The notes below the pieces were generated by a model. It had not been told where the DNA came from and ran no database searches. It saw only the letters and a program-made list of their open reading frames with translations. Source: Prauserella cavernicola (GTDB lineage: Bacteria; Actinomycetota; Actinomycetes; Mycobacteriales; Pseudonocardiaceae). Taken from it: 64,000 nucleotides of DNA. Positions within the stretch are counted from its first letter, which is position 1. Each line of letters opens with the position of its first letter. The stretch covers positions 124,001-188,000 of the forward strand of contig NZ_JAENJH010000011.1 of assembly GCF_016595675.1 (NCBI RefSeq), read 5' to 3'. Shown here in pieces: positions 1 through 64,000 of this stretch. The position numbers and the translations under genes are program-made.

Positions 1-293
1 ATCGAGACGCACTTGCCGTTGCCCGCCCAGCGCCAGTCGTGGAACGGGCACGCGATCTCGTTGCCCTTGACGCTGCCCTGGGTGAGGTCGCCGCCCATGT
101 GCCTGCAGTAGCCGTCGAGGACGTGCACCTCGCCGTCCTCGCCCTGGAACACCACGAGCTTGGTGCCGAACGCGGTGATGGCGTGGGGTTTGCCGTCCTT
201 GAAGGTGTCCGCGAGCCCGAGGCAGTGCCAGCCGCGGGCGAATCGGGTGGGCGGTGCGCCCGCGTCGATCGTGCGAACGGCTGCCTGCGTCAT
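1..293 (-). CDS. kshA: 3-ketosteroid 9alpha-hydroxylase oxygenase KshA, N-terminal part (runs off window)
   Basis: Only the first 97 codons are present; the rest lies beyond base 1. The fragment is a Rieske [2Fe-2S] domain: C63-x-H65 in a YCRHMGGDLTQG stretch and C82-x2-H85 in CPFHDWRW, the layout of KshA-type Rieske oxygenases. KshA, with the reductase KshB, adds a 9alpha hydroxyl to 3-ketosteroids; combined with delta1-dehydrogenation this opens ring B. The ATG overlaps the stop of the upstream kstD by 4 bp (ATGA), so the two are co-transcribed and probably translationally coupled, which fits their joint role. No kshB is visible in the window. The mononuclear-iron domain cannot be checked. 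Confidence 0.87.
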   Translation of the reverse strand, partial: MTQAAVRTIDAGAPPTRFARGWHCLGLADTFKDGKPHAITAFGTKLVVFQGEDGEVHVLDGYCRHMGGDLTQGSVKGNEIACPFHDWRWAGNGKCVS

Positions 294-1999
294 TGCGGAC
301 CTCCAGCGTGTCGTGCCGTGGGCTGTGCTCGATTCTGTGCGGCGAGATGGCGTGCCGCAAGGTATCCGAAGACCATCGCGGGCCCGATCGTCGCGCCGGG
401 TCCCGCGTAGGTGCGGCCCATCACGGCGGCGCTGGTGTTGCCCGCCGCGTACAGGCCGTCGATCGGGGTGCCGTCCTCGCGCAGGACGCGCGCGTGCACG
501 TCGGTGACCAGACCACCCTTGGTGCCGAGGTCGCCGGGCACGATCCTCACCGCGTAGAACGGTGCCCGCTCCAGTGCGCCGAGGCTCGGGTTGGGCCTGG
601 TGCGCGGGTCGCCGTAGTAGTGGTCGTAGGCGCTCGCGCCGCGGCCGAAGTCCTCGTCGACGCCCCGGCGGGCGAAGCCGTTGAACCGCTGGACGGTGGC
701 GGCCAGCGCGTCGGCGGGGACGTCGATCCGCTCCGCGAGTCCCTCCAGCGTCGAGGACTTCGCGGCGACGCCCGCCTTGAACCAGCGGCCGGGCAGCGGC
801 TGGCGCGGGCCGAGGCCGGTGAACATGTAGCGGTTGAGGTAGCGCTGGTCGAACACCAGCCAGGTCGGGATGTTGTGCGCGGGTCCGTCGCCGGGGCCGT
901 ACATCGCGTGCACGGCCTCCACGTAGGGCGCGGACTCGTTGACGAAGCGCTCGCCGCGGGCGTTGACCATGACGCAGCCGGGCCGGGAGCGCTCGGCGAG
1001 GGCGAACCACGGCCCCCCGGTGAGCGGCAGCGACGGCCCCCACCACGCGTCGTCCATCAGGTCCACACCCGCGCCGAGCCGCAGTCCCTCGGTGATGCCG
1101 TCGCCGGTGTTGCCGACGGCTCCGACCGTCCACTGTGTGCCGATGGGCTGCCGCTGGTACTTCTGGCGCAGCTGCTCGTTGTGCTCGAACCCGCCGGAGG
1201 CGAGCACGACGCCGAGGCGGGCGCGCACGAGCAGCTCCTCGCCGCCGGAGTCGACGAGCACGCCGGTGACCACTCCGTCCTGGGTGCGCAGGCCGGTCAT
1301 CGGCGTGGACAGCCAGACGGGCACGTCGGCGCGCTGCAACCCGGCGCGCAGTCCCGCGGAGAGCGCCTGGCCCATCGACAGCAGCCGTTGTCCGGTGAGC
1401 CTGCCCCTGAGCCAGCGCAGCCCGAGCGCGACCAGCCGGGCGAGCCCGCGCGGGTGGCGGGCCAGCAGGCTCAGCCAGCGGAAGTCCGCCTGCGTGATCG
1501 GCACGCCGAGGGGCGGCGCGCTGTAGGGCGGTTCGAGGTGGGCGAGCTCGGCGCCGAGGACCTTGCCGTCGAGCGGGGCGGGCTCGACGGAGCGCCCGCC
1601 GGGCCGTCCGCCGGGGGCCTCGGGGTGGTAGTCGGAGTAGTCGCGCACCCAGCGCAGCCGCAGTGGGGTGTGCTCGTGCACGAACGCGACCACGTCGGGG
1701 CCGTGGTCGAGAAAGGCCTGCCTGCGCTCGGCGGGCACGACGTCGCCGACGATCGACTCGAGGTAGCGGCGCGCGTCCTCGGGGGTGTCGGTGACGCCCG
1801 CCGCGCGCAGCGCCTCGTTGCCGGGAATCCAGACACCGCCGCCGGAGCGGGCGGTGGAACCGCCGAAGCACGCGGCCTTCTCCAGCACGACGACGTCGAG
1901 ACCCTCGTGGGCGGCGGCCAGCGCCGCGGTCATCCCCGCGGCTCCGCTGCCCACCACGGCGACGTCGAACTCCGCGGAGCGGTCGGCGTCCCCTGCCAT
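290..1999 (-). CDS. kstD: 3-ketosteroid delta1-dehydrogenase KstD
   Basis: 569 aa FAD enzyme of the KstD/fumarate-reductase-like family. It removes the 1alpha and 2beta hydrogens of 3-ketosteroids, giving 1,4-dien-3-ones. The N-terminus has the dinucleotide-binding GSGAAG motif (about residues 16-21) followed by the acidic E about 20 residues on. The C-terminus carries the family signature YAAGNTSAAVMG followed by YAGPGAT; Y531 and G535 there correspond to the catalytic Tyr/Gly pair of Rhodococcus KstD1. Length is slightly above the usual 510-565. It is the first gene of the kstD-kshA operon, with a KstR-type box 10 bp upstream of its ATG. Identity is well supported by signature and context; exact substrate preference cannot be read from sequence. 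Confidence 0.9.
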   Translation of the reverse strand: MAGDADRSAEFDVAVVGSGAAGMTAALAAAHEGLDVVVLEKAACFGGSTARSGGGVWIPGNEALRAAGVTDTPEDARRYLESIVGDVVPAERRQAFLDHGPDVVAFVHEHTPLRLRWVRDYSDYHPEAPGGRPGGRSVEPAPLDGKVLGAELAHLEPPYSAPPLGVPITQADFRWLSLLARHPRGLARLVALGLRWLRGRLTGQRLLSMGQALSAGLRAGLQRADVPVWLSTPMTGLRTQDGVVTGVLVDSGGEELLVRARLGVVLASGGFEHNEQLRQKYQRQPIGTQWTVGAVGNTGDGITEGLRLGAGVDLMDDAWWGPSLPLTGGPWFALAERSRPGCVMVNARGERFVNESAPYVEAVHAMYGPGDGPAHNIPTWLVFDQRYLNRYMFTGLGPRQPLPGRWFKAGVAAKSSTLEGLAERIDVPADALAATVQRFNGFARRGVDEDFGRGASAYDHYYGDPRTRPNPSLGALERAPFYAVRIVPGDLGTKGGLVTDVHARVLREDGTPIDGLYAAGNTSAAVMGRTYAGPGATIGPAMVFGYLAARHLAAQNRAQPTARHAGGPQ

Positions 2000-2008
2000 G
2001 CCACCTCC

Positions 2009-2022
2009 TGGAACACGTTATA
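2009..2022. promoter_or_regulatory. KstR-type operator in front of kstD-kshA
   Basis: TGGAACACGTTATA matches every fixed base of the palindrome TNNAACNNGTTNNA known for the TetR-family repressor KstR. It lies 10 bp from the kstD start codon, a position where bound repressor would block transcription of kstD-kshA. Confidence 0.75.
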
Positions 2023-2065
2023 GGCGACTGCGCCGCTGGTTGACGGCGCTTCGGTCACGATAGAC

Positions 2066-2079
2066 GAGAACGTGTTTCA
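2066..2079. promoter_or_regulatory. KstR-type operator in front of the second steroid dehydrogenase gene
   Basis: GAGAACGTGTTTCA fits TNNAACNNGTTNNA except for the first T. It lies 17 bp before the GTG at 2097, so the divergent kstD and dehydrogenase genes each have their own box 44 bp apart. Confidence 0.65.
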
Positions 2080-2096
2080 GTTCTAGGGTAGTCGTC

Positions 2097-3659
2097 GTGA
2101 GCGGTCATGCGGATGTGATTGTCGTTGGATTCGGCGCCGCCGGCGCGTGCGCGGCCATCGAGGCCGCCGAGGCGGGCGTCGAGGTACTGGTGCTCGACCG
2201 CTTCGGCGGGGGAGGGGCGAGCGCGCTCAGCGGCGGCATCGTCTACGCGGGCGGAGGCACCGTGCAGCAGCGCGACGCGGGCGTGGACGACTCGGCCGAC
2301 GCGATGTTCGACTACCTCCGGCTGGAGGTCGGCGACGCCGTGTCGGAGCGGACGCTGCGCCGCTTCTGCGACTCCAGCCCGGAGATGGTCACGTGGCTGG
2401 AGCAGCGCGGCGTGCCCTTCGAGGGCAGCCTGTGCCCGGTCAAGACCTCCTACCCGAACAACGACTACTACCTCTACTACTCCGGCAGTGAGTCGGCGGG
2501 CGGGTTCCGCGACGCCGCCAAGCCAGCCGCGCGCGGGCACCGGGCCCGTGGGCGCGGCACCTCCGGCAAGGTGCTCTTCGCTGGCCTCGCCGGTGCGGCG
2601 AAGGCCCGGGGCGTGCGGGTGCTGCCGCGCACGACCGCGTACGAGCTGATGACCGAGGACGGCGCGGTCACCGGCGTGCGGGTGCGGACGCTGCGCGACG
2701 CGCCGCGCTGGGCGCGCGGGGCCCATCGCCTGCTGGGCGGGCTCTCCGCGAAGCCGGGGATCTACGTGCCCGCGCTCCGCCGGGTGCTGCAGCGCGGCGT
2801 CGAGCGGATCGAGCGGCGGTACGCGCGCGAGGCCGCGCTGACGGCGCGCCGCGCCGTGGTGCTCGCCGCGGGCGGCTTCATCGCGAACCGCGCGCTGGTG
2901 CGCGAGCACGCCCCCGCCTACCGCGGCGGGCTGCCGCTCGGGACGGCCGGGGACGACGGCTCGGGCCTGCGGCTCGGCACCGGAGCCGGTGCGGCGACCG
3001 CCGCGCTGGACAAGGTCTCGGCGTGGCGGTTCCTCACCCCGCCCAGTGCGTTCCTCGGCGGAATCCTCGTGGGGCCCGACGGCGGGCGGTTCATCGACGA
3101 GTCCCGTTACGGCGCGGCGATCGGCGAGGCCATGATCCACGCGCACCAGGGCAGGGGCTGGCTGCTCGTCGACGACGAGATCGTGCGCAGGGCGCGTGCC
3201 GGGGTGCGCGGGGAGAGCCAGTGGTTCCAGTGGCTGCAGACGGTCTTCCTGCTGCGCCGGGGCCGGGTGAGCGCCGGTTCGCTCGCCGAGGTCGCGCGCA
3301 AGGCGGGTGTCGACCCCGACGGCCTGGTCGAGTCAGTGCGTGCCTATCGGGCCGACGACGCCGACCCGCTGGGCAAGCCCGCCGAGTTCGTGGCGCCGCT
3401 CGCGACGCCACCGTACTCGCTCGTGGACCTCTCGATCCGGCCGAACATCGGGTACCCGTGCCCGATGCTGACGCTCGGCGGGCTCGTCGTGGACGAGGAC
3501 ACCGGTCAGGTTCGGGACGGCGAGGGCGCGCCGATCGCCGGGCTGTACGCGGCGGGACGCACCGCGGTGGGAATCTGTTCCAGTTCCTACGTCAGTGGCC
3601 TCTCGCTCGCGGATTGTGTGTTCTCAGGAAGAAGGGCGGGACTGGCCGTGTCGGGGTGA
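2097..3659 (+). CDS. FAD-dependent 3-ketosteroid dehydrogenase, delta4-(5alpha)-type candidate
   Basis: 520 aa, GTG start. The N-terminal FAD motif is GFGAAGACAA (11-20), and the C-terminus has YAAGRTAVGICSSSYVSG. The fold is the same superfamily as the neighbouring KstD but the sequences differ strongly. In the structurally studied delta4-(5alpha)-dehydrogenase Kst4D the active site uses Tyr319, Tyr466 and Ser468 (from memory). Here Y338 (in FIDESRYG) and Y498-V-S500 can fill these places, including the exact Tyr-x-Ser spacing. That enzyme converts 5alpha-3-ketosteroids to 4-ene-3-ketosteroids, a feeder step for KstD/KshA. The gene lies between kstD and hsaA, each unit with a KstR-type box. 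Another flavin dehydrogenase acting on a steroid intermediate cannot be excluded. Confidence 0.68.
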   Translation: MSGHADVIVVGFGAAGACAAIEAAEAGVEVLVLDRFGGGGASALSGGIVYAGGGTVQQRDAGVDDSADAMFDYLRLEVGDAVSERTLRRFCDSSPEMVTWLEQRGVPFEGSLCPVKTSYPNNDYYLYYSGSESAGGFRDAAKPAARGHRARGRGTSGKVLFAGLAGAAKARGVRVLPRTTAYELMTEDGAVTGVRVRTLRDAPRWARGAHRLLGGLSAKPGIYVPALRRVLQRGVERIERRYAREAALTARRAVVLAAGGFIANRALVREHAPAYRGGLPLGTAGDDGSGLRLGTGAGAATAALDKVSAWRFLTPPSAFLGGILVGPDGGRFIDESRYGAAIGEAMIHAHQGRGWLLVDDEIVRRARAGVRGESQWFQWLQTVFLLRRGRVSAGSLAEVARKAGVDPDGLVESVRAYRADDADPLGKPAEFVAPLATPPYSLVDLSIRPNIGYPCPMLTLGGLVVDEDTGQVRDGEGAPIAGLYAAGRTAVGICSSSYVSGLSLADCVFSGRRAGLAVSG

Positions 3660-3666
3660 CAAAAAC

Positions 3667-3680
3667 GAGAACGTGTTCTA
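3667..3680. promoter_or_regulatory. KstR-type operator in front of hsaADCB
   Basis: GAGAACGTGTTCTA fits TNNAACNNGTTNNA except for the first T. It starts 8 bp after the stop of the upstream gene and lies 60 bp before the hsaA ATG, implying that the hsa operon has its own steroid-responsive promoter. Confidence 0.7.
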
Positions 3681-3740
3681 GTCTTGGCTACGTCAGACCA
3701 GGTAGACCCGCACGGGTTCGTGACCAGGAACGAGGCAGGT

Positions 3741-7199
<3,459 letters not shown>

Positions 7200-7228
7200 G
7201 CGATCGAGGCATGCGGTAAGAACGCTGC

Positions 7229-7981
7229 ATGACTCACGAGCGCGTGGCAGTGGTGACGGGGGCGGGCAGCGGGATCGGCAGGAGCGTGGCGCGGGCGATG
7301 CTCGCCGACGGCTACCGGGTGGCACTCGCCGGCAGGCGCCCCGAACCCCTGCGCGAGACCGCCGAGGGCGCGGTGGGTTCTGAGCGGGCGCTGGTCGTGC
7401 CCACCGACGTCACCGACGACGACGCCGTGGCCGCCCTGTTCGCCGCCGTGCGTCAGCGGTGGGGCCGGGTCGACGTGCTGGTGAACAACGCGGGCACCTT
7501 CGGCGCGCCCGGCTCGGTCGACACGCTGTCGGTCGAGGACTGGCGCCGGACCGTGGACGTGAACCTGACGGGCATGTTCCTCTGCGCCCACCACGCGGTG
7601 CGGCTGATGAAGGAGCAGGAGCCCCGGGGCGGGCGGATCATCAACAACGGCTCCATCTCGGCGCACGCGCCCCGGCCCGAGACCGTGGCGTACTCGGCGA
7701 CCAAGCACGCGGTCACGGGGCTCACCAAGTCGATCTCGCTCGACGGCAGGGCCTTCGACGTCGCGTGTGGACAGATCGACATCGGCAACGCGGCGACGGA
7801 GCTGACCGCGGGAATCGCGACCGGGGCCAGGCAGGCCGACGGCTCGATCCGGCCGGAGCCGACGTTCGACGTCGCCCACGTGGCCGAGGCGGTGCTGCAC
7901 ATGGCCGCGCTGCCGCTGTCGGCCAACGTCGGGTTCCTGACGCTCACCGCCACCGCGATGCCGTTTCTGGGGCGCGGCTGA
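7229..7981 (+). CDS. SDR-family oxidoreductase within the steroid cluster
   Basis: 250 aa classical short-chain dehydrogenase. It has the cofactor motif TGAGSGIG (10-17), NNAG (86-89), and the catalytic S142, Y155 and K159 (AYSATKHA). An R at 36-37 after the second strand (LAGRRPEP) suggests NADP(H). It lies 29 bp after hsaB in the same direction and may be read through from the hsa operon, with a further small gene downstream. No specific steroid hydroxyl can be assigned; a hydroxysteroid or side-chain alcohol dehydrogenase is the simplest reading from context, but this is inference. Confidence 0.75.
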
Positions 7982-8062
7982 AAATCCGCTCGTTGACGTG
8001 GTGCGGGACTCGGCGCACTCTGCGGACGCGGGGGCCACAGTGCGACGGAAAGGGTGTGAGCC

Positions 8063-9572
<1,510 letters not shown>

Positions 9573-9723
9573 AATCTTGGCAACGCCCGGCGAGGTCAAC
9601 CGCCGTTCGGTTACCGATCGCACCGGCGTTGTCTACCAGGAGTTTCAAGATCCTCACCGATTAAGTAAACGGGGTTCACTCGACATCTTCCGTGAGTTAA
9701 CGCCGTATGCTTCAATCGAGTTC

Positions 9724-9737
9724 TAGAACGTGTTCCA
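9724..9737. promoter_or_regulatory. KstR-type operator in front of cyp125
   Basis: TAGAACGTGTTCCA is an exact match to TNNAACNNGTTNNA. It lies 26 bp before the cyp125 ATG and 152 bp from the fadA5-side box, so the two divergent genes can be repressed separately. Confidence 0.75.
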
Positions 9738-9763
9738 CGACACTGCTGTCGGAGGTACGGCGC

Positions 9764-10990
9764 ATGAGCTCGTCGCTACTGCCCACCGGATTCGACTTCA
9801 CCGATCCCGATCTGTACGCGAGCAGGCTCCCGTTGGAGGAGTTCGCGCTGTTGCGCCAGACGGCTCCCGTCTGGTGGAACCCCCAGCCGTTCAACAGGGC
9901 GGGGTTCCAGGACGAGGGATATTGGGTGGTCACCCGGCTCGAAGACGTCAAGACCGTGTCCCGGGACAGCGAGTTGTACTCGTCCCGGGAGAAGACCGCC
10001 ATCATCCGCTTCGACGAGAACATGACGGAGGACGGACTCAACGCCAACCGGCTCGTACTGCTGAACATGGACGCGCCGCAGCACACCAAGCTGCGGCGGA
10101 TCGTGTCCAAGGGGTTCACGCCGAGGGCCATCGGCAGGCTCGAGGAGGCACTGCGGTCGCGGGCGAAGGAGATCGTGCGCACCGCCAAGGAGAAGGGCTC
10201 CGGTGACTTCGTCGCCGACATCGCGTGCGAGCTGCCCCTGCAGGCCATCGCCGAGCTCATCGGAATCCCGCAGGAGGACCGGCTCAAGATCTTCGACTGG
10301 TCCAACCAGATGATCGGCTACGACGACCCCGAGTACGACATCGAACCGCTCGCCGCGTCGGCCGAGCTCGTCGGCTACGCGTTCAACATGGCCGAACAGC
10401 GCCGGGGCTGCCCGATGGACGACATCGTCACCACACTCGTCCAGGCCGATGTGGACGGTGAGTCGCTGTCGTCGGACGAGTTCGGCTTCTTCGTGATCCT
10501 GCTGGCGGTGGCGGGCAACGAGACCACCCGCAACGCCATCACCCACGGCATGAAGGCCCTGCTCGACCATCCGGACCAGTGGGAGATCTACAAGGATCGG
10601 CGGCCCAAGACCGCACCCGACGAGATCGTCCGCTGGGCCACGCCGGTGGTCTCGTTCCAGCGCACCGCCACCCGCGATACCGAGCTCGGCGGGCAGCACA
10701 TCAAGGCGGGCGACCGGGTCGGCATGTTCTACAGCTCGGCCAACTTCGACCCCGAGGTCTTCGAGGAGCCCGAGAAGTTCGACGTGCTGCGCGAGGACAA
10801 CCCGCACGTCGGCTTCGGCGGGACCGGGTCGCACTACTGCATCGGCGCCAACCTGGCGCGCCTGGAGATCGACCTGATCTTCAATGCGATCGCCGACGAG
10901 ATGCCGAACATCCGCGAGCTCGAACAGCCCGACCGGCTGCGCTCGGGCTGGCTCAACGGCATCAAGCACTACCGGGTGGCCTACGAGTAG
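9764..10990 (+). CDS. cyp125: Cholesterol C26/C27 monooxygenase CYP125
   Basis: 408 aa soluble cytochrome P450 of the CYP125 type, which oxidises the terminal side-chain methyl of cholesterol/cholestenone to start side-chain degradation. Visible features are the I-helix AGNETTRNA, an E-x2-R in DEIVRW and the haem loop GFGGTGSHYCIGANLAR with C359 as the iron ligand. The SSREKTAIIRF and NLDAPQH-like LNMDAPQHTKLR segments are typical of the CYP124/125/142 group. The ATG at 9764 is preceded by GGAGGT 8 bp away; an upstream in-frame start would put the KstR box inside the gene. It is divergent from fadA5. Confidence 0.92.
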   Translation: MSSSLLPTGFDFTDPDLYASRLPLEEFALLRQTAPVWWNPQPFNRAGFQDEGYWVVTRLEDVKTVSRDSELYSSREKTAIIRFDENMTEDGLNANRLVLLNMDAPQHTKLRRIVSKGFTPRAIGRLEEALRSRAKEIVRTAKEKGSGDFVADIACELPLQAIAELIGIPQEDRLKIFDWSNQMIGYDDPEYDIEPLAASAELVGYAFNMAEQRRGCPMDDIVTTLVQADVDGESLSSDEFGFFVILLAVAGNETTRNAITHGMKALLDHPDQWEIYKDRRPKTAPDEIVRWATPVVSFQRTATRDTELGGQHIKAGDRVGMFYSSANFDPEVFEEPEKFDVLREDNPHVGFGGTGSHYCIGANLARLEIDLIFNAIADEMPNIRELEQPDRLRSGWLNGIKHYRVAYE

Positions 10991-11007
10991 AGCCGGCTCG
11001 CTCCAGC

Positions 11008-11048
11008 GACCTCGTGCGTCGCGTGCCCGGCACGCGACGCACGAGGTC
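11008..11048. terminator. Strong hairpin terminator after cyp125
   Basis: A perfect 19-bp inverted repeat (11008-11026 and 11030-11048) with a 3-base loop begins 17 bp after the cyp125 stop. There is no T-run, as is usual in this GC range. It can serve both strands. Confidence 0.8.
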
Positions 11049-11334
11049 GTGTGCCCACCGTCGGCTACCGCGACGCTGTCGAGGCGCCCAGGCTCTGGGG
11101 CACGCTGCGGGGCCTGACGGCGGACGCGGCCCGGGTCCCGAAACACATCGCGGGTCGTCTCGCGCGAGCAGGACTGTGCCCGGCCCGAGCCCGGGTTCGG
11201 CTGGTGATCGCCGATCGCGCCGGGCCGCGCCACCGCCGTGCACGACCGGCGCCGTGCACCCCGCGCGCACAGGGTCTCGGCCGAACTCGCCCCGGCTTGG
11301 CGAGGGCGCGTCGTTCGGCTCCGGGGCCTCGGGC
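11049..11334. other. Gene-free stretch between convergent cyp125 and ltp3-like genes
   Basis: About 285 bp after the hairpin. Reading frames here have no recognisable protein pattern or ribosome-binding site, and I see no RNA gene or repeat. It may be a decayed gene remnant. Confidence 0.5.
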
Positions 11335-12501
11335 TCAGCTGCCCGGTTTGGCCGAGCCGACCACCCACATCGAGAAGTACTGCGAGCCGCCGCCGTAGGC
11401 GTGGCCGAGTGCGGTGCGGGCGCCGTCGACCTGATAGTCGCCCGCGCGGCCCATCACCTGCTTGGCCGCCTCCGAGAAGCGCAGCATGCCCGAGGCGCCG
11501 ATGGGGTTGGACGAGAGCACGCCGCCCGACGGGTTCACCGGCAGCCGTCCGCCCAGCGCGGTCTCGCCTGCCTCGGTGAGCTTCCAGCCCTCGCCCTCCG
11601 CCATGAAGCCGAGGTTCTCCAGCCACATCGGCTCGAACCAGGAGAACGGCACGTAGATCTCCGCGGTGTCCACCTGGGACAGCGGGTCGGTGATCCCGGC
11701 CTCCTTCCACAGCGCCGCGGCCGCGTCCCGGCCCGCCTGCGGGTTCACCTGGTCGCGTCCCGCGAACGTGGTGGGTTCGGTGCGCATGGCCGTCGCGTGG
11801 ATCCACGCCGCACCGCCCTCGACGGCGTCGCCGGAGGACTCGTCACCGAGCACCATCGCGCACGCGCCGTCGGAGGAGGGGCAGGTCTCGTCGTAGCGGA
11901 TCGGGTCCCACAGCATCTGCGACGCCCGCACCGACTCCACGGTGATGTCGGGCTGGCGCAGGTGCGCGAACGGGTTGAGCGCGCCGTTGCGCCGGTCCTT
12001 CGCCGCGACGATGGCGCCGACGTGCTCGGGCGCGCCGGAGCGCCGCAGGTAGGAGCGCACGTGCGGCGCGAAGTACCCGCCCGCGCCCGCTCCGACCGGC
12101 ATCTGGAAGGGCGGCAGGATCGACAGCGCCCACATCGCGTTGGACTCGGACTGCTTCTCGAACGCCACCGTCAGCACCTTCCGGTGCACCCCGGCCTGGA
12201 TCAGGCTCGCCGCGACCAGCGCGGTCGAGCCGCCCACCGAGCCCGCGGTGTGCACGCGCAGCAGTGGTTTGCCGTTCGCGCCCAGTGCGTCGGCGAGGAA
12301 CAGCTCGGGCATCATCACGCCCTCGAACATGTCGGGCGCCTTGCCGAGCACGACGGCGTCGATCTCGGGCCAGTCCACCTGGGCGTCGGCCAGCGCGCGG
12401 TCGACGGCCTCGCGCAGCAGCCCCGGCATCGACACGTCGGTGCGCTTCGCGCGGTGGTGGGTCTGTCCGGTGCCGAGCACGGCGGCGAGTTGCTTGGCCA
12501 C
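11335..12501 (-). CDS. Thiolase-like lipid-transfer protein, Ltp3 type
   Basis: 388 aa member of the SCP2-thiolase-like (non-decarboxylating/aldolase) group. The thiolase fold is visible (VHTAGSVGGSTALVAAS; NPSGGVLSSNPIGASG), but the nucleophilic Cys and the GHP histidine of true thiolases are replaced (AGS and SNP). A retro-aldolase-type C-C cleavage or a structural role is therefore likelier than thiolysis. It is the third gene of an operon with a DUF35 protein and the Ltp4-like partner, the order of Mtb Rv3521-Rv3522-Rv3523. In Rhodococcus, ltp3 and ltp4 are needed for C24-branched sterol side chains. The gene starts 3 bp after the stop of its partner. The name Ltp3 rests on synteny and length. 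Confidence 0.75.
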   Translation of the reverse strand: MAKQLAAVLGTGQTHHRAKRTDVSMPGLLREAVDRALADAQVDWPEIDAVVLGKAPDMFEGVMMPELFLADALGANGKPLLRVHTAGSVGGSTALVAASLIQAGVHRKVLTVAFEKQSESNAMWALSILPPFQMPVGAGAGGYFAPHVRSYLRRSGAPEHVGAIVAAKDRRNGALNPFAHLRQPDITVESVRASQMLWDPIRYDETCPSSDGACAMVLGDESSGDAVEGGAAWIHATAMRTEPTTFAGRDQVNPQAGRDAAAALWKEAGITDPLSQVDTAEIYVPFSWFEPMWLENLGFMAEGEGWKLTEAGETALGGRLPVNPSGGVLSSNPIGASGMLRFSEAAKQVMGRAGDYQVDGARTALGHAYGGGSQYFSMWVVGSAKPGS

Positions 12502-12504
12502 GCC

Positions 12505-13560
12505 TTAGCCCCTTTCCAGTACTGCCACGAGGTTCTGCTGCAACGCGGGCCCGCTCGTCGCGTGCGCGACGGTCCGCCGCGCGTTGCCCGCGAGGATCTG
12601 CCGGGCGGCCTCACCGATGCGGACCAGCCCGGCCGAGAACATCGGGTTGCCGGTGAGCGCGCCGCCCGAGGGGTTCACCCGCACGCCGTCACCGAGACCG
12701 AGCGCGTCGCGCACGATCAGCTCCTGGTGTGTGAACGGCGCGTGCAGCTCGGCGATGTCGACGTCCGTGCCCACCCCGGCCGCGCGGCCGGCGAGCTCGG
12801 TCGAGGGGGAGCGGGTCAGATCGCGGCTGCCGAGCGCGGGGGAGTCGACGCGGTGGTCGATGCCGGTGACGACGGCGGGCCGTTCCACGAGGTCGCGGGC
12901 CCGCTCGGCGGAGGCCAGCACGATCACGGCGGCGCCGTCGGTGACGGGCGCGATGTCGTGTGCCCGCAACGGATCCGCGACGACGGGCGCGTCCAGCAGT
13001 GTCGCGGCGTCGGTGTCGCCGGAGACCTGGGCGAACGGGTTGCCCGCGGCGTCGCGCCTGCTGCGGGCGGCGACCTCGGCGAGGTCCTGCTCGCTCCACC
13101 GGCCCGAGTCCAGCCCCATCCGGGCCTGGATGCCGGCCACCGAGATCGAGTCCGGCCACAGCGGCGCCACGACGTAGGGGTCGAGCTGCAGCGCGAGCAC
13201 CCGGCGCAGCTGCCCGGCCGAGGACTTGCCGAAGCCGTACACCAGCGCGGTGTCCACCTCGCCCATGCGGATCTTCAGCCACGCCTCGTAGAGCGCCCAC
13301 GCCGCGTCCATCTCCACGTGCGACTCGTGGATGGGCGGGAACGCGCCGATCGCGTCCACCGCGGCGATGAACGAGAACGCGCGGCCCGCGAGATAGTCCG
13401 ACGAACCGGAACACCAGAACCCGATGTCCTTTGTGGACAAGCCGGTCTGCTCGAAGACCTCCGTGAAGATCGGCACGAGCATCTCGACACCGTTGGTGGT
13501 GCCCTGGGTCCTGCGCACGTTCGGCGACTGCGCGAACCCCACCACCGCAACCTCGGTCAT
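12505..13560 (-). CDS. Thiolase-like lipid-transfer protein, Ltp4 type
   Basis: 351 aa, distantly related to the Ltp3-like neighbour and shorter, as Ltp4 is (about 354 aa). It starts MTEVAVVGFAQSP. Conserved loops are CSGSSDYLAGRAFSF, PPIHESHVEMDAAWA (where true thiolases carry the catalytic Cys) and NPSGGALTGNPMFSAG (no GHP histidine). These losses fit a heteromeric partner of Ltp3 in side-chain aldol cleavage. The start is the ATG at 13560; much longer frames reaching 15567 are artefacts that read through the opposite-strand ligase gene. It lies 14 bp after the DUF35 gene, in the same operon. Confidence 0.75.
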   Translation of the reverse strand: MTEVAVVGFAQSPNVRRTQGTTNGVEMLVPIFTEVFEQTGLSTKDIGFWCSGSSDYLAGRAFSFIAAVDAIGAFPPIHESHVEMDAAWALYEAWLKIRMGEVDTALVYGFGKSSAGQLRRVLALQLDPYVVAPLWPDSISVAGIQARMGLDSGRWSEQDLAEVAARSRRDAAGNPFAQVSGDTDAATLLDAPVVADPLRAHDIAPVTDGAAVIVLASAERARDLVERPAVVTGIDHRVDSPALGSRDLTRSPSTELAGRAAGVGTDVDIAELHAPFTHQELIVRDALGLGDGVRVNPSGGALTGNPMFSAGLVRIGEAARQILAGNARRTVAHATSGPALQQNLVAVLERG

Positions 13561-13574
13561 GGCAGCGACACTCC

Positions 13575-14570
13575 TCACAGATGGTGGGCGAAGGACTCGT
13601 ACGGCGCGTCGGGCTCGCCCGTCGGTTCGAAGTGCGCGATGTTCTCCAGCGTGGTCGAGAACTGCTCGCGCGGCTTCCAGCTGGCCCGCACGCGCAGGCC
13701 CATGCGCACCTCGGAGGCCTCGCAGCCGAGCACGAGGTGCAGGAACGCGATGTCGGCGCCGTCGAGCAGGATGTAGGCCGCGACGTAAGGGGGCTTGAGG
13801 CGCTGGCCGAGGAACGGCACGTTGACGATGCAGAACGTGGTGACGGTCCCGGTGTCGGGCAGCTCGACCTCGTCGGTGGTCGGCACGCCGTCGGTGGGGC
13901 ACGCGCCGCGCGGCGGGACGTAGACCTTGCCACACGCGGGACAACGCTGCCCGAGCAGTTTCCCCTCGGCCAGGCCGCGCAGGTACCGGCTCTCCTCCGG
14001 CGACGCGGAGTGCAGGAAGTTCAGGTGGATCGGCGTGATGACCGTGCTCACCGGATCGCCCTCGGCCCGGTCGGCCACCGGTGGCGGCGCGGGCGCGGGT
14101 GCGGGGTCCCCGGGCGGGGACTCGGTGCTGACGAAGCACACGATGTCGCGGATGTGGCCCACCGGCTCGTCGGCCCAGCGGGCCCGCACGCGCATGCCGG
14201 TGCGGATGCCGGCGGGGGAGCCGGCGTCGACGGCGTGCAGCAGGCTCGTGTCGGCGCCGTCGAGGCGGATCAGCGCCCACGCGAACGGACGCCGCAGGGG
14301 CTGGCCGTCCAGCGGCTCGGCGACCCACGACCAGGACTCGACGGTGCCCTCGTCGGCGACGTCGGTGAACTCGGTCAGCGCACGGGCCGTGGCCGGGTCG
14401 TACTCGACGGGCGGCACGTGGACGCGGCCGTCGTCGCCGCGCACCCCGAGCACGCGCCGCTCGCGCAGCGCGTTGACGAAGCGCCCGAGGACGGGACCGA
14501 CCGAGCGGGTGTAGTCGAAGCCCACGTCGAGCGGAGCCGACAGCGGGGTCTCGGTTTCGGCGGCAGTCAC
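13575..14570 (-). CDS. Two-domain DUF35/OB-fold partner of thiolase-like proteins
   Basis: 331 aa. Two DUF35-type OB modules are joined by a Pro/Ala-rich linker (near residues 150-170). The second has a zinc ribbon C-x2-C...C-x3-D-type (RCPACGKVYVPPRGACPTDG); the first has lost these cysteines. DUF35 proteins bind SCP2-thiolase-like enzymes and contribute to their active site, as ChsH2 does with Ltp2. The GTG at 14570 was chosen because a longer start would overlap the KstR box at 14579. First gene of the operon with the Ltp4- and Ltp3-like genes; Mtb Rv3521 holds the same place. Confidence 0.78.
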   Translation of the reverse strand: MTAAETETPLSAPLDVGFDYTRSVGPVLGRFVNALRERRVLGVRGDDGRVHVPPVEYDPATARALTEFTDVADEGTVESWSWVAEPLDGQPLRRPFAWALIRLDGADTSLLHAVDAGSPAGIRTGMRVRARWADEPVGHIRDIVCFVSTESPPGDPAPAPAPPPVADRAEGDPVSTVITPIHLNFLHSASPEESRYLRGLAEGKLLGQRCPACGKVYVPPRGACPTDGVPTTDEVELPDTGTVTTFCIVNVPFLGQRLKPPYVAAYILLDGADIAFLHLVLGCEASEVRMGLRVRASWKPREQFSTTLENIAHFEPTGEPDAPYESFAHHL

Positions 14571-14578
14571 GACAGAAG

Positions 14579-14592
14579 TGAAACACGTTCTC
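14579..14592. promoter_or_regulatory. KstR-type operator in front of the DUF35-ltp4-ltp3 operon
   Basis: TGAAACACGTTCTC fits TNNAACNNGTTNNA except for the last base. It lies 8 bp from the GTG of the DUF35 gene, so the transcript may have a very short leader. Confidence 0.65.
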
Positions 14593-14646
14593 GTGATCTC
14601 GGCAAGAATTACCAAGCGCGTGTAGCTGGCCTTGCTTGCTCAATAG

Positions 14647-14660
14647 TGGAACGCGTTCTA
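14647..14660. promoter_or_regulatory. KstR-type operator in front of the acyl-CoA ligase gene
   Basis: TGGAACGCGTTCTA is an exact match to TNNAACNNGTTNNA and lies 10 bp before the ATG at 14671. Together with the box at 14579 it forms a divergent promoter pair 68 bp apart (start to start). Confidence 0.75.
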
Positions 14661-14670
14661 GATTTGGGGC

Positions 14671-16245
14671 ATGCCCACTACCTCCGCCCAGGCACTGGAC
14701 ACCATCGGCCTGTGGAACCTCGCGGCCGAGCGACCCGACCTCGTCGCGGTGGTCGATCCCGACGGCACCGAGCTCACCTACGGCGAGCTGGCGGCCAAGG
14801 CCAACGCCTACGCGCGCGGGCTGCGGGCGCTCGGTCTCGAGGCCGGGGACGCGATCGTGGTGCTGCAACCGAACGGGGCCGAGCTGCTCGCCGCCTACTT
14901 CGCCGCGCTGCAGTCCGGGCTCTACGTGGTGATGGTCAACTGGCACCTCGTGGGCCCCGAGATCGCCTACATCATCACAGACTCCGGCGCCAGGGCCTTC
15001 CTCGCGCACGAGCGCTTCGCCGACGTCGCCGTCGCGGCGGCGGACGAGGCGGGCCTCGCCGCCGGCACGCGGTTCGCCGTCGGCGCCGTCCCCGGTTTCC
15101 GTGACGTCGCCGAACTGGCCGCGTCGGGCGGGCAGGGCAGGCCCGACCAGCGGACCGCGGGCTCGCCGATGCTCTACACCTCCGGCACCACCGGGCGGCC
15201 CAAGGGCGTGCGGCGCCCGCTCACCGGTGCCGACCCCGACTCCGTGCCCGCGGCGTCGACGTGGTTCTTCGGCATCTTCGGGCTCGCGCCGTTCGACGGG
15301 CACGTGCATCTGTGCGGCTCGCCGCTCTATCACACGGCGGTGCTCAACTTCGTCGCGATCTCCATCCAGCTCGGACATCCCGCGGTGCTCATGGACCGCT
15401 GGGACCCGGAGCGGATGCTGGAGCTGATCCAGCGCCACCGCGTGACGCACAGCCACATGGTGCCCACCCAGTTCCGCAGGCTGCTCGCGCTGCCGGAGGA
15501 CGTGCGCGAGCGCTACGACGTGTCGTCGCTGCGCACCATGATCCACGGCGCCGCGCCGTGCCCGCACGAGGTGAAGCGCCGGATGCTCGACTGGTGGGGG
15601 CCCGTGGTCACCGAGTACTACGCGGCCACGGAGGGCGGCGGCACCGCGATCAACGGCGAGGAATGGTTGCGCAAACCCGGATCGGTGGGCAGGCCGTGGC
15701 CGGGCTCGACGATCAAGGTGCTCGACGACGACGGTGAGGAGCTACCGCCGGGCGAGGCCGGCACCGTCTACATGCGCATGGGCGACTCGTCGTTCGAGTA
15801 CCACAAGGACAGGGAGAAGACCGAGAAAGCCAGGGTGGGCAACCTGTTCACGCTCGGCGACATCGGCTACCTCGACGAGGACGGCTACCTCTACCTGCAC
15901 GACCGCAAGAACGACATGATCATCTCGGGTGGGGTCAACATCTATCCGGCCGAGATCGAGAATGAGCTGGTGCTGCACCCCAAGGTCGCTGACGTGGCCG
16001 TGTTCGGCGTTCCGCACGAGGACTGGGGCGAGGAGATCAAGGCTGTGGTCCAGCCCGCGGACGGCGTCGAGCCCTCCGAGGAGCTGACCGGCGAGCTGCT
16101 GGAGTACGCGCGCGGCAGGCTCGCGAAGTTCAAGCTGCCCCGCAGTGTCGACTACGTCGAGGCGCTGCCGAGGGATCCCAACGGCAAGCTCTACAAGCGC
16201 ACGCTGCGCGACCCGTACTGGCAGGGCCGCGAACGCGCCATCTGA
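14671..16245 (+). CDS. Steroid-associated acyl-CoA ligase (FadD family)
   Basis: 524 aa adenylate-forming ligase. The P-loop-like motif is MLYTSGTTGRPKGVRRP (near 168), the A5/A8 motifs are YYAATEGGG and GDIGYLDEDGYLYLHDRKNDMI, and the lysine near the C-terminus is in PRDPNGKLYKR. It activates a carboxylate to its CoA thioester. A KstR box directly upstream and the facing Ltp operon place it in steroid breakdown. It is not the FadD19 orthologue, which is the gene at 17184. FadD17, FadD3 or a bile-acid ligase relative are all possible. The ATG lies 10 bp after the operator, suggesting a short leader or a leaderless transcript. Confidence 0.82.
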   Translation: MPTTSAQALDTIGLWNLAAERPDLVAVVDPDGTELTYGELAAKANAYARGLRALGLEAGDAIVVLQPNGAELLAAYFAALQSGLYVVMVNWHLVGPEIAYIITDSGARAFLAHERFADVAVAAADEAGLAAGTRFAVGAVPGFRDVAELAASGGQGRPDQRTAGSPMLYTSGTTGRPKGVRRPLTGADPDSVPAASTWFFGIFGLAPFDGHVHLCGSPLYHTAVLNFVAISIQLGHPAVLMDRWDPERMLELIQRHRVTHSHMVPTQFRRLLALPEDVRERYDVSSLRTMIHGAAPCPHEVKRRMLDWWGPVVTEYYAATEGGGTAINGEEWLRKPGSVGRPWPGSTIKVLDDDGEELPPGEAGTVYMRMGDSSFEYHKDREKTEKARVGNLFTLGDIGYLDEDGYLYLHDRKNDMIISGGVNIYPAEIENELVLHPKVADVAVFGVPHEDWGEEIKAVVQPADGVEPSEELTGELLEYARGRLAKFKLPRSVDYVEALPRDPNGKLYKRTLRDPYWQGRERAI

Positions 16246-16305
16246 TCTGAGCACGGATGCGGAGCTCGTGAGCACGGGCCCCGCACCGCTCCAGGAACCG
16301 CCTCG

Positions 16306-17094
16306 TCAGCGGCCGCGGAACTCGGGCCTGCGCTTCTCCGCGAAGGCGCGTGGACCTTCCTTGGCGTCCTCGCTCGCGAAGACGGTGACGCCGTACTGGG
16401 CGTCGAGCTTGAAGGCCTCCTCCTCGTGCATGCCCTCGGTGTCGCGCATCGTGCGCAGGATCGCCCGCACCGCGAGCGGTCCGTTCGCGGCGATAGCGTC
16501 GGCGATCTCCAGTGCCGTGTCCAGCGCCGTGCCGTCGGGGACGACGCGGCCGATCAGCCCGATGTCCGCGGCCTCGGCCGCGGAGAGGTGCTTGCCGGTC
16601 AGCAGGATCTCGGCGGCGAGGGTGTACGGGATCTGCCGGGGCAGGCGCACCGCGGAGCCGCCGAGCGGGAACAGGCCCCACCGTGCTTCCGAGACGCCGA
16701 ACTTCGCGCTCTCGCCCGCGATCCGGATGTCGGTGCCCTGCAGGATCTCCGTGCCGCCCGCGATCGCAGGCCCCTCCACGGCGGCGATCAGGGGTTTGGT
16801 GAGCCTGCGGCCCTTGAGCAGGCCGTCGATGCGGCTCGGGTCGAAGGTGCCCCGCTCGAACGCCGTGGACGGGCTGTCGCGGCTCATCGACTTGAGGTCC
16901 GCGCCCGCGCAGAAGGCCCCGCCGGCCCCGGTGAGCACGCAACTGCGGATCTCCGGGTCCTCGTCGACGCGATCCCACGCCTCGACCATGATCGCCAGCA
17001 TCTCGCCGGTGAGCGCGTTGCGGGCGTGCGGGCGGTTCATCGTCACCACGAGTGTGTGCCCGCGTTGTTCCACCAGGGCGTGCGCGTCGGTCAT
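16306..17094 (-). CDS. echA19: Steroid side-chain enoyl-CoA hydratase EchA19
   Basis: 262 aa crotonase-family hydratase. The oxyanion-hole segment [15 protein letters not shown] and the [11 protein letters not shown] region are visible; the residue pair E-A-R-W-G after [11 protein letters not shown] follows the active hydratase pattern. It hydrates enoyl-CoA thioesters of the sterol side chain. Length equals Mtb EchA19 (263 aa). Its divergent position next to fadD19 is the Mtb Rv3515c/Rv3516 arrangement. The ATG at 17094 starts the conserved region; an upstream in-frame start would run into the KstR box. Confidence 0.8.
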
Positions 17095-17159
17095 CGCTGC
17101 CTCTCGTCCGGCGTCGTTCGGGGCCGATGCGGGATCGGTCCAGCACCATTGCCCGAAAC

Positions 17160-17173
17160 AATAACATGTTCTA
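17160..17173. promoter_or_regulatory. KstR-type operator between echA19 and fadD19
   Basis: AATAACATGTTCTA fits TNNAACNNGTTNNA except for the first base. It lies 10 bp before the fadD19 GTG and 66 bp before the echA19 ATG, so one site could control both genes. Confidence 0.65.
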
Positions 17174-17183
17174 ATTTGGTCTC

Positions 17184-18803
17184 GTGGCATTCAACATCGC
17201 AGATCTGCTCGAGCACGCCGTCGACGCCGTGCCGGATCGCACCGCGGTCGTCTGCGACGGCAGGCGCCTGACGTACGCGCAACTGGACGAGCGCGCCAAC
17301 CGCCTCGCCCATCACCTCGCCGCGAACGGGATCGGCAAGGGTGATCACATCGGCGTCTATTCCCGCAATTCCATCGAGATGATCGAGACGATGTTCGCGG
17401 CGTACAAGCTGCGGGCCATCGCGATCAACGTCAACTACCGCTACGTCCACGGCGAGCTGACCTACCTGTTCACCAACGCCGACCTGGTGGCGCTCGTCCA
17501 CGAGCGGCAGTACTCCGACAAGGTCGCCGCTGTGCTGCCCGAGACGCCCGAACTGAAACATGTTTTAGTGATCGAGGACGGTAGCGACGCCGACTTCGCC
17601 GCGCACGGCGGCATCGCCTACGAGGACGCGCTGGCGCAGACCTCGCCGGCGCGCGACTTCGGCGAGCGCAGCCCCGACGACCTCTACATCCTCTACACCG
17701 GCGGCACCACCGGATACCCGAAGGGCGTCATCTGGCGCCACGAGGACGTGTGGCGCGCGCTCGGCGGCGGCATCGACTTCGTCACCGGCGAGTACGTGCC
17801 CGACGAGTGGACGATGGCCGAGCAGGGCAAGCAGGGCGCGCTCGTGCGCCTGCCCACCGCGCCGCTGATCCACGGCGCCGCGCAGTGGGCCGCGTTCGGC
17901 GCGCTGTTCTCCGGCGGCATCGTGGTGTTCGTCCCGCAGTTCGACGCCCACGAGATCTGGCGGACCATCGAACGGGAGAAGGTCCAGGTCCTCACGATCG
18001 TCGGCGACGCGATGGCGCGCCCGCTGATCGAGGCCTACCGCGAGGGCGGCTACGACGCCTCCTCGCTCGTCGCCGTCTCCAGTCACGCGGCGCTGTTCTC
18101 CCAGTCGGTCAAGCAGGAGTACCTCGACGCCTTCCCGAACACCGTGCTCACCGACGCGATCGGCTCCTCCGAGAGCGGCTTCACCGGCATCGGCATGATG
18201 GCCAAGGACGCCGACCACTCCGCCGGCCCGCGCGTGAACTTCGGCAAGGACGCGATCCTGCTCGACGACGACGGCAACGTGGTGCCCGCCGAGGCGGGCG
18301 CCGTGGGCCGCATCGGCCGCCGGGGGCACGTGCCGCTCGGCTACTACAAGGACCCCGCCAAGAGCGAGACGATCTTCGTCGAGGCGGGCGGCGTGCGCTA
18401 CGTCGTGCCGGGCGACTACGCCCGCTACGAGGACGACGGAACCGTCACCCTGCTGGGCCGCGGCTCGCAGTGCGTCAACACCGGCGGCGAGAAGGTGTTC
18501 CCCGAGGAGGTCGAGGGCGCGCTCAAGTCGCATCCGGACGTCTTCGACGCGCTCGTGATCGCCGTGCCCGACGAACGGCTCGGCCAGCGCGTCGGCGCCG
18601 TGCTCCAGGTGCGGCCCGGCGCCGCCACCGACCTCGCGGCGATCGAGGCGCACGTGCGCACCGAGATCGCGGGGTACAAGGTGCCGCGCAGCCTGTGGCT
18701 GGCCGACGAGATCTCGCGCTCGCCCAGTGGCAAGCCCGACTATCCGTGGGCCCAGCGGTACGCGGCCGAGCACGAGCCGGCCGTCGAGATGCTCAAAGCG
18801 TAG
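17184..18803 (+). CDS. fadD19: Sterol side-chain CoA ligase FadD19
   Basis: 539 aa adenylate-forming ligase that makes the CoA thioester of C24-branched and other sterol side-chain acids. Motifs are [29 protein letters not shown] and [19 protein letters not shown], and the C-terminal block is [14 protein letters not shown]-like followed by [11 protein letters not shown] with the catalytic Lys. The [19 protein letters not shown] start and the whole order of blocks match Mtb FadD19. It starts with GTG 10 bp after a KstR box, with no evident Shine-Dalgarno sequence, so leaderless translation is plausible. Codon 128 is a rare TTA and lies in a second, internal KstR-like box. Confidence 0.9.
17554..17567. 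promoter_or_regulatory. Intragenic KstR-type operator in fadD19
   Basis: TGAAACATGTTTTA matches every fixed base of TNNAACNNGTTNNA and is AT-rich in a GC-rich gene. It spans in-frame codons for L-K-H-V-L and uses the rare TTA leucine codon. It could act as a roadblock site or a second regulatory point; chance is possible but the local base composition argues against it. Confidence 0.45.
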
Positions 18804-18816
18804 GAGGACCTCAGGA

Positions 18817-19929
18817 ATGCGCACCGCGCTGTGCGACCGGTTCGGGATCGACCTGCCGATCGTCGGGTTCACCCCCTCGGAACACGTGGCCGCCGCGATC
18901 AGCAGGGCGGGCGGTCTCGGCGTGCTCGGCTGCGTCCGGTTCAACGACGCCGCCGAGCTCGACAAGGTCCTGCACTGGATGGACGCCAACACCGGCGGCA
19001 AGCCCTACGGCGTCGACGTCGTGATGCCCTCGACGGTGCCCACCGAGGGCAGCTCGGTCGACCTGACCAAGCTGATCCCGGACGAGCACCGGGCGTTCGT
19101 CGAGCGCACGCTCGCCGAGCTCGGGGTGCCGGAGCTGCCCGAGGGCACCGACGAACGGGCCGGGGTCCTCGGCTGGCTGCACTCGGTGGCCCGCTCGCAC
19201 GTCGAGGTGGCGCTCGAACACCCCATCGCGCTCATCGCCAACGCGCTCGGCTCCCCGCCGCCCGACGTCATCGCGCAGGCCCACGACCACGGCGTGCCCG
19301 TGGCGGCGCTCGCGGGCAAGGCCGAGCACGCCGTGCGGCACGTGGACAACGGCGTCGATGTCGTCGTCGCGCAGGGCTACGAGGCGGGCGGGCACACCGG
19401 CGAGATCGCCTCGATGGTGCTGCTGCCCGAGATCGTCGACGCGGTGGGGGAGCGGGCGCCCGTGCTCGCCGCGGGCGGCATCGGCACCGGCAGACAGGCC
19501 GCCGCCGCGCTCGCGCTCGGCGCCGAGGGCGTGTGGACGGGCTCGCTGTGGCTCGCGACCAGGGAGTACCTGGAGACCATGCCGGAGTCCGAGGCCATGC
19601 AGCGCGCGCTGGTCGGCGCGACCTCGGCCGACACGGTGCGCACCCGCATCTACACCGGCAAACCCGCGCGGCTGCTCAAAACGCGCTGGACCGAGGCGTG
19701 GTCGTCGCCCGAGGCGCCCGAGCCGCTGCCGATGCCGCTGCAGAACCTGCTCGTCGCGCCCGCCCACGACCGCATCCACGCCGCCGCCGACCCGTCGGTG
19801 GTGTCGATGCCGGTGGGCCAGATCGTCGGCAGGCTCACCGAGATCCGCGCGGTCGCCGACGTGATCGAGGGACTGCTGGCCGACTTCGAGAGCGCGGTCG
19901 ACCGGCTCGACGGCGTGCGCGGGAGCTGA
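18817..19929 (+). CDS. Nitronate-monooxygenase-family flavoprotein in the steroid cluster
   Basis: 370 aa TIM-barrel FMN protein. The first strand is FGIDLPIVGFTPSEHVAAAI. The phosphate-binding region is VVAQGYEAGGHTGE...VLAAGGIGTGRQAAAALALGAEGVWTGS, the family hallmark. It starts 13 bp after fadD19 with AGGAGG upstream, so it is in the fadD19 operon. Proteins of this family in steroid regulons include IpdC, which works on ring C/D CoA thioesters together with IpdAB; IpdAB is not in this window. Equating it with IpdC is therefore tentative, and it could act on a side-chain intermediate instead. Confidence 0.72.
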   Translation: MRTALCDRFGIDLPIVGFTPSEHVAAAISRAGGLGVLGCVRFNDAAELDKVLHWMDANTGGKPYGVDVVMPSTVPTEGSSVDLTKLIPDEHRAFVERTLAELGVPELPEGTDERAGVLGWLHSVARSHVEVALEHPIALIANALGSPPPDVIAQAHDHGVPVAALAGKAEHAVRHVDNGVDVVVAQGYEAGGHTGEIASMVLLPEIVDAVGERAPVLAAGGIGTGRQAAAALALGAEGVWTGSLWLATREYLETMPESEAMQRALVGATSADTVRTRIYTGKPARLLKTRWTEAWSSPEAPEPLPMPLQNLLVAPAHDRIHAAADPSVVSMPVGQIVGRLTEIRAVADVIEGLLADFESAVDRLDGVRGS

Positions 19930-19944
19930 GACCTCCGGGTCTCG

Positions 19945-21189
19945 TCAGCGCTGCGCGCCCTGCCGGATGAGGTAGGTGACCGCGCCGATCGCGAGCACGA
20001 GCGCGCCGGAGAGCACCGACGACAGCGGCAGGTGCACCGCCAGCAGCACGCACCCGGCCAGGCCGAGCGCGGGCACCACGCGGTCGGCCCGCAGCGTCCA
20101 CGCGCTCGCGTTGGCGATCGCGTAGTAGACGAGCACCGCGAACGACGAGAACCCGATCGCGTCGCGCAGATCGGCCGTCGACACCAGCACGGCAACCACC
20201 ACGCCGACCGCCAGTTCGGCGTGGTGGGGCACGGCGAAGCGCGGGTGGACCGCCGCGAGCGGGCGCGGCAGATGGCCGTCGCGAGCCATCGCCAGCACGG
20301 TCCTGGACACGCCGAGCACCAGCGCCAGCAGCGCGCCGAGCGCGGCCAGCGCGGCACCGGCGCGCACCACCGGCACCAGCCACGACCACGACGTCGTCTC
20401 CACCGCGCGCGCCACCGGGTCGGTCGCGGTACCCAGGGCCGACGGCCCGAGCGTGAGCAGCAGCGTCACCGCCAGCGCCGCGTACACCACGAGCACGATC
20501 CCGAGCGCCAGCGGCACCGCCCTCGGGATGGTGCGGGCCGGGTCGCGCACCTCCTCGCCGAGCGTGGCGATGCGCGCGTACCCCGCGAACGCGAAGAACA
20601 GCAGTCCCGCTGACTCCAGCACTCCCGTCACCCCGGTGCCGGGAAACGGCGCCAGCCGCTCGGCCGAGGGCGAGCCGGCCACGAGCATCGCCACCACCGC
20701 CGAGGCCAGCACCAGCAGGCTCACCGTCACCAGGATCTTCGCCGCGAACGCCGAGCGGTGCACTCCCCGGTAGTTCAGTGCCGTCACCAGCGCGACCGCG
20801 GCCACCGCCAGCAGGCTCCGCCACGGCTGTCCCGCGTCCGGCGCCACGTACAGCGCCACCGTGAGCGCCATCGCCGCGCAGCTCGCCGTCTTGCCGACCA
20901 CGAATCCCCAGCCCGCCAAGTGCCCCCAGAACGGGCCCAGCCGTTCGCGGCCGTAGACGTAGGTCCCGCCGGAGGCGGGATAGCGGGCGGCGAGCCGGGC
21001 CGATGAGGTCGCATTGCAGTAGGCGACCACGGCCGCCACCGCGAGCCCGAGCAGCAGTCCCGAGCCCGCCACCCCGGCCGCGGGGGCGAACGCGGCGAAC
21101 ACACCGGCGCCGATCATCGAGGACAGGCCCACCACCACGGCGTCGCCGGTGCCGAGCCTGCGGGCGAGCCCGCCGGAATTCGCTGTCAT
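19945..21189 (-). CDS. APC-family amino-acid/amine permease
   Basis: 414 aa integral membrane protein with about 12 predicted helices. It opens with LGTGDAVVVGLSSMIGAGVFAAFAP, the unwound-helix motif (SMIGAGVF) of APC transporters; PASGGTYVYGRE and GYARIATLGEEVRDPARTIPRA are further family signatures. It likely imports an amino acid or amine by proton coupling. The ATG at 21189 (MTANSGG) is preferred to a TTG 9 bp upstream. It is convergent with the steroid flavoprotein gene (15 bp apart) and divergent from a lipoprotein gene, and has no KstR box. Confidence 0.8.
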   Translation of the reverse strand: MTANSGGLARRLGTGDAVVVGLSSMIGAGVFAAFAPAAGVAGSGLLLGLAVAAVVAYCNATSSARLAARYPASGGTYVYGRERLGPFWGHLAGWGFVVGKTASCAAMALTVALYVAPDAGQPWRSLLAVAAVALVTALNYRGVHRSAFAAKILVTVSLLVLASAVVAMLVAGSPSAERLAPFPGTGVTGVLESAGLLFFAFAGYARIATLGEEVRDPARTIPRAVPLALGIVLVVYAALAVTLLLTLGPSALGTATDPVARAVETTSWSWLVPVVRAGAALAALGALLALVLGVSRTVLAMARDGHLPRPLAAVHPRFAVPHHAELAVGVVVAVLVSTADLRDAIGFSSFAVLVYYAIANASAWTLRADRVVPALGLAGCVLLAVHLPLSSVLSGALVLAIGAVTYLIRQGAQR

Positions 21190-21266
21190 GCCGTGCAACC
21201 TAACGTGGCGCCCGTTACGTCTTCCCCACCAGCAGATGACCGATCAGCGGAAAGGGGAGATTCGTC

Positions 21267-21728
21267 GTGAGGTGGAAAGAGACGCTCATCGGTGCCGGTG
21301 CGGTACTGGCGTTCGCCACCGCGTGCGGCGGCCAGGCCGAGACCGCGAGTCCGGCGGCCGAGCCTTCTCCTGCCTCGCAGGAGCTGTCCAAGGAACCAGC
21401 CGATCCGCCCGCGGACGAGCAGAAGGGCACGCCCGTGCCCGCCGCGCAGATCAATGGCGATGAGCTGCCCGAGGGCTATCCCGTGGAGGTGGCCGCGGAC
21501 GGCCGCACGCTGACCATCACCGGCCAGGAGGGCGGCTGCAGCAAGGCCAGCGCCGAGGTCGGCGAGCAGCGCGGCGACCGTGTCACCGTGACGATGGTGC
21601 AGACGAAACCCGCGGACAAGAACACGATGTGCACGATGGACATGCGCTACCCGCCCGTCACCGTGCGGCTCGACCAGCCGCTCGAGGACAGGATGGTGCA
21701 GCTGGAATACGCCGAGCGCGAGGAGTGA
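21267..21728 (+). CDS. Secreted lipoprotein of unknown function
   Basis: 153 aa. The N-terminus is a lipoprotein signal: RWK, a hydrophobic stretch and the lipobox FATAC with Cys20 as the lipidated residue. A low-complexity Ala/Ser/Pro/Glu linker follows (residues 22-55). The C-terminal 90 residues form a small domain with two further Cys (GGCSKAS and NTMCTMD) that could make a disulphide outside the membrane. The GTG start at 21267 has GGGGAGA upstream. I do not recognise a named family; a binding or envelope role is likely. Confidence 0.75.
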   Translation: MRWKETLIGAGAVLAFATACGGQAETASPAAEPSPASQELSKEPADPPADEQKGTPVPAAQINGDELPEGYPVEVAADGRTLTITGQEGGCSKASAEVGEQRGDRVTVTMVQTKPADKNTMCTMDMRYPPVTVRLDQPLEDRMVQLEYAEREE

Positions 21729-21748
21729 ACGGCGTTTAGGGTGACGCC

Positions 21749-22195
21749 ATGACTTCCCGTCAGGTCTCCGTCACCGCGACCATCGCTGCCACGCCCGAGC
21801 AGCTCTTCGACCTGCTGACCGACCCGGCCAAGCATGCGCTGCTCGACGGCTCCGGCACGGTCCGGGCTGCCAGGGACGGCAACCCGGACCGCCTGGAGCT
21901 CGGCTCCGAGTTCGGCATGGACATGAAGATGGGCGCCTCGTACAAGATCAAGAACACCGTGGTCGAGTACGAGAAGGACCGGCTCATCGCGTGGCGGCAC
22001 TTCAACGGCCACCGCTGGCGCTGGCAGCTCGAACCGGCGGGCGACGGCACGACCGAGGTCACCGAGACCTTCGACTGGTCCACCGCCCGCGTGCCGTTCC
22101 TGATCGAGCTCGCCCGGTTCCCCGCGAAGAACAAGAAGGGCATCCGGCAGACGCTCGACCGCCTCACCGAGATGTTCAGCGCAGACGGCACGTAG
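21749..22195 (+). CDS. SRPBCC (START-like) family protein
   Basis: 148 aa. The order SVTATIAATPEQLFDLLTDPAKH, then GSEFGMDMKMGASYKIKNTVVEYEKDRLIAWRHFNGHRWRWQLEP and a long C-terminal helix is that of polyketide-cyclase/START-like proteins that hold hydrophobic ligands in a deep pocket. It starts 20 bp after the lipoprotein gene and may be co-transcribed. No catalytic residue can be named. It ends 13 bp before a strong hairpin shared with the convergent fumarase gene. Confidence 0.78.
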   Translation: MTSRQVSVTATIAATPEQLFDLLTDPAKHALLDGSGTVRAARDGNPDRLELGSEFGMDMKMGASYKIKNTVVEYEKDRLIAWRHFNGHRWRWQLEPAGDGTTEVTETFDWSTARVPFLIELARFPAKNKKGIRQTLDRLTEMFSADGT

Positions 22196-22208
22196 TACAG
22201 ATACGCAG

Positions 22209-22252
22209 ACGACTCGGCCCCGGACGATGCACGCCGTCCGGGGCCGAGTCGT
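22209..22252. terminator. Bidirectional hairpin between SRPBCC gene and fumarase
   Basis: Perfect 18-bp inverted repeat (22209-22226 and 22235-22252) with an 8-base loop, set between two convergent stop codons. No T-run. Confidence 0.85.
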
Positions 22253-22257
22253 GTGGG

Positions 22258-23922
<1,665 letters not shown>

Positions 23923-24217
23923 AGCTCGGGCTCCGTCGCACGTGGTGAAGTCGGAAAAGTGGCTTCGACCGTACCGCGCGTGGTCATCGGTGGAGCTGCA
24001 CCCGGGCCGCCGCGCGACGCAGATCACCTGCGCAGACCCCGGACATGTGGAAGGCCGGGCCCACCCCGACGGACCCGACCTTCCGGGCACGCGATCGATG
24101 TGACTAGACACCGTCCGCGAAGTCCTCGACCACGCAGACGTGTGGGTGGCGAGGCCGTTGCCCCGCCACCCACTTGTCTTCACGTGATCCGCATCACAGG
24201 ACGACGCGGGGGTTGGC
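23923..24217. other. Intergenic region between sigB and fum
   Basis: Nearly 300 bp without a supported gene. It should hold the fum promoter (minus strand). A 10-bp inverted repeat with a 12-base loop at 24142-24173 (GTGGGTGGCG arm) may be a second terminator for sigB. No RNA gene recognised. Confidence 0.5.
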
Positions 24218-24238
24218 CCGCCCTCGCGGGGAGGGCGG
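24218..24238 (-). terminator. Hairpin terminator after sigB
   Basis: CCGCCCTC and GAGGGCGG form a perfect 8-bp stem with a 5-base loop, starting 6 bp after the sigB stop on the minus strand. Confidence 0.65.
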
Positions 24239-24244
24239 AGTTCG

Positions 24245-25273
24245 TCAGCTGGCGTAGGCGCGCAACCGGTCGGCGCGCTCGCCCTGCCGCAGCTTGGACA
24301 TGACCTCGCGCTCGATCTGGCGCACCCTCTCGCGCGAGAGGCCGAAGTGCTTGCCGATCTGGTCGAGCGTGCGGGGCTGGCCGTCGTCGAGGCCGTAGCG
24401 CAGCCGGATGACGTGCTGCTCGCGGTCATCGAGCGTCGCGAGCACGCGGCGCATGTCGTCCTGCAGCAGGCCGGAGATGACGGCGCTCTCGGCGTCGGTG
24501 GCCTCGGAGTCCTCGATGAAGTCGCCGAGCGGGGCGTCCTCTTCGGTGCCCACCGGCATGTCGAGGCTCACCGGGTCACGCGCGTGGTCGAGCAGGCTCG
24601 ACACCTTCTCGGCGGCGATGCCCGACTCGGCGGCCAGCTCGTCGTTGGTGGCCTCGCGGCCGAGCTGCTGGTGCAGGTCACGCTTGATCCTGGCGAGCTT
24701 GTTCACCTGCTCCACGAGGTGGACGGGCAGGCGGATGGTGCGGCCCTGGTCGGCCATGCCGCGGGTGATGGCCTGACGGATCCACCACGTCGCGTACGTC
24801 GAGAACTTGAACCCCTTGGAGTAGTCGAACTTCTCCACCGCCCTGATCAGTCCCAGGTTCCCCTCCTGGATCAGGTCGAGCAGCGGCATCCCCCGGCCGG
24901 TGTAGCGCTTCGCGAGCGACACGACGAGCCGCAGGTTGGCCTGCAGCAGGTGGTTCTTGGCGACCCTGCCGTCGCGGATGAGCGCGGTGAGCTCGGTCCT
25001 GCGCTGGGCGGAGAGGTCGTCGGTGCTGTCCAGCATGTGCTGGGCGAACACGCCTGCCTCGATCCGCTTGGCCAGGTCGACCTCCTGCGCCGCCGTCAGC
25101 AGCGCGGTCTTGCCGATGCCGTTGAGATACACACGGACGAGGTCCGCGGCGGGGCCCTGGGCGTCGAGGTCGGGCTCCGCGGTGGGAATAGTGGCCACGT
25201 CCTCGCGAGCGGCCAGTGGGAAGTCGCGCTCGCGGATCCCGCGGGCCTCACGGTCGAGAGTCTGGACGGACAT
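24245..25273 (-). CDS. sigB: Group 2 sigma factor SigB
   Basis: 342 aa sigma-70 protein lacking the long acidic N-terminus of the primary sigma factor (at 48458). Region 1.2 is [16 protein letters not shown] and region 2 contains [39 protein letters not shown] and [11 protein letters not shown]. Region 4 ends with the helix-turn-helix [19 protein letters not shown]. Region 2.4 is nearly identical to that of SigA, so promoter preference should overlap. The ATG at 25273 has GGGAGGCAGA upstream; the longer frame has no ribosome-binding site. In actinobacteria SigB serves stationary-phase and stress transcription. Confidence 0.92.
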
Positions 25274-25520
25274 TCTGCCTCCCCGGTCAACGGGCTGACG
25301 TGTGCTGCGTACCCACGCCTGCGTCGCGCTTCGCCCCGGAAAGCCTGTGGAACCCACCGGCGCGAGCCCAGCTTGCTGGCTGGACACTCGGATCAACGCC
25401 GGTGCACGCCGAATCGTTCCCGAGCGCGACGCTGTGTTGAGCGCCTCACGTTGAAGCAATGCTGAGGTTTTCCTGAGAAGGCGGGAACCGGGGCACTCCG
25501 GCCGGTTTTCTTAACCTGGT
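25274..25520. promoter_or_regulatory. Upstream region of sigB
   Basis: About 250 bp, richer in AT than its surroundings (for instance 25440-25515), between the sigB start and the dtd stop, both on the minus strand. It must contain the sigB promoter. I could not fix a -35/-10 pair with confidence. A 6-bp AACCGG/CCGGTT stem at 25486-25507 could end the dtd transcript. Confidence 0.4.
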
Positions 25521-25946
25521 CTAAACCTCGACCAGCACGGTGAACGGCCCGTCGTTCACGCTGTGCACCGCCATCATCGCCCCGAACCTGCCCGTGCTCA
25601 CCGTGGCGCCGCGCTCGCGCAGCTCGCTCACCACCGAGTCCACGAGCCGCTCCGCCGCCTCCGGCCTGGCCGCCGCGGTCCACGATGGACGGCGGCCCTT
25701 GCGGGTGTCGCCGTAGAGAGTGAACTGGGAGACCACCAGCAGCGGTGCATCGGCGCTCGCACATGATTCCTCGTCGTGCAGGATGCGGAGTTCGTGCAGT
25801 TTGCGCGCCATCGTGGCGGCCTGCTCCGGTGTGTCCTCGGTGTGAATTCCCAGCAGTACCAACAGGCCGGGCTCGTCGATCGCGCCGACGACCTCGCCCT
25901 CGACGGTCACCGAGGCCTCCGTGACGCGGGCCGCGACCGCCCTCAT
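25521..25946 (-). CDS. dtd: D-aminoacyl-tRNA deacylase
   Basis: 141 aa, the standard DTD length. It removes D-amino acids wrongly attached to tRNA. The two family motifs are present: [17 protein letters not shown] (the SQFTL motif) and the C-terminal cross-subunit motif, here [16 protein letters not shown] in place of the usual G-x-F-G-A-x-M-x-V-x-L-x-N-x-G-P-V-T. The active enzyme is a dimer. Its ATG overlaps the stop of the upstream methyltransferase by 4 bp. Confidence 0.94.
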
Positions 25947-27433
25947 GCCACCACCTCGAGCATCCCGTGCCGGACCAGCTCGGCGACCACCGGCAGTGCG
26001 GCGTCCTCGAGTTCGGTCTCGTCCTCGCCGTGCGCCACGGCCAGCAGCCCCAGCAGATCCGACAGCGGCAGCAGACCCCGGCAGCCCGCCAGCAGGGCGG
26101 TCGCCAGCTCGTCGAGTTCGTGCTGCCAGCCCGGGCCGTCGATGCGGTGCAGCCGCCGGATCGCCGTCCGCCAGCCGTCGTCGCCCGGCTCGTCGACGCG
26201 CTCCAGCACCACCGAGTCCGGTACCCGGAACACGGTGTCCAGCAGGCGGGAACCGTGGCCGCGCAACCACTCCACGCGATCGAGCCATCCGGCCGCCTCG
26301 GTGCCCAGCGGGTCGTCGTAGGCCTGCCGCAGGTCCTCGCACACGATGGTCGGCACGCCCTCGGTGCGGCGCAGGGTCACGAACCCGAAGCCGACGCCCT
26401 CCACGTCGTGCTCGGAGAACCAGTCGAGCCACGCCGCGGCCTTCGTCCTGCCCTCCGCCGAGCGCGGGTCGATGCCCGCGTCGCGCAGCCAGGTGCCGAC
26501 GTAGAGCGCGGGCTCGGCGATGTCGCGCTGCACGAACCACGCGTCGGTGCCCTGCGGCAGCCACCGGCTCACCCGGTCGGACCAGTCCTCGCCCTCCACG
26601 TGCAGCCACGACGCGAGCAGCTGGCCCACGCCGCCGTCGGTGAGGAACGCGGGCAGCTGGCGCACCACGAGCGCGCTCGCGTCGTCACCGGCCAGTCCCG
26701 AGTCGCGGTAGGTGTAGTCGACCCTCGGCGGCCCGACCACGAACGGCGGGTTGCACACGATCTGGTCGAACCGCCTGCGCGCCACGGGAGCGAACCACTC
26801 GCCGCGCGCCAGCTCCACGTCGAGCTCGTTGAGCTGGAATGTGCCCCGCGCGAGCCGCAGTGCTCGCTCGGACACGTCGGTGGCGGTGATGCGCCGCGCG
26901 TGCCTGCTCGCGTGCAGCGCCTGCACGCCGTTGCCGGTGCCCAGATCCAGCAGCGTGTCCACGGGGCGACGGCTGGTGGCCCTGACGAGGCTCAGCGACG
27001 CGTGCCCGACCCCGAGCACGTGGTCCTCGCCGACGGCCGCGCCCAGCTGGTCGGAGTCCAGATCGGAGACGACCCACCAGGAACCCTGGTCGTCGCCGTG
27101 CGGGCGCACGTCCAGCCCCGCCCGCAGGTACCCGCCGTCGGCGCGCAGCAGTCCCGAGGCGACGGCGTCCTCCACCGGAAGGCCGCCGAGTGCCGAGCGC
27201 ACCGCGCGCTCCGGCTCCGCCTCGCCGAGCAGGAACAGCCGGATGAACGTGCCCAGCGTTCCCGCGTCGCCGCTGGCCCGCAGCGCGGGCACCGGCTCAC
27301 CACGGCCGAGGGCGGCGTGGGCGGCACCGCCGAGCGCCTCCACCACCCCGTCGGTGTCGTAGCGCGCCGCGAGGAAGGCCTCCCGCAGCCGGGCGCAGAG
27401 ATCGGGGGACAGATCCGGAAGTACGTCGCTCAC
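25943..27433 (-). CDS. Class I SAM-dependent methyltransferase with NPPF motif
   Basis: 496 aa. An N-terminal region of about 150 residues without known motifs is followed by a Rossmann methyltransferase core. Motif I is [13 protein letters not shown] (near 160), acidic motif II is in [11 protein letters not shown], and the catalytic motif IV is [13 protein letters not shown] is typical of enzymes that methylate exocyclic N6 of adenine or glutamine side chains (RlmF, RsmC, PrmC relatives). The last 170 residues are a winged-helix-like tail rich in Leu and acidic residues. Overlap with dtd suggests a translation-related target such as rRNA, but the substrate is unknown. Confidence 0.8.
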
Positions 27434-27516
27434 GGTGTGTCATCGTCCCACGGCACATGCGCCGCGGCGCCGTTCGGTACCGGGCGCGCTCCGGCCCCGC
27501 GTGGTCAGATGTGCGC

Positions 27517-28788
27517 ATGGGGACCCGAGTGACGAGCGTGCTGTCCGGACTCGACGAGACGCTGCCCGACCTGGAGCGGCTCTACGTCGACCTCCACCGG
27601 CATCCGGAGCTGTCGTTCCGCGAGACCAGGACGGCGGCCGAGCTCGCGCGGCGGTTGCGCGGGGCCGGTTTCGAGGTGCACGCCGGGATCGGCGGTACCG
27701 GCGTGCTCGGCGTCCTGCGCAACGGTGAGGGCCCGACCGTGCTGCTGCGCGCCGACATCGACGCGCTGCCGGTGGAGGAACGCACCGGGCTCGACTACGC
27801 CAGCACCGTGCGCGCCGCCGGGGACGACGGCACCGAGGTGCCCGTGATGCACGCGTGCGGGCACGACATGCACGCCACGTGGCTCTCCGGCGCCGCCGCG
27901 CTGCTCGCCGAGGGCCGCGCCGACTGGTCGGGAACCCTGCTCGCCGTGTTCCAGCCGGGGGAGGAGTCCGGCGGCGGCGCGCGGGCGATGGTCGAGGACG
28001 GGTTGTTCGAGCGGGCGGGCACGCCGGATTTCGTGTTCGGCCAGCACGTCACGCCGGGGCCGGCGGGCTGGGTGCTCACCCGGCCCGGTGTGCTCATGGC
28101 GGCGACCGACGCGCTGCGCGTCACCCTGCACGGCCGCGGCGGGCACGGCTCCCGTCCCGAGACGACCGTGGACCCGGTGGTGCTGGCCTCGTCGGTGGTG
28201 CAACGGCTGCAGACGATCGTCTCGCGCGAGCTGGCCGCCACCGAGTCGGCGGTGGTCACCGTCGGGTCGCTGCACGCGGGCACGGCGCACAACATCATCC
28301 CCGACGACGCGACCCTCGAACTCAACATCCGTACCTTCGACACCCAGGTCCGCGCGCGGGTGCTCGCCGCGGTCGCGCGCATCGTGCGCGGCGAGGCCGA
28401 GGCCGCGGGCTCGCCGAGGGAACCGGACCTCACCGAACTCGCGTCGTTTCCGGTGACCGCCAACGACGACGCGGCCACGGCACGCCTGACCGCCGCGTTC
28501 AGCGAGTATTTTCCCGACGGCCGCGTGTGGGATGCGCCACTCGTCACCGGCAGCGAGGACTTCGGCGAGCTGGGCACCGGGGCCGGGGTGCCTTCGGTGT
28601 TCTGGCTGGTCGGCGGGCTGGACGAGCGGATGGTGCTCGACGCGCTGGGCGCGGGCCGGTTCGAGACCGACGTTCCCTCGAACCATTCGTCCCGGTTTGC
28701 CCCGGTTCTGCATCCGACCCTGCGCACGGGTGTGGAGACTCTTGTGGTGGCGGCGCTGGACCGACTCGCCTCCCCGCCTGTCGCGTGA
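27517..28788 (+). CDS. M20-family amidohydrolase
   Basis: 423 aa metal-dependent amidohydrolase of the hippurate/IAA-amino-acid hydrolase type (M20D). Metal-binding motifs are HACGHDMHATWLSGAA (Cys and His ligands), QPGEESGGGARAM (catalytic Glu-Glu) and a late His in DVPSNHSSRF. A dimerisation domain sits in the middle (TLHGRGGHGSRPETTVDPV). It should cleave N-acyl or amide bonds of an amino-acid conjugate. Start ATG at 27517; a GTG 6 bp upstream is also possible. It is divergent from the methyltransferase gene. Confidence 0.85.
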   Translation: MGTRVTSVLSGLDETLPDLERLYVDLHRHPELSFRETRTAAELARRLRGAGFEVHAGIGGTGVLGVLRNGEGPTVLLRADIDALPVEERTGLDYASTVRAAGDDGTEVPVMHACGHDMHATWLSGAAALLAEGRADWSGTLLAVFQPGEESGGGARAMVEDGLFERAGTPDFVFGQHVTPGPAGWVLTRPGVLMAATDALRVTLHGRGGHGSRPETTVDPVVLASSVVQRLQTIVSRELAATESAVVTVGSLHAGTAHNIIPDDATLELNIRTFDTQVRARVLAAVARIVRGEAEAAGSPREPDLTELASFPVTANDDAATARLTAAFSEYFPDGRVWDAPLVTGSEDFGELGTGAGVPSVFWLVGGLDERMVLDALGAGRFETDVPSNHSSRFAPVLHPTLRTGVETLVVAALDRLASPPVA

Positions 28789-28828
28789 GCCCGGACGGTG
28801 GGAGCATGAGTTGGTGGAGGTGAGGCCA

Positions 28829-29143
28829 GTGCACGAGCACGAGAAGCGGACCGATCCGGTGCTGATCACCGCTGCAGCACCCTCCTACGACGACGAGTTG
28901 GCCGCCCGCAAGCGCAAGTACGTCCTCACCATGGGGATGCGGTTTCCGTGCCTGATTCTGGCCGGCATCTTCTACCAGACGTGGTGGCTCGCACTGGCGC
29001 TGATCGTGCTGTCCGTGCCGCTGCCGTGGATCGCGGTCCTGATCGCCAACGACCGCCCGCCGCGCAAGGCCGAAGAGGTCAGCCGCTACCAGCGTGAGGC
29101 GAAACAGATCGAGGACCGCGACCACCGCGTCATCGACGGCTGA
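28829..29143 (+). CDS. DUF3099 small membrane protein
   Basis: 104 aa. A soluble start containing the conserved ITAAAPSYDDELAARKRKY is followed by two membrane helices (about residues 38-56 and 60-76) and a charged C-terminal tail. This is the pattern of DUF3099, common in Actinobacteria and of unknown function. The GTG at 28829 has GGAGG 8 bp upstream. It is convergent with psuK, stops 7 bp apart. Confidence 0.75.
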   Translation: MHEHEKRTDPVLITAAAPSYDDELAARKRKYVLTMGMRFPCLILAGIFYQTWWLALALIVLSVPLPWIAVLIANDRPPRKAEEVSRYQREAKQIEDRDHRVIDG

Positions 29144-29150
29144 GCGAGGG

Positions 29151-30026
29151 TCAGTTCTCGGGAGGCTGCGCGCCCACGCGGCTGACCGCCAGCGAGCCCA
29201 GCCGCACGCCCGTCCGCAGGCTGTCCTCTGTGGACTCTCCGCGCAGCCACGCGGCGAGCAGGCCCGCGTTGAAGGCGTCGCCGGCTCCGGTGCTGTCCAC
29301 GCACGGCACGGGATCCGACGGCACGCTGTGGACACCGTCGCGGCCCACCCAGGACGCGCCGCCCAGTCCGGTGGTCACGACCACGGCTCCCACCGTGTCG
29401 AGCAACCGGGCCGCGGCGTCGACGCCCGGCTCGCCCGCGATGGCCTCGAGTTCCACCGCGTTGGGCAGCAGCACGTCCACGCCGTGCACGTCGTCGAGGA
29501 ACGCGGCGGGGTCGGTGAGCAGTGCCGCCGACTGCGGGTCGACCGACGTCGTCAGCCCGGCCTCGCGTGCGGCGGCCAGTGCCGCCAGTCCCGCGGGCCG
29601 CGACGACGGATCGAGCAGGACGTAGCCGGACAGGTGCAGGTGCCGGGCACCGGCCAGCGCCCCGGCGTCGACGTCCTCGGGACACAGGTTCGCGTTGGCT
29701 CCCCGGTCCGGCAGCATGCTGCGCTGGCCGTCGTTGTCGACGAGCACCACGACGCAGCACGTCGGAGCCTCGGCGTCGACGGCGAAGGCGCACTCGACGC
29801 CCGCGGCCTCGAGTCCGGTGCGCACGGCGTGCCCGCCCAGGTCGGTGCCGATCCGCGCGACGAGTGTGGGCTGAGCGCCCGCCGTGCGCAGCCACAGCGC
29901 CGTGTTGGCCCCCGCACCGCCGCCGGTCAGCCGCACCCGGGCTCGGGTGTCGCCGCCGTGCACCACGGGTCCGTCGTGCCGCGCCACCACGTCGAGGCCG
30001 GCGTCGCCGACGACGACCACCTTCAC
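29151..30026 (-). CDS. psuK: PfkB-family pseudouridine kinase
   Basis: 291 aa sugar kinase of the PfkB/ribokinase family. The glycine-rich first motif is RLTGGGAGANTALWL and the second signature, with the catalytic Asp, is DSTGAGDAFNAGLL. Coupling with PsuG (4-bp GTGA overlap) identifies the likely substrate as pseudouridine, giving pseudouridine 5'-phosphate for the glycosidase. The GTG start at 30026 is fixed by this overlap; longer frames reaching 30707 are shadows of psuG. Confidence 0.85.
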   Translation of the reverse strand: MKVVVVGDAGLDVVARHDGPVVHGGDTRARVRLTGGGAGANTALWLRTAGAQPTLVARIGTDLGGHAVRTGLEAAGVECAFAVDAEAPTCCVVVLVDNDGQRSMLPDRGANANLCPEDVDAGALAGARHLHLSGYVLLDPSSRPAGLAALAAAREAGLTTSVDPQSAALLTDPAAFLDDVHGVDVLLPNAVELEAIAGEPGVDAAARLLDTVGAVVVTTGLGGASWVGRDGVHSVPSDPVPCVDSTGAGDAFNAGLLAAWLRGESTEDSLRTGVRLGSLAVSRVGAQPPEN

Positions 30027-30961
30027 GACGCCAGCTCCACGGCCACCTGCGCGGCCAGCCGCACGTTCGAGACGACGAGCTCCTCGTTCGCGTCCAGGCT
30101 CACGCCGCCGCTCGCGGTGTGGAAGTGCTCCAGCAGCACGGGCGTGACGTCCGCGCCGTGCACGTCGCGGGAGGCCACCAGTTCCATTCCCTCGGCGAGC
30201 AGCCGGTCGTGCAGCGCTCTGTCCATTTCGAACTCGCGGGGGACGGGGTTGGCCAGCAGCACACCGGAGTCGGCGAACCGGCGGTGCGCCGAGACGACCG
30301 CGGCGACCTGTGCGGGGTCGTCCACCCGGTGCGGCACGGGCAGGCCCGACGAGCGCAGGTAGAAGCTCGGGAAGTCGTCGGTGCCGTACCCCAGTACCGG
30401 CACTGAGTTGGTCTCCAGCACCTCCAGCGTCGCCGGGATGTCGAGGATCGACTTCATGCCCGAGCACACCACCAGCACGGGCGTGCGCGCGAGCGCGCCG
30501 AGGTCGGCAGAGACGTCCCACGTCGTCGTGGTGCCGGGCAGGGGAAGGTGCACGCCGCCGAGCCCGCCGGTGCCGAACACGCCGATACCGGCCGCGTGGG
30601 CGAGCGAGGCGGTGCTGGCCACCGTGGTGGCCCCGGAACCGCCGAGCGCCATCGTGGCACCGAGATCGCGCAGCGAGAGCTTGTCCAGGTCCGCGTCGGG
30701 TGCGCACACGCGCTCGAGCTGGGCGCGGGAGAGGCCGATCAGCGCCTGCCCATCGAGCACGGCGATCGTGGCGGGCACGGCTCCCCCCTCGCGCACGGTC
30801 CGCTCGAGGCGGTGGCCGACGTCGAGGTTGCGGCCCGGCGGCAGGCCGTGGGACAGGATGGTGCTCTCGAGCGCGACGACGGCGACGCCGTCCGCGAGTG
30901 CGTCCGCGACCTCGGCGGACATGGCGAGACGGTGGGAAGCGGGGCTGATCACGCTACGCAT
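30023..30961 (-). CDS. psuG: Pseudouridine-5'-phosphate glycosidase
   Basis: 312 aa, standard for the family. It splits pseudouridine 5'-phosphate into uracil and ribose 5-phosphate. Signature segments are VALESTILSHGLPPGRNLD, PATIAVLDGQALIGL, GGSGATTVASTASLAHAAGIGVFGTGGLGGVH and VVCSGMKSILDIPATLEVLET, plus a C-terminal ANPVP segment. It is the first gene of a two-gene operon with the kinase; the pair allows salvage of uracil and ribose from RNA turnover. The upstream region is shared with a divergent DUF3039 gene. Confidence 0.95.
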   Translation of the reverse strand: MRSVISPASHRLAMSAEVADALADGVAVVALESTILSHGLPPGRNLDVGHRLERTVREGGAVPATIAVLDGQALIGLSRAQLERVCAPDADLDKLSLRDLGATMALGGSGATTVASTASLAHAAGIGVFGTGGLGGVHLPLPGTTTTWDVSADLGALARTPVLVVCSGMKSILDIPATLEVLETNSVPVLGYGTDDFPSFYLRSSGLPVPHRVDDPAQVAAVVSAHRRFADSGVLLANPVPREFEMDRALHDRLLAEGMELVASRDVHGADVTPVLLEHFHTASGGVSLDANEELVVSNVRLAAQVAVELAS

Positions 30962-31045
30962 CCTGGCCTACCGGCCGGTCGGGAACCGCCGGTGGGTGGG
31001 TGATCGGGTGAGCCGGCCGGGGCGTTCATGCGGCATGATGGATGC

Positions 31046-31297
31046 GTGAGTACGCAGACTTTGCCCGAGGTGGACACCCGGCCCGAGGGGACCGACTCCA
31101 CCGACGACGACGCACCGAAGATGTTCCACTACGTGCGCAAGAACAAGATCGCCGAGAGCGCGGTCATGGGAAGCCACGTGGTCGCCCTGTGCGGTGAGGT
31201 GTTCCCGGTGACGAAGTCGCCGAAGCCCGGCGCGCCCGTGTGCCCCGACTGCAAGAAGATCTACGAGGGTCTGCCGCCCGGCGGCGGCGACGAGTAG
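31046..31297 (+). CDS. DUF3039 protein with CxxC pair
   Basis: 83 aa. An acidic, probably disordered start is followed by the family core KMFHYVRKNKIAESAVMGSHVVALCGE and a C-terminal VCPDCKKIYE. H, C and CxxC residues could bind one zinc ion. DUF3039 is an actinobacterial family of unknown function. The GTG start at 31046 was taken as the beginning of the conserved region. Its last 37 bp overlap the 3' end of the convergent YihY-type gene. Confidence 0.8.
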   Translation: MSTQTLPEVDTRPEGTDSTDDDAPKMFHYVRKNKIAESAVMGSHVVALCGEVFPVTKSPKPGAPVCPDCKKIYEGLPPGGGDE

Positions 31298-32514
31298 TCC
31301 GCGTCCTCGGGGTCGGCCCTCCGGGTCTCGCCCGCCGGGGACTCCGTCCCGGCGGGCTCGCCGGCCGACCCGTCCGACGGGCTCTCCTCGGCCTTGCCGT
31401 TGCGGGCCTCCGGCCCCGTGGGCTCGGTCGGCTGAGCGGGTTCGGTCGGCTCCGCTGACTCCTCCGGCGCCTCTGGCTCCGGCTTGCGCGGCCTGCGCAG
31501 CGGGATGGTCGTCCGCTGCCAGAGGCTCATGCCCTCCTGCTCGCGGATGCGCTCGCCCGCCCGCTCCATCTCGAGCCTGCGCCAGCGGCGGCGCTGCCTG
31601 CGGGTCATCTTCGCGGGCCAGATCTCCTGGATCGCGCTGTTGAAATACGCGCCGGCCACGATCGCGAGGCCGATGAAGAACGTGAACAGCAGGAACGCGA
31701 TCGGCGTCGCCAGCGCCCCGTAGGTGTAGCCGGTGGTCGTGATCCAGCTGATGTAGATCCGCAGCCCGATGCTGGACAGCAGGAAGATGCCCATCGCCAG
31801 CGCCGCGCCGGGCAGCCCGCGGTGCCACGGCAGCTTGCGCGGCAGGGCCAGCTTGTAGAGCGTGGCCAGCGCGAGCACCAGCACCAGCGCGACGGTGGGG
31901 TAGTAGAGGGTGCCCACCCATTCGGCGATGGTGGGCCGCCAGTCGACGGGGAAGAACTCCGGCAGCAGGTCGGGCCCGATCGCCACGATCGGCAGGCCGA
32001 CCACCAGCAGCACCAGGCTCGCCAAGTAGAGCAGCAGCGCGAAGATCCGCTGCCACACCTCGTTGCGCACGCCGTACTGGTCGTGGGCCACCGTGATGGC
32101 GTCGACGAACGACGACATCGCCGACGAACCCGCCCACAGGGAGATCAGGAAGCCGACCGAGACGATCTCACTCTTTCCCGTGGTCAGGATGTTGTCCACG
32201 GTCGGTTCGATGATCTGGCGCACGACGCTGCCGGAGAAGATCGTCTCGGAGAAGTCGATGATGTTGTCGTGCACCTGGCCCACGATGGTGGAGCCGAACC
32301 AGTCGCCGATGAAGCCGAGGCTGCCGAGCAGGCCGAGCAGCAGCGGGGGCAGCGACAACGTCTGCCAGAACGCCGCCTCGGCGGCCTCCGAGAAGATGTT
32401 GCCGGCCCACGCTTTGCTCAGCGTTCGGCTGACGAGGCGGAACCCCTTGCGCCTGACCCGGGGTTCAGGCGCGCGGCCACCCTCGTCCTGCTTGTCCGGG
32501 TCTCGTGTCTCCAT
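31261..32514 (-). CDS. YihY/BrkB-type inner-membrane protein
   Basis: 417 aa. Residues about 45-310 hold five to six membrane helices with the family start SEAAEAAFWQTLSLPPLLLGLLG, followed by GRMPLWQR-like basic loops. The C-terminal 110 residues are cytoplasmic: first a basic stretch (TRRQRRRWRRLEMERAGERIRE), then a Pro/Glu/Thr-rich disordered tail. The family was once called ribonuclease BN, but no nuclease activity is supported; a role in envelope transport is unproven. Its 3' end overlaps the convergent DUF3039 gene. Confidence 0.82.
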   Translation of the reverse strand: METRDPDKQDEGGRAPEPRVRRKGFRLVSRTLSKAWAGNIFSEAAEAAFWQTLSLPPLLLGLLGSLGFIGDWFGSTIVGQVHDNIIDFSETIFSGSVVRQIIEPTVDNILTTGKSEIVSVGFLISLWAGSSAMSSFVDAITVAHDQYGVRNEVWQRIFALLLYLASLVLLVVGLPIVAIGPDLLPEFFPVDWRPTIAEWVGTLYYPTVALVLVLALATLYKLALPRKLPWHRGLPGAALAMGIFLLSSIGLRIYISWITTTGYTYGALATPIAFLLFTFFIGLAIVAGAYFNSAIQEIWPAKMTRRQRRRWRRLEMERAGERIREQEGMSLWQRTTIPLRRPRKPEPEAPEESAEPTEPAQPTEPTGPEARNGKAEESPSDGSAGEPAGTESPAGETRRADPEDADYSSPPPGGRPS

Positions 32515-32721
32515 CGCGCTTCAAGCATGGTCTATGCGCTGGAGTTTGGCGCGCCGGGTCCCTATCCGGCGTGGCGCCGGGCGCCGATGTCGTGGGTGGC
32601 AGGTACTCTCGTCGGCGCGCCCTCACCGCGGAACCGGCACGGCTGCCGGGGACGCCCCTCGTGGGGGCCTTCGTGTGTCCGCGAACGCGCGGGCGAGTCG
32701 GCGAGAGGAGTGGGAGCGGCG

Positions 32722-34479
32722 GTGTCGGACACGGCTCAGACCCAGCCAGGGTTCGCCGCGCCCGAACCCCAGCACGACTCCACCGCCCGGCCACTGCGCG
32801 CGTGGCAGCGCAGGGCACTCACCCGGTACCTGACGCAGCGGCCCAAGGACTTCCTCGCGGTCGCGACACCCGGCGCGGGCAAGACGGTGTTCGGCCTGCG
32901 GATCGCGGCGGAGCTGCTGTCGGACCGCACGATCGAGGCGATCACCATCGTCACGCCCACCGAGCACCTCAAGCACCAGTGGGCGATCGCGGCCGCCGGG
33001 GCGGGCATCGCCATCGACTCGAACTTCCGCAACACCACGGGCGTCACCTCGTCGGACTACCAGGGCGTCGCGGTCACCTACGCCCAGGTCGCCGCCCATC
33101 CGAACCTGCACCGGGTGCGCACCGAGAACCGCAAGACGCTGGTGATCCTCGACGAGATCCACCACGCGGGCGACGCCAAGTCGTGGGGCGACGCGACCTC
33201 GGAGGCGTTCACGCCCGCGGCGCGCAGGCTCGCACTCACCGGTACGCCGTTCCGCAGTGACGACTCGCCGATCCCGTTCATCTCCTACGAGCCGGACGCG
33301 GACGGGTCCCTGCGCAGCAAGGCGGACCACTCCTACGGCTACGCCGACGCGCTCGCCGACGGCGTCGTCCGGCCCGTGGTGTTCCTCGCCTACTCGGGTG
33401 AGGCGTCGTGGCGCACGAGTGCGGGCGACGAGTTCACCGCGCGGCTCGGCGAGCCGCTCACGGCCGAGCAGACGGCCAGGGCGTGGCGCACCGCGCTCGA
33501 CCCGGGCGGGGAGTGGGTGCCGTCGGTGCTGCAGGCCGCCGACACGCGGCTCACCCAGCTGCGCGCGGCCGGGATCCCGGACGCGGGCGGGCTGGTGATC
33601 GCCACCGACCAGGAGTCGGCGCGCGCCTACGCCAAGATCCTCACCCGGATCTCGGGCGAGGAACCCGTGGTGGTGCTCTCCGACGATCCCCAGGCCACCA
33701 GGCGAATCGGCGAGTTCTCCGACACCGACGATCGCTGGCTCGTGGCCGTGCGCATGGTGTCGGAGGGCGTGGACGTTCCCCGGCTCGCCGTCGGCGTGTA
33801 CGCGACGAGCGCGTCGACACCGCTGTTCTTCGCTCAGGCCATCGGCCGGTTCGTGCGATCGCGGCAGCCGGGCGAGACGGCCAGCGTGTTCCTCCCGAGC
33901 GTGCCGGTGCTGCTGGAGCTGGCCAGCGAGCTGGAGGCTCAGCGCGACCACGTGCTCGGCAAGCCGCACCGCGAGAAGGACGGTTGGGACGACGAGCTGC
34001 TGGTCGCCGCCAACCGCACCGAGGACGAGCCGGGCGAGGAGGAGAAGGCGTTCACGTCGCTGGGCGCCTCGGCCGAGCTCGATCAGGTGATCTACGACGG
34101 CAACTCCTTCGGCACGGCGGTGTTCTCGGGCAGCGACGAGGAGCAGGAGTATCTGGGCCTGCCGGGGCTGCTCGAGCCGGACCAGGTGCGCGCGTTGCTG
34201 CGCAAGCGGCAGGAGGAGCAGCTCGCCGATTCCAAGCGGCGCAAGCCGGAGGCCGACGCGGGCCCGGCCGAGGTGACGCCGAGGCCGAGGTCGGTGGGCG
34301 AGCGGATCCACTCGCTGCGCAAGGAGCTGAACGCGCTCGTCGGCGTGTACCACCACCGCACCCGCAAGCCGCACGGCGCGATCCACAACGAGCTGCGCCG
34401 CATCTGCGGCGGCCCGCCCACCGCCATGGCGACGGTGGAACAACTGGAAGAACGCATAGCCACCCTCCGCAGCTGGTAA
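32722..34479 (+). CDS. DEAH-type superfamily 2 helicase
   Basis: 585 aa. Q-motif region LRAWQRRAL, Walker A ATPGAGKTVFGLR, motif II DEIHHAGDAKSW, motif III TGTPFR and a second RecA domain with VRMVSEGVDVPRLAV and QAIGRFVRSR are all present, so the ATPase should be functional. A C-terminal extension of about 130 residues has no known motif. The GTG at 32722 follows GGGAGCGG; a GTG 12 bp upstream is an alternative. Frames extending back to 31822 are shadows of the YihY-type gene. DNA or RNA substrate unknown. Confidence 0.88.
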   Translation: MSDTAQTQPGFAAPEPQHDSTARPLRAWQRRALTRYLTQRPKDFLAVATPGAGKTVFGLRIAAELLSDRTIEAITIVTPTEHLKHQWAIAAAGAGIAIDSNFRNTTGVTSSDYQGVAVTYAQVAAHPNLHRVRTENRKTLVILDEIHHAGDAKSWGDATSEAFTPAARRLALTGTPFRSDDSPIPFISYEPDADGSLRSKADHSYGYADALADGVVRPVVFLAYSGEASWRTSAGDEFTARLGEPLTAEQTARAWRTALDPGGEWVPSVLQAADTRLTQLRAAGIPDAGGLVIATDQESARAYAKILTRISGEEPVVVLSDDPQATRRIGEFSDTDDRWLVAVRMVSEGVDVPRLAVGVYATSASTPLFFAQAIGRFVRSRQPGETASVFLPSVPVLLELASELEAQRDHVLGKPHREKDGWDDELLVAANRTEDEPGEEEKAFTSLGASAELDQVIYDGNSFGTAVFSGSDEEQEYLGLPGLLEPDQVRALLRKRQEEQLADSKRRKPEADAGPAEVTPRPRSVGERIHSLRKELNALVGVYHHRTRKPHGAIHNELRRICGGPPTAMATVEQLEERIATLRSW

Positions 34480-34490
34480 TCCCGCCACCG

Positions 34491-34508
34491 CCGCACGCCA
34501 CCGTGCGG
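34491..34508 (+). terminator. Possible short hairpin terminator after the helicase gene
   Basis: CCGCAC and GTGCGG form a 6-bp GC stem with a 6-base loop, 12 bp after the helicase stop. Short and without T-run. Confidence 0.35.
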
Positions 34509-34948
34509 AGTCCTGCGCTCCGGCCCGTTCCGTGCCGCAACCGCAGGCCCAGTCGATGAATGTTCTGTGCCCTCAATCAGTCCCGGTTCAATGTTCGAGG
34601 CCCTGTACTGGCGAGCGGGCTTCGCGGTGGGGCAGAGAGTTCCGCGCTGGGGCTGGCGATCCCGTGGCGAGGCGGACCCGCCCCGCGCGCGAGTCCCGTC
34701 GAGGACCTGGTCGATATCCACCGACGTCCCGACTGCACGACTCGCGCGGATGGGCGGGGACTCTCGGGAACCTGAGGTGCCCGTTGGGTTACCAAACCGT
34801 GTCCGGTTCGAGCGGACTTAATCGTTCCAGAACTCTTTCGGGTACCCGGATGGCAGGCATATGTTGTCGGCCACAACATTTGCGCGACGGTGCGCCGGCC
34901 CTTTCCGGGCCGCCGCTCGTCGGCTGGAATTCCGGAAAGGTTCTACGG
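34509..34948. promoter_or_regulatory. Promoter/operator region of the sugar ABC operon
   Basis: About 440 bp without a supported gene. It holds a 10-bp palindrome CGGGTACCCG (34839-34848) and an inverted repeat ATGTTGT-N5-ACAACAT (34861-34879), 70 bp before the binding-protein gene. The second is AT-rich compared with its surroundings and has the size of a repressor site; the ROK regulator at 38424 is the natural candidate to bind it. Confidence 0.45.
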
Positions 34949-36085
34949 ATGCGGACCAAGAGACCTCTTGCATTCGCCGCTGCTGTCCTGGGCGTTACGT
35001 TGACGCTCGCGGCGTGCGGCGCCAACACCGGGGGCGGCGACGAGGGCGGCGCGGGCGACTCGTCCGCGCAGGGCGAAGCCGGCCCGAACGGCAAGGTCGG
35101 AGTGATCCTGCCCGAGACGGCGACGTCGGCGCGCTGGGAGGGCTTCGACAAGCCGATGCTCGAAGAGGCGTTGCGCGCCGAGGGCTTCGACCCCGACGTC
35201 CAGAACGCCCAGGGTGACGTCCAGAAGTTCTCGACACTGGCCGACGGCATGATCGCCCAGGGCGTCAAGGTGCTCGTGATCGCCTCGATCAACAGCGAGG
35301 TCGGCAGCGCGGTCGCCACGAAGGCGAAGAACGCGGGCATCCCGACCATCGACTACGACCGACTCAACCTCGGTGGCGGCTCCGACTACTACGTGTCCTT
35401 CGACAACGTGCGGGTCGGCGAGCTGCAGGGTGAGGGCCTCGTGCAGGCGCTCGAGGGCAAGCGCGGCGCCCAGGTGATCGAGATCGAGGGCGCGCCGACG
35501 GACAACAACGCGACGCTCTTCCACGAGGGCCAGCGCAACGTCCTCAAGCCGCTCTACGACGACGGCACGCTCGAGCTCGTGCAGAGCCAGCCGATCGACG
35601 ACTGGAACAACCAGAAGGGCGGCACGACCTTCGAGCAGATCCTGACGTCCAACGGCGGCAAGGTCGACGGTGTCGTCGCCGCCAACGACGGCCTGGCCGG
35701 CGCGATCATCACCGTGCTCAAGAAGAACGGCATGGGCGGCGGCGCCGTCCCGGTGACCGGTCAGGACGCCACCCCGGACGGCCTCAAGGCGATCCTGCGC
35801 GGCGACCAGTACATGACCGTGTTCAAGCCGATCCAGCAGGAGGCGGAGGCCACGGCCAAGCTCGTGGCGGCGCTGGCCAGCGGTGACACGGCGGCTGCCG
35901 ACGAGCTCGCGAAGGACACGAGCAACGACCCCGAGGGCAACCGCGAGGTCAAGTCCGTGCTGCTGGAGCCGACGCTGATCACCAGGGACGAGGTCAAGCG
36001 CGTGATCGACGAAGGTTACGTGAAGGCCGACGAGGTGTGCACGGGCGACTTGCAGCAGGCCTGCACGGAACTCGGCATCTCCTGA
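34949..36085 (+). CDS. Xylose-type sugar ABC transporter, substrate-binding lipoprotein
   Basis: 378 aa. Signal peptide with the lipobox LTLAAC (Cys23 or nearby), then a low-complexity Gly/Glu linker and a periplasmic-binding-protein fold of the XylF/RbsB group (family peripla_BP_4). Typical segments are KVGVILPETATSARWEGFDKP, VKVLVIASINSEVGSAVATKAK, GIPTIDYDRL and VDGVVAANDGLAGAII. The order binding protein-ATPase-permease-ROK repressor is that of xylose-type operons; the actual sugar is not proven. An intercistronic hairpin follows it, as is common where the binding protein is made in excess. Confidence 0.88.
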   Translation: MRTKRPLAFAAAVLGVTLTLAACGANTGGGDEGGAGDSSAQGEAGPNGKVGVILPETATSARWEGFDKPMLEEALRAEGFDPDVQNAQGDVQKFSTLADGMIAQGVKVLVIASINSEVGSAVATKAKNAGIPTIDYDRLNLGGGSDYYVSFDNVRVGELQGEGLVQALEGKRGAQVIEIEGAPTDNNATLFHEGQRNVLKPLYDDGTLELVQSQPIDDWNNQKGGTTFEQILTSNGGKVDGVVAANDGLAGAIITVLKKNGMGGGAVPVTGQDATPDGLKAILRGDQYMTVFKPIQQEAEATAKLVAALASGDTAAADELAKDTSNDPEGNREVKSVLLEPTLITRDEVKRVIDEGYVKADEVCTGDLQQACTELGIS

Positions 36086-36101
36086 CCGGTGCCCGATCTC
36101 C

Positions 36102-36138
36102 GGGGCGGGACGCGTACCCCGACAACGCGTCCCGTCCC
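36102..36138. other. Intercistronic hairpin in the sugar ABC operon
   Basis: A 10-bp perfect stem (36106-36115 with 36125-36134, CGGGACGCGT arm) extends to about 14 bp with one G-T pair; loop 9 bases. It sits 17 bp after the binding-protein stop and 30 bp before the ATPase start. It may partially end transcription or protect the upstream mRNA, giving more binding protein than ATPase and permease. Confidence 0.65.
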
Positions 36139-36168
36139 GGCCCCACGAAAGACTCGACAGGGACAAGC

Positions 36169-36942
36169 ATGAGCGAGCCCATCCTGCACATCACCGGTCT
36201 GAACAAGACCTTCGGACCGGTTCACGTCCTGCACGACATCGACCTCGACGTTCGTGCGGGTGAGGTCACGGCCCTCGTCGGCGACAACGGTGCCGGCAAG
36301 TCGACGCTCGTCAAGTGCATCGCGGGCATCCACGGTGCCGACTCGGGCACGGTCGAGTTCCAGGGCAAGCCGGTGCACATCCGCAGCCCGAAGGACGCCG
36401 CCGAGCTCGGCATCGAGGTCGTCTACCAGGACCTCGCGCTGGCCGACAATCTCGACATCGTCCAGAACATGTTCCTCGGCCGCGAGCGCGGCAGCTCGTG
36501 GCTGCTCGACGAGGCCAGCATGGAGAAGGCGGCGCGCGAGACGCTCGCGTCGCTGTCGGTGCGCACGGTGAAGTCCGTGCGCACACCCGTGTCCGCACTC
36601 TCCGGCGGACAGCGCCAGACCGTGGCGATCGCCAAGTCGGTGCTGTGGGACAGCAAGGTCGTGCTGCTCGACGAGCCGACGGCGGCGCTCGGTGTCGCAC
36701 AGACGCGTCAGGTGCTCGACCTGGTCCGCAGGCTCGCCGAGCAGGGGCTCGGCGTGGTGCTGATCAGCCACAACATGGCCGACGTCTTCGAGGTCGCCGA
36801 CCGCATCGCGGTGCTCTACCTCGGCCGGATGGTCGCGGAGGTCCACACCAAGGACGTCACCCACGGGCAGGTCGTGGAGCTGATCACCGCGGGCCGCTCC
36901 GGCGACATCGGCCTCGCCCGGCCCGAGCACGCCGTGCTGTGA
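36169..36942 (+). CDS. Sugar ABC transporter ATPase, single-domain
   Basis: 257 aa. Walker A is GDNGAGKST, the Q-loop is EVVYQDLALADNLD, the ABC signature is LSGGQRQ, Walker B is VVLLDEPTAALG and the switch His is in LISHNM. Most CUT2-class sugar ATPases (XylG, RbsA) have two fused ABC domains of about 500 aa; this has one, as in some actinobacterial systems, and should act as a homodimer. It follows the binding-protein gene after a hairpin and is 4 bp before the first possible permease start. Confidence 0.92.
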   Translation: MSEPILHITGLNKTFGPVHVLHDIDLDVRAGEVTALVGDNGAGKSTLVKCIAGIHGADSGTVEFQGKPVHIRSPKDAAELGIEVVYQDLALADNLDIVQNMFLGRERGSSWLLDEASMEKAARETLASLSVRTVKSVRTPVSALSGGQRQTVAIAKSVLWDSKVVLLDEPTAALGVAQTRQVLDLVRRLAEQGLGVVLISHNMADVFEVADRIAVLYLGRMVAEVHTKDVTHGQVVELITAGRSGDIGLARPEHAVL

Positions 36943-36979
36943 GCCGGTGAACGATCCCGTGAACCAGAAAGAACCCACC

Positions 36980-38398
36980 ATGACTCAAACTCCCACGGAG
37001 TCGTCGAACACGGCGATCACCGACTTCGGCATCGACACCACCACCATGTCGACGTCCGAGGCGGTGCGGGACTACGTCTCCCGGCTCCGCGCAGGCCAGC
37101 TCGGGTCGCTGCCCGCGCTGCTCGGCCTGGTCGCGCTCGTCATCATGTTCGCATCACTGTCCGATGTGTTCCTGTCGCTCAACAACCTCGCGAACCTGCT
37201 CGCCCAGGGGGCGGGGCAGACGATCATCGCGATGGGCATCGTCTTCGTCCTGCTGGTCGGCGAGATCGACCTGTCGGCGGGTACGGCGTCCGGTGTCGCG
37301 GGCGCGGTGCTGGCGATGCACTTCGCGGAGAACGGCAACCTGATGGGCGGGATGGGCTCCACGGTCTTCGTCCTGTTCCTGGCCGCACTGGGGCTCGGGG
37401 CGGTGCTCGCCGCGCTATTGCGCATCTGGGCCGGTACCGCGATCTCCGTATTGGGCATCGTGATCGCGGCCTCGGGGATGGCCGCCAACCCGTGGATCGA
37501 GATGCTGCTCGCGCTGTGCACGGGCACGGCGATCGGCTGCATCACCGGCTACCTCGTGTCGCGCATCGGCATGCCGTCCTTTGTGGTCACTCTCGCGCTG
37601 TTCCTCGCGTGGCAGGGCGTGATCCTGCAGTTCATCGGCGAGGGCGGGGTGATCGGCATCAGCAGCTCCCCGGTGCTCAACCAGGTCGCCAACGGAAACC
37701 TGTCGGTGCTCGGCAGCTGGGTGCTGTGCGTTGTCGCGGTCGGTGGCTTCGCGGCGCTGACCCTGGGCAGGCACTACTCGCGGCTGCGGCGGGGACTGGT
37801 CACCCAGCCGACCTCGATCGTGTTCTTCAAAGCGGGCGCGATGGCGGCGATCGGCATCGCGGCCACCGCGCTGCTGACGATCAACCGCGCGCCCAACGAC
37901 AACATCGTGATCACCGGCGTGCCCTACGTGGTGCCGATCGTGCTCGGCCTGCTCGTCATCGGCACCTACGTGTTGAACCGGACGCAGTACGGCAGGCACA
38001 TCTACGCCGTCGGCGGCAACCGCGAGGCCGCGCGCCGCGCGGGCGTCAACGTCACCAAGATCCGCGCGAGCGTGTTCGTGGTGTGCTCGTCGGTGGCCGC
38101 GCTCGGTGCGATCGTCTACTCGTCGAAGGTCGGTTCGGTGGACCCGCAGGCCGGTGGCCTCAACACCCTGCTGTTCGCGGTCGGTGCGGCCGTGATCGGT
38201 GGTGCGTCGCTGTTCGGCGGCCGGGGCCGGGTCTCCGACGCGGTCATCGGTGGCTCAGTGCTCGCCGTGGTCGCCAACGGTCTGGGGCTGCTCTCCCAGC
38301 CCGCCGCGGTGGTGTCCATCGTGACCGGCCTGGTGCTGTTGCTCGCCGCGACCGTCGACGCGCTGTCGCGTCGTCGCGCGGCCTCCGCGGCACGATGA
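36980..38398 (+). CDS. Sugar ABC transporter permease, XylH type
   Basis: 472 aa from the ATG at 36980; a GTG at 36947, 5 bp after the ATPase stop, would add 11 residues. About 10-12 helices are visible. The CUT2 permease core is VLLVGEIDLSAGTASGVAGA, and the EAA-like C-terminal part is AVGGNREAARRAGVNV, followed by VGAAVIGGASLFGGRG. An insert in the middle (RRGLVTQPTSIVFFKAGAM) is typical of XylH-type permeases and explains the length. It works with the two preceding gene products. Confidence 0.88.
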   Translation: MTQTPTESSNTAITDFGIDTTTMSTSEAVRDYVSRLRAGQLGSLPALLGLVALVIMFASLSDVFLSLNNLANLLAQGAGQTIIAMGIVFVLLVGEIDLSAGTASGVAGAVLAMHFAENGNLMGGMGSTVFVLFLAALGLGAVLAALLRIWAGTAISVLGIVIAASGMAANPWIEMLLALCTGTAIGCITGYLVSRIGMPSFVVTLALFLAWQGVILQFIGEGGVIGISSSPVLNQVANGNLSVLGSWVLCVVAVGGFAALTLGRHYSRLRRGLVTQPTSIVFFKAGAMAAIGIAATALLTINRAPNDNIVITGVPYVVPIVLGLLVIGTYVLNRTQYGRHIYAVGGNREAARRAGVNVTKIRASVFVVCSSVAALGAIVYSSKVGSVDPQAGGLNTLLFAVGAAVIGGASLFGGRGRVSDAVIGGSVLAVVANGLGLLSQPAAVVSIVTGLVLLLAATVDALSRRRAASAAR

Positions 38399-38423
38399 GT
38401 TCGGGTGATGGAACGATAACGTC

Positions 38424-39593
38424 GTGACCAGCACACCCGTGTCCCGACCAGACGAGGTGCGCCGGTACAACCGTTCGAGTCTGCTCCGTCTCCTGCACGT
38501 GGGCGGCCCGGTCACGAGGGCCAGGCTGGCGACGGAGCTCGGGCTCAACCGCAGCACCATCAAGACGCTGGTGGACGGTCTCGCCGAGGCCGGCGTGGTC
38601 GAGGAACGGGTGCCCCGGCCGGGGCGCGGTGCGGGCAGGCCGTCACTGCTGGTGCTGCCGCAACCGCAGGCCGCGGTGGTGCTGGCGGTGGACATCCAGG
38701 TGGAGCACGTCGCGATCGCACTGGTCGGTCTCGGCGGGCTCATCCTGGGCCGCAACAGCTGGAACCTGCACCGGCGCACCCGTGAGCCCGGCGAGGTGAT
38801 CACCCACGTCCTGGAGTCGACGTCGTTGCTGGCCGCGGACCTCGACCTCACTCCGGTGGCGTGCGGCATCTCGGTTCCGGGCGTGGTGCGCCGCGCCGAC
38901 GGCCGGGTGCACGAGGCGCCGAACCTGCGCTGGTCCGACGTCGCGCTGGGCTCCCGGATGTCGGGCGCGCTCGACGTGCCGGTGGTGGTGGGCAACGACG
39001 CCGAGCTCGGCGCACTGGCCGAGTACCTGCGCGGGACCGCGCGGGGCACCTCGGATCTCGTGTTCGTCTCCGCCGACATCGGCGTGGGCGGGGGAGTGAT
39101 CGCCCAGGGCGCTCCGTTGCGCGGCGCCTCGGGCTTCCTCGGCGAGCTCGGGCACATGATCGTGCACCCGGGTGGGCGGCCCTGTTACTGCGGCAACATC
39201 GGCTGCTGGGAGACCGAGATCGGGGAGTCGGCGCTGCGCACCGCGCTGTCGCTGCCCGCGACCAGTCCGCGGGGCGCCATCATCGTGGAGTTGCGGGAAC
39301 TCGGTGCGGATCCCGTCGCGTCGGTCAAGGTGCTCGGCGAGTTCGCCGAGTGGCTCACCCTCGGACTGGTCAACGTCGTCAATCTGTTCGGACCTGAGCA
39401 GGTGGTGCTCGGCGACCTGTTCGCGGCCCTGCCACCCGTGATCCTGGAACAGGTGAGCGACGAGGTGCGCAAGCGCAGCATGGTGAGCCGTGCGGTCGGT
39501 GGCGTCCGGATCGGCAAGTCCTCGCTCGGCGCCGATGTGAAGCTGCTCGGCGCTGCCGAGGCCGCCTTCGAGGGCGTCCTCGACAGCGTCTGA
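38424..39593 (+). CDS. ROK-family transcriptional repressor (XylR-like)
   Basis: 389 aa. An N-terminal winged helix (NRSSLLRLLHVGGPVTRARLATELGLNRSTIKTLVDGL) is joined to a ROK sugar-kinase-like domain. The ROK zinc motif is GHMIVHPGGRPCYCGNIGCWET, with the expected His and three Cys. The kinase-like site VSADIGVGGGVI may bind the inducer sugar. It lies 25 bp after the permease gene in the same direction, so the repressor is probably encoded in the operon it controls. Candidate operator at 34861-34879. Confidence 0.9.
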   Translation: MTSTPVSRPDEVRRYNRSSLLRLLHVGGPVTRARLATELGLNRSTIKTLVDGLAEAGVVEERVPRPGRGAGRPSLLVLPQPQAAVVLAVDIQVEHVAIALVGLGGLILGRNSWNLHRRTREPGEVITHVLESTSLLAADLDLTPVACGISVPGVVRRADGRVHEAPNLRWSDVALGSRMSGALDVPVVVGNDAELGALAEYLRGTARGTSDLVFVSADIGVGGGVIAQGAPLRGASGFLGELGHMIVHPGGRPCYCGNIGCWETEIGESALRTALSLPATSPRGAIIVELRELGADPVASVKVLGEFAEWLTLGLVNVVNLFGPEQVVLGDLFAALPPVILEQVSDEVRKRSMVSRAVGGVRIGKSSLGADVKLLGAAEAAFEGVLDSV

Positions 39594-39609
39594 GCGACTG
39601 CGCGCGTGG

Positions 39610-41082
39610 TTACCGCCGGGCCGCGGTCTGGCGGCGTTTGCGTGCGGCCAGCAGCGCGTCGATGATCAGGAACCCCGCCAGCGAGACTCCCAGCAGCGGC
39701 AGGAACCAGCCGACGAAGACCGCCGCGACCGTGAGTAACGCCAGCGCCCACGGTGGCACCCGCCGCCACCCGCCTCTCGGGAACGGCCTGGCCAGCGCGA
39801 ACCCGGCGTCCTTCGTGGGTCTGCGCTGCCACCACATGCGATAGCCGAGCACCACGAGCGTGATCACCGCGAGGCACACGGCCGTCAGCACGAGCTGGTT
39901 GGGCAGCCCGAAGAGCAGGCCCATGTGCGCGTCGACGCCCCAGCGGGCGAGCTTGGCCATCAGCGGCCAGTCGTCGAAATGCACCACCTCGAGCACCTGG
40001 GCGGTGTTCGGGTCGATGGCCGCGGCGTCCTGGGCCGAGGGCCACACGCGGGGGACCCGCTGGACGACGTAGACCTCGCCCTCGCCGGAGGGCGGCCTGA
40101 TCTCCACGGGATCCTCGAAGCCCTCGCTCCTGGCCGCGGCCAGCACGCGGTCGATCCCGGAGTTCGTGACCGGCATGTCGGGTGCGTCGGCACCGGCACC
40201 GTGGTCGCCGTGGTCACCGTGCTCGCCATGCCCGCTGTGCTCGCCGGTGCCGTCGCCGGTCCCGTCACCGGTCCCGGTACCGGTACCGGTGGCGCCGTGT
40301 TCGGCGTGCTCACCGGCCGACGCCGAGACCGTCGGGGTCTCCCACGACAGGGACGATCTGAGATCGGTGACCCGTTGCCCGGCGAACTGCGACCACGTGA
40401 GCCCGGTCGCGGAGAGGAACAACAGCGCCAGCGCCACCCAGGTCCCGGTGACGCCGTGCCAGGACAGCGTGCGCCGCCGCCCGGTGGCGGTGCGGTCGGG
40501 CACGAGGCGCTTGCGGCGCCGCCTGCCCCACCAGAGCACGAGCCCGCCGAGCACCACGACCCACAGCCAGCTGGCGGCGAGCTCGCTGTAGAGGCGGCCG
40601 ACGTCGCCGAGGTGCAGACCCCGGTGCAGCTGGTCGAGCCACGCGCGCACGGGCAGCGCCTGCCCCGAGCCGTAGGTCTCGAGCACCCCGCGGATCTCGC
40701 CGTCGTAGGGGTTGACGAACACGGTGTGGAAGTAGCTCTCGGCCAGCCCCGGCGTCGAGAAGATCACCTGTGTCGTGTCGGTCGGCGAGGGGGAGGGGCG
40801 GACCGCGGACAGAGTGCTGTCGGGCAGTTCCGCCTCGGCCGCCGCGACCTGTTCGGACAGTGCCACCGAGGTCGTCTCGGGCGTCACGTGCAGCTCGTGG
40901 TCGTAGATCGCCTCGTCGAGCTGCGGCGAGAAGATGTAGAGCAGCCCCGTCAGCGCGGCGATGAGAATGAACGGGCCGACGAGGATGCCGGCGTAGAAGT
41001 GCAGCCGCAACAGCAGCGGCCGCAGAGTCCAGCGGGATGGCGGCTCGGCGCTCGGCTTCTCGATCTCGGCCTCGGTCGACAT
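39610..41082 (-). CDS. PepSY-domain membrane protein with His-rich loop
   Basis: 490 aa. The family start RPLLLRLHFYAGILVGPFILIAALTGLLYIFSP is the first helix of PepSY-TM (PiuB-like, iron-regulated) proteins. Three further helices are visible near residues 185, 230-250 and 410, and two near the C-terminus. PepSY domains lie outside the membrane. Between them is a low-complexity loop (about residues 255-300) of GT/GD repeats followed by EHSGHGEHGDHGDHG, likely to bind metal. Family members are linked with iron or copper uptake or with cytochrome/reductase activity. No iron-regulator box was found upstream. Confidence 0.82.
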   Translation of the reverse strand: MSTEAEIEKPSAEPPSRWTLRPLLLRLHFYAGILVGPFILIAALTGLLYIFSPQLDEAIYDHELHVTPETTSVALSEQVAAAEAELPDSTLSAVRPSPSPTDTTQVIFSTPGLAESYFHTVFVNPYDGEIRGVLETYGSGQALPVRAWLDQLHRGLHLGDVGRLYSELAASWLWVVVLGGLVLWWGRRRRKRLVPDRTATGRRRTLSWHGVTGTWVALALLFLSATGLTWSQFAGQRVTDLRSSLSWETPTVSASAGEHAEHGATGTGTGTGDGTGDGTGEHSGHGEHGDHGDHGAGADAPDMPVTNSGIDRVLAAARSEGFEDPVEIRPPSGEGEVYVVQRVPRVWPSAQDAAAIDPNTAQVLEVVHFDDWPLMAKLARWGVDAHMGLLFGLPNQLVLTAVCLAVITLVVLGYRMWWQRRPTKDAGFALARPFPRGGWRRVPPWALALLTVAAVFVGWFLPLLGVSLAGFLIIDALLAARKRRQTAARR

Positions 41083-41160
41083 GACTGTCAGGTCGCCTGC
41101 CGGAGCTCCCTGGTTCCCGCAAGATCAGGGTGTGGTTCTTGTCACTGTCCCTTGTGTAGC

Positions 41161-41200
41161 AGAACGGGCGGGGACCCTCGTCAGGATCCCCGCCCGTTCT
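41161..41200. terminator. Perfect hairpin after the small DUF7455-like gene
   Basis: AGAACGGGCGGGGA and its exact complement (41161-41174 and 41187-41200) form a 14-bp stem with a 12-base loop, 19 bp past the stop of the minus-strand gene at 41220. Confidence 0.85.
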
Positions 41201-41219
41201 CGCGGCTGGTTGTGGCGGC

Positions 41220-41399
41220 TCAGCGCTGGATGTCGGCTTCCAGCTCCTTGAGCTTGGCTTCGTACTCGCGTCCGTGGTGCCCGCAGAACAGCAGCTCTCC
41301 GCCGCTTGGGAGTACTGCGCGCAACTGTGCGGCTGCCCCGCAGCGGTCGCAACGGTCCGCAGCGGTCAGGTCGGGGCGGGTGAGCGTCGGTGAAGTCAT
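41220..41399 (-). CDS. Small zinc-ribbon-like protein (DUF7455-like)
   Basis: 59 aa. Core RCDRCGAAAQLRAVLPSGGELLFCGHHGREYEAKLKEL: a CxxC pair and a C-x-H-H group could hold one zinc. This small protein is widespread and conserved in Actinobacteria, often near sigma-factor genes; function unknown. The ATG at 41399 has GGAGGGAGA upstream, better than the ATG 24 bp further up. Confidence 0.75.
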   Translation of the reverse strand: MTSPTLTRPDLTAADRCDRCGAAAQLRAVLPSGGELLFCGHHGREYEAKLKELEADIQR

Positions 41400-41591
41400 G
41401 GGGGTCTCCCTCCGTCCCGGCATCGGGAGCCGATGCCATCAGTTCAGCCGCGATCACCTCGTCGGGCGGAGTGCCTCCCTCGGTGTTCGCTGCCTCCACT
41501 CTTGCAGACGTTTCGCGGCCCGCAAGTGTTCCCGTGTGTGTGGGAGGTGTGTCACGCCGAATTACCCCAGATGTCCTAGATCGATCCCGGA

Positions 41592-42518
41592 ATGCAGGAA
41601 ACGATCACCCCGTCGATCACGTTTGCCATGGTCAGGCACCATCAAGGCGTGGACATCGCGGCGTCGAAACGACGGATCGACCGGCTACCGGCCCCGATCT
41701 TGTTCGTTCTCAGCGGAATTTCCATGTACGTCGGCGCGGCGCTCGCGGTGTGGCTGTTTCCCGAGTCGTCACCGTCCGGAGTCGCGTGGTTGCGCTGTCT
41801 GGGTGCCGCGTTGATCCTGCTGGCGTGGCGTAGACCGGGTAGGGCCGCGTGGCGTGGTCGCCCATTGCTCCTCGCGGGTGCGTTCGGCGTGGTCACGGCC
41901 GGGATGAACGTGGTGTTCTACGAGGCGATCGCCCGGCTGCCGCTCGGCACGGTCGTCGCGCTGGAGTTCGTCGGCCCGGTCGTGGTCGCCGCGTTCGGCT
42001 CCCGGGGCCGCCGCGACATCGCGGCGCTGGTGTTCGTGGCGGCCGGGGTGCTGTGCATCGCCGACGTCCAGCTCAGGGGCAGTCCCGCCGGCGTGGCCTT
42101 CGCGCTGGCCGCCGCCGCGGCATGGGCGGGCTACATCCTGCTCGGCAAGAAGGTCGCGCTCGGTGGCAACGGCATCGACAGCCTCGCGGTGGGCTTCGCC
42201 GTGGCCACCGTGGTGCTCTCGCCGCTGGCGCTCGGCACGGGCGGCGTGTGGGGTCACCCGGACCTGCTGACGCTGGGCATCGGCGTGGGCCTGCTGTCCA
42301 CCGTGGTGCCCTACGTCCTCGACCAGGTGGTGCTGCGCCGCGTCGGGCAGGCCCGGTTCGCGGTGCTGCTGGCGCTGCTGCCCGTGACGGCGACGCTCAC
42401 CGGCATCGTGGTGCTGGGCCAGGTCCCGAGCCTGCTGGAGGCGCTGGGCATCCTCGCCGTGGTCGGCGGGGTGGCGCTGCGCTCGCGCGACGAGCCCGCG
42501 GTGCGTGAACCGCCGTAG
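41592..42518 (+). CDS. EamA/RhtA-type metabolite exporter
   Basis: 308 aa with ten predicted helices in two EamA repeats. Typical segments are ALAVWLFPESSPSGVAWLRCLGAALIL and GLLSTVVPYVLDQVVLRRVGQARFAVLLALLPVTATLTGIVVLGQ, the latter as in RhtA/YddG threonine-homoserine exporters. It likely exports amino acids or other small metabolites. The start is uncertain: ATG at 41592 or at 41628, or GTG at 41649. It lies 46 bp before the glutamine-synthetase-like gene in the same direction, so a functional link with that operon is possible. Confidence 0.8.
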   Translation: MQETITPSITFAMVRHHQGVDIAASKRRIDRLPAPILFVLSGISMYVGAALAVWLFPESSPSGVAWLRCLGAALILLAWRRPGRAAWRGRPLLLAGAFGVVTAGMNVVFYEAIARLPLGTVVALEFVGPVVVAAFGSRGRRDIAALVFVAAGVLCIADVQLRGSPAGVAFALAAAAAWAGYILLGKKVALGGNGIDSLAVGFAVATVVLSPLALGTGGVWGHPDLLTLGIGVGLLSTVVPYVLDQVVLRRVGQARFAVLLALLPVTATLTGIVVLGQVPSLLEALGILAVVGGVALRSRDEPAVREPP

Positions 42519-42564
42519 CCGCCAGCGGCGTGACCGGCGCCCGTGCCGCTGGCAGGATGAGTCG

Positions 42565-43917
42565 ATGAGCAAGGCGGCATCGGCGACGGCGAAGGACCTC
42601 GCCCTCGCCGGCGTGCGGGGCGTGCACCTGTCCTGGGCCGACAACAACGGCATTCCGCGCTCGCGGATCGTGCCGATCGGCGGCCTCGCCGACGCCGCGA
42701 GCCGCGGGGTGGGCGCCACCACGCTGTTCGCCGTCTTCGACACCCACGACCGCATCACCTATGCCCACGCCGGGCTGAGCACGCCCTCGGGCGATGTCCG
42801 GCTGTTCCCGGTGCTCGAGCGCCTGCGCAGGCTCGCGGGCCAGCCCGCGCTCGCGTGGGCGCCGGCCCGGCAGGTCGCGCCCGACGGCTCGCCGTGGCCG
42901 TACTGCCAGCGCGGTGTGCTGGAACGCCAGGTCGCCGAGGCGGCCGCGAAGGGCCTTGAGCTGCGCGCGGGCTTCGAACTCGAGTTCTCGATCGCCCCGC
43001 TCGGCAGCTCGGGCATCACGGCGGCGCCCGGTCACACCGGCCCGGCGTACAGCCCGCACGCACTCGTCGGGCTCGACGGGTTCGTGGCGGCCCTGCTGCA
43101 CGACGTCGAGGCCAATGGGCTGCGGATCGGCCAGCTGCACGCCGAGTACGGGCTCGCCCAGCTGGAGCTGAGCCTGGCCGCGACCGATCCGCTCTCGGCC
43201 GCCGACGACCAGCTGCTCGCCCGCCAGACCATCCACGCCGCCGCGCACGCCCACGGCCTGCGAGCCAGTTTCGCGCCGTTGGTCAGCCCGCAGGCCGCGG
43301 GCAACGGCTGGCACCTGCACACGTCGGTGTGGCGGCAGGGCCGCAACCTGCTCGCCGGCCGCGAGGTCCCGGACACCGACGGCGCCGCCTACGTCGCGGG
43401 CCTGCTGCGCGACCTGCCCGCGCTGACCGCCGTGACCGCGCCGAGCGTGCCCTCCACCGCGCGCCTGCGCCCCGGTTACTTCGCCAGCGCCCACGCGTTC
43501 TGGGGCACGGAGAACCGTGAGGCGCCGCTGCGCTACGTCCCCGGTACCCAACTGCTCGGCGACGAGCACGCCAACGTCGAGTACAAGCCGTGCGACGCCT
43601 CGGCGAACCCGTACCTGGCGCTCGCGGTGGTGCTCGCCGCCGGCGTCGCGGGCATCGAGGATGGGCTGGAACCGCCCCCTCCGATCGCCGCCGACCCCGG
43701 AACGTGGGACGACGCCGAGCGCGAGACCCACGGCGTGCACCGGCTACCGTCGTCGCCCGCGGAGCAGGCGGCCGCGCTCGCCGCGTCGCCGCGCGTGTCC
43801 GGGGTGCTCGGCGACGAGCTGCTGGGCGCGTTCCAAGCGGTCAGGGCCTCCGACGCCGACTGGGCCAACGGCAAGCGGATCGACGAGCTCGTCGACGCGC
43901 ACCTGTGGCGGTACTGA
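42565..43917 (+). CDS. Glutamine-synthetase-like ligase (GlnA3/GlnA4/PuuA type)
   Basis: 450 aa of the GS class I fold. Visible parts are GFELEFSIAP (metal Glu), NGWHLHTSVW (metal His), AFWGTENREAPLR (substrate/ATP Arg) and NVEYKPCDASANPYLALAV. Two differences from true GlnA stand out: the Arg usual in the E-x-R motif before ANPYLA is Lys, and the adenylylation Tyr region reads VHRLP instead of LYDLP. It is therefore unlikely to be a housekeeping, GlnE-controlled synthetase. Relatives ligate glutamate to amines (gamma-glutamyl-polyamine or ethanolamine). The next gene, 4 bp away, is a papain-like protein, so the pair probably acts on one substrate. Confidence 0.8.
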   Translation: MSKAASATAKDLALAGVRGVHLSWADNNGIPRSRIVPIGGLADAASRGVGATTLFAVFDTHDRITYAHAGLSTPSGDVRLFPVLERLRRLAGQPALAWAPARQVAPDGSPWPYCQRGVLERQVAEAAAKGLELRAGFELEFSIAPLGSSGITAAPGHTGPAYSPHALVGLDGFVAALLHDVEANGLRIGQLHAEYGLAQLELSLAATDPLSAADDQLLARQTIHAAAHAHGLRASFAPLVSPQAAGNGWHLHTSVWRQGRNLLAGREVPDTDGAAYVAGLLRDLPALTAVTAPSVPSTARLRPGYFASAHAFWGTENREAPLRYVPGTQLLGDEHANVEYKPCDASANPYLALAVVLAAGVAGIEDGLEPPPPIAADPGTWDDAERETHGVHRLPSSPAEQAAALAASPRVSGVLGDELLGAFQAVRASDADWANGKRIDELVDAHLWRY

Positions 43918-43921
43918 CGCC

Positions 43922-44722
43922 GTGTCCCTGCTCGACGAGGTGCACCCGCTGCCCGGTGCCGAGGAGATCCTCGCGAACGCGAGCGCCGAGCGTCCGCAGA
44001 AGGACGAGCTGTGCGGCGCCTTCGCCGGTCTGGTGGCGCTGCGGGCCCACGGCGTCGAGGTGAACGACCAGGACGAGGTGGCGCTCGCGGCGGGCACCGT
44101 GCTGGCCGAGGACGGCTCGGCGAGCCTGCCACCGGGGGAGAAGGGCCGCGCGGACTTCCGGCTGGCCCTGCCGGGCACGGCCGACGAGGAGCTGGCGGGC
44201 ACGTCCGCGATCGGCGTCGCGCGGGCGATCGAGACGCTCTCGGGCGGCACACTGTGCGCCGTGCCCGCGAGCGGGAACTGGACGGAGTCCTCGGTCCGTG
44301 CGTTGCTGGCGGGTGCGCGCGGCCTGCCGCTGGTCGCGCTGATCGCCAACGTCGACACGGGCTCGTTCGCCGCACCCGATACCCCGGAACGAGCCCTGCG
44401 TGACTACCTCGACACCGGAATCGTTCCACTGTGGACATCCCGCTGGCGGGTCGGCCACTTCGTGCTCGTCGCCGGTGCGCTGACGAGTGTCGAGGGAACG
44501 CTGGTGTCCGTTGTGGACACCTATGAGTCGCTGGGGTACAACGGTGTTCACCTGCAACCAGTCGGTCATCTGGCCGCCGCCCTGCGGCGCGACGGTGGCG
44601 CACCCGGTGGCGCGCTGCTGGTCGTCCCCCCGACCGCGGCGGAGGCGGCCGGTGCCGTGGTGGCGGACGCGGGACTGCGCGCCGAACTCTGGGACAACGG
44701 CAGCCCCGCCCCGCTGCGGTGA
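43922..44722 (+). CDS. Papain/C39-like cysteine-protein paired with the GS-like ligase (DUF6885-like)
   Basis: 266 aa, cytoplasmic (no signal or membrane segment). I do not know a proven function. The order of motifs follows papain-like C39 proteins: Q26-K-D-E-L-C31-G at the N-terminus, H179 in RVGHFVLVAG and D199 in VSVVDTYESLG, giving a possible Cys-His-Asp triad with Q26 as oxyanion helper. A second Cys (C112) lies in GGTLCAVPASGNW. A hydrolase or transferase acting on an amide, for instance a gamma-glutamyl product of the ligase 4 bp upstream, would fit. The match with DUF6885 is from memory. It ends on a strong hairpin. Confidence 0.6.
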   Translation: MSLLDEVHPLPGAEEILANASAERPQKDELCGAFAGLVALRAHGVEVNDQDEVALAAGTVLAEDGSASLPPGEKGRADFRLALPGTADEELAGTSAIGVARAIETLSGGTLCAVPASGNWTESSVRALLAGARGLPLVALIANVDTGSFAAPDTPERALRDYLDTGIVPLWTSRWRVGHFVLVAGALTSVEGTLVSVVDTYESLGYNGVHLQPVGHLAAALRRDGGAPGGALLVVPPTAAEAAGAVVADAGLRAELWDNGSPAPLR

Positions 44723-44763
44723 AGGGCACCTTTACTGCGTTCAACGCGGTAAAGGTGCCCTTC
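44721..44763. terminator. Perfect bidirectional hairpin, also resembling a dispersed palindromic repeat
   Basis: GAAGGGCACCTTTAC (44721-44735) and its exact complement (44749-44763) make a 15-bp stem, extended inside by GCGTT/AACGC, so almost all 43 bases pair. It overlaps the TGA of the upstream gene and faces a convergent permease gene 18 bp away. Unlike other hairpins here it carries an A/T stretch in the stem (TTTAC/GTAAA). Confidence 0.88.
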
Positions 44764-44781
44764 ACGGCAGCCCCGCCTCGC

Positions 44782-46245
44782 TCAGCTGAGCGGCTTCTCC
44801 TGCTCGCGCTCCTCGACCGCCAGCCGCGAGTGCTTGCGGCCGTAGACCAGGTAGATCACCAGGCCGAGCAGCAGCCACGCGCCGAACCGCAGCCACGTGA
44901 GCACGTCCAGGTTCAGCATCAGGTACAGGCACGCCAGCGCCGCGATGATCGGCAGCACCGGCGAGAACGGAACCCGGAACGGGCGCTTGAGGTCGGGCCT
45001 CGACCGGCGCAGCACCGGCACCGCGATCGCCACGATGATCATGGCGGACAGCGCGCCGATGCTGACCATGTCGGCGAGTTCGCTGATCGGCACGACCGCG
45101 GCGATCACCGCGATCAGCGCGGCGCCACCGATCGTCATGCGGTGCGGGGTGCCCCAGCGTGGGTGCACCCTGCCCAGAGCCTTCGGGAGCAGACCGTCCC
45201 GGCCCATCGCGAAGCCGATCCGGCCGATCGTGACGAGCTGCACCATCATCACCGACGTGAGTCCGGTGACCGCGCCCAGCGAGATCACCGCGCCGACCCA
45301 GTGCTGTCCCACCGAGTTGAACGCCGCCGCCAACGGTGCGCCCTCGTCGATGTCGGTGAACGGGATCATGCCGGTGAGCACGAGCGACACGGCGACGTAG
45401 AGCGCCGCGCACAACGCCAGCGCGCCGAGGATGCCGATCCGCAGGTCCCGGCCCGGGTTGCGCGTCTCCTCACCGAGGTTGGCCAGCGCCTCGAAACCGG
45501 TGTAGGCGAAGAACACCACGGCCGCCGCTGTGAGCATCCCGGCGAGGCCGTACACCGACTGTTCGAGGCCTAGTGCCGCCTGCACCACCGGCTGGTACAG
45601 CGTGCCGGTGTTGTCGTCGGTGGGCTGCGCCGGCGGGATGAAGGGTGTCAGGTTCGCGGCCTTGACGAAGAACGCGCCGACCACGACCACCAGCACGCAC
45701 ACGGCGACCTTGACGATGACGAGCGCGTTGGTGACCACGGAGGACTGCCGGATTCCGGCCACGGCGATCACCGTGAGCACCGCGATGATGAGCACCGCGC
45801 CGATGTTGACGACCGCTTCCTCGCCGAACAGCTCCGGCGGTAGCCCGAGCAGGTTCGCCAGATACCCGGACCAGCTTCTCGAGACCACGGCGGCGCCGAG
45901 CGCGAACTCGAGGAGCAGGTCCCACCCGATGATCCACGCGAAGACCTCGCCGAGCGTGGCGAAAGCATAGGTGTAGGCGCTGCCCGCGGTGGGCACGCTG
46001 GAGGCGAGCTCGGCGTAGCAGAGCGCGGCGAGCCCGGCGACCACGGCGCCGATCACGAAGGACAGGGTCACGGCGGGACCGGCGTGGTTCTTCGCCTCGA
46101 CCCCTGCGAGCGTGAAGATCCCTGTACCGATGATGATCCCGACACCGAAGCCCACGAGATCCCGGCTCTTCAGCCGCCGCTTCAGGTCGCCCGATTCCTG
46201 CCGTTGGAGAACGTCGTCGACGTTGAGCGTCCGGAAAATTCCCAC
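44782..46245 (-). CDS. APC-superfamily (cationic-type) amino-acid permease
   Basis: 487 aa with 12-14 helices. The N-terminus has KSRDLVGFGVGIIIGTGIFTLAG (substrate-binding GTGIF motif), then AELASSVPTAGSAYTYAFATLGEVFAWIIGWDLLLE and FFAYTGFEALANLGEETRNPGRDL, the pattern of CAT/YfnA-type transporters. It likely imports amino acids by proton symport. GTG at 46245 is preferred to an upstream TTG at 46272. It is convergent with the ligase/C39-like pair and follows a two-component system on the same strand (48 bp), so it may be under the control of that system. Confidence 0.85.
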   Translation of the reverse strand: MGIFRTLNVDDVLQRQESGDLKRRLKSRDLVGFGVGIIIGTGIFTLAGVEAKNHAGPAVTLSFVIGAVVAGLAALCYAELASSVPTAGSAYTYAFATLGEVFAWIIGWDLLLEFALGAAVVSRSWSGYLANLLGLPPELFGEEAVVNIGAVLIIAVLTVIAVAGIRQSSVVTNALVIVKVAVCVLVVVVGAFFVKAANLTPFIPPAQPTDDNTGTLYQPVVQAALGLEQSVYGLAGMLTAAAVVFFAYTGFEALANLGEETRNPGRDLRIGILGALALCAALYVAVSLVLTGMIPFTDIDEGAPLAAAFNSVGQHWVGAVISLGAVTGLTSVMMVQLVTIGRIGFAMGRDGLLPKALGRVHPRWGTPHRMTIGGAALIAVIAAVVPISELADMVSIGALSAMIIVAIAVPVLRRSRPDLKRPFRVPFSPVLPIIAALACLYLMLNLDVLTWLRFGAWLLLGLVIYLVYGRKHSRLAVEEREQEKPLS

Positions 46246-46293
46246 CCGCGACACGGTAATCCAGGTGAGCAACGCCCGCTGGGCAACGCGTGA

Positions 46294-46932
46294 TCAGCCG
46301 TCCAGTTCGCTGGCTAGCAGCGCCGCCTGAACCCGGGAATGCAGGTGCAGCTTCGTCAGCACCCGCGACACGTGGGTCTTCACGGTCGTCTCGCCGATGA
46401 ACAGCTTCGCGCCGATCTCGGCGTTGGACAGTCCCTCGCCGAGGCACGCGAGCACCTCCCGCTCCCGTCCGGTCAGCTGTTCCAGTCCCGCGGGCCGCGC
46501 GGGCGGGGGAGCGGCCTCGGCGAACGCGCTGATCAGCTTGCGCGTCACCTGCGGCGCGACCACGCCCTCGCCCGCGGCGACCAGCCGTACGGCCTCGATG
46601 AGCCGGGGTGCCTCGACGGACTTGAGCAGGAACCCGGCCGCACCGGCCCGCAGCGCGCCGTAGACGTACTCGTCGAGGTCGAACGTCGTCAGCACCAGCA
46701 CCTCGCACAGACCCTGGCCGACCAGGTCGCGCGTGGCGGTGATGCCGTCCACGTCGGGCATCCGCACGTCCATGAGCACCACGTCCGGCTTGAGCGCGCG
46801 GGCCTGCCTGATCGCGGCGGCGCCGTCGGCGGCCTCGCCGACCACCTCGATGCCGTCGGCGCCGGCGAGGATCATCACGATGCCCGCCCTGATCGCCCCG
46901 TGGTCGTCGGCCACGACGACGCGGATGCTCAT
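46294..46932 (-). CDS. NarL-type response regulator
   Basis: 212 aa. The receiver domain has the acidic pair D9-D10, phospho-acceptor D55 (VVLMDVRMPD), T/S and K (VLLKSVEAP region). The C-terminal LuxR-type helix-turn-helix is LTGREREVLACLGEGLSNAEIGAKLFIGETTVKTHVSRVLTKL. It should be phosphorylated by the kinase encoded just upstream, whose stop overlaps this start by 4 bp. The target genes are unknown; the permease downstream is the nearest candidate. Confidence 0.92.
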   Translation of the reverse strand: MSIRVVVADDHGAIRAGIVMILAGADGIEVVGEAADGAAAIRQARALKPDVVLMDVRMPDVDGITATRDLVGQGLCEVLVLTTFDLDEYVYGALRAGAAGFLLKSVEAPRLIEAVRLVAAGEGVVAPQVTRKLISAFAEAAPPPARPAGLEQLTGREREVLACLGEGLSNAEIGAKLFIGETTVKTHVSRVLTKLHLHSRVQAALLASELDG

Positions 46933-48104
46933 GCGCTCGCCTCCGGCACCGGCAGCACCGCGCGCACCCGCCAGCCCGGCCCGCCGGGACCCGCGTCGAA
47001 GGAGCCGCCGACGGCGGACGCCCGTTCGCGCATGCTGAGCAGCCCGGTGCCGGGTTCGTGCGGGCGGGCGGATCCGGTGAGCTCGTTGGTCACCTCGACG
47101 GTGACCAGGCCGCCCGTGTGCCGGATCGTCAGCGACGCCCCGGCTCCCGGCGCGTGCTTGGCCGCGTTGGTCAGCGCCTCCTGCGCGATGCGGTAGGCGG
47201 TGAGGTCCACGGCGGCGGGCAGCGTGGCGCGCTCGTCGAGGTCGGTATGGACGTCCAGGCGCATCCCGCTCGCTCTCGCCGATTCGGTGAGCCGGGAGAG
47301 CCCGTCGAGCCGGGCGGGCGCCGTGACCTCCCCTGCCGTGTTGTCGCGGAGCAGGCCGATCATCGTTCGCATCTCCTCCAGTGCGCTCACACTGTTCTCC
47401 CGCACCGACGTCAGTACCGTTCTGGCGGCCTTAGGGTCTGTTGTGGACAGAGCAGCCTCCGACTGCAGGGCGATCGCCGAGAGGTGGCCCGCGATCACGT
47501 CGTGCAGGTCCCGCGCCATCCGGGCGCGTTCGATCGCCACGGCGGCGTCGCGGTCGAGCTCCGCGATGCGCGCGGCCTGCGCCGCGTTCTCCCGCTCGGT
47601 CTCCATGAGCTCGCGATGCCAGCGGATCTCGGTGCCCCACCACACCGGAACCGCGATGAACGGCACGTACAGCACGATCGCGAGCACCGCCACGCGCCAG
47701 TCCGCCACGATGAGCAGCGCCCCCACCGACGCGCCGAGCGCGCCGAGCGCCGTGATGGTGACCATGGCCCTGCTGAGCCGCCGCGACCCGTACACGGTCG
47801 CCCCGTAGAGCGGATCGCCGAACGCCAGCAGTACCGGCACCGTCACGCCGAGCGCGGCGTCCACGGCCAGCGGCACCAGTGCCACGCACAGCAGCAACCC
47901 CGGGAAACGACGGCGCAGCAACAACAAACAGCACAGCGCGCCGAACACGAGATATCGAGTCCACATCGGAATGTGGTCGCCGCCGAACAGTGAATGCAGG
48001 CCCGCCGCGTAGAGCACACAGCCGAGCAGGAAGTAGCCCACGGCGATGGCCAGGTCCTGGCCCAGCGGCGGCAGCCCGCGGAGCGGGAGGAAACGCGGCG
48101 GCAC
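46929..48104 (-). CDS. Membrane sensor histidine kinase (HisKA_3)
   Basis: 391 aa. Five to six N-terminal helices (residues about 15-150) with short loops suggest sensing within the membrane. A coiled-coil follows (RELMETERENAAQAARIAELDRD), then the phospho-acceptor box ARMARDLHDVIAGHLSAIALQSE (His in RDLHD) and an ATPase domain with N-box AYRIAQEALTNAAKHA and G-box PGTGLLSMRERA. It is the partner of the NarL-type regulator. The start is the GTG at 48104; no strong ribosome-binding site is visible. Confidence 0.9.
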   Translation of the reverse strand: MPPRFLPLRGLPPLGQDLAIAVGYFLLGCVLYAAGLHSLFGGDHIPMWTRYLVFGALCCLLLLRRRFPGLLLCVALVPLAVDAALGVTVPVLLAFGDPLYGATVYGSRRLSRAMVTITALGALGASVGALLIVADWRVAVLAIVLYVPFIAVPVWWGTEIRWHRELMETERENAAQAARIAELDRDAAVAIERARMARDLHDVIAGHLSAIALQSEAALSTTDPKAARTVLTSVRENSVSALEEMRTMIGLLRDNTAGEVTAPARLDGLSRLTESARASGMRLDVHTDLDERATLPAAVDLTAYRIAQEALTNAAKHAPGAGASLTIRHTGGLVTVEVTNELTGSARPHEPGTGLLSMRERASAVGGSFDAGPGGPGWRVRAVLPVPEASA

Positions 48105-48213
48105 CCGACCATCTCAGCACATCGGGCGAGCGTTCGGCGTCCTCCCAACTGATGACGGCCGGGTCCTGCCGTTCGCCGATGTCCGGCCCCGGCGGCGACG
48201 ACACGCTGGGGGC

Positions 48214-48420
48214 GTGATCGAACTACTGGGAATCCTGCTCGTCGTCCAGGGCGTCGGCGGGCTCGTCAACCGGATCGCGGACAGCTCCACGCACAGCTGG
48301 TTCGTGCAGCTGCACCTGCTGCCCGAGGCCGCACACATCCCGGCGAGTGTCGCGCTGGCGCTGGTGGGCCTGGTCCTGGCGAGCATCGGCTCGGCCCGGC
48401 GCAAGAAAAACCCCTCGTGA
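48214..48420 (+). CDS. Small two-helix membrane protein
   Basis: 68 aa. Two hydrophobic helices (about 2-20 and 42-60) flank a short loop with SSTHSWFVQLHLLPEAAHIP; the C-terminus is basic (SARRKKNPS). Small size and the GTG start at 48214 (GGGGGC upstream) make it a plausible gene. Function unknown. It is convergent with sigA, and its last bases form the left arm of the shared terminator. Confidence 0.65.
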   Translation: MIELLGILLVVQGVGGLVNRIADSSTHSWFVQLHLLPEAAHIPASVALALVGLVLASIGSARRKKNPS

Positions 48421-48443
48421 GGCCGGAAAACCTCACGAGGGGT
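48410..48443. terminator. Bidirectional hairpin between the small membrane protein gene and sigA
   Basis: ACCCCTCGTGAGG and its exact complement (48410-48422 and 48431-48443) form a 13-bp stem with an 8-base loop. AAAAA precedes the stem, which gives a T-run for the minus-strand sigA transcript. Confidence 0.88.
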
Positions 48444-48457
48444 GTCGACTTGTCGCG

Positions 48458-49840
48458 TCAGTCCAGGTAGTCGCGCAGCACCTGCGACCGCGACGGGTGG
48501 CGCAGCTTCGACATGGTCTTGGACTCGATCTGGCGGATGCGCTCGCGGGTCACACCGTAGACCTGGCCGATCTCGTCTAAAGTCCTCGGCTGGCCATCGG
48601 TGAGACCGAAGCGCAGGCGGACCACGCCGGCCTCGCGCTCGGACAGGGTCTGCAGCACGGACTGCAGCTGGTCCTGCAGGAGCGTGAACGACACCGCGTC
48701 CACGGCCACCACGGCCTCGCTGTCCTCGATGAAGTCACCGAGCTGCGAGTCGCCCTCGTCGCCGATGGTCTGGTCGAGCGAGATCGGCTCACGGGCGTAC
48801 TGCTGGATCTCGAGGACCTTCTCCGGGGAGATGTCCATCTCCTTGGCGAGTTCCTCGGGAGTCGGCTCGCGGCCGAGGTCCTGCAGCAGCTCACGCTGTA
48901 TACGGCCCAGCTTGTTGATCACCTCGACCATGTGCACCGGTATACGGATGGTGCGCGCCTGGTCGGCCATGGCGCGGGTGATCGCCTGCCGGATCCACCA
49001 CGTGGCGTAGGTGGAGAACTTGAAGCCCTTGGTGTAGTCGAACTTCTCGACCGCGCGGATCAGACCGAGGTTGCCCTCCTGGATCAGGTCCAGGAACGCC
49101 ATCCCACGGCCGGTGTAGCGCTTGGCCAGCGAGACCACCAGGCGAAGGTTGGCCTCGAGCAGGTGGCTCTTGGCCCGCTCACCGTCGCGCACGATCCACT
49201 TGAGGTCGCGGCGCATCTGAGTGGTGAGCTTCTCGCCCTCGTCCTCGGCGACGCGCACGCGCTCGGCGGCGTAGAGCCCGGCCTCGATGCGCTTGGCGAG
49301 CTCCACCTCCTCCTCGGCGTTGAGCAGCGCGACCTTGCCGATCTGCTTGAGGTAGGCGCGCACCGAGTCGGCCGAGGCGGTGAGCTCGGCGTCCTTGCGG
49401 GCCTGCCGCAGCGCCTCCGACTCCTCTTCGTCCCAGACGAAGTCGGGGTCGTTAGAGGACCGCGACGTCTTGCTGGTGGTCGCGGGAGCGGCGGGGGTCT
49501 CCTCGTCGCCTTCGGACTCCTCGGAGTCCTCCTCGGTGACGGTCGCGTCGACGACGTCGACCTCTACGGCGTCGACGTCGAGGTCCGACAGGTCGACGTC
49601 CTCGAGCTCGGCCGCGTCGACGTCCTCCGGGTCCCCTTCGGCACCCTTCGGCTTCGCCTTGTCGCCCTTGGCGTTCTTGCGGGGCTTCGCGGGCGCCTTC
49701 TTCGCGGCCGGCTTGTCTGCGGGGGTCTTCGCACCCGTCGCCGTACCGTTCGCGGCCGCCGTGCTGTCCTCGGCTGTCGCTTCCTCGGCGGCGCTCGTTG
49801 TCTTCGTTCCGCTTCGGGTTGCGGTCTTTGCGGCTGCCAC
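48458..49840 (-). CDS. sigA: Primary sigma factor SigA (HrdB/RpoD)
   Basis: 460 aa. A long low-complexity N-terminus of about 150 residues (Ala/Lys/Thr-rich, then an acidic run [17 protein letters not shown]) precedes region 1.2 ([28 protein letters not shown]). Region 2 has [47 protein letters not shown], and region 4 ends [21 protein letters not shown]. The acidic N-terminal part is typical of actinobacterial primary sigma factors. GTG at 49840 follows GAAAGGG; an ATG at 49867 is an alternative. ppgK lies directly upstream on the same strand, the conserved actinobacterial order. Confidence 0.95.
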
Positions 49841-49960
49841 GTACGCCCTTTCACAGCGGTCGATCATGACGAACCGGTACGCGTGCGTCCCGGCTGCCTT
49901 AGATTCGGGGAACATGCCCCGGCCTGCGGTTTTGCCTCCCGCAGCCGAGGGCCGTGTTCC

Positions 49961-49966
49961 ATTGTA
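49961..49966 (-). promoter_or_regulatory. Possible -10 element of sigA
   Basis: TACAAT on the minus strand, in a short AT-rich patch about 120 bp upstream of the sigA start. No convincing -35 hexamer was found at 17-18 bp. Confidence 0.3.
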
Positions 49967-50009
49967 ACGACGATGTGCGGAAGCGTCGCGAAGCGATCAA
50001 CTTTCCACT

Positions 50010-50051
50010 GCCGGACCGGGGTGCCGCCGGAGTTCTCCCGGCGGGTCCGGC
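50010..50051 (-). terminator. Long hairpin after ppgK
   Basis: GCCGGACC/GGTCCGGC (50010-50017 and 50044-50051) encloses a second stem CCGCCGG/CCGGCGG (50024-50030 and 50038-50044; the two share base 50044, so they may alternate). It begins 1 bp after the ppgK stop. Confidence 0.6.
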
Positions 50052-50052
50052 G

Positions 50053-50814
50053 TCAGTGTTCGATGCCCTCCGCGGCGGCCGCTGCCGCACCCACGATCCC
50101 GGCGTTGTTCTGCAACGATGCGACTACGACCCGCGTCCGGATGTCGAGCAGCGGAACCCATTTCGACGACTTCTTGCTGACTCCACCGCCGACGATGAAC
50201 AAATCCGGCCAGATCAGGTTCTCGAGCACAGTCAGGTAACGATCGACGCGCTTGGACCACTCCGGGTAGGACAGGTCCTCGTTGTCCTTGACCGAGGCGG
50301 CGGCCTTCTTCTCGGCGTCGTGCCCGTCGACCTCAAGGTGACCGAACTCGGTGTTCGGGACGAGCTTGCCGTCGTGGAACATCGCGCTGCCGATGCCCGT
50401 GCCGAACGTCAGCAGCGCGACCACGCCGTGGCGGGCCGTGGGGTCGCCGAAGCGCATCTCGGCCATGCCCGCGGCGTCGGCGTCGTTGAGCATCGCGACG
50501 TCGTCGACGTGCCTGCCGAGGCGCTTGGCGAACAGTGCGTCGGCGTCCGTGCCGATCCAGCTGGGGTCGATGTTCGCCGCGGTCTGCGCGACGCCCTTCT
50601 TGATCACCGCGGGAAGTGTGATGCCGACGGGACCGTCCCAGCCGAAGTGGTCGACGATCTCGGCGACGACCTCGGCGACGGCGTCGGGCGTCGCCGGGCG
50701 CGGAGTGTCGATCCGCAGCCGGTCGCCGATCAGCTCGCCCTTCTCCAGATCGACAAGGGCGCCTTTGATGCCGCTGCCACCGATGTCGATGCCGAATCCA
50801 CGGGTCGCCGTCAT
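50053..50814 (-). CDS. ppgK: Polyphosphate glucokinase
   Basis: 253 aa ROK-family kinase phosphorylating glucose with polyphosphate or ATP. The phosphate-binding motif is [38 protein letters not shown] is the PPGK-specific segment; the catalytic Asp is in [12 protein letters not shown]; the second phosphate motif is [13 protein letters not shown] and [19 protein letters not shown] is the C-terminal signature. It lacks the Cys-rich zinc motif of sugar-sensing ROK proteins, as expected. It is next to sigA and divergent from suhB, the order of Mtb Rv2701c-Rv2703. Confidence 0.95.
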
Positions 50815-50886
50815 TGGCGTCGTCCCTTCCTGTTCGATTCAGAAGCCATTGGCCGAGACTTTAGCCGGGTGTGATCCCATGGTGGA

Positions 50887-51705
50887 GTGGGAGCTATCGA
50901 AGCCGACGCGGCCGCTCTGACCAGCGTGGCCGAACAGGTGGCGGCGGAGGCCGCCGAACTCGTCCGGAACGCGCGTGAGTCCATGCTCGCGGGTCGTGAG
51001 GTCGCTGTCGACACCAAGACCAGCGCCACCGATGTCGTGACCGCCGTGGACAGGGAGTCCGAGCAGTTCATCCGCGGCAGGCTCGCCGAGCTGCGTCCCG
51101 GCGAGCCCGTGCTCGGCGAGGAGGAGGGCGGCCGGGCGGGCGACGCCGTCACCTGGGTCGTCGATCCCATCGACGGCACCGTGAACTTCCTCTACGGCAT
51201 CCCGGAGTTCGCCGTCTCCGTCGCGGCGCAGATCGGCGGGGTGTCGGTGGCCGGCGCCGTCGTCGAGCCCGTCAGCGGCAGGCGCTGGACGGCCACGCGC
51301 GGCGCCGGGTCGTGGCTCGACGGCAGGCCGCTGCGCGTGTCGCGGCCCGAGCGGCTCGAACTCTCGCTGCTCGCCACCGGTTTCGCCTACCAGGCCGAGC
51401 GCAGGGCGCGGCAGGCTCAGCTCGTCGCCGGGTTGCTGGGCCACGTGCGCGACATCCGGCGTCCCGGTTCCGCGGCGCTGGATCTGTGCGCGGTGGCGGC
51501 TGGCTGGACGGACGCTTACTTCGAGCACGGCCTGCAGCGCTGGGACTGGGCGGCGGGAGCGCTGATCGCCGCGGAGGCGGGCGCGGTCGTGTCGCTGCCG
51601 GGGGAGGACCCGGAGCTGGGCCTGGACGGCACGCTGGCGGCCTCTCCCGCCATCGCGGACGCGCTGCGGGCGGCCGCGATCACGTGCGGGGCGGGCGGCG
51701 TCTGA
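50887..51705 (+). CDS. suhB: Inositol monophosphatase family protein SuhB
   Basis: 272 aa Mg-dependent phosphatase. Metal-binding motifs are GEEEGG (position about 78), [15 protein letters not shown], and the C-terminal [15 protein letters not shown]. It should hydrolyse myo-inositol phosphate, which in actinobacteria feeds phosphatidylinositol and mycothiol synthesis. It starts with GTG at 50887, divergent from ppgK with a 72-bp spacer holding both promoters, and is convergent with cei. Confidence 0.92.
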
Positions 51706-51723
51706 GCGCCGCACCGGCCGGAC

Positions 51724-52407
51724 TCAGCAGAACTCGGGGACCGTGTCGTCGAGCAGTTCCTGGTCGATGTTCGGGCCCCGGCCCGCGGACTGCTCGCTGT
51801 CGCCGGTGTTGCGGTTCTGTTCCGACCACTCGGTGAGCCGGTTGAGCACGTCCTTGGTGGCGGGCGTCAGGCGCGCGTCGTTGAACTGCGTGCCGACCGC
51901 GAGGTCCACCGTGGCGTCCTGCCGGTTGTCCTTCACGAGCTCCATGCACGGGTCGATCAGCAGCGCCGCGCGGGCGGCGCCCTCGCCGTTGTCGCCGTAG
52001 CGGATCTGGCCGTGGCAGTTGGCCTCGACGTCGGCGTAGGCGGGGTCGTTCTCCGGTTCGGCGATCTGGGTGAAGCCCAGCTGGCGCAGGCCCTCGGTCG
52101 TCATCGCGGCCTGGCCGCGCGTGCCGGTCGCGTTGAGCACGCGCACCGCGACCCGGTCGGGTGGCGTGGGCTGCGTGGTCGCGAGCGCGTCGTAGGGCTG
52201 CGGGCTGTACTGGACCCCCTCCGTGGGAGTCGGTCCAGGCGTGCACCGCATCGCCTCTTGCAAGTCCTCGTTCGACGAGATGGCGTTCACCCACACGAAC
52301 GCCGCCACGAGCCCCAGTGCCCCGATCACGATCAAGGCGGGCAGCGGCTTGTACCTCCGGTACGGCTTGACCTGCCTGTTCCGGACGCCCCCGGTCCCCG
52401 ACACCAC
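51724..52407 (-). CDS. cei: Envelope integrity protein Cei
   Basis: 227 aa. One N-terminal membrane helix (PLPALIVIGALGLVAAFVWV, about 20-39) follows a basic cytoplasmic RYRRYKP-like start. The extracytoplasmic part contains a LytR_C domain (VAVRVLNATGTRGQAAMTTEGLRQLGF) and Cys residues able to pair (RCTPG, ANCHGQ, DPCMEL, EFC). Length and place, convergent with suhB and divergent from DUF4193, match Mtb Rv2700, named Cei for cell-envelope integrity. Two tandem GTG codons make the exact start uncertain by one residue. Confidence 0.88.
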   Translation of the reverse strand: MVSGTGGVRNRQVKPYRRYKPLPALIVIGALGLVAAFVWVNAISSNEDLQEAMRCTPGPTPTEGVQYSPQPYDALATTQPTPPDRVAVRVLNATGTRGQAAMTTEGLRQLGFTQIAEPENDPAYADVEANCHGQIRYGDNGEGAARAALLIDPCMELVKDNRQDATVDLAVGTQFNDARLTPATKDVLNRLTEWSEQNRNTGDSEQSAGRGPNIDQELLDDTVPEFC

Positions 52408-52843
52408 TGCGCCGTCCCTTCCGATCCCTGCCTTTGCCCCACACGTCGCTGCTGATCAGCCTAGGCGTTACAGGACGGACTCCCGCAGCCCCCTCGGATG
52501 GCACCACGGGGGCCACTCGCCGGGCAAGCCGATCACGCCTCCGGCCAGCCACCTGATACCGATGTGCAACCCGGACGGGCAGCGGTCGACAAAACTCGGA
52601 TTAGCCCTGATGGGTGACGTATTTCAGGGCTTGGGTGACCCGTTTCGAGTTGGGGTAAGCCGTGGGCTACCCTCTCCGGGCTCCGGGCGGACAGTGAGTG
52701 CCTTCCAGAAGAGACGACGCTCACTGCCATTTCGGGCACAAACACGGGCGCTGGAACGTTGACCAGCGACACGAAGGACTCACGAGCGGCGGCTCGGGTG
52801 TCTGAAGTACTGATATCGAAGCTGATCGCAGGGGTGAAGGACA
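52408..52843. promoter_or_regulatory. Divergent promoter region of cei and the DUF4193 gene
   Basis: 436 bp without a supported gene. GGGGTAAGCCGTGGGCTACCCT around 52652-52673 can fold into an interrupted hairpin and contains a TACCCT sequence that could be a -10 element for the + strand. I see no RNA gene. Confidence 0.4.
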
Positions 52844-53152
52844 ATGGCGACCGACTACGACGCTCCGCGCCGCAGCGAAGCCGACGAGCTTGCCGAAGAC
52901 TCGTTGGAGGAACTGAAGGCGCGGCGTAACGAGACGCAGTCCGGCGTGGTCGACGTTGATGAGGACGCGACCGCCGAGAATTTCGAACTTCCGGGGGCCG
53001 ACCTGTCGGGACTGTCGGGTGAAGACCTGACGGTCAAGGTCGTCCCGAAGCAGGCTGACGAGTTCACCTGCTCGGTGTGCTTCCTGGTGCACCACCGCAG
53101 CCGGCTGGCCGACGAGGCCGGCGGACAGCTGATCTGTCGCGACTGCGCCTGA
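52844..53152 (+). CDS. DUF4193 small protein with double CxxC
   Basis: 102 aa. The conserved start MATDYDAPR and the acidic middle part are followed by EFTCSVCFLVHHRSRLADEAGGQLICRDCA, a treble-clef/zinc-ribbon-like C-terminus with two CxxC pairs. DUF4193 is conserved throughout Actinobacteria (Mtb Rv2699c) and often strongly expressed; function unknown. ATG start, then a clear terminator 64 bp after the stop. Confidence 0.9.
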   Translation: MATDYDAPRRSEADELAEDSLEELKARRNETQSGVVDVDEDATAENFELPGADLSGLSGEDLTVKVVPKQADEFTCSVCFLVHHRSRLADEAGGQLICRDCA

Positions 53153-53215
53153 CCGGCGACGGCAGGCGCGGCACGCGGGGGTGACGCGGTACCCGGAGGG
53201 ACGGGGTTCACGAAC

Positions 53216-53246
53216 GGGTGGTCGAGCGATGCTCGGCCACCCTTTT
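53216..53246. terminator. Rho-independent terminator after the DUF4193 gene
   Basis: GGGTGGTCGAGC and GCTCGGCCACCC form a 12-bp stem (one G-T pair) with a 3-base loop, followed by TTTTC. It lies between convergent genes; the T-run serves the + strand. Confidence 0.9.
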
Positions 53247-53259
53247 CGTGTGCGCTTTC

Positions 53260-53754
53260 TCAGGTGCCGCCCTGCTCGCCCCGCAGCAGCGCCGCCAGCC
53301 GCTCGGGGTGGCGCGTGCTGATGACCCAGTACGGCGTGGGGTCCTCGGGATCGGTGAGGTGGACCCTGACCAGGGTGGGCACCCAGCCGCGGTGGGCGAC
53401 GAACGCCGCCGGGTCGAGCTCGGGGCCGAGCGCCTTGCGCTTGCCCGTCTTGCCGATCACCTCGACCGCGCCGACGAAGCGCAGCGGCAGGTGCGCGTCG
53501 CCGACCCACAGCTCCGGCTCGTCGCCGTCGGTGACCTGGACCTTGAGCCTGCCCATGCCGAGCAGCAGGAGCACCGCCACGGGAAGCAGGACCACGTAGG
53601 GCAACCAGGCCCGGATCCCGGGATAGCCCATGTGGATCTCCGCGGCCAGCAGCGCGGCGCCGAGCAGCGGCAGGGGCCAGCCCCACCACGCCAGGTACAG
53701 CCGCTCCGAGTGGCGGAGGGAAGCGTTGGTTCGCGCACGTGTACTGCTGCTCAC
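53260..53754 (-). CDS. DUF3093 membrane protein
   Basis: 164 aa. After a short polar start ([19 protein letters not shown]) there are two membrane helices (about residues 22-42 and 50-70). A C-terminal domain of about 95 residues on one side of the membrane follows, with [19 protein letters not shown] and [25 protein letters not shown]. This is DUF3093 (Mtb Rv2698). The GTG at 53754 fits the divergent spacing to dut (24 bp); longer frames read into dut and are rejected. Confidence 0.88.
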
Positions 53755-53778
53755 CGCCTCAGGGTAGTCTCGCGTGTC

Positions 53779-54243
53779 GTGTCCAGCGTGCAGGTCCTGC
53801 TTTCCCGCCTTGATCCCGAAGTCCCGCTTCCCTCCTATGCGCGTCCCGGCGACGCCGGCGCCGATCTGGTCACCACGTCCGACGTGGTGCTTCAGCCGGG
53901 GGAACGGGCGACCGTCGGCACCGGCATCGCGATCGCGCTGCCGTCCGGGTACGCCGGGTTCGTCCACCCGCGCTCGGGTCTGGCCGCCAGGGTGGGTCTC
54001 TCGATCGTCAACACGCCGGGCACCATCGACGCGGGCTACCGCGGCGAGATCAAGGTGTGCCTCGTCAACCACGATCCCAAGGAGCCGGTCGAGCTCTCGC
54101 GAGGAGACCGGGTCGCGCAGCTCGTGGTGCAGCGGGTGGAGCACGCCGAGTTCGTCGAGGTGTCCGAGTTGGAAGCCACGGAGCGTGGCGCGGGGGGCTA
54201 CGGTTCGACGGGTGGGCACGCGGCCCTGGGAACGGAGAAGTAG
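53779..54243 (+). CDS. dut: dUTP diphosphatase
   Basis: 154 aa trimeric dUTPase that hydrolyses dUTP to dUMP. The five motifs are in order: [10 protein letters not shown] (I), [11 protein letters not shown] (II), [14 protein letters not shown] (III, with catalytic Asp and uracil-binding Tyr), [11 protein letters not shown] (IV) and the C-terminal arm [11 protein letters not shown] (V). The GTG at 53779 gives the usual length. Its TAG shares one base with the GTG of the next gene. Confidence 0.96.
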
Positions 54244-54935
54244 TGGGGATTTTCGGACGCAAGCGCAAGTCAGGGCGCGAGCGCGGCGACGAGCACGTCG
54301 AGCGGGAGGACTACGCCGGCGACGGTGACGGCAGTGGTGACCACGCCGCCCAGGACGGCCAGGACGGCCAGGTCGATCACGCCGGGCACGACGGGGCCGG
54401 GCCGTACGACGTCGCCGACGCGCCCGATGACGGCCGCCCGCGCATGGACATCGGCTCGGTGCGCGTCCCGGTGCCGGACGGCTCGCAGGTGCAGGTCGAG
54501 ATGGACCAGCAGAGCGGCAATGTCCGCGCCGTGCACGTGGTGACCACGCATGGCCAGGTCACGATCAGCGCCTACGCCGCGCCCCGCTCCGGCGGGCTGT
54601 GGAGGGAGGTCAGCTCCGAGCTGGCCGAGCAGCTGCGCGCGGACGGCGCCAAGGTGACGTCCGGCCGTGGCGAGTGGGGGATGGAACTCTCGGCGATCGT
54701 GGGCGAGGTCGCGCTGCGGTTCGTGGGCGTCGACGGCCCGCGCTGGATGCTGCGCGGCGTCATCGCCGGTCCGCAGTCGCAGTCGGCGCAGGCGCCCGAC
54801 ACGCTGCGCGACATCGTGCGCCAGTCCGTGGTGGTGCGCGGTGACTCGCCGATGCCCGTGCGCACGCCGCTGCCGATCACGCTGCCCGAGTCGATCGCGG
54901 CGCACATCGCCGAGCAGCAGGCGCAGCAGAGCTGA
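54243..54935 (+). CDS. DUF3710 protein
   Basis: 230 aa. The first 60 residues are charged and low in complexity (GDGDGSGDHAAQDGQDGQVD). The rest is the DUF3710 core: RPRMDIGSVRVPVPDGSQVQ, VHVVTTHGQVTISAYAAPRSGGLWREV, GEWGMELSAIVG and PRWMLRGVIAGP. The family is actinobacterial, of unknown function and nearly always next to dut (Mtb Rv2697c-Rv2696c). Coupled by a 1-bp stop/start overlap. Confidence 0.9.
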   Translation: MGIFGRKRKSGRERGDEHVEREDYAGDGDGSGDHAAQDGQDGQVDHAGHDGAGPYDVADAPDDGRPRMDIGSVRVPVPDGSQVQVEMDQQSGNVRAVHVVTTHGQVTISAYAAPRSGGLWREVSSELAEQLRADGAKVTSGRGEWGMELSAIVGEVALRFVGVDGPRWMLRGVIAGPQSQSAQAPDTLRDIVRQSVVVRGDSPMPVRTPLPITLPESIAAHIAEQQAQQS

Positions 54936-54950
54936 GCCTGCTCAGGCCGC

Positions 54951-55679
54951 TCAGGCGGCCCGCTCCTCGGTGACCGCGCGCAGCAGGGCGAGCAGCGCCG
55001 CGCGGCCGAGTGCCTCCCGGTCGGTGCCGAACGAGGACAGGGTCGTGGCGCACACGCTCGCTCGTGGCAGCGCCGCCGCCCAGGCGTCCGCGACGGCCGC
55101 GGGGTGCACGGGATCGTCCGCGCACGCGGCGATCCCCACCGGGACGTCCAGCTCCCGCAGCCGGTCCAGCTCCGGGGCCCGGTGCGCCGCGGCGGAGCGG
55201 AGGCTGGCGGACAGGCCCTCGCCGTGCCCGCGCCAGGCGCGGTCGAGCTCGGCCGCGAGCCACGGCGCGATCCCCGCGGTGGACATGGCCAGCGCCGCGT
55301 CGAGGCCCTCGCGCTCGACGAGCTCGGCCGACGCGCGCGCCGCCAGCGCGGCGGGTGCCGCACCGGGGTCGCCGTTCCACGCGGGCAGCGCCGCGAGCAC
55401 ACCCGCGCACCGCTCCGGCGCGCGCAGCGCCCACTCGGTGGCGACGTGGGCTCCCAGTGAGATCCCGCCCGCCAGCACCGGGCCAGGCGCCGTCGCCGCG
55501 CACCGGTCGAGCAGCTCGAGGTAGCCGGCGACCACGTCGCCGCCCGTCGGCGGGGGCGGGGCGACGAGCTCGATGCCGAGCGAGGCCAGCGGCGCGGCGA
55601 ACACGGATCGGACGAACACCTCGTCAGAGCCCGTTCCGGGCAGGATCACGGCGGTGGATCCGGGCATAACTGAGGTCAC
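54951..55679 (-). CDS. Alpha/beta-hydrolase-fold protein
   Basis: 242 aa from GTG at 55679 (ATG at 55667 also possible). The first strand and oxyanion region read STAVILPGTGSDEVFVRSVF; the nucleophile elbow is LAGGISLGAH (Ser in GISLG); D in CADDPVHPAAVAD is the likely acid. The last His expected in the triad is not evident, the C-terminus being SVCATTLSSFGTDREALGR, so the family may be degenerate or use H in DDPVH. It occupies the place of Mtb Rv2695 and is convergent with DUF3710 (15 bp). Substrate unknown. Confidence 0.75.
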   Translation of the reverse strand: MTSVMPGSTAVILPGTGSDEVFVRSVFAAPLASLGIELVAPPPPTGGDVVAGYLELLDRCAATAPGPVLAGGISLGAHVATEWALRAPERCAGVLAALPAWNGDPGAAPAALAARASAELVEREGLDAALAMSTAGIAPWLAAELDRAWRGHGEGLSASLRSAAAHRAPELDRLRELDVPVGIAACADDPVHPAAVADAWAAALPRASVCATTLSSFGTDREALGRAALLALLRAVTEERAA

Positions 55680-55784
55680 GTTGCGATAGTGGCGCAACTC
55701 GGCTTCTCTTGCTGCGGCAGAGTTACGCTGAACAGGTACGGGCCGGTCCGGTCGACGGGCCCCGGAGCACAGGAGCTGGCGCTT

Positions 55785-56162
55785 ATGTCCGCCAAAGACG
55801 GCGGCTACTTCAGCCGGTTGGTTCGCAAACTGACCAGTGACATCGGGCAGCTGGACGCCGACGACCTTTCCGAGAAGTCAGAAGCCGGTGGGGCGCAGCG
55901 TGCCTGCGACTGCCGGTCGGGCGAGGAAGTGACCGTACTCGGCCGGTTGCGGAGTGTTGATTTGTGTCCGGGCAGCGATGCCGCCACTCTGGAGGCGGAG
56001 TTGTTCGACGGCACCGACGAGGTCACGCTGGTGTGGCTCGGCCGTCGCAGGATCCCCGGGATCGAACCGGGGCGCACCATCAAAGCCCGTGGCCGCCTGG
56101 CCGATCGCAACGGGCGGAAGGTGCTGTACAACCCCTACTACGAACTGTTGCAGACGACCTAG
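55785..56162 (+). CDS. OB-fold nucleic-acid-binding domain protein
   Basis: 125 aa. After a 45-residue helical start (GGYFSRLVRKLTSDIGQLDADDLSEK) comes a compact OB-fold: SGEEVTVLGRLRSVDLCPGSDAATLEAELFDGTDEVTLVWLGRRRIPGIEPGRTIKARGR. This resembles the RecG/LysS anticodon-type OB. The place corresponds to Mtb Rv2694c. ATG at 55785 with AGGAG upstream. It may bind RNA or single-stranded DNA; coexpressed with the DUF3159 gene 15 bp downstream. Confidence 0.85.
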   Translation: MSAKDGGYFSRLVRKLTSDIGQLDADDLSEKSEAGGAQRACDCRSGEEVTVLGRLRSVDLCPGSDAATLEAELFDGTDEVTLVWLGRRRIPGIEPGRTIKARGRLADRNGRKVLYNPYYELLQTT

Positions 56163-56177
56163 TGAGAGTAACCGCGC

Positions 56178-56963
56178 GTGACTGAACCCGACCGCACTAC
56201 CGAGGCCGGCGACGACGCCACCAAGCACGCCACCAAGCACGCCACCAAGCACGCCACCGAGCAGAAGCCGGAGGCCGAGCGCGAGCCGACTCTGCTGGAA
56301 CAGATGGGTGGCGTCTCCGGACTCTTCTACTCGTCGGTGCCGGTGATCGTGTTCGTCCTCGCGAACAGCCTGTTCAACCTCACCACCGCGATCTGGGCCT
56401 CGCTGGGCAGTGCTGTCGCGATCACGATCCTGCGCCTGGTGCGCAAGGAGCCGCTGCAGCCGGCGATCTCGGGTTTCTTCGGTGTCGCCATCGCCGCCTT
56501 CATCGCGTACCGCACGGGCTCGGCGAAGGGCTTCTTCCTCTTCGGCATCTGGGCCAGCCTGGTGTACTGCGGCGCGCTCGTCATCTCCGTGCTGGCGCGC
56601 TGGCCGCTGGCCGGTGTCGTGTGGAGCTACCTCAACGGCAGCGGCATGGCCTGGCGCAAGGACAAGGTGTCGCGGCGCGGCTACGACATCGCCACGCTCG
56701 CGCTCGCGGCCGTGTTCGCGGCCCGCTTCGTGGTGCAGCAGTGGCTCTACGCCGAGGACTACACCGGCTGGCTCGCGTTCGCCAAGATCGCGATGGGCTA
56801 CCCGCTGTACGGGCTCGCGCTGCTCGTCGTCGTCTGGGCCGTGCGCCGCGCCGACAAGCGCCTCAAGGAGCTGGACACCGAGGAAGAGCTCTCCGACGCC
56901 GAGATCGAGGCGCGCCTGCGGGTGAAGTACGGCGAGAGTCCCGCGCCCGGCACGCCCCAGTAG
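56178..56963 (+). CDS. DUF3159 membrane protein
   Basis: 261 aa. A polar N-terminus of about 35 residues contains three ATKH repeats, then the conserved LLEQMGGVSGLFYSSVPVIVFVLANSLFNL begins a six-helix membrane domain (to residue 225). A charged cytoplasmic tail (KELDTEEELSDAEIEARLRVKYGE) ends it. This is DUF3159 (Mtb Rv2693c), distantly like intracellular septation/ion-channel families; function unknown. It lies next to the ceoBC potassium genes (convergent, 6 bp). Confidence 0.88.
   Translation: MTEPDRTTEAGDDATKHATKHATKHATEQKPEAEREPTLLEQMGGVSGLFYSSVPVIVFVLANSLFNLTTAIWASLGSAVAITILRLVRKEPLQPAISGFFGVAIAAFIAYRTGSAKGFFLFGIWASLVYCGALVISVLARWPLAGVVWSYLNGSGMAWRKDKVSRRGYDIATLALAAVFAARFVVQQWLYAEDYTGWLAFAKIAMGYPLYGLALLVVVWAVRRADKRLKELDTEEELSDAEIEARLRVKYGESPAPGTPQ
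56217..56264 (+). repeat. 12-bp tandem repeat in the DUF3159 gene
   Basis: Three exact copies of GCCACCAAGCAC (56217-56252) and a fourth copy with two changes, encoding ATKH-ATKH-ATKH-ATEQ. The unit is a multiple of three, so copy-number change would keep the frame. Confidence 0.9.
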
Positions 56964-56969
56964 CGGGGT

Positions 56970-57626
56970 TCAGTAGCCCAGCGCCGTGCGGACGTCGGAC
57001 TCCACGTCGGCCGCGGCCACGAACAGCAGCTCGTCGCCCGCCTCGAGCGGGTCGTCGGGCTGCGGCACGATCACCCGGTCGCCGCGCAGGATGGTCACCA
57101 GCGCCGCGTCGCGGGGCAGGGCGAGGTCGCGCACCGGCTTGCCCGCCAGCGGCGTCTCGGAGGGCAGCGTCAGCTCCACGAGGTTGGCCTGGCTCTGCCG
57201 GAACGTCATGAGCCGCACCAGGTCGCCGACGCTCACGGCCTCCTCGACCATCGCCGCGAGCATCCTCGGAGTCGACACGGCGACGTCCACGCCCCAGCTC
57301 TCGGTGAACAGCCACTCGTTGGCCGGGTTGTTGACCCGCGCCACCACTCGCCGCACCGCGAACTCCGTCTTCGCCAGCAGCGACACCACGAGGTTGGCCT
57401 TGTCGTCACCGGTCGCGGCGATCACCACGTCGCACAGCTGCACGCCGGAGTCCTCGAGTGTGGACACCTCGCACGCGTCGCCGAGCACCCAGTCGGCCTG
57501 CTCGACGGTGCCGGGCGTGAACTGGCCAGCCTGGCGCTCGATGAGCATCACCGTGTGCCCGGCCTCGATGAGCTCGGCGGCGATGGAGCGGCCCACCGCG
57601 CCCGCGCCCGCGATCGCGACCCGCAT
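56970..57626 (-). CDS. ceoC: TrkA-type RCK protein CeoC
   Basis: 218 aa. TrkA-N domain with the NAD-binding GAGAVGRSIAAELIEAGH and acidic E at the end of strand 2 (LIERQ), then a TrkA-C (RCK_C) domain from about residue 140 (LVELTLPSETPLAGKPVRDL). Such proteins gate potassium transport in response to NAD(H) or nucleotides. Second gene of a pair; its start follows the ceoB stop without spacing. Order and length match Mtb Rv2692. No TrkH channel gene is nearby. Confidence 0.88.
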   Translation of the reverse strand: MRVAIAGAGAVGRSIAAELIEAGHTVMLIERQAGQFTPGTVEQADWVLGDACEVSTLEDSGVQLCDVVIAATGDDKANLVVSLLAKTEFAVRRVVARVNNPANEWLFTESWGVDVAVSTPRMLAAMVEEAVSVGDLVRLMTFRQSQANLVELTLPSETPLAGKPVRDLALPRDAALVTILRGDRVIVPQPDDPLEAGDELLFVAAADVESDVRTALGY

Positions 57627-58292
57627 CTAGCTCTCCTCCTCGGGGCTCCTCGCCGCCGCGCTCGTCACGTACCCGACGGTGCCGGACTGCGCGGCCACGT
57701 AGACCGCGTCGTCGGCCTGCAGCACCGTCTTCGCGTCGGGCAGCACGCCGGTGCCGAAGCGCATCACGAACGCCACGCGCGAGCCCGTCGCCTCCTCCAG
57801 CTCCCGCACGCCGCGGCCGATCCAGTCCTCGTGCAGCGGCAGCTGCAGCAGCGCGACGGTGCCCGTCGGGTCGCGCCACGACGTGGCCACGCCCTCGGGC
57901 AGCAGCGTGCGCAGGAACCGGTCGGTGGTCCAGGGCACGGTCGCGATCGTGGGGATGCCGAGCCGTTCGTACACGGCGGCGCGTTTGGGGTCGTAGATGC
58001 GGGCGACGACGTGGTCGACGCCGAACTCCTCGCGGGCCACCCGCGCGGAGATGATGTTGGAGTTGTCGCCGTTGGACACGGCCGCGAACGCGCCCGCGTG
58101 CTCGATGCCCGCCTCGACCAGCACGTCGCGGTCGAAGCCCATCCCGACGACCTGCTGGCCGTGGAAGTCGCTGCCGAGGCGTCGGAAGGCGTCCCGGTCG
58201 CGGTCGATGACGGCCACGTCGTGGCCGAGCCGCTCGAGGGCGGCCGCCAGGGACGAGCCGACCCGGCCGCATCCCATGATCACCACGTGCAC
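57627..58292 (-). CDS. ceoB: TrkA-type RCK protein CeoB
   Basis: 221 aa. NAD-binding motif GCGRVGSSLAAALERLGHDVAVIDRD (7-32), an RCK_N core with VSNGDNSNIISARVAREEFGVDHVVARIYDPKRA, and RCK_C from about 140 (VALLQLPLHEDWIGRGVRELEE). It likely forms heteromers with CeoC and controls potassium uptake. First gene of the ceoBC operon, divergent from a MarR-like regulator gene; the 159-bp spacer contains a palindrome. Confidence 0.88.
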   Translation of the reverse strand: MHVVIMGCGRVGSSLAAALERLGHDVAVIDRDRDAFRRLGSDFHGQQVVGMGFDRDVLVEAGIEHAGAFAAVSNGDNSNIISARVAREEFGVDHVVARIYDPKRAAVYERLGIPTIATVPWTTDRFLRTLLPEGVATSWRDPTGTVALLQLPLHEDWIGRGVRELEEATGSRVAFVMRFGTGVLPDAKTVLQADDAVYVAAQSGTVGYVTSAAARSPEEES

Positions 58293-58388
58293 GCCCGTGC
58301 CTCCTCGCTCTGCGTCGGTGACAGCGCAGAACCTACCCCGATCCGGGCCGGGTCCGCGTGCCGGTCGCGAAAGCGTTCCCCGCGAGCG

Positions 58389-58404
58389 TTCACAACGTTG
58401 CGAA
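58389..58404. promoter_or_regulatory. Candidate operator between ceoBC and the MarR-like gene
   Basis: TTCACAACGTTGCGAA is a 16-bp palindrome with one mismatched pair (positions 4/13), centred on AACGTT, 48 bp before the regulator GTG. Size and place fit a MarR/GbsR-type site for self-regulation. Confidence 0.45.
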
Positions 58405-58451
58405 GACCCAGAACGTAGGATGACGGACCGGACCAGGAGAGGAGCTCACCC

Positions 58452-58907
58452 GTGGCCGATGCGCGGGATCCCGCCGAACGGATGGCCGTCATTCTCGCGA
58501 GGCACGGCATGCACCGGATGACCGCGAGGGTGCTGTGCGTGCTGCTGTTCACCGAGCAGGAGACGATCACGGCGGGGGAGATCGCCGAACGGCTCGATGT
58601 CAGCCCGGGGTCGGTGTCCGGTGGCATCAAGATGCTCGAGGCGATCGACATGGTCGAGCGAGCGCCGGTGCGGGGCGGCCGTCGCGAGCACTACCGCTTC
58701 CCCGACGACGCGTGGCCCAGGCTGATGATGGTCCGCAACCGGGTGCTGGAGGAGATGCTCGAGGCCGCCGACGACGGCATCGCGACCGTCTCCGAGGACG
58801 GCCCCGCGGGTCGCAGGCTCACCGAGATGCGTGACTTCTACGCGCACCTGATGCGCTCGATTCCCGCGTTGATCGAAGACTGGCGCGCGAGTCGTCCCCG
58901 GTCCTGA
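58452..58907 (+). CDS. MarR/GbsR-like transcriptional regulator
   Basis: 151 aa. A winged helix-turn-helix with LFTEQETITAGEIAERLDVSPGSVSGGIKMLEAIDMVERAPVRGGRREHYRF (wing RGGRREHY) is followed by a long C-terminal helical part for dimerisation. The pattern (PGSVSGGIKMLE) is close to the GbsR/MarR-related group controlling osmolyte and drug-efflux genes. GTG start with AGGAGAGGAG 12 bp upstream. It lies 36 bp before the KimA-like transporter gene and divergent from ceoBC; regulation of potassium uptake is a reasonable inference. Confidence 0.82.
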   Translation: MADARDPAERMAVILARHGMHRMTARVLCVLLFTEQETITAGEIAERLDVSPGSVSGGIKMLEAIDMVERAPVRGGRREHYRFPDDAWPRLMMVRNRVLEEMLEAADDGIATVSEDGPAGRRLTEMRDFYAHLMRSIPALIEDWRASRPRS

Positions 58908-58943
58908 TCCGGCTGCGGCACGCGGAGGACTTACGCTCAGCGC

Positions 58944-61016
58944 GTGTCCAAGTTCGCCACCGTCACGAAGCGCCTCGTCCTCGGCAGGCCTTTCCGCAGC
59001 GATCGGCTGGCGCACACCCTGCTGCCGAAGCGGATCGCGCTGCCGGTGTTCGCGTCCGACCCCATGTCGAGCGTGGCGTACGCACCCGAGGAGATCCTGC
59101 TGGTGCTGTCGGTGGCCGGCGCCTCGGCCTACGTCTACAGCCCCTGGATCGGCCTGGTCGTCGCGCTGGTGATGGTGACGGTCGTGGCGTCGTACCGGCA
59201 GAACGTGCGCGCCTACGGCTCCGGCGGTGGCGACTACGAGGTGGCGACCGTCAACCACGGCCCCCGCTGGGGCCTCGTGGTGGGCAGCGCGCTGCTCGTG
59301 GACTACATCCTCACGGTCGCCGTGTCGATCGCGTCGGCGGCGGCCAACATCGGCTCCGCCGTGCCGTTCGTGGCCACCCACAAGGTGCAGTTCGCCGTGG
59401 CGGCGATCCTGGTGCTGATGGCGATCAACCTGCGGGGCGTGCGCGAGTCGGGCACGGCCTTCGCCATCCCGACCTACGCGTTCGTGGTGGGCATCCTCGC
59501 GATGATCGGCTGGGGCGCGTTCCGCACGATCGTGCTGGGCGACGAGATGCGCGCCGAGAGCGCCGACTTCGACCTGGTCGCCGAGGACCACCATCTGGTG
59601 GGGCTGGGGTTCGCGTTCCTGGTGCTGCGCGCGTTCTCCTCCGGCAGCGCGGCGCTGACCGGGGTGGAGGCCATCGCCAACGGCGTGCCCGCGTTCCGCA
59701 AGCCGAAGGGCCGCAACGCGGCGACCACGCTGCTGTGGATGGGCACCCTCGCGGTGACGATGTTCCTCGGCCTGCTCTTCCTCGCCCACGTGACGGGCGC
59801 GATCATGGCGGAGGACCCGGCGCGCCAGCTCGTGGGCGCACCGGCGGGCTACGAGCAGAAAACCCTCGTCGCGCAGCTGGCGGACGCCGTGTTCACGGGG
59901 TTCTCGCCGGGCGTCTGGTACGTCATTTTCTTCACCGGGCTCATCCTGGTGCTCGCGGCCAACACCGCGTTCAACGGTTTCCCCGTGCTCGGCTCGATCC
60001 TGGCGCAGGACCGGTTCCTGCCCCGCCAGCTGCACACCCGGGGCGACCGGCTGGCCTTCAGCAACGGGATCCTGTTCCTCGCCGGGTTCGCGATCGTGCT
60101 CGTGATCGCGTTCGACGCCGAGGTGACCAAGCTGATCCAGCTCTACATCGTCGGTGTGTTCGTGTCCTTTGTGCTCAGTCAGAGCGGCATGATCCGGCAC
60201 TGGAACCGCAAGCTGCGCGACGAGACCGATCCGGCGGCCCGCCGTCAGATGCGCCGAGCGCAGCTGATCAACGGCTTCGGGCTGTTCATGACGGCCTCGG
60301 TGCTCGTGGTGATTCTCGCGACCAAGTTCCTGGCCGGCGCGTGGATCTCGATCGTGGCGATGGGCGCGATCTACTTCCTCATGGGCGGCATTCGCAAGCA
60401 CTACGACCGGGTGACCCAGGAGCTCAAGGACGCCGAGGGTGAGCCGGTGACCCTGCCCGCCCGCAACCACGCGATCGTGCTGGTCTCGCAGTTGCACCGG
60501 CCGACGCTGCGCGCGCTCGCGTACGCGAAGGCGACCCGGCCCGACGTGCTGGAGGCGGTCACCGTGAACGTCGACGACGCCGATACGCGTAAGCTGATCG
60601 ACGAGTGGGAGCGCAGGGGGTTCTCGATCCCGCTCAAGGTCGTCGAGTCGCCGTACCGCGAGATCACCAGGCCCGTGCTCGACTACGTCAAGCGCATCCG
60701 CGGCGATCAGCCACGCAACGTCGTCACCGTGTTCATCCCCGAGTACGTTGTCGGCCGGTGGTGGGAGCAGGTGCTGCACAACCAGAGCGCGCTGAGGCTC
60801 AAGAGCAGGCTGCTGTTCCAGTCGCGGGTGATGGTGACGAGCGTGCCGTGGCAGCTCGAGTCCTCGGAGCGTGCGCTCTCGCGCGCCGACCGGGCGCGGG
60901 CTCGCCCGGTGGCCGGTGACGTCCGGCGTGGCGTCTCGGCCCCTGGGCGCAGACCGGCCGACAAGAACGGCGAACCCGGCAAGAACGACACGAACGGCAG
61001 GAACTCCGCACGGTGA
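58944..61016 (+). CDS. KimA-type potassium transporter (APC superfamily)
   Basis: 690 aa. Twelve helices in the first 475 residues are followed by a cytoplasmic domain of about 150 residues and a disordered basic tail. Conserved blocks shared with Bacillus KimA are ASDPMSSVAYAPEEIL, GGGDYEVA, LLVDYILTVAVSIASA, FSSGSAALTGVEAIANGVPAF, LVLAANTAFNGFP, SNGILFLAGFAI and HNQSALRLKSRLLF. KimA imports potassium with protons and is inhibited by c-di-AMP bound to the cytoplasmic domain. Orthologous position: Mtb Rv2690c. Its neighbours ceoBC support a potassium role over the usual label amino-acid permease. The TGA overlaps the GTG of the next gene by 4 bp. Confidence 0.82.
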   Translation: MSKFATVTKRLVLGRPFRSDRLAHTLLPKRIALPVFASDPMSSVAYAPEEILLVLSVAGASAYVYSPWIGLVVALVMVTVVASYRQNVRAYGSGGGDYEVATVNHGPRWGLVVGSALLVDYILTVAVSIASAAANIGSAVPFVATHKVQFAVAAILVLMAINLRGVRESGTAFAIPTYAFVVGILAMIGWGAFRTIVLGDEMRAESADFDLVAEDHHLVGLGFAFLVLRAFSSGSAALTGVEAIANGVPAFRKPKGRNAATTLLWMGTLAVTMFLGLLFLAHVTGAIMAEDPARQLVGAPAGYEQKTLVAQLADAVFTGFSPGVWYVIFFTGLILVLAANTAFNGFPVLGSILAQDRFLPRQLHTRGDRLAFSNGILFLAGFAIVLVIAFDAEVTKLIQLYIVGVFVSFVLSQSGMIRHWNRKLRDETDPAARRQMRRAQLINGFGLFMTASVLVVILATKFLAGAWISIVAMGAIYFLMGGIRKHYDRVTQELKDAEGEPVTLPARNHAIVLVSQLHRPTLRALAYAKATRPDVLEAVTVNVDDADTRKLIDEWERRGFSIPLKVVESPYREITRPVLDYVKRIRGDQPRNVVTVFIPEYVVGRWWEQVLHNQSALRLKSRLLFQSRVMVTSVPWQLESSERALSRADRARARPVAGDVRRGVSAPGRRPADKNGEPGKNDTNGRNSAR

Positions 61017-62221
61017 ACGCAGCGAACCCGATGACCGAGGCGAAACCCGACTGGACGGGCCGCACGCTGGAGCTGGAGGTCGGCGCGGTCGCGCACGGCG
61101 GGCACTGCGTCTCCAGGGTGGAGGGCCGGGTGGTGTTCGTGCGGCACGCGCTGCCGGGCGAGCTCGTGGTCGCGGAGGTGACCGAGGACAAGGGCAAGGG
61201 CTTCTGCCGCGCCGACGCCGTGCGCGTGCTGCGGCCCTCGCCGGACCGCGTCGACGCGCCGTGCCCGGCCTCGGGGCCTGGTGGGTGCGGCGGCTGCGAC
61301 TGGCAGCACGCGAGCCCCGCCGTTCAGCGCGAGCTCAAGGCCGCGGTGGTGGCCGAGCAGCTGAGCAGGCTCGCCGGGCTGGAGTGGCCGGTGGAGGTCG
61401 AGGCGCTGCCGGGACCGTCGCGCTGGCGCACCCGCGTGCGGTTCGTGGCGGGCCGCGACGGCAGGCCGGGGCTGCGAGCCCACCGCAGCCACCGGGTGAT
61501 CCCGCTGGAGGACTGCCCGATCACGCTGGAGGGTGCGGCGTCGGCGGGCCTGTCGCGCCGCAAGCGCCCGAGCACCGAGATCGAGACGACCGAGGACGGC
61601 ACGGGCCGGGTGCACGTCGCCGAGGTGCCCTCGCGAGGCAAGCTCAAGCAGCTCAGCGGCGGCACGGCCGTCGAGCGGGCCGCGGGCAGGCGGTGGCGGC
61701 TCGCGTCGGACGGTTTCTGGCAGGTGCATCCCGCCGCGGCCGACACGCTGGCAGGTGTGGTGGGGGAGTGGGCCGCCGCGTCGCCCGGCGCGACGGTGTG
61801 GGACCTCTACGCCGGAGTCGGGCTGTTCGCCTCGGTGCTCGCCGGGCAGGTGGGGCCGCAGGGCCGGGTGCTGGCGATGGAGTCTGGCCGGCGCGCGGTG
61901 ACCGACGGCAGGGCGAACCTGGCCGATCTGCCGCAGGTGCACTGGGAGTGCGCGCGGGTCGAGGACGCCTCGGCCTCGCTGGCCGGGCAGGCCGAGGTGG
62001 TGGTGCTCGACCCGCCGCGCAAGGGCGCGGGCCGCGAGGTCGTGAAGTCCATTGTGGAGGCACAGCCGGAGCGGATCGTCTACGTGGCCTGCGATCCGGC
62101 AGCGCTGGCTCGGGACGTCGCGACACTGGCCGAGCACGGTTTCCACCTGCGGTGCCTGCGGGCCTTCGACGCCTTCCCGATGACGCACCACGTCGAGTGC
62201 GTGGCGCTGCTGAGCCGCTAG
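61013..62221 (+). CDS. TrmA/RlmD-family RNA 5-methyluridine methyltransferase
   Basis: 402 aa. An N-terminal TRAM domain (LELEVGAVAHGGHCVSRVEGRVVFVRHALPGE) is followed by the iron-sulphur-type cysteines CPASGPGGCGGCDW and a Rossmann domain with VWDLYAGVGLFASVLA. The C-terminal VVVLDPPRKG and YVACDPAALARDV carry the catalytic Cys. It should methylate a uridine C5 in rRNA or tRNA. GTG at 61013 (4-bp overlap with the transporter) or ATG at 61031. Mtb Rv2689c has the same place. Confidence 0.9.
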   Translation: MNAANPMTEAKPDWTGRTLELEVGAVAHGGHCVSRVEGRVVFVRHALPGELVVAEVTEDKGKGFCRADAVRVLRPSPDRVDAPCPASGPGGCGGCDWQHASPAVQRELKAAVVAEQLSRLAGLEWPVEVEALPGPSRWRTRVRFVAGRDGRPGLRAHRSHRVIPLEDCPITLEGAASAGLSRRKRPSTEIETTEDGTGRVHVAEVPSRGKLKQLSGGTAVERAAGRRWRLASDGFWQVHPAAADTLAGVVGEWAAASPGATVWDLYAGVGLFASVLAGQVGPQGRVLAMESGRRAVTDGRANLADLPQVHWECARVEDASASLAGQAEVVVLDPPRKGAGREVVKSIVEAQPERIVYVACDPAALARDVATLAEHGFHLRCLRAFDAFPMTHHVECVALLSR

Positions 62222-62502
62222 CGCAGGAGCGCGTACAGGGAGAACACCACAGCGCAGGCGAACAGCAGCAGCGCGCACGCCGTGAGCCCGGTGCGCACCA
62301 CGGCGTGGCGCTCGGACTCGCCGGGCAGTGCCACGGTGGAGACGCCGTTGAGGGTGATTCCCGCGCCGATCAGCATGAACGCGGCCTCGGTGGGCCCGGG
62401 GTCCAGTACCAGCAGCACGATGCCACCGGCCAGGAGCAGGACTCCCGCGGCGAGCGTGAACCTGCCCGAGCGTCGTCGCTGTGGGTGTGCGTCGGCGGAC
62501 AT
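62218..62502 (-). CDS. Small two- to three-helix membrane protein
   Basis: 94 aa. A short basic start (QRRRSGRF) precedes helices at about 15-33, 38-55 and 70-92. No family recognised. Convergent with the methyltransferase gene; the two stop codons share the CTAG at 62218-62221. ATG at 62502 with GGGAGGTGA just upstream, which is a strong ribosome-binding site and supports the gene. Confidence 0.7.
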   Translation of the reverse strand: MSADAHPQRRRSGRFTLAAGVLLLAGGIVLLVLDPGPTEAAFMLIGAGITLNGVSTVALPGESERHAVVRTGLTACALLLFACAVVFSLYALLR

Positions 62503-62542
62503 GGAGTCACCTCCCGACCGCTGACGGTAGCAGTTCCGGTGC

Positions 62543-63559
62543 TCAGAAGCCGAGCAGAACCTTGCCCGAGGCGGAGGCGTCCCTGGCGACGGCGAACGCG
62601 GTGGCGGCCTCGGACAATGGGAACTCGTGGCTGATCACCGGCGCCGTGTGCAGCGAGCCGTCGGCCATCGCGGCGACCACCTCGGTGAGCTCGGCGTGGA
62701 ACCGGAACGACCCGGTGACGGTCAGCTCGCGGGTGGCGACCAGTCCGGACAGGAACGGTTGCTCCGGCGTCGGGGGCAGGCCGAGCAGCACGAGCCGCCC
62801 GCCGCGGCGCAGCGCGCCCACGGCCGTCGACACGCCGGCCGCGGACCCCGAGGAGTCGATGGCGACGTCGGCCTCGAGGTCCTCGGGCGCGTTCCCGAGG
62901 ACCGTGCGCGTGGCGCCCAGTTCGGTGGCCAGCCGCAGCGGGCGCTCGTGCAGGTCGCTCACCACGATCTCGCCCGCGCCCGCCCGGCGCAGTACCGCCA
63001 CGACGAGCGCGCCGATCGGCCCCGCGCCGACGACGAGCACGCGCCTGCCTGCCACCTCGCCCGCTCGCGACACGGCGTGCCAGGCGACCGACGCCGGTTC
63101 GGCGAGCGCGGCCGTGCGCACGTCCAGACCCTCCGGCAGTGCCACGAGCCTGCTCGCGTCCACCACGTGCCGCTCCGCGAACGCGCCGTCGGTGTGCGGG
63201 AACCGCGCCGCGGAGCCGAGATAGCTCGTGTGCGGGCACAGGTTCTGCCGGCCCTCGGCGCAGAAGCGGCAGGTGCCGCACGGAGTCGCGGGATGGACCG
63301 TGACGGGGGTGCCCTCGGCGGGGCCGGAGCCGTCGGCGGCCGCTCGCGCGACGTGCCCGGACACCTCGTGCCCGAGCACCATCGGCCCCCGCAGCACGGA
63401 CTCTCCGACGGCGCCGTGCGCGTCGTAGTGCAGGTCCGAACCGCACACGCCGCCGTGGGCGATGGCCACCACCGCCTCGTGCGGCGCCGGTTCGCGCAGG
63501 GTGCGGGTCTCCACGCGCAGGTCGCCCGCCGCGTGCGCCACCAGTGCCCGGTACTCCAC
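62543..63559 (-). CDS. idnD: Zinc alcohol dehydrogenase, L-idonate 5-dehydrogenase type
   Basis: 338 aa medium-chain dehydrogenase. Catalytic zinc ligands are in GGVCGSDLHYDAHG and GHEVSG; four Cys of the structural zinc are in CGTCRFCAEGRQNLCP; the cofactor motif is VVGAGPIGAL with SDLHERPLRLA. The CGSDLHYYxxG-like segment is typical of L-idonate/sorbitol-type enzymes. It is followed upstream (minus strand) by an SDR resembling gluconate 5-dehydrogenase, so the pair may convert L-idonate via 5-ketogluconate to gluconate. GTG at 63559 with GGAG upstream. Confidence 0.82.
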   Translation of the reverse strand: MEYRALVAHAAGDLRVETRTLREPAPHEAVVAIAHGGVCGSDLHYDAHGAVGESVLRGPMVLGHEVSGHVARAAADGSGPAEGTPVTVHPATPCGTCRFCAEGRQNLCPHTSYLGSAARFPHTDGAFAERHVVDASRLVALPEGLDVRTAALAEPASVAWHAVSRAGEVAGRRVLVVGAGPIGALVVAVLRRAGAGEIVVSDLHERPLRLATELGATRTVLGNAPEDLEADVAIDSSGSAAGVSTAVGALRRGGRLVLLGLPPTPEQPFLSGLVATRELTVTGSFRFHAELTEVVAAMADGSLHTAPVISHEFPLSEAATAFAVARDASASGKVLLGF

Positions 63560-63582
63560 GGGGTGCTCCGTTCTCGTTCGCG

Positions 63583-64000
63583 TCAGACGACGGCGGTCAT
63601 GCCGCCGTCGACGAACAGGACCTGGCCGTTGACGAACGCCGAGGCGTCGGAGGCGAGGAAGACCGCGGGCCCCACCAGGTCCTCGGTCCGGCCCCAGCGC
63701 CCCGCGGGCGTGCGCCCGGTGACCCAGGCGCTGAAGTCGGCGTCGGCCACGAGTGCCGCGGTGAGCTCGGTGTCGAAGTAGCCGGGCGCGATGCCGTTGA
63801 CCTGCAGGCCGTGCCCCGCCCACTCGGCCGTCATGGCCTGGGTGAGGTTGCGCAGTCCGCCCTTCGCCGCCGTGTACGCCGCTATCGACGGCCTGGCCAG
63901 CGCCGTCTGCACCGAGCAGATGTTGATGATCTTGCCCCGGCCACGCTCGAGCATGCCACTGGCCACGGCCCTGCCGACCACGAACGCACTGGTCAGGTCG
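63583..64000 (-). CDS. SDR, gluconate 5-dehydrogenase (IdnO) type, N-terminus beyond window
   Basis: The last 138 codons are present; the reading frame is open to base 64000. Visible are the catalytic region IINICSVQTALARPSIAAYTAAKGGL (Ser, Tyr-x3-Lys), VNGIAPGYFDTELTAAL, TPAGRWGRTEDLVGPAVFLASDAS and the C-terminal VLFVDGGMTAVV. These are close to 5-keto-D-gluconate reductases. It lies 23 bp before idnD on the same strand and is probably in its operon. The ATG-like start at 63981 is internal; the cofactor motif lies outside the window. Confidence 0.82.
   Translation of the reverse strand, partial: DLTSAFVVGRAVASGMLERGRGKIINICSVQTALARPSIAAYTAAKGGLRNLTQAMTAEWAGHGLQVNGIAPGYFDTELTAALVADADFSAWVTGRTPAGRWGRTEDLVGPAVFLASDASAFVNGQVLFVDGGMTAVV

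Follow-up and report, generated by a model that had tools for sequence, protein, structure and literature searches.

DUF6885, a family encoded beside glutamine synthetase-like ligases in actinobacteria: a proposed papain-like γ-glutamyl-amide hydrolase

A glutamine synthetase-like ligase and its DUF6885 neighbour

In putrescine use, PuuD is the hydrolase that removes the γ-glutamyl group. More broadly, glutamine synthetase (GS)-like organic-amine ligases occur in many bacteria, and their described partner hydrolases have the class I amidotransferase fold. Such ligases have been named GoaS, and none is reported to convert ammonium in the excerpted text of PMC11335346; according to the same excerpts, AtdA2 hydrolyses the product of its GS-like ligase back, as does NpaA2 by the authors' inference. 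Key residues of Salmonella GS are D50, Y179 and E327, of which D50 and Y179 concern ammonium, and the equivalents are G40, A147 and W296 in PauA7 and G63, A169 and W327 in GlnA3 (excerpts of PMC6529630 and PMC5403932).

The window, that is, the whole 64,000-nucleotide stretch of Prauserella cavernicola analysed here, contains a ligase that resembles these enzymes, followed after 4 bases by a gene of family DUF6885 (Table 1). Aligned with 4hpp, which we take to be PA5508/PauA7, the ligase combines a GS catalytic domain with G50, A161 and F306 at the positions of Salmonella D50, Y179 and E327, the three replacements that mark GoaS sequences. In its replaced ammonium-site residues it is like the GoaS enzymes PauA7/PA5508, GlnA3, GlnA4 and NpaA1, the comparison having been made with PauA7 and GlnA3. 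The genome's own GlnA retains FDGSS, GGYFPVP and PGFEAP. Since the ammonium-site residues are replaced in the window ligase and retained in GlnA, the ligase should use an organic amine, and it is probably a γ-glutamyl-organic-amine ligase of the GoaS type. Against the NCBIfam model for γ-glutamylputrescine synthetase it scored 278.8, below the cut-off of 650. Across the DUF6885-linked ligases, wherever the alignment is legible, F or W replaces E327 and Asp is absent from the place of D50; the residue aligned with Y179 differs among them (A, G, S, M, H or Y).

Table 1 Features of the window and of related loci in other genomes
Feature	Location	Strand	Basis and remarks
EamA-family transporter	41592..42518	+	46 bases before ligase; best NCBIfam match is the RhtA threonine/homoserine exporter model, below cut-off
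GS-like ligase, 450 aa	42565..43917	+	Gln-synt_C 230.8 bits (ORF from 42505); closest solved structure 4hpp
DUF6885 protein gene, GTG start, 266 aa, stop	43922..44722	+	PF21819 match, homologue conservation, C39_2/BtrH_N profile similarity; product proposed to hydrolyse or transfer γ-glutamyl amides as a papain-like cysteine enzyme (Q26 as putative oxyanion Gln, C31 as putative nucleophile, with H179 and D199)
Hairpin, 22 pairs, 3-base loop	44719..44765	.	Fold z-score -9.7
APC-family amino-acid permease	44782..46272	-	AA_permease_2 187 bits; convergent with DUF6885 gene
Ligase pseudogene	L047:7341-8085		Frame change and ~220-codon deletion; before an intact C31-bearing DUF6885
Probable γ-glutamyl-amine breakdown cluster, G022	L053:1-16001		Contains DUF6885
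Distant ligase homologue, G410	L164:7495-11545		60% identity; near a GAF/PucR-type regulator
DUF6885 with Ala for C31, genus g251	L067:7805-8473		No adjacent ligase; apparent pseudoenzyme
DUF6885 with Ala for C31, genus g251	L069:8030-8695		No adjacent ligase; apparent pseudoenzyme
DUF6885 with Ala for C31, genus g251	L070:8014-8679		No adjacent ligase; apparent pseudoenzyme
DUF6885 with Ala for C31, genus g251	L071:8017-8682		No adjacent ligase; apparent pseudoenzyme
GNAT acetyltransferase-family gene	L067:7389-7805		In place of ligase
GNAT acetyltransferase-family gene	L071:7601-8017		In place of ligase

The protein encoded behind the ligase belongs to an already recorded Pfam family of unknown function, DUF6885 (PF21819): the match has an E value of 9.6e-99 (330 bits, cut-off 27) and covers profile positions 1–251 of 251. 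It was the sole Pfam match at E ≤ 1, with none to C39, C39_2, BtrH_N, GATase, Peptidase_C26 or PF05023; NCBIfam returned no model at that threshold and PHROGs no credible match. In seven relatives, Pfam at E ≤ 10 added only sub-cut-off matches (AlkZ-like, E 0.006, in L072; EccE, SoPB_HTH, 0.15), and 18 pattern matches in viral contigs included no relative. A text search of the literature for DUF6885 or PF21819 found no paper naming it. Pairwise dN/dS of the window gene against two congeners was 0.24–0.25, which marks the frame as a gene under selection. The protein contains 2 Cys, 5 His, 15 Asp and 3 Gln. Averaged over 19 residues, hydropathy peaks at 0.23 within the N-terminal 40 residues and, across the whole protein, at 1.88 from residue 180, in presumed core strands. 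Given this low N-terminal maximum, a signal peptide or N-terminal membrane segment is not evident, and one family covers all 266 residues, in agreement with the earlier observation that the protein has neither signal peptide nor transporter fusion; it is probably cytoplasmic.

DUF6885 is distributed sparsely, yet across several families of the phylum. Matches were found in 12 of 396 genomes sampled from the phylum (11 above the cut-off) and in 21 of 120 genomes of the window's own family, its own genome being included in both counts, and in 0 of 14 control genomes. Four further draws yielded 6/39 (order of G248), 1/27 (class of G022), 1/30 (order of G118) and 1/148 (order of G374), every one of them a genome already known from earlier draws. 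From the 32 genomes with a match we aligned 28 full-length copies. Contig ends truncate the copies of G208 and G259, that of G415 is reduced to decayed fragments and that of G028 scores below the cut-off, so these four were left out. The DUF6885 fragment of G208 faces its ligase, which is encoded convergently on the other strand, and beside the fragmented copy of G415 no ligase was found within the stretch.

Two transporter genes flank the pair in the window. The EamA protein, whose cluster occurs in 17 of the 31 stretches compared, is possibly the exporter of the ligase–DUF6885 unit. The permease cluster likewise occurs in 17/31 stretches, and the protein is possibly an importer, its membership of the system being uncertain. 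The hairpin between the two convergent genes starts at the DUF6885 stop codon and takes up much of the gap to the permease gene; a 14-base pattern from its arm has a single occurrence in the window, and it perhaps forms the end of both transcripts. A terminator scan that required a T run and a promoter scan returned nothing between 41300 and 44900, nor did Rfam between 38000 and 50000.

Probable relation of DUF6885 to papain-like proteins

The sequence-only reading likened the protein to papain and C39 on the strength of Q26, C31, H179 (in GHFVLV) and D199 (in VVDTY), and the translated ORF has all four residues at these positions, with Q26-x4-C31 literal. Across the 28 full-length homologues, Q26 and D199 are each conserved in 28/28, H179 in 26/28 and C31 in 20/28, giving a conserved Gln, Cys, His and Asp/Asn in the order expected of the papain-like superfamily. 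Invariance, which the sequence-only reading had proposed to check for C31, H179 and D199, was found for the last of these only. When the 20 C31-bearing homologues were aligned separately, a set in which C31 is invariant by selection, Q26, H179 and D199 were the sole invariant Gln, His and Asp; further invariant positions were N143, T146, W175, G178, F180 and Y201. By these alignment counts, the Q-C-H-D pattern exceeds chance.

We compared DUF6885 by hhalign with a papain profile built from 30 C39_2 sequences (30/30 loci) and 20 BtrH_N sequences (20/23 loci), revealing a similarity to accepted superfamily members that scored 27.9, with an E value of 1e-3 for this single comparison and a probability of only 22%. 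The alignment places Q26, C31, H179 and D199 on the Gln, Cys, His and Asp of the papain profile. This score was reached by none of 150 column shuffles (maximum, 20.5) and none of 150 block shuffles (maximum, 26.6); the best block shuffle nevertheless comes close to it, and the profile support for papain homology is weak. Taken alone, C39_2 scored 21.6, which no column or block shuffle reached (0/150 each; both maxima, 21.1), and BtrH_N scored 24.5, reached by 0/150 column and 3/150 block shuffles, with an alignment that covers the His-Asp half and leaves the Cys part unaligned. Sixteen control families from DUF6885 neighbourhoods reached no more than 20.3 when compared with DUF6885 and no more than 19.5 when compared with the papain profile. 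In the excerpted text of a 2023 survey (PMC10318531), the C39/BtrH branch shares a cluster with papain, and the string 'DUF68' is absent from its main text. On these comparisons, DUF6885 is probably a remote homologue of the C39/BtrH branch of the papain-like superfamily and a papain-like fold is fairly likely. The register and the conserved residue set support the earlier papain/C39-type assignment in part; in Pfam terms the protein is no C39 peptidase, having no C39 match at E ≤ 1.

Sequence searches of solved structures with DUF6885 gave chance matches only (best E 0.69 for the single sequence and 1.6 for the profile). An AlphaFold2 model of the window protein, made from an alignment of three sequences (the window protein and its close relatives L004 and L005, both Prauserella), had a pLDDT of 37.3. 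At this low confidence it shows a helix at 27–42, with C31 near its start, and strands at 180–183 and 193–195 near H179 and D199, a layout that would be expected of a papain fold but proves nothing. We consider it improbable that the protein has another fold altogether, with C, H and D conserved for a different reason. Such a reading would accommodate the lack of Pfam matches beyond DUF6885 at E ≤ 1 and of PDB sequence matches, the low-confidence model and the modest profile score, but the profile alignment falls in the catalytic register and exceeds both shuffles and controls.

Linkage with the ligase and copies lacking C31

Each of the 20 C31-bearing copies is accompanied by a same-strand GS-like match no more than 60 bases upstream or downstream of DUF6885 (by tblastn; in the window from its ORFs). 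The ligase is complete or cut solely by a contig end in 18 of these loci and decayed in two, as a pseudogene in L047 (Table 1) and a 57-aa remnant in L048. Paired ligases belong to different subgroups (~27–38% identical) and stand before, after or on both sides of DUF6885, which means that inheritance of a single intact operon does not by itself account for the pairing; because the species are related, these counts are not independent events. Ligases were counted by tblastn, and neighbouring genes were called with a simple codon-usage script that missed or split some of them. Close ligase homologues (E ≤ 1e-100) occurred in 24 of the 120 family genomes, 9 of which had no DUF6885 match; in ten ligase neighbourhoods, nine of them taken from these genomes and the tenth from G410, no credible DUF6885 was found (best E, 3.4). 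The pairing is thus one-sided: a C31-bearing DUF6885 stands beside a ligase, and the ligase can occur without DUF6885. The sequence-only reading, which described the protein as fixed behind its ligase, is therefore right in one direction alone.

The eight copies without C31 carry Ala (5), Ser (2) or Pro (1) in its place, come from three genera (g251, g262 and g241) and in 7/8 cases lack a segment at about 57–91. A ligase adjoins two of them (L068, L072) and is absent beside the other six. Genus g262 has both states, with C31 and a ligase in G421, Ser and a ligase in G459 and G507, and Pro without a ligase in G487. Among pairs within g251 and g262 (L066 left out), dN/dS of the C31-less copies was 0.19–0.41, and this purifying selection in two genera makes a non-catalytic role possible for the family. 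DUF6885 could by extension be a papain-fold protein that binds or regulates the ligase, its triad a relic, as the loss of C31 from 8/28 full-length copies under such selection might suggest. We regard this as very unlikely, given that the 20 C31-bearing copies, which represent several families of the phylum, all retain G178, H179 and F180 and that the six C31-less copies with no adjoining ligase can hardly regulate one there.

Within g251, copies with Ala for C31 (L067, L069, L070 and L071) have stayed intact in four congeneric species, at a dN/dS of 0.19–0.37, and appear from their sequences to be a pseudoenzyme under selection. In three of the four g251 genomes a GNAT acetyltransferase-family gene takes the ligase's position before DUF6885 (Pfam was run on two). 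G410 carries a Cys-less DUF6885 located away from its ligase. Near the distant ligase homologue of that genome lies a GAF/PucR-type regulator, as beside DUF6885 in L053.

Gene surroundings elsewhere in the phylum bear on what the pair may do. In G022 (L053), DUF6885 is surrounded by three GS-like genes, of which Pfam recognises two and tblastn the third, and by two class I amidotransferases, two class III aminotransferases, a permease, a GAF/PucR regulator and a gene of the formamidase family, a gene set that fits γ-glutamyl-amine breakdown and probably constitutes a cluster for it. In family f19, where the bearing genomes measure 2.9–4.4 Mb, DUF6885 occurs with one or two GS-like genes and an M20 peptidase, amidohydrolase or permease in varying combinations. 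Such neighbours could point to an amidase acting before the ligase, releasing from an amide or peptide taken up by the cell an amine (or ammonia) for γ-glutamylation: a permease lies in line upstream of DUF6885 in L048 and of the GS–DUF6885 pair in L052, M20 or amidohydrolase genes lie downstream in L051 and L048, and this order of events would also suit ligases that can occur without DUF6885 when every C31-bearing DUF6885 adjoins a ligase gene. It is nevertheless quite unlikely in our view, as the window ligase is without the ammonium-site residues and the known enzyme beside GS-like aromatic-amine ligases uses the γ-glutamyl product (PMC11335346, excerpts).

The same surroundings weigh on a rather unlikely alternative, in which a papain-like transferase would pass a γ-glutamyl (or aminoacyl) group from the ligase product to a second amine, in the manner of BtrH in butirosin synthesis, and EamA would export the resulting new metabolite. 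BtrH_N is a papain-like acyltransferase family (excerpts of PMC10318531) and outscored C39_2 against DUF6885; moreover, a ligase and a hydrolase alone would form a futile cycle unless the product were moved or changed, and the EamA gene adjoins the ligase. However, the six neighbours scanned include 0 acyl carrier or biosynthetic genes, the gene surroundings in other genomes have a catabolic look (aminotransferases, amidotransferases, M20 peptidase, amidohydrolase, permeases), and block shuffles matched the BtrH_N score in 3/150 cases, with the Cys part unaligned. The more specific proposal that a papain-fold γ-glutamyl transferase uses the ligase's amide as donor for a new exported metabolite, the Cys-less copy being non-catalytic in some lineages, is unlikely.

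We also looked at amidotransferases in the window's own genome. Peptidase_C26 had five matches above its low cut-off, the best at 40 bits, and the match located on contig C6, close to a GS gene, shares 36% identity with one of the amidotransferases in the G022 cluster. As a second amine-ligase cluster this locus was rejected: its GS is a true GlnA with the three motifs given above, beside a gene for a 990-aa protein that by eye resembles glnE. With a class I amidotransferase thus present elsewhere in the genome, beside glnA/glnE, a conventional hydrolase is possible.

Proposed function and comparison with known systems

We favour the reading of DUF6885 as a papain-like cysteine γ-glutamyl-amide hydrolase that acts on the product of the neighbouring ligase, and give it about an even chance of being correct. 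It fits the place of the hydrolase because of the linkage with the ligase and the Cys-His-Asp set. The ligase would use ATP to couple glutamate to an amine, giving a γ-glutamyl amide, whose carbonyl would be attacked by C31 at the start of the core helix; H179 and D199 would complete the triad and Q26 would support the oxyanion. A γ-glutamyl thioester would form on DUF6885, and transfer of the group to water would release glutamate and the amine, or a processed form of it. DUF6885 would thereby fill a PuuD/AtdA2-type role beside the ligase with an unrelated fold. The data show the family, the pairing of the genes, the conservation of the residues and, from its residues, the type of ligase; fold, catalysis and the bond cleaved are what we infer here, and several of the results count against them: the pLDDT of the model (37.3) and the profile probability (22%), the decayed ligases in L047 and L048, the 9/24 ligase genomes without DUF6885, the Y179 position that is not uniformly replaced in linked ligases, the C31-less copies under selection and the class I amidotransferase elsewhere in the genome. 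For an intracellular amide hydrolase or transpeptidase of this kind set behind a ligase, the sequence-only reading knew of no function; a kind of function is on record for such a pair, since differently folded hydrolases of γ-glutamyl amides operate together with GS-like amine ligases (PMC11335346, excerpts).

Literature searches on papain-like or cysteine peptidases in connection with GS-like ligases or γ-glutamyl chemistry found no mention of a DUF6885–ligase pair, which is therefore new as far as the literature was searched. The idea of a ligase with a papain-like partner may not be new in kind; a 2009 amidoligase paper by Iyer and colleagues, cited in the 2023 survey, might describe neighbourhoods of this sort.

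Among papain-like families, DUF6885 shares with C39_2 (PF13529) and BtrH_N (PF14399) the C...H...D order, a GH strand followed by D and profile similarity, and with C39_2 also the Gln before the Cys. It differs from both in its longer Cys-His spacing, in the 67 residues that follow D199 and in having no transporter fusion and no evident signal peptide. Peptidase C39, the bacteriocin leader peptidase, is further removed, as DUF6885 has no C39 match at E ≤ 1 and no fused ABC transporter, one family spanning the protein. Phytochelatin synthase (PF05023) is papain-like and acts on glutathione, a γ-glutamyl peptide (excerpts of PMC10318531), but DUF6885 has no PF05023 match at E ≤ 1; comparison sequences for this enzyme numbered 0 in 296 genomes of the phylum, with controls equally silent.

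The closest functional parallel is with PuuD, AtdA2 and NpaA2, of the class I glutamine amidotransferase fold, whose role as cysteine hydrolases accompanying a GS-like amine ligase is the one proposed for DUF6885 (for AtdA2 and NpaA2, PMC11335346, excerpts). In sequence it is unrelated to them, with no GATase or Peptidase_C26 match at E ≤ 1. If the favoured reading is true, this step would have been solved twice by unrelated proteins, the second time by a papain-like one, and DUF6885 would gain its first testable function, with the C31-less copies as a natural comparison; which amine this conserved actinobacterial gene pair handles would then become a tractable question.
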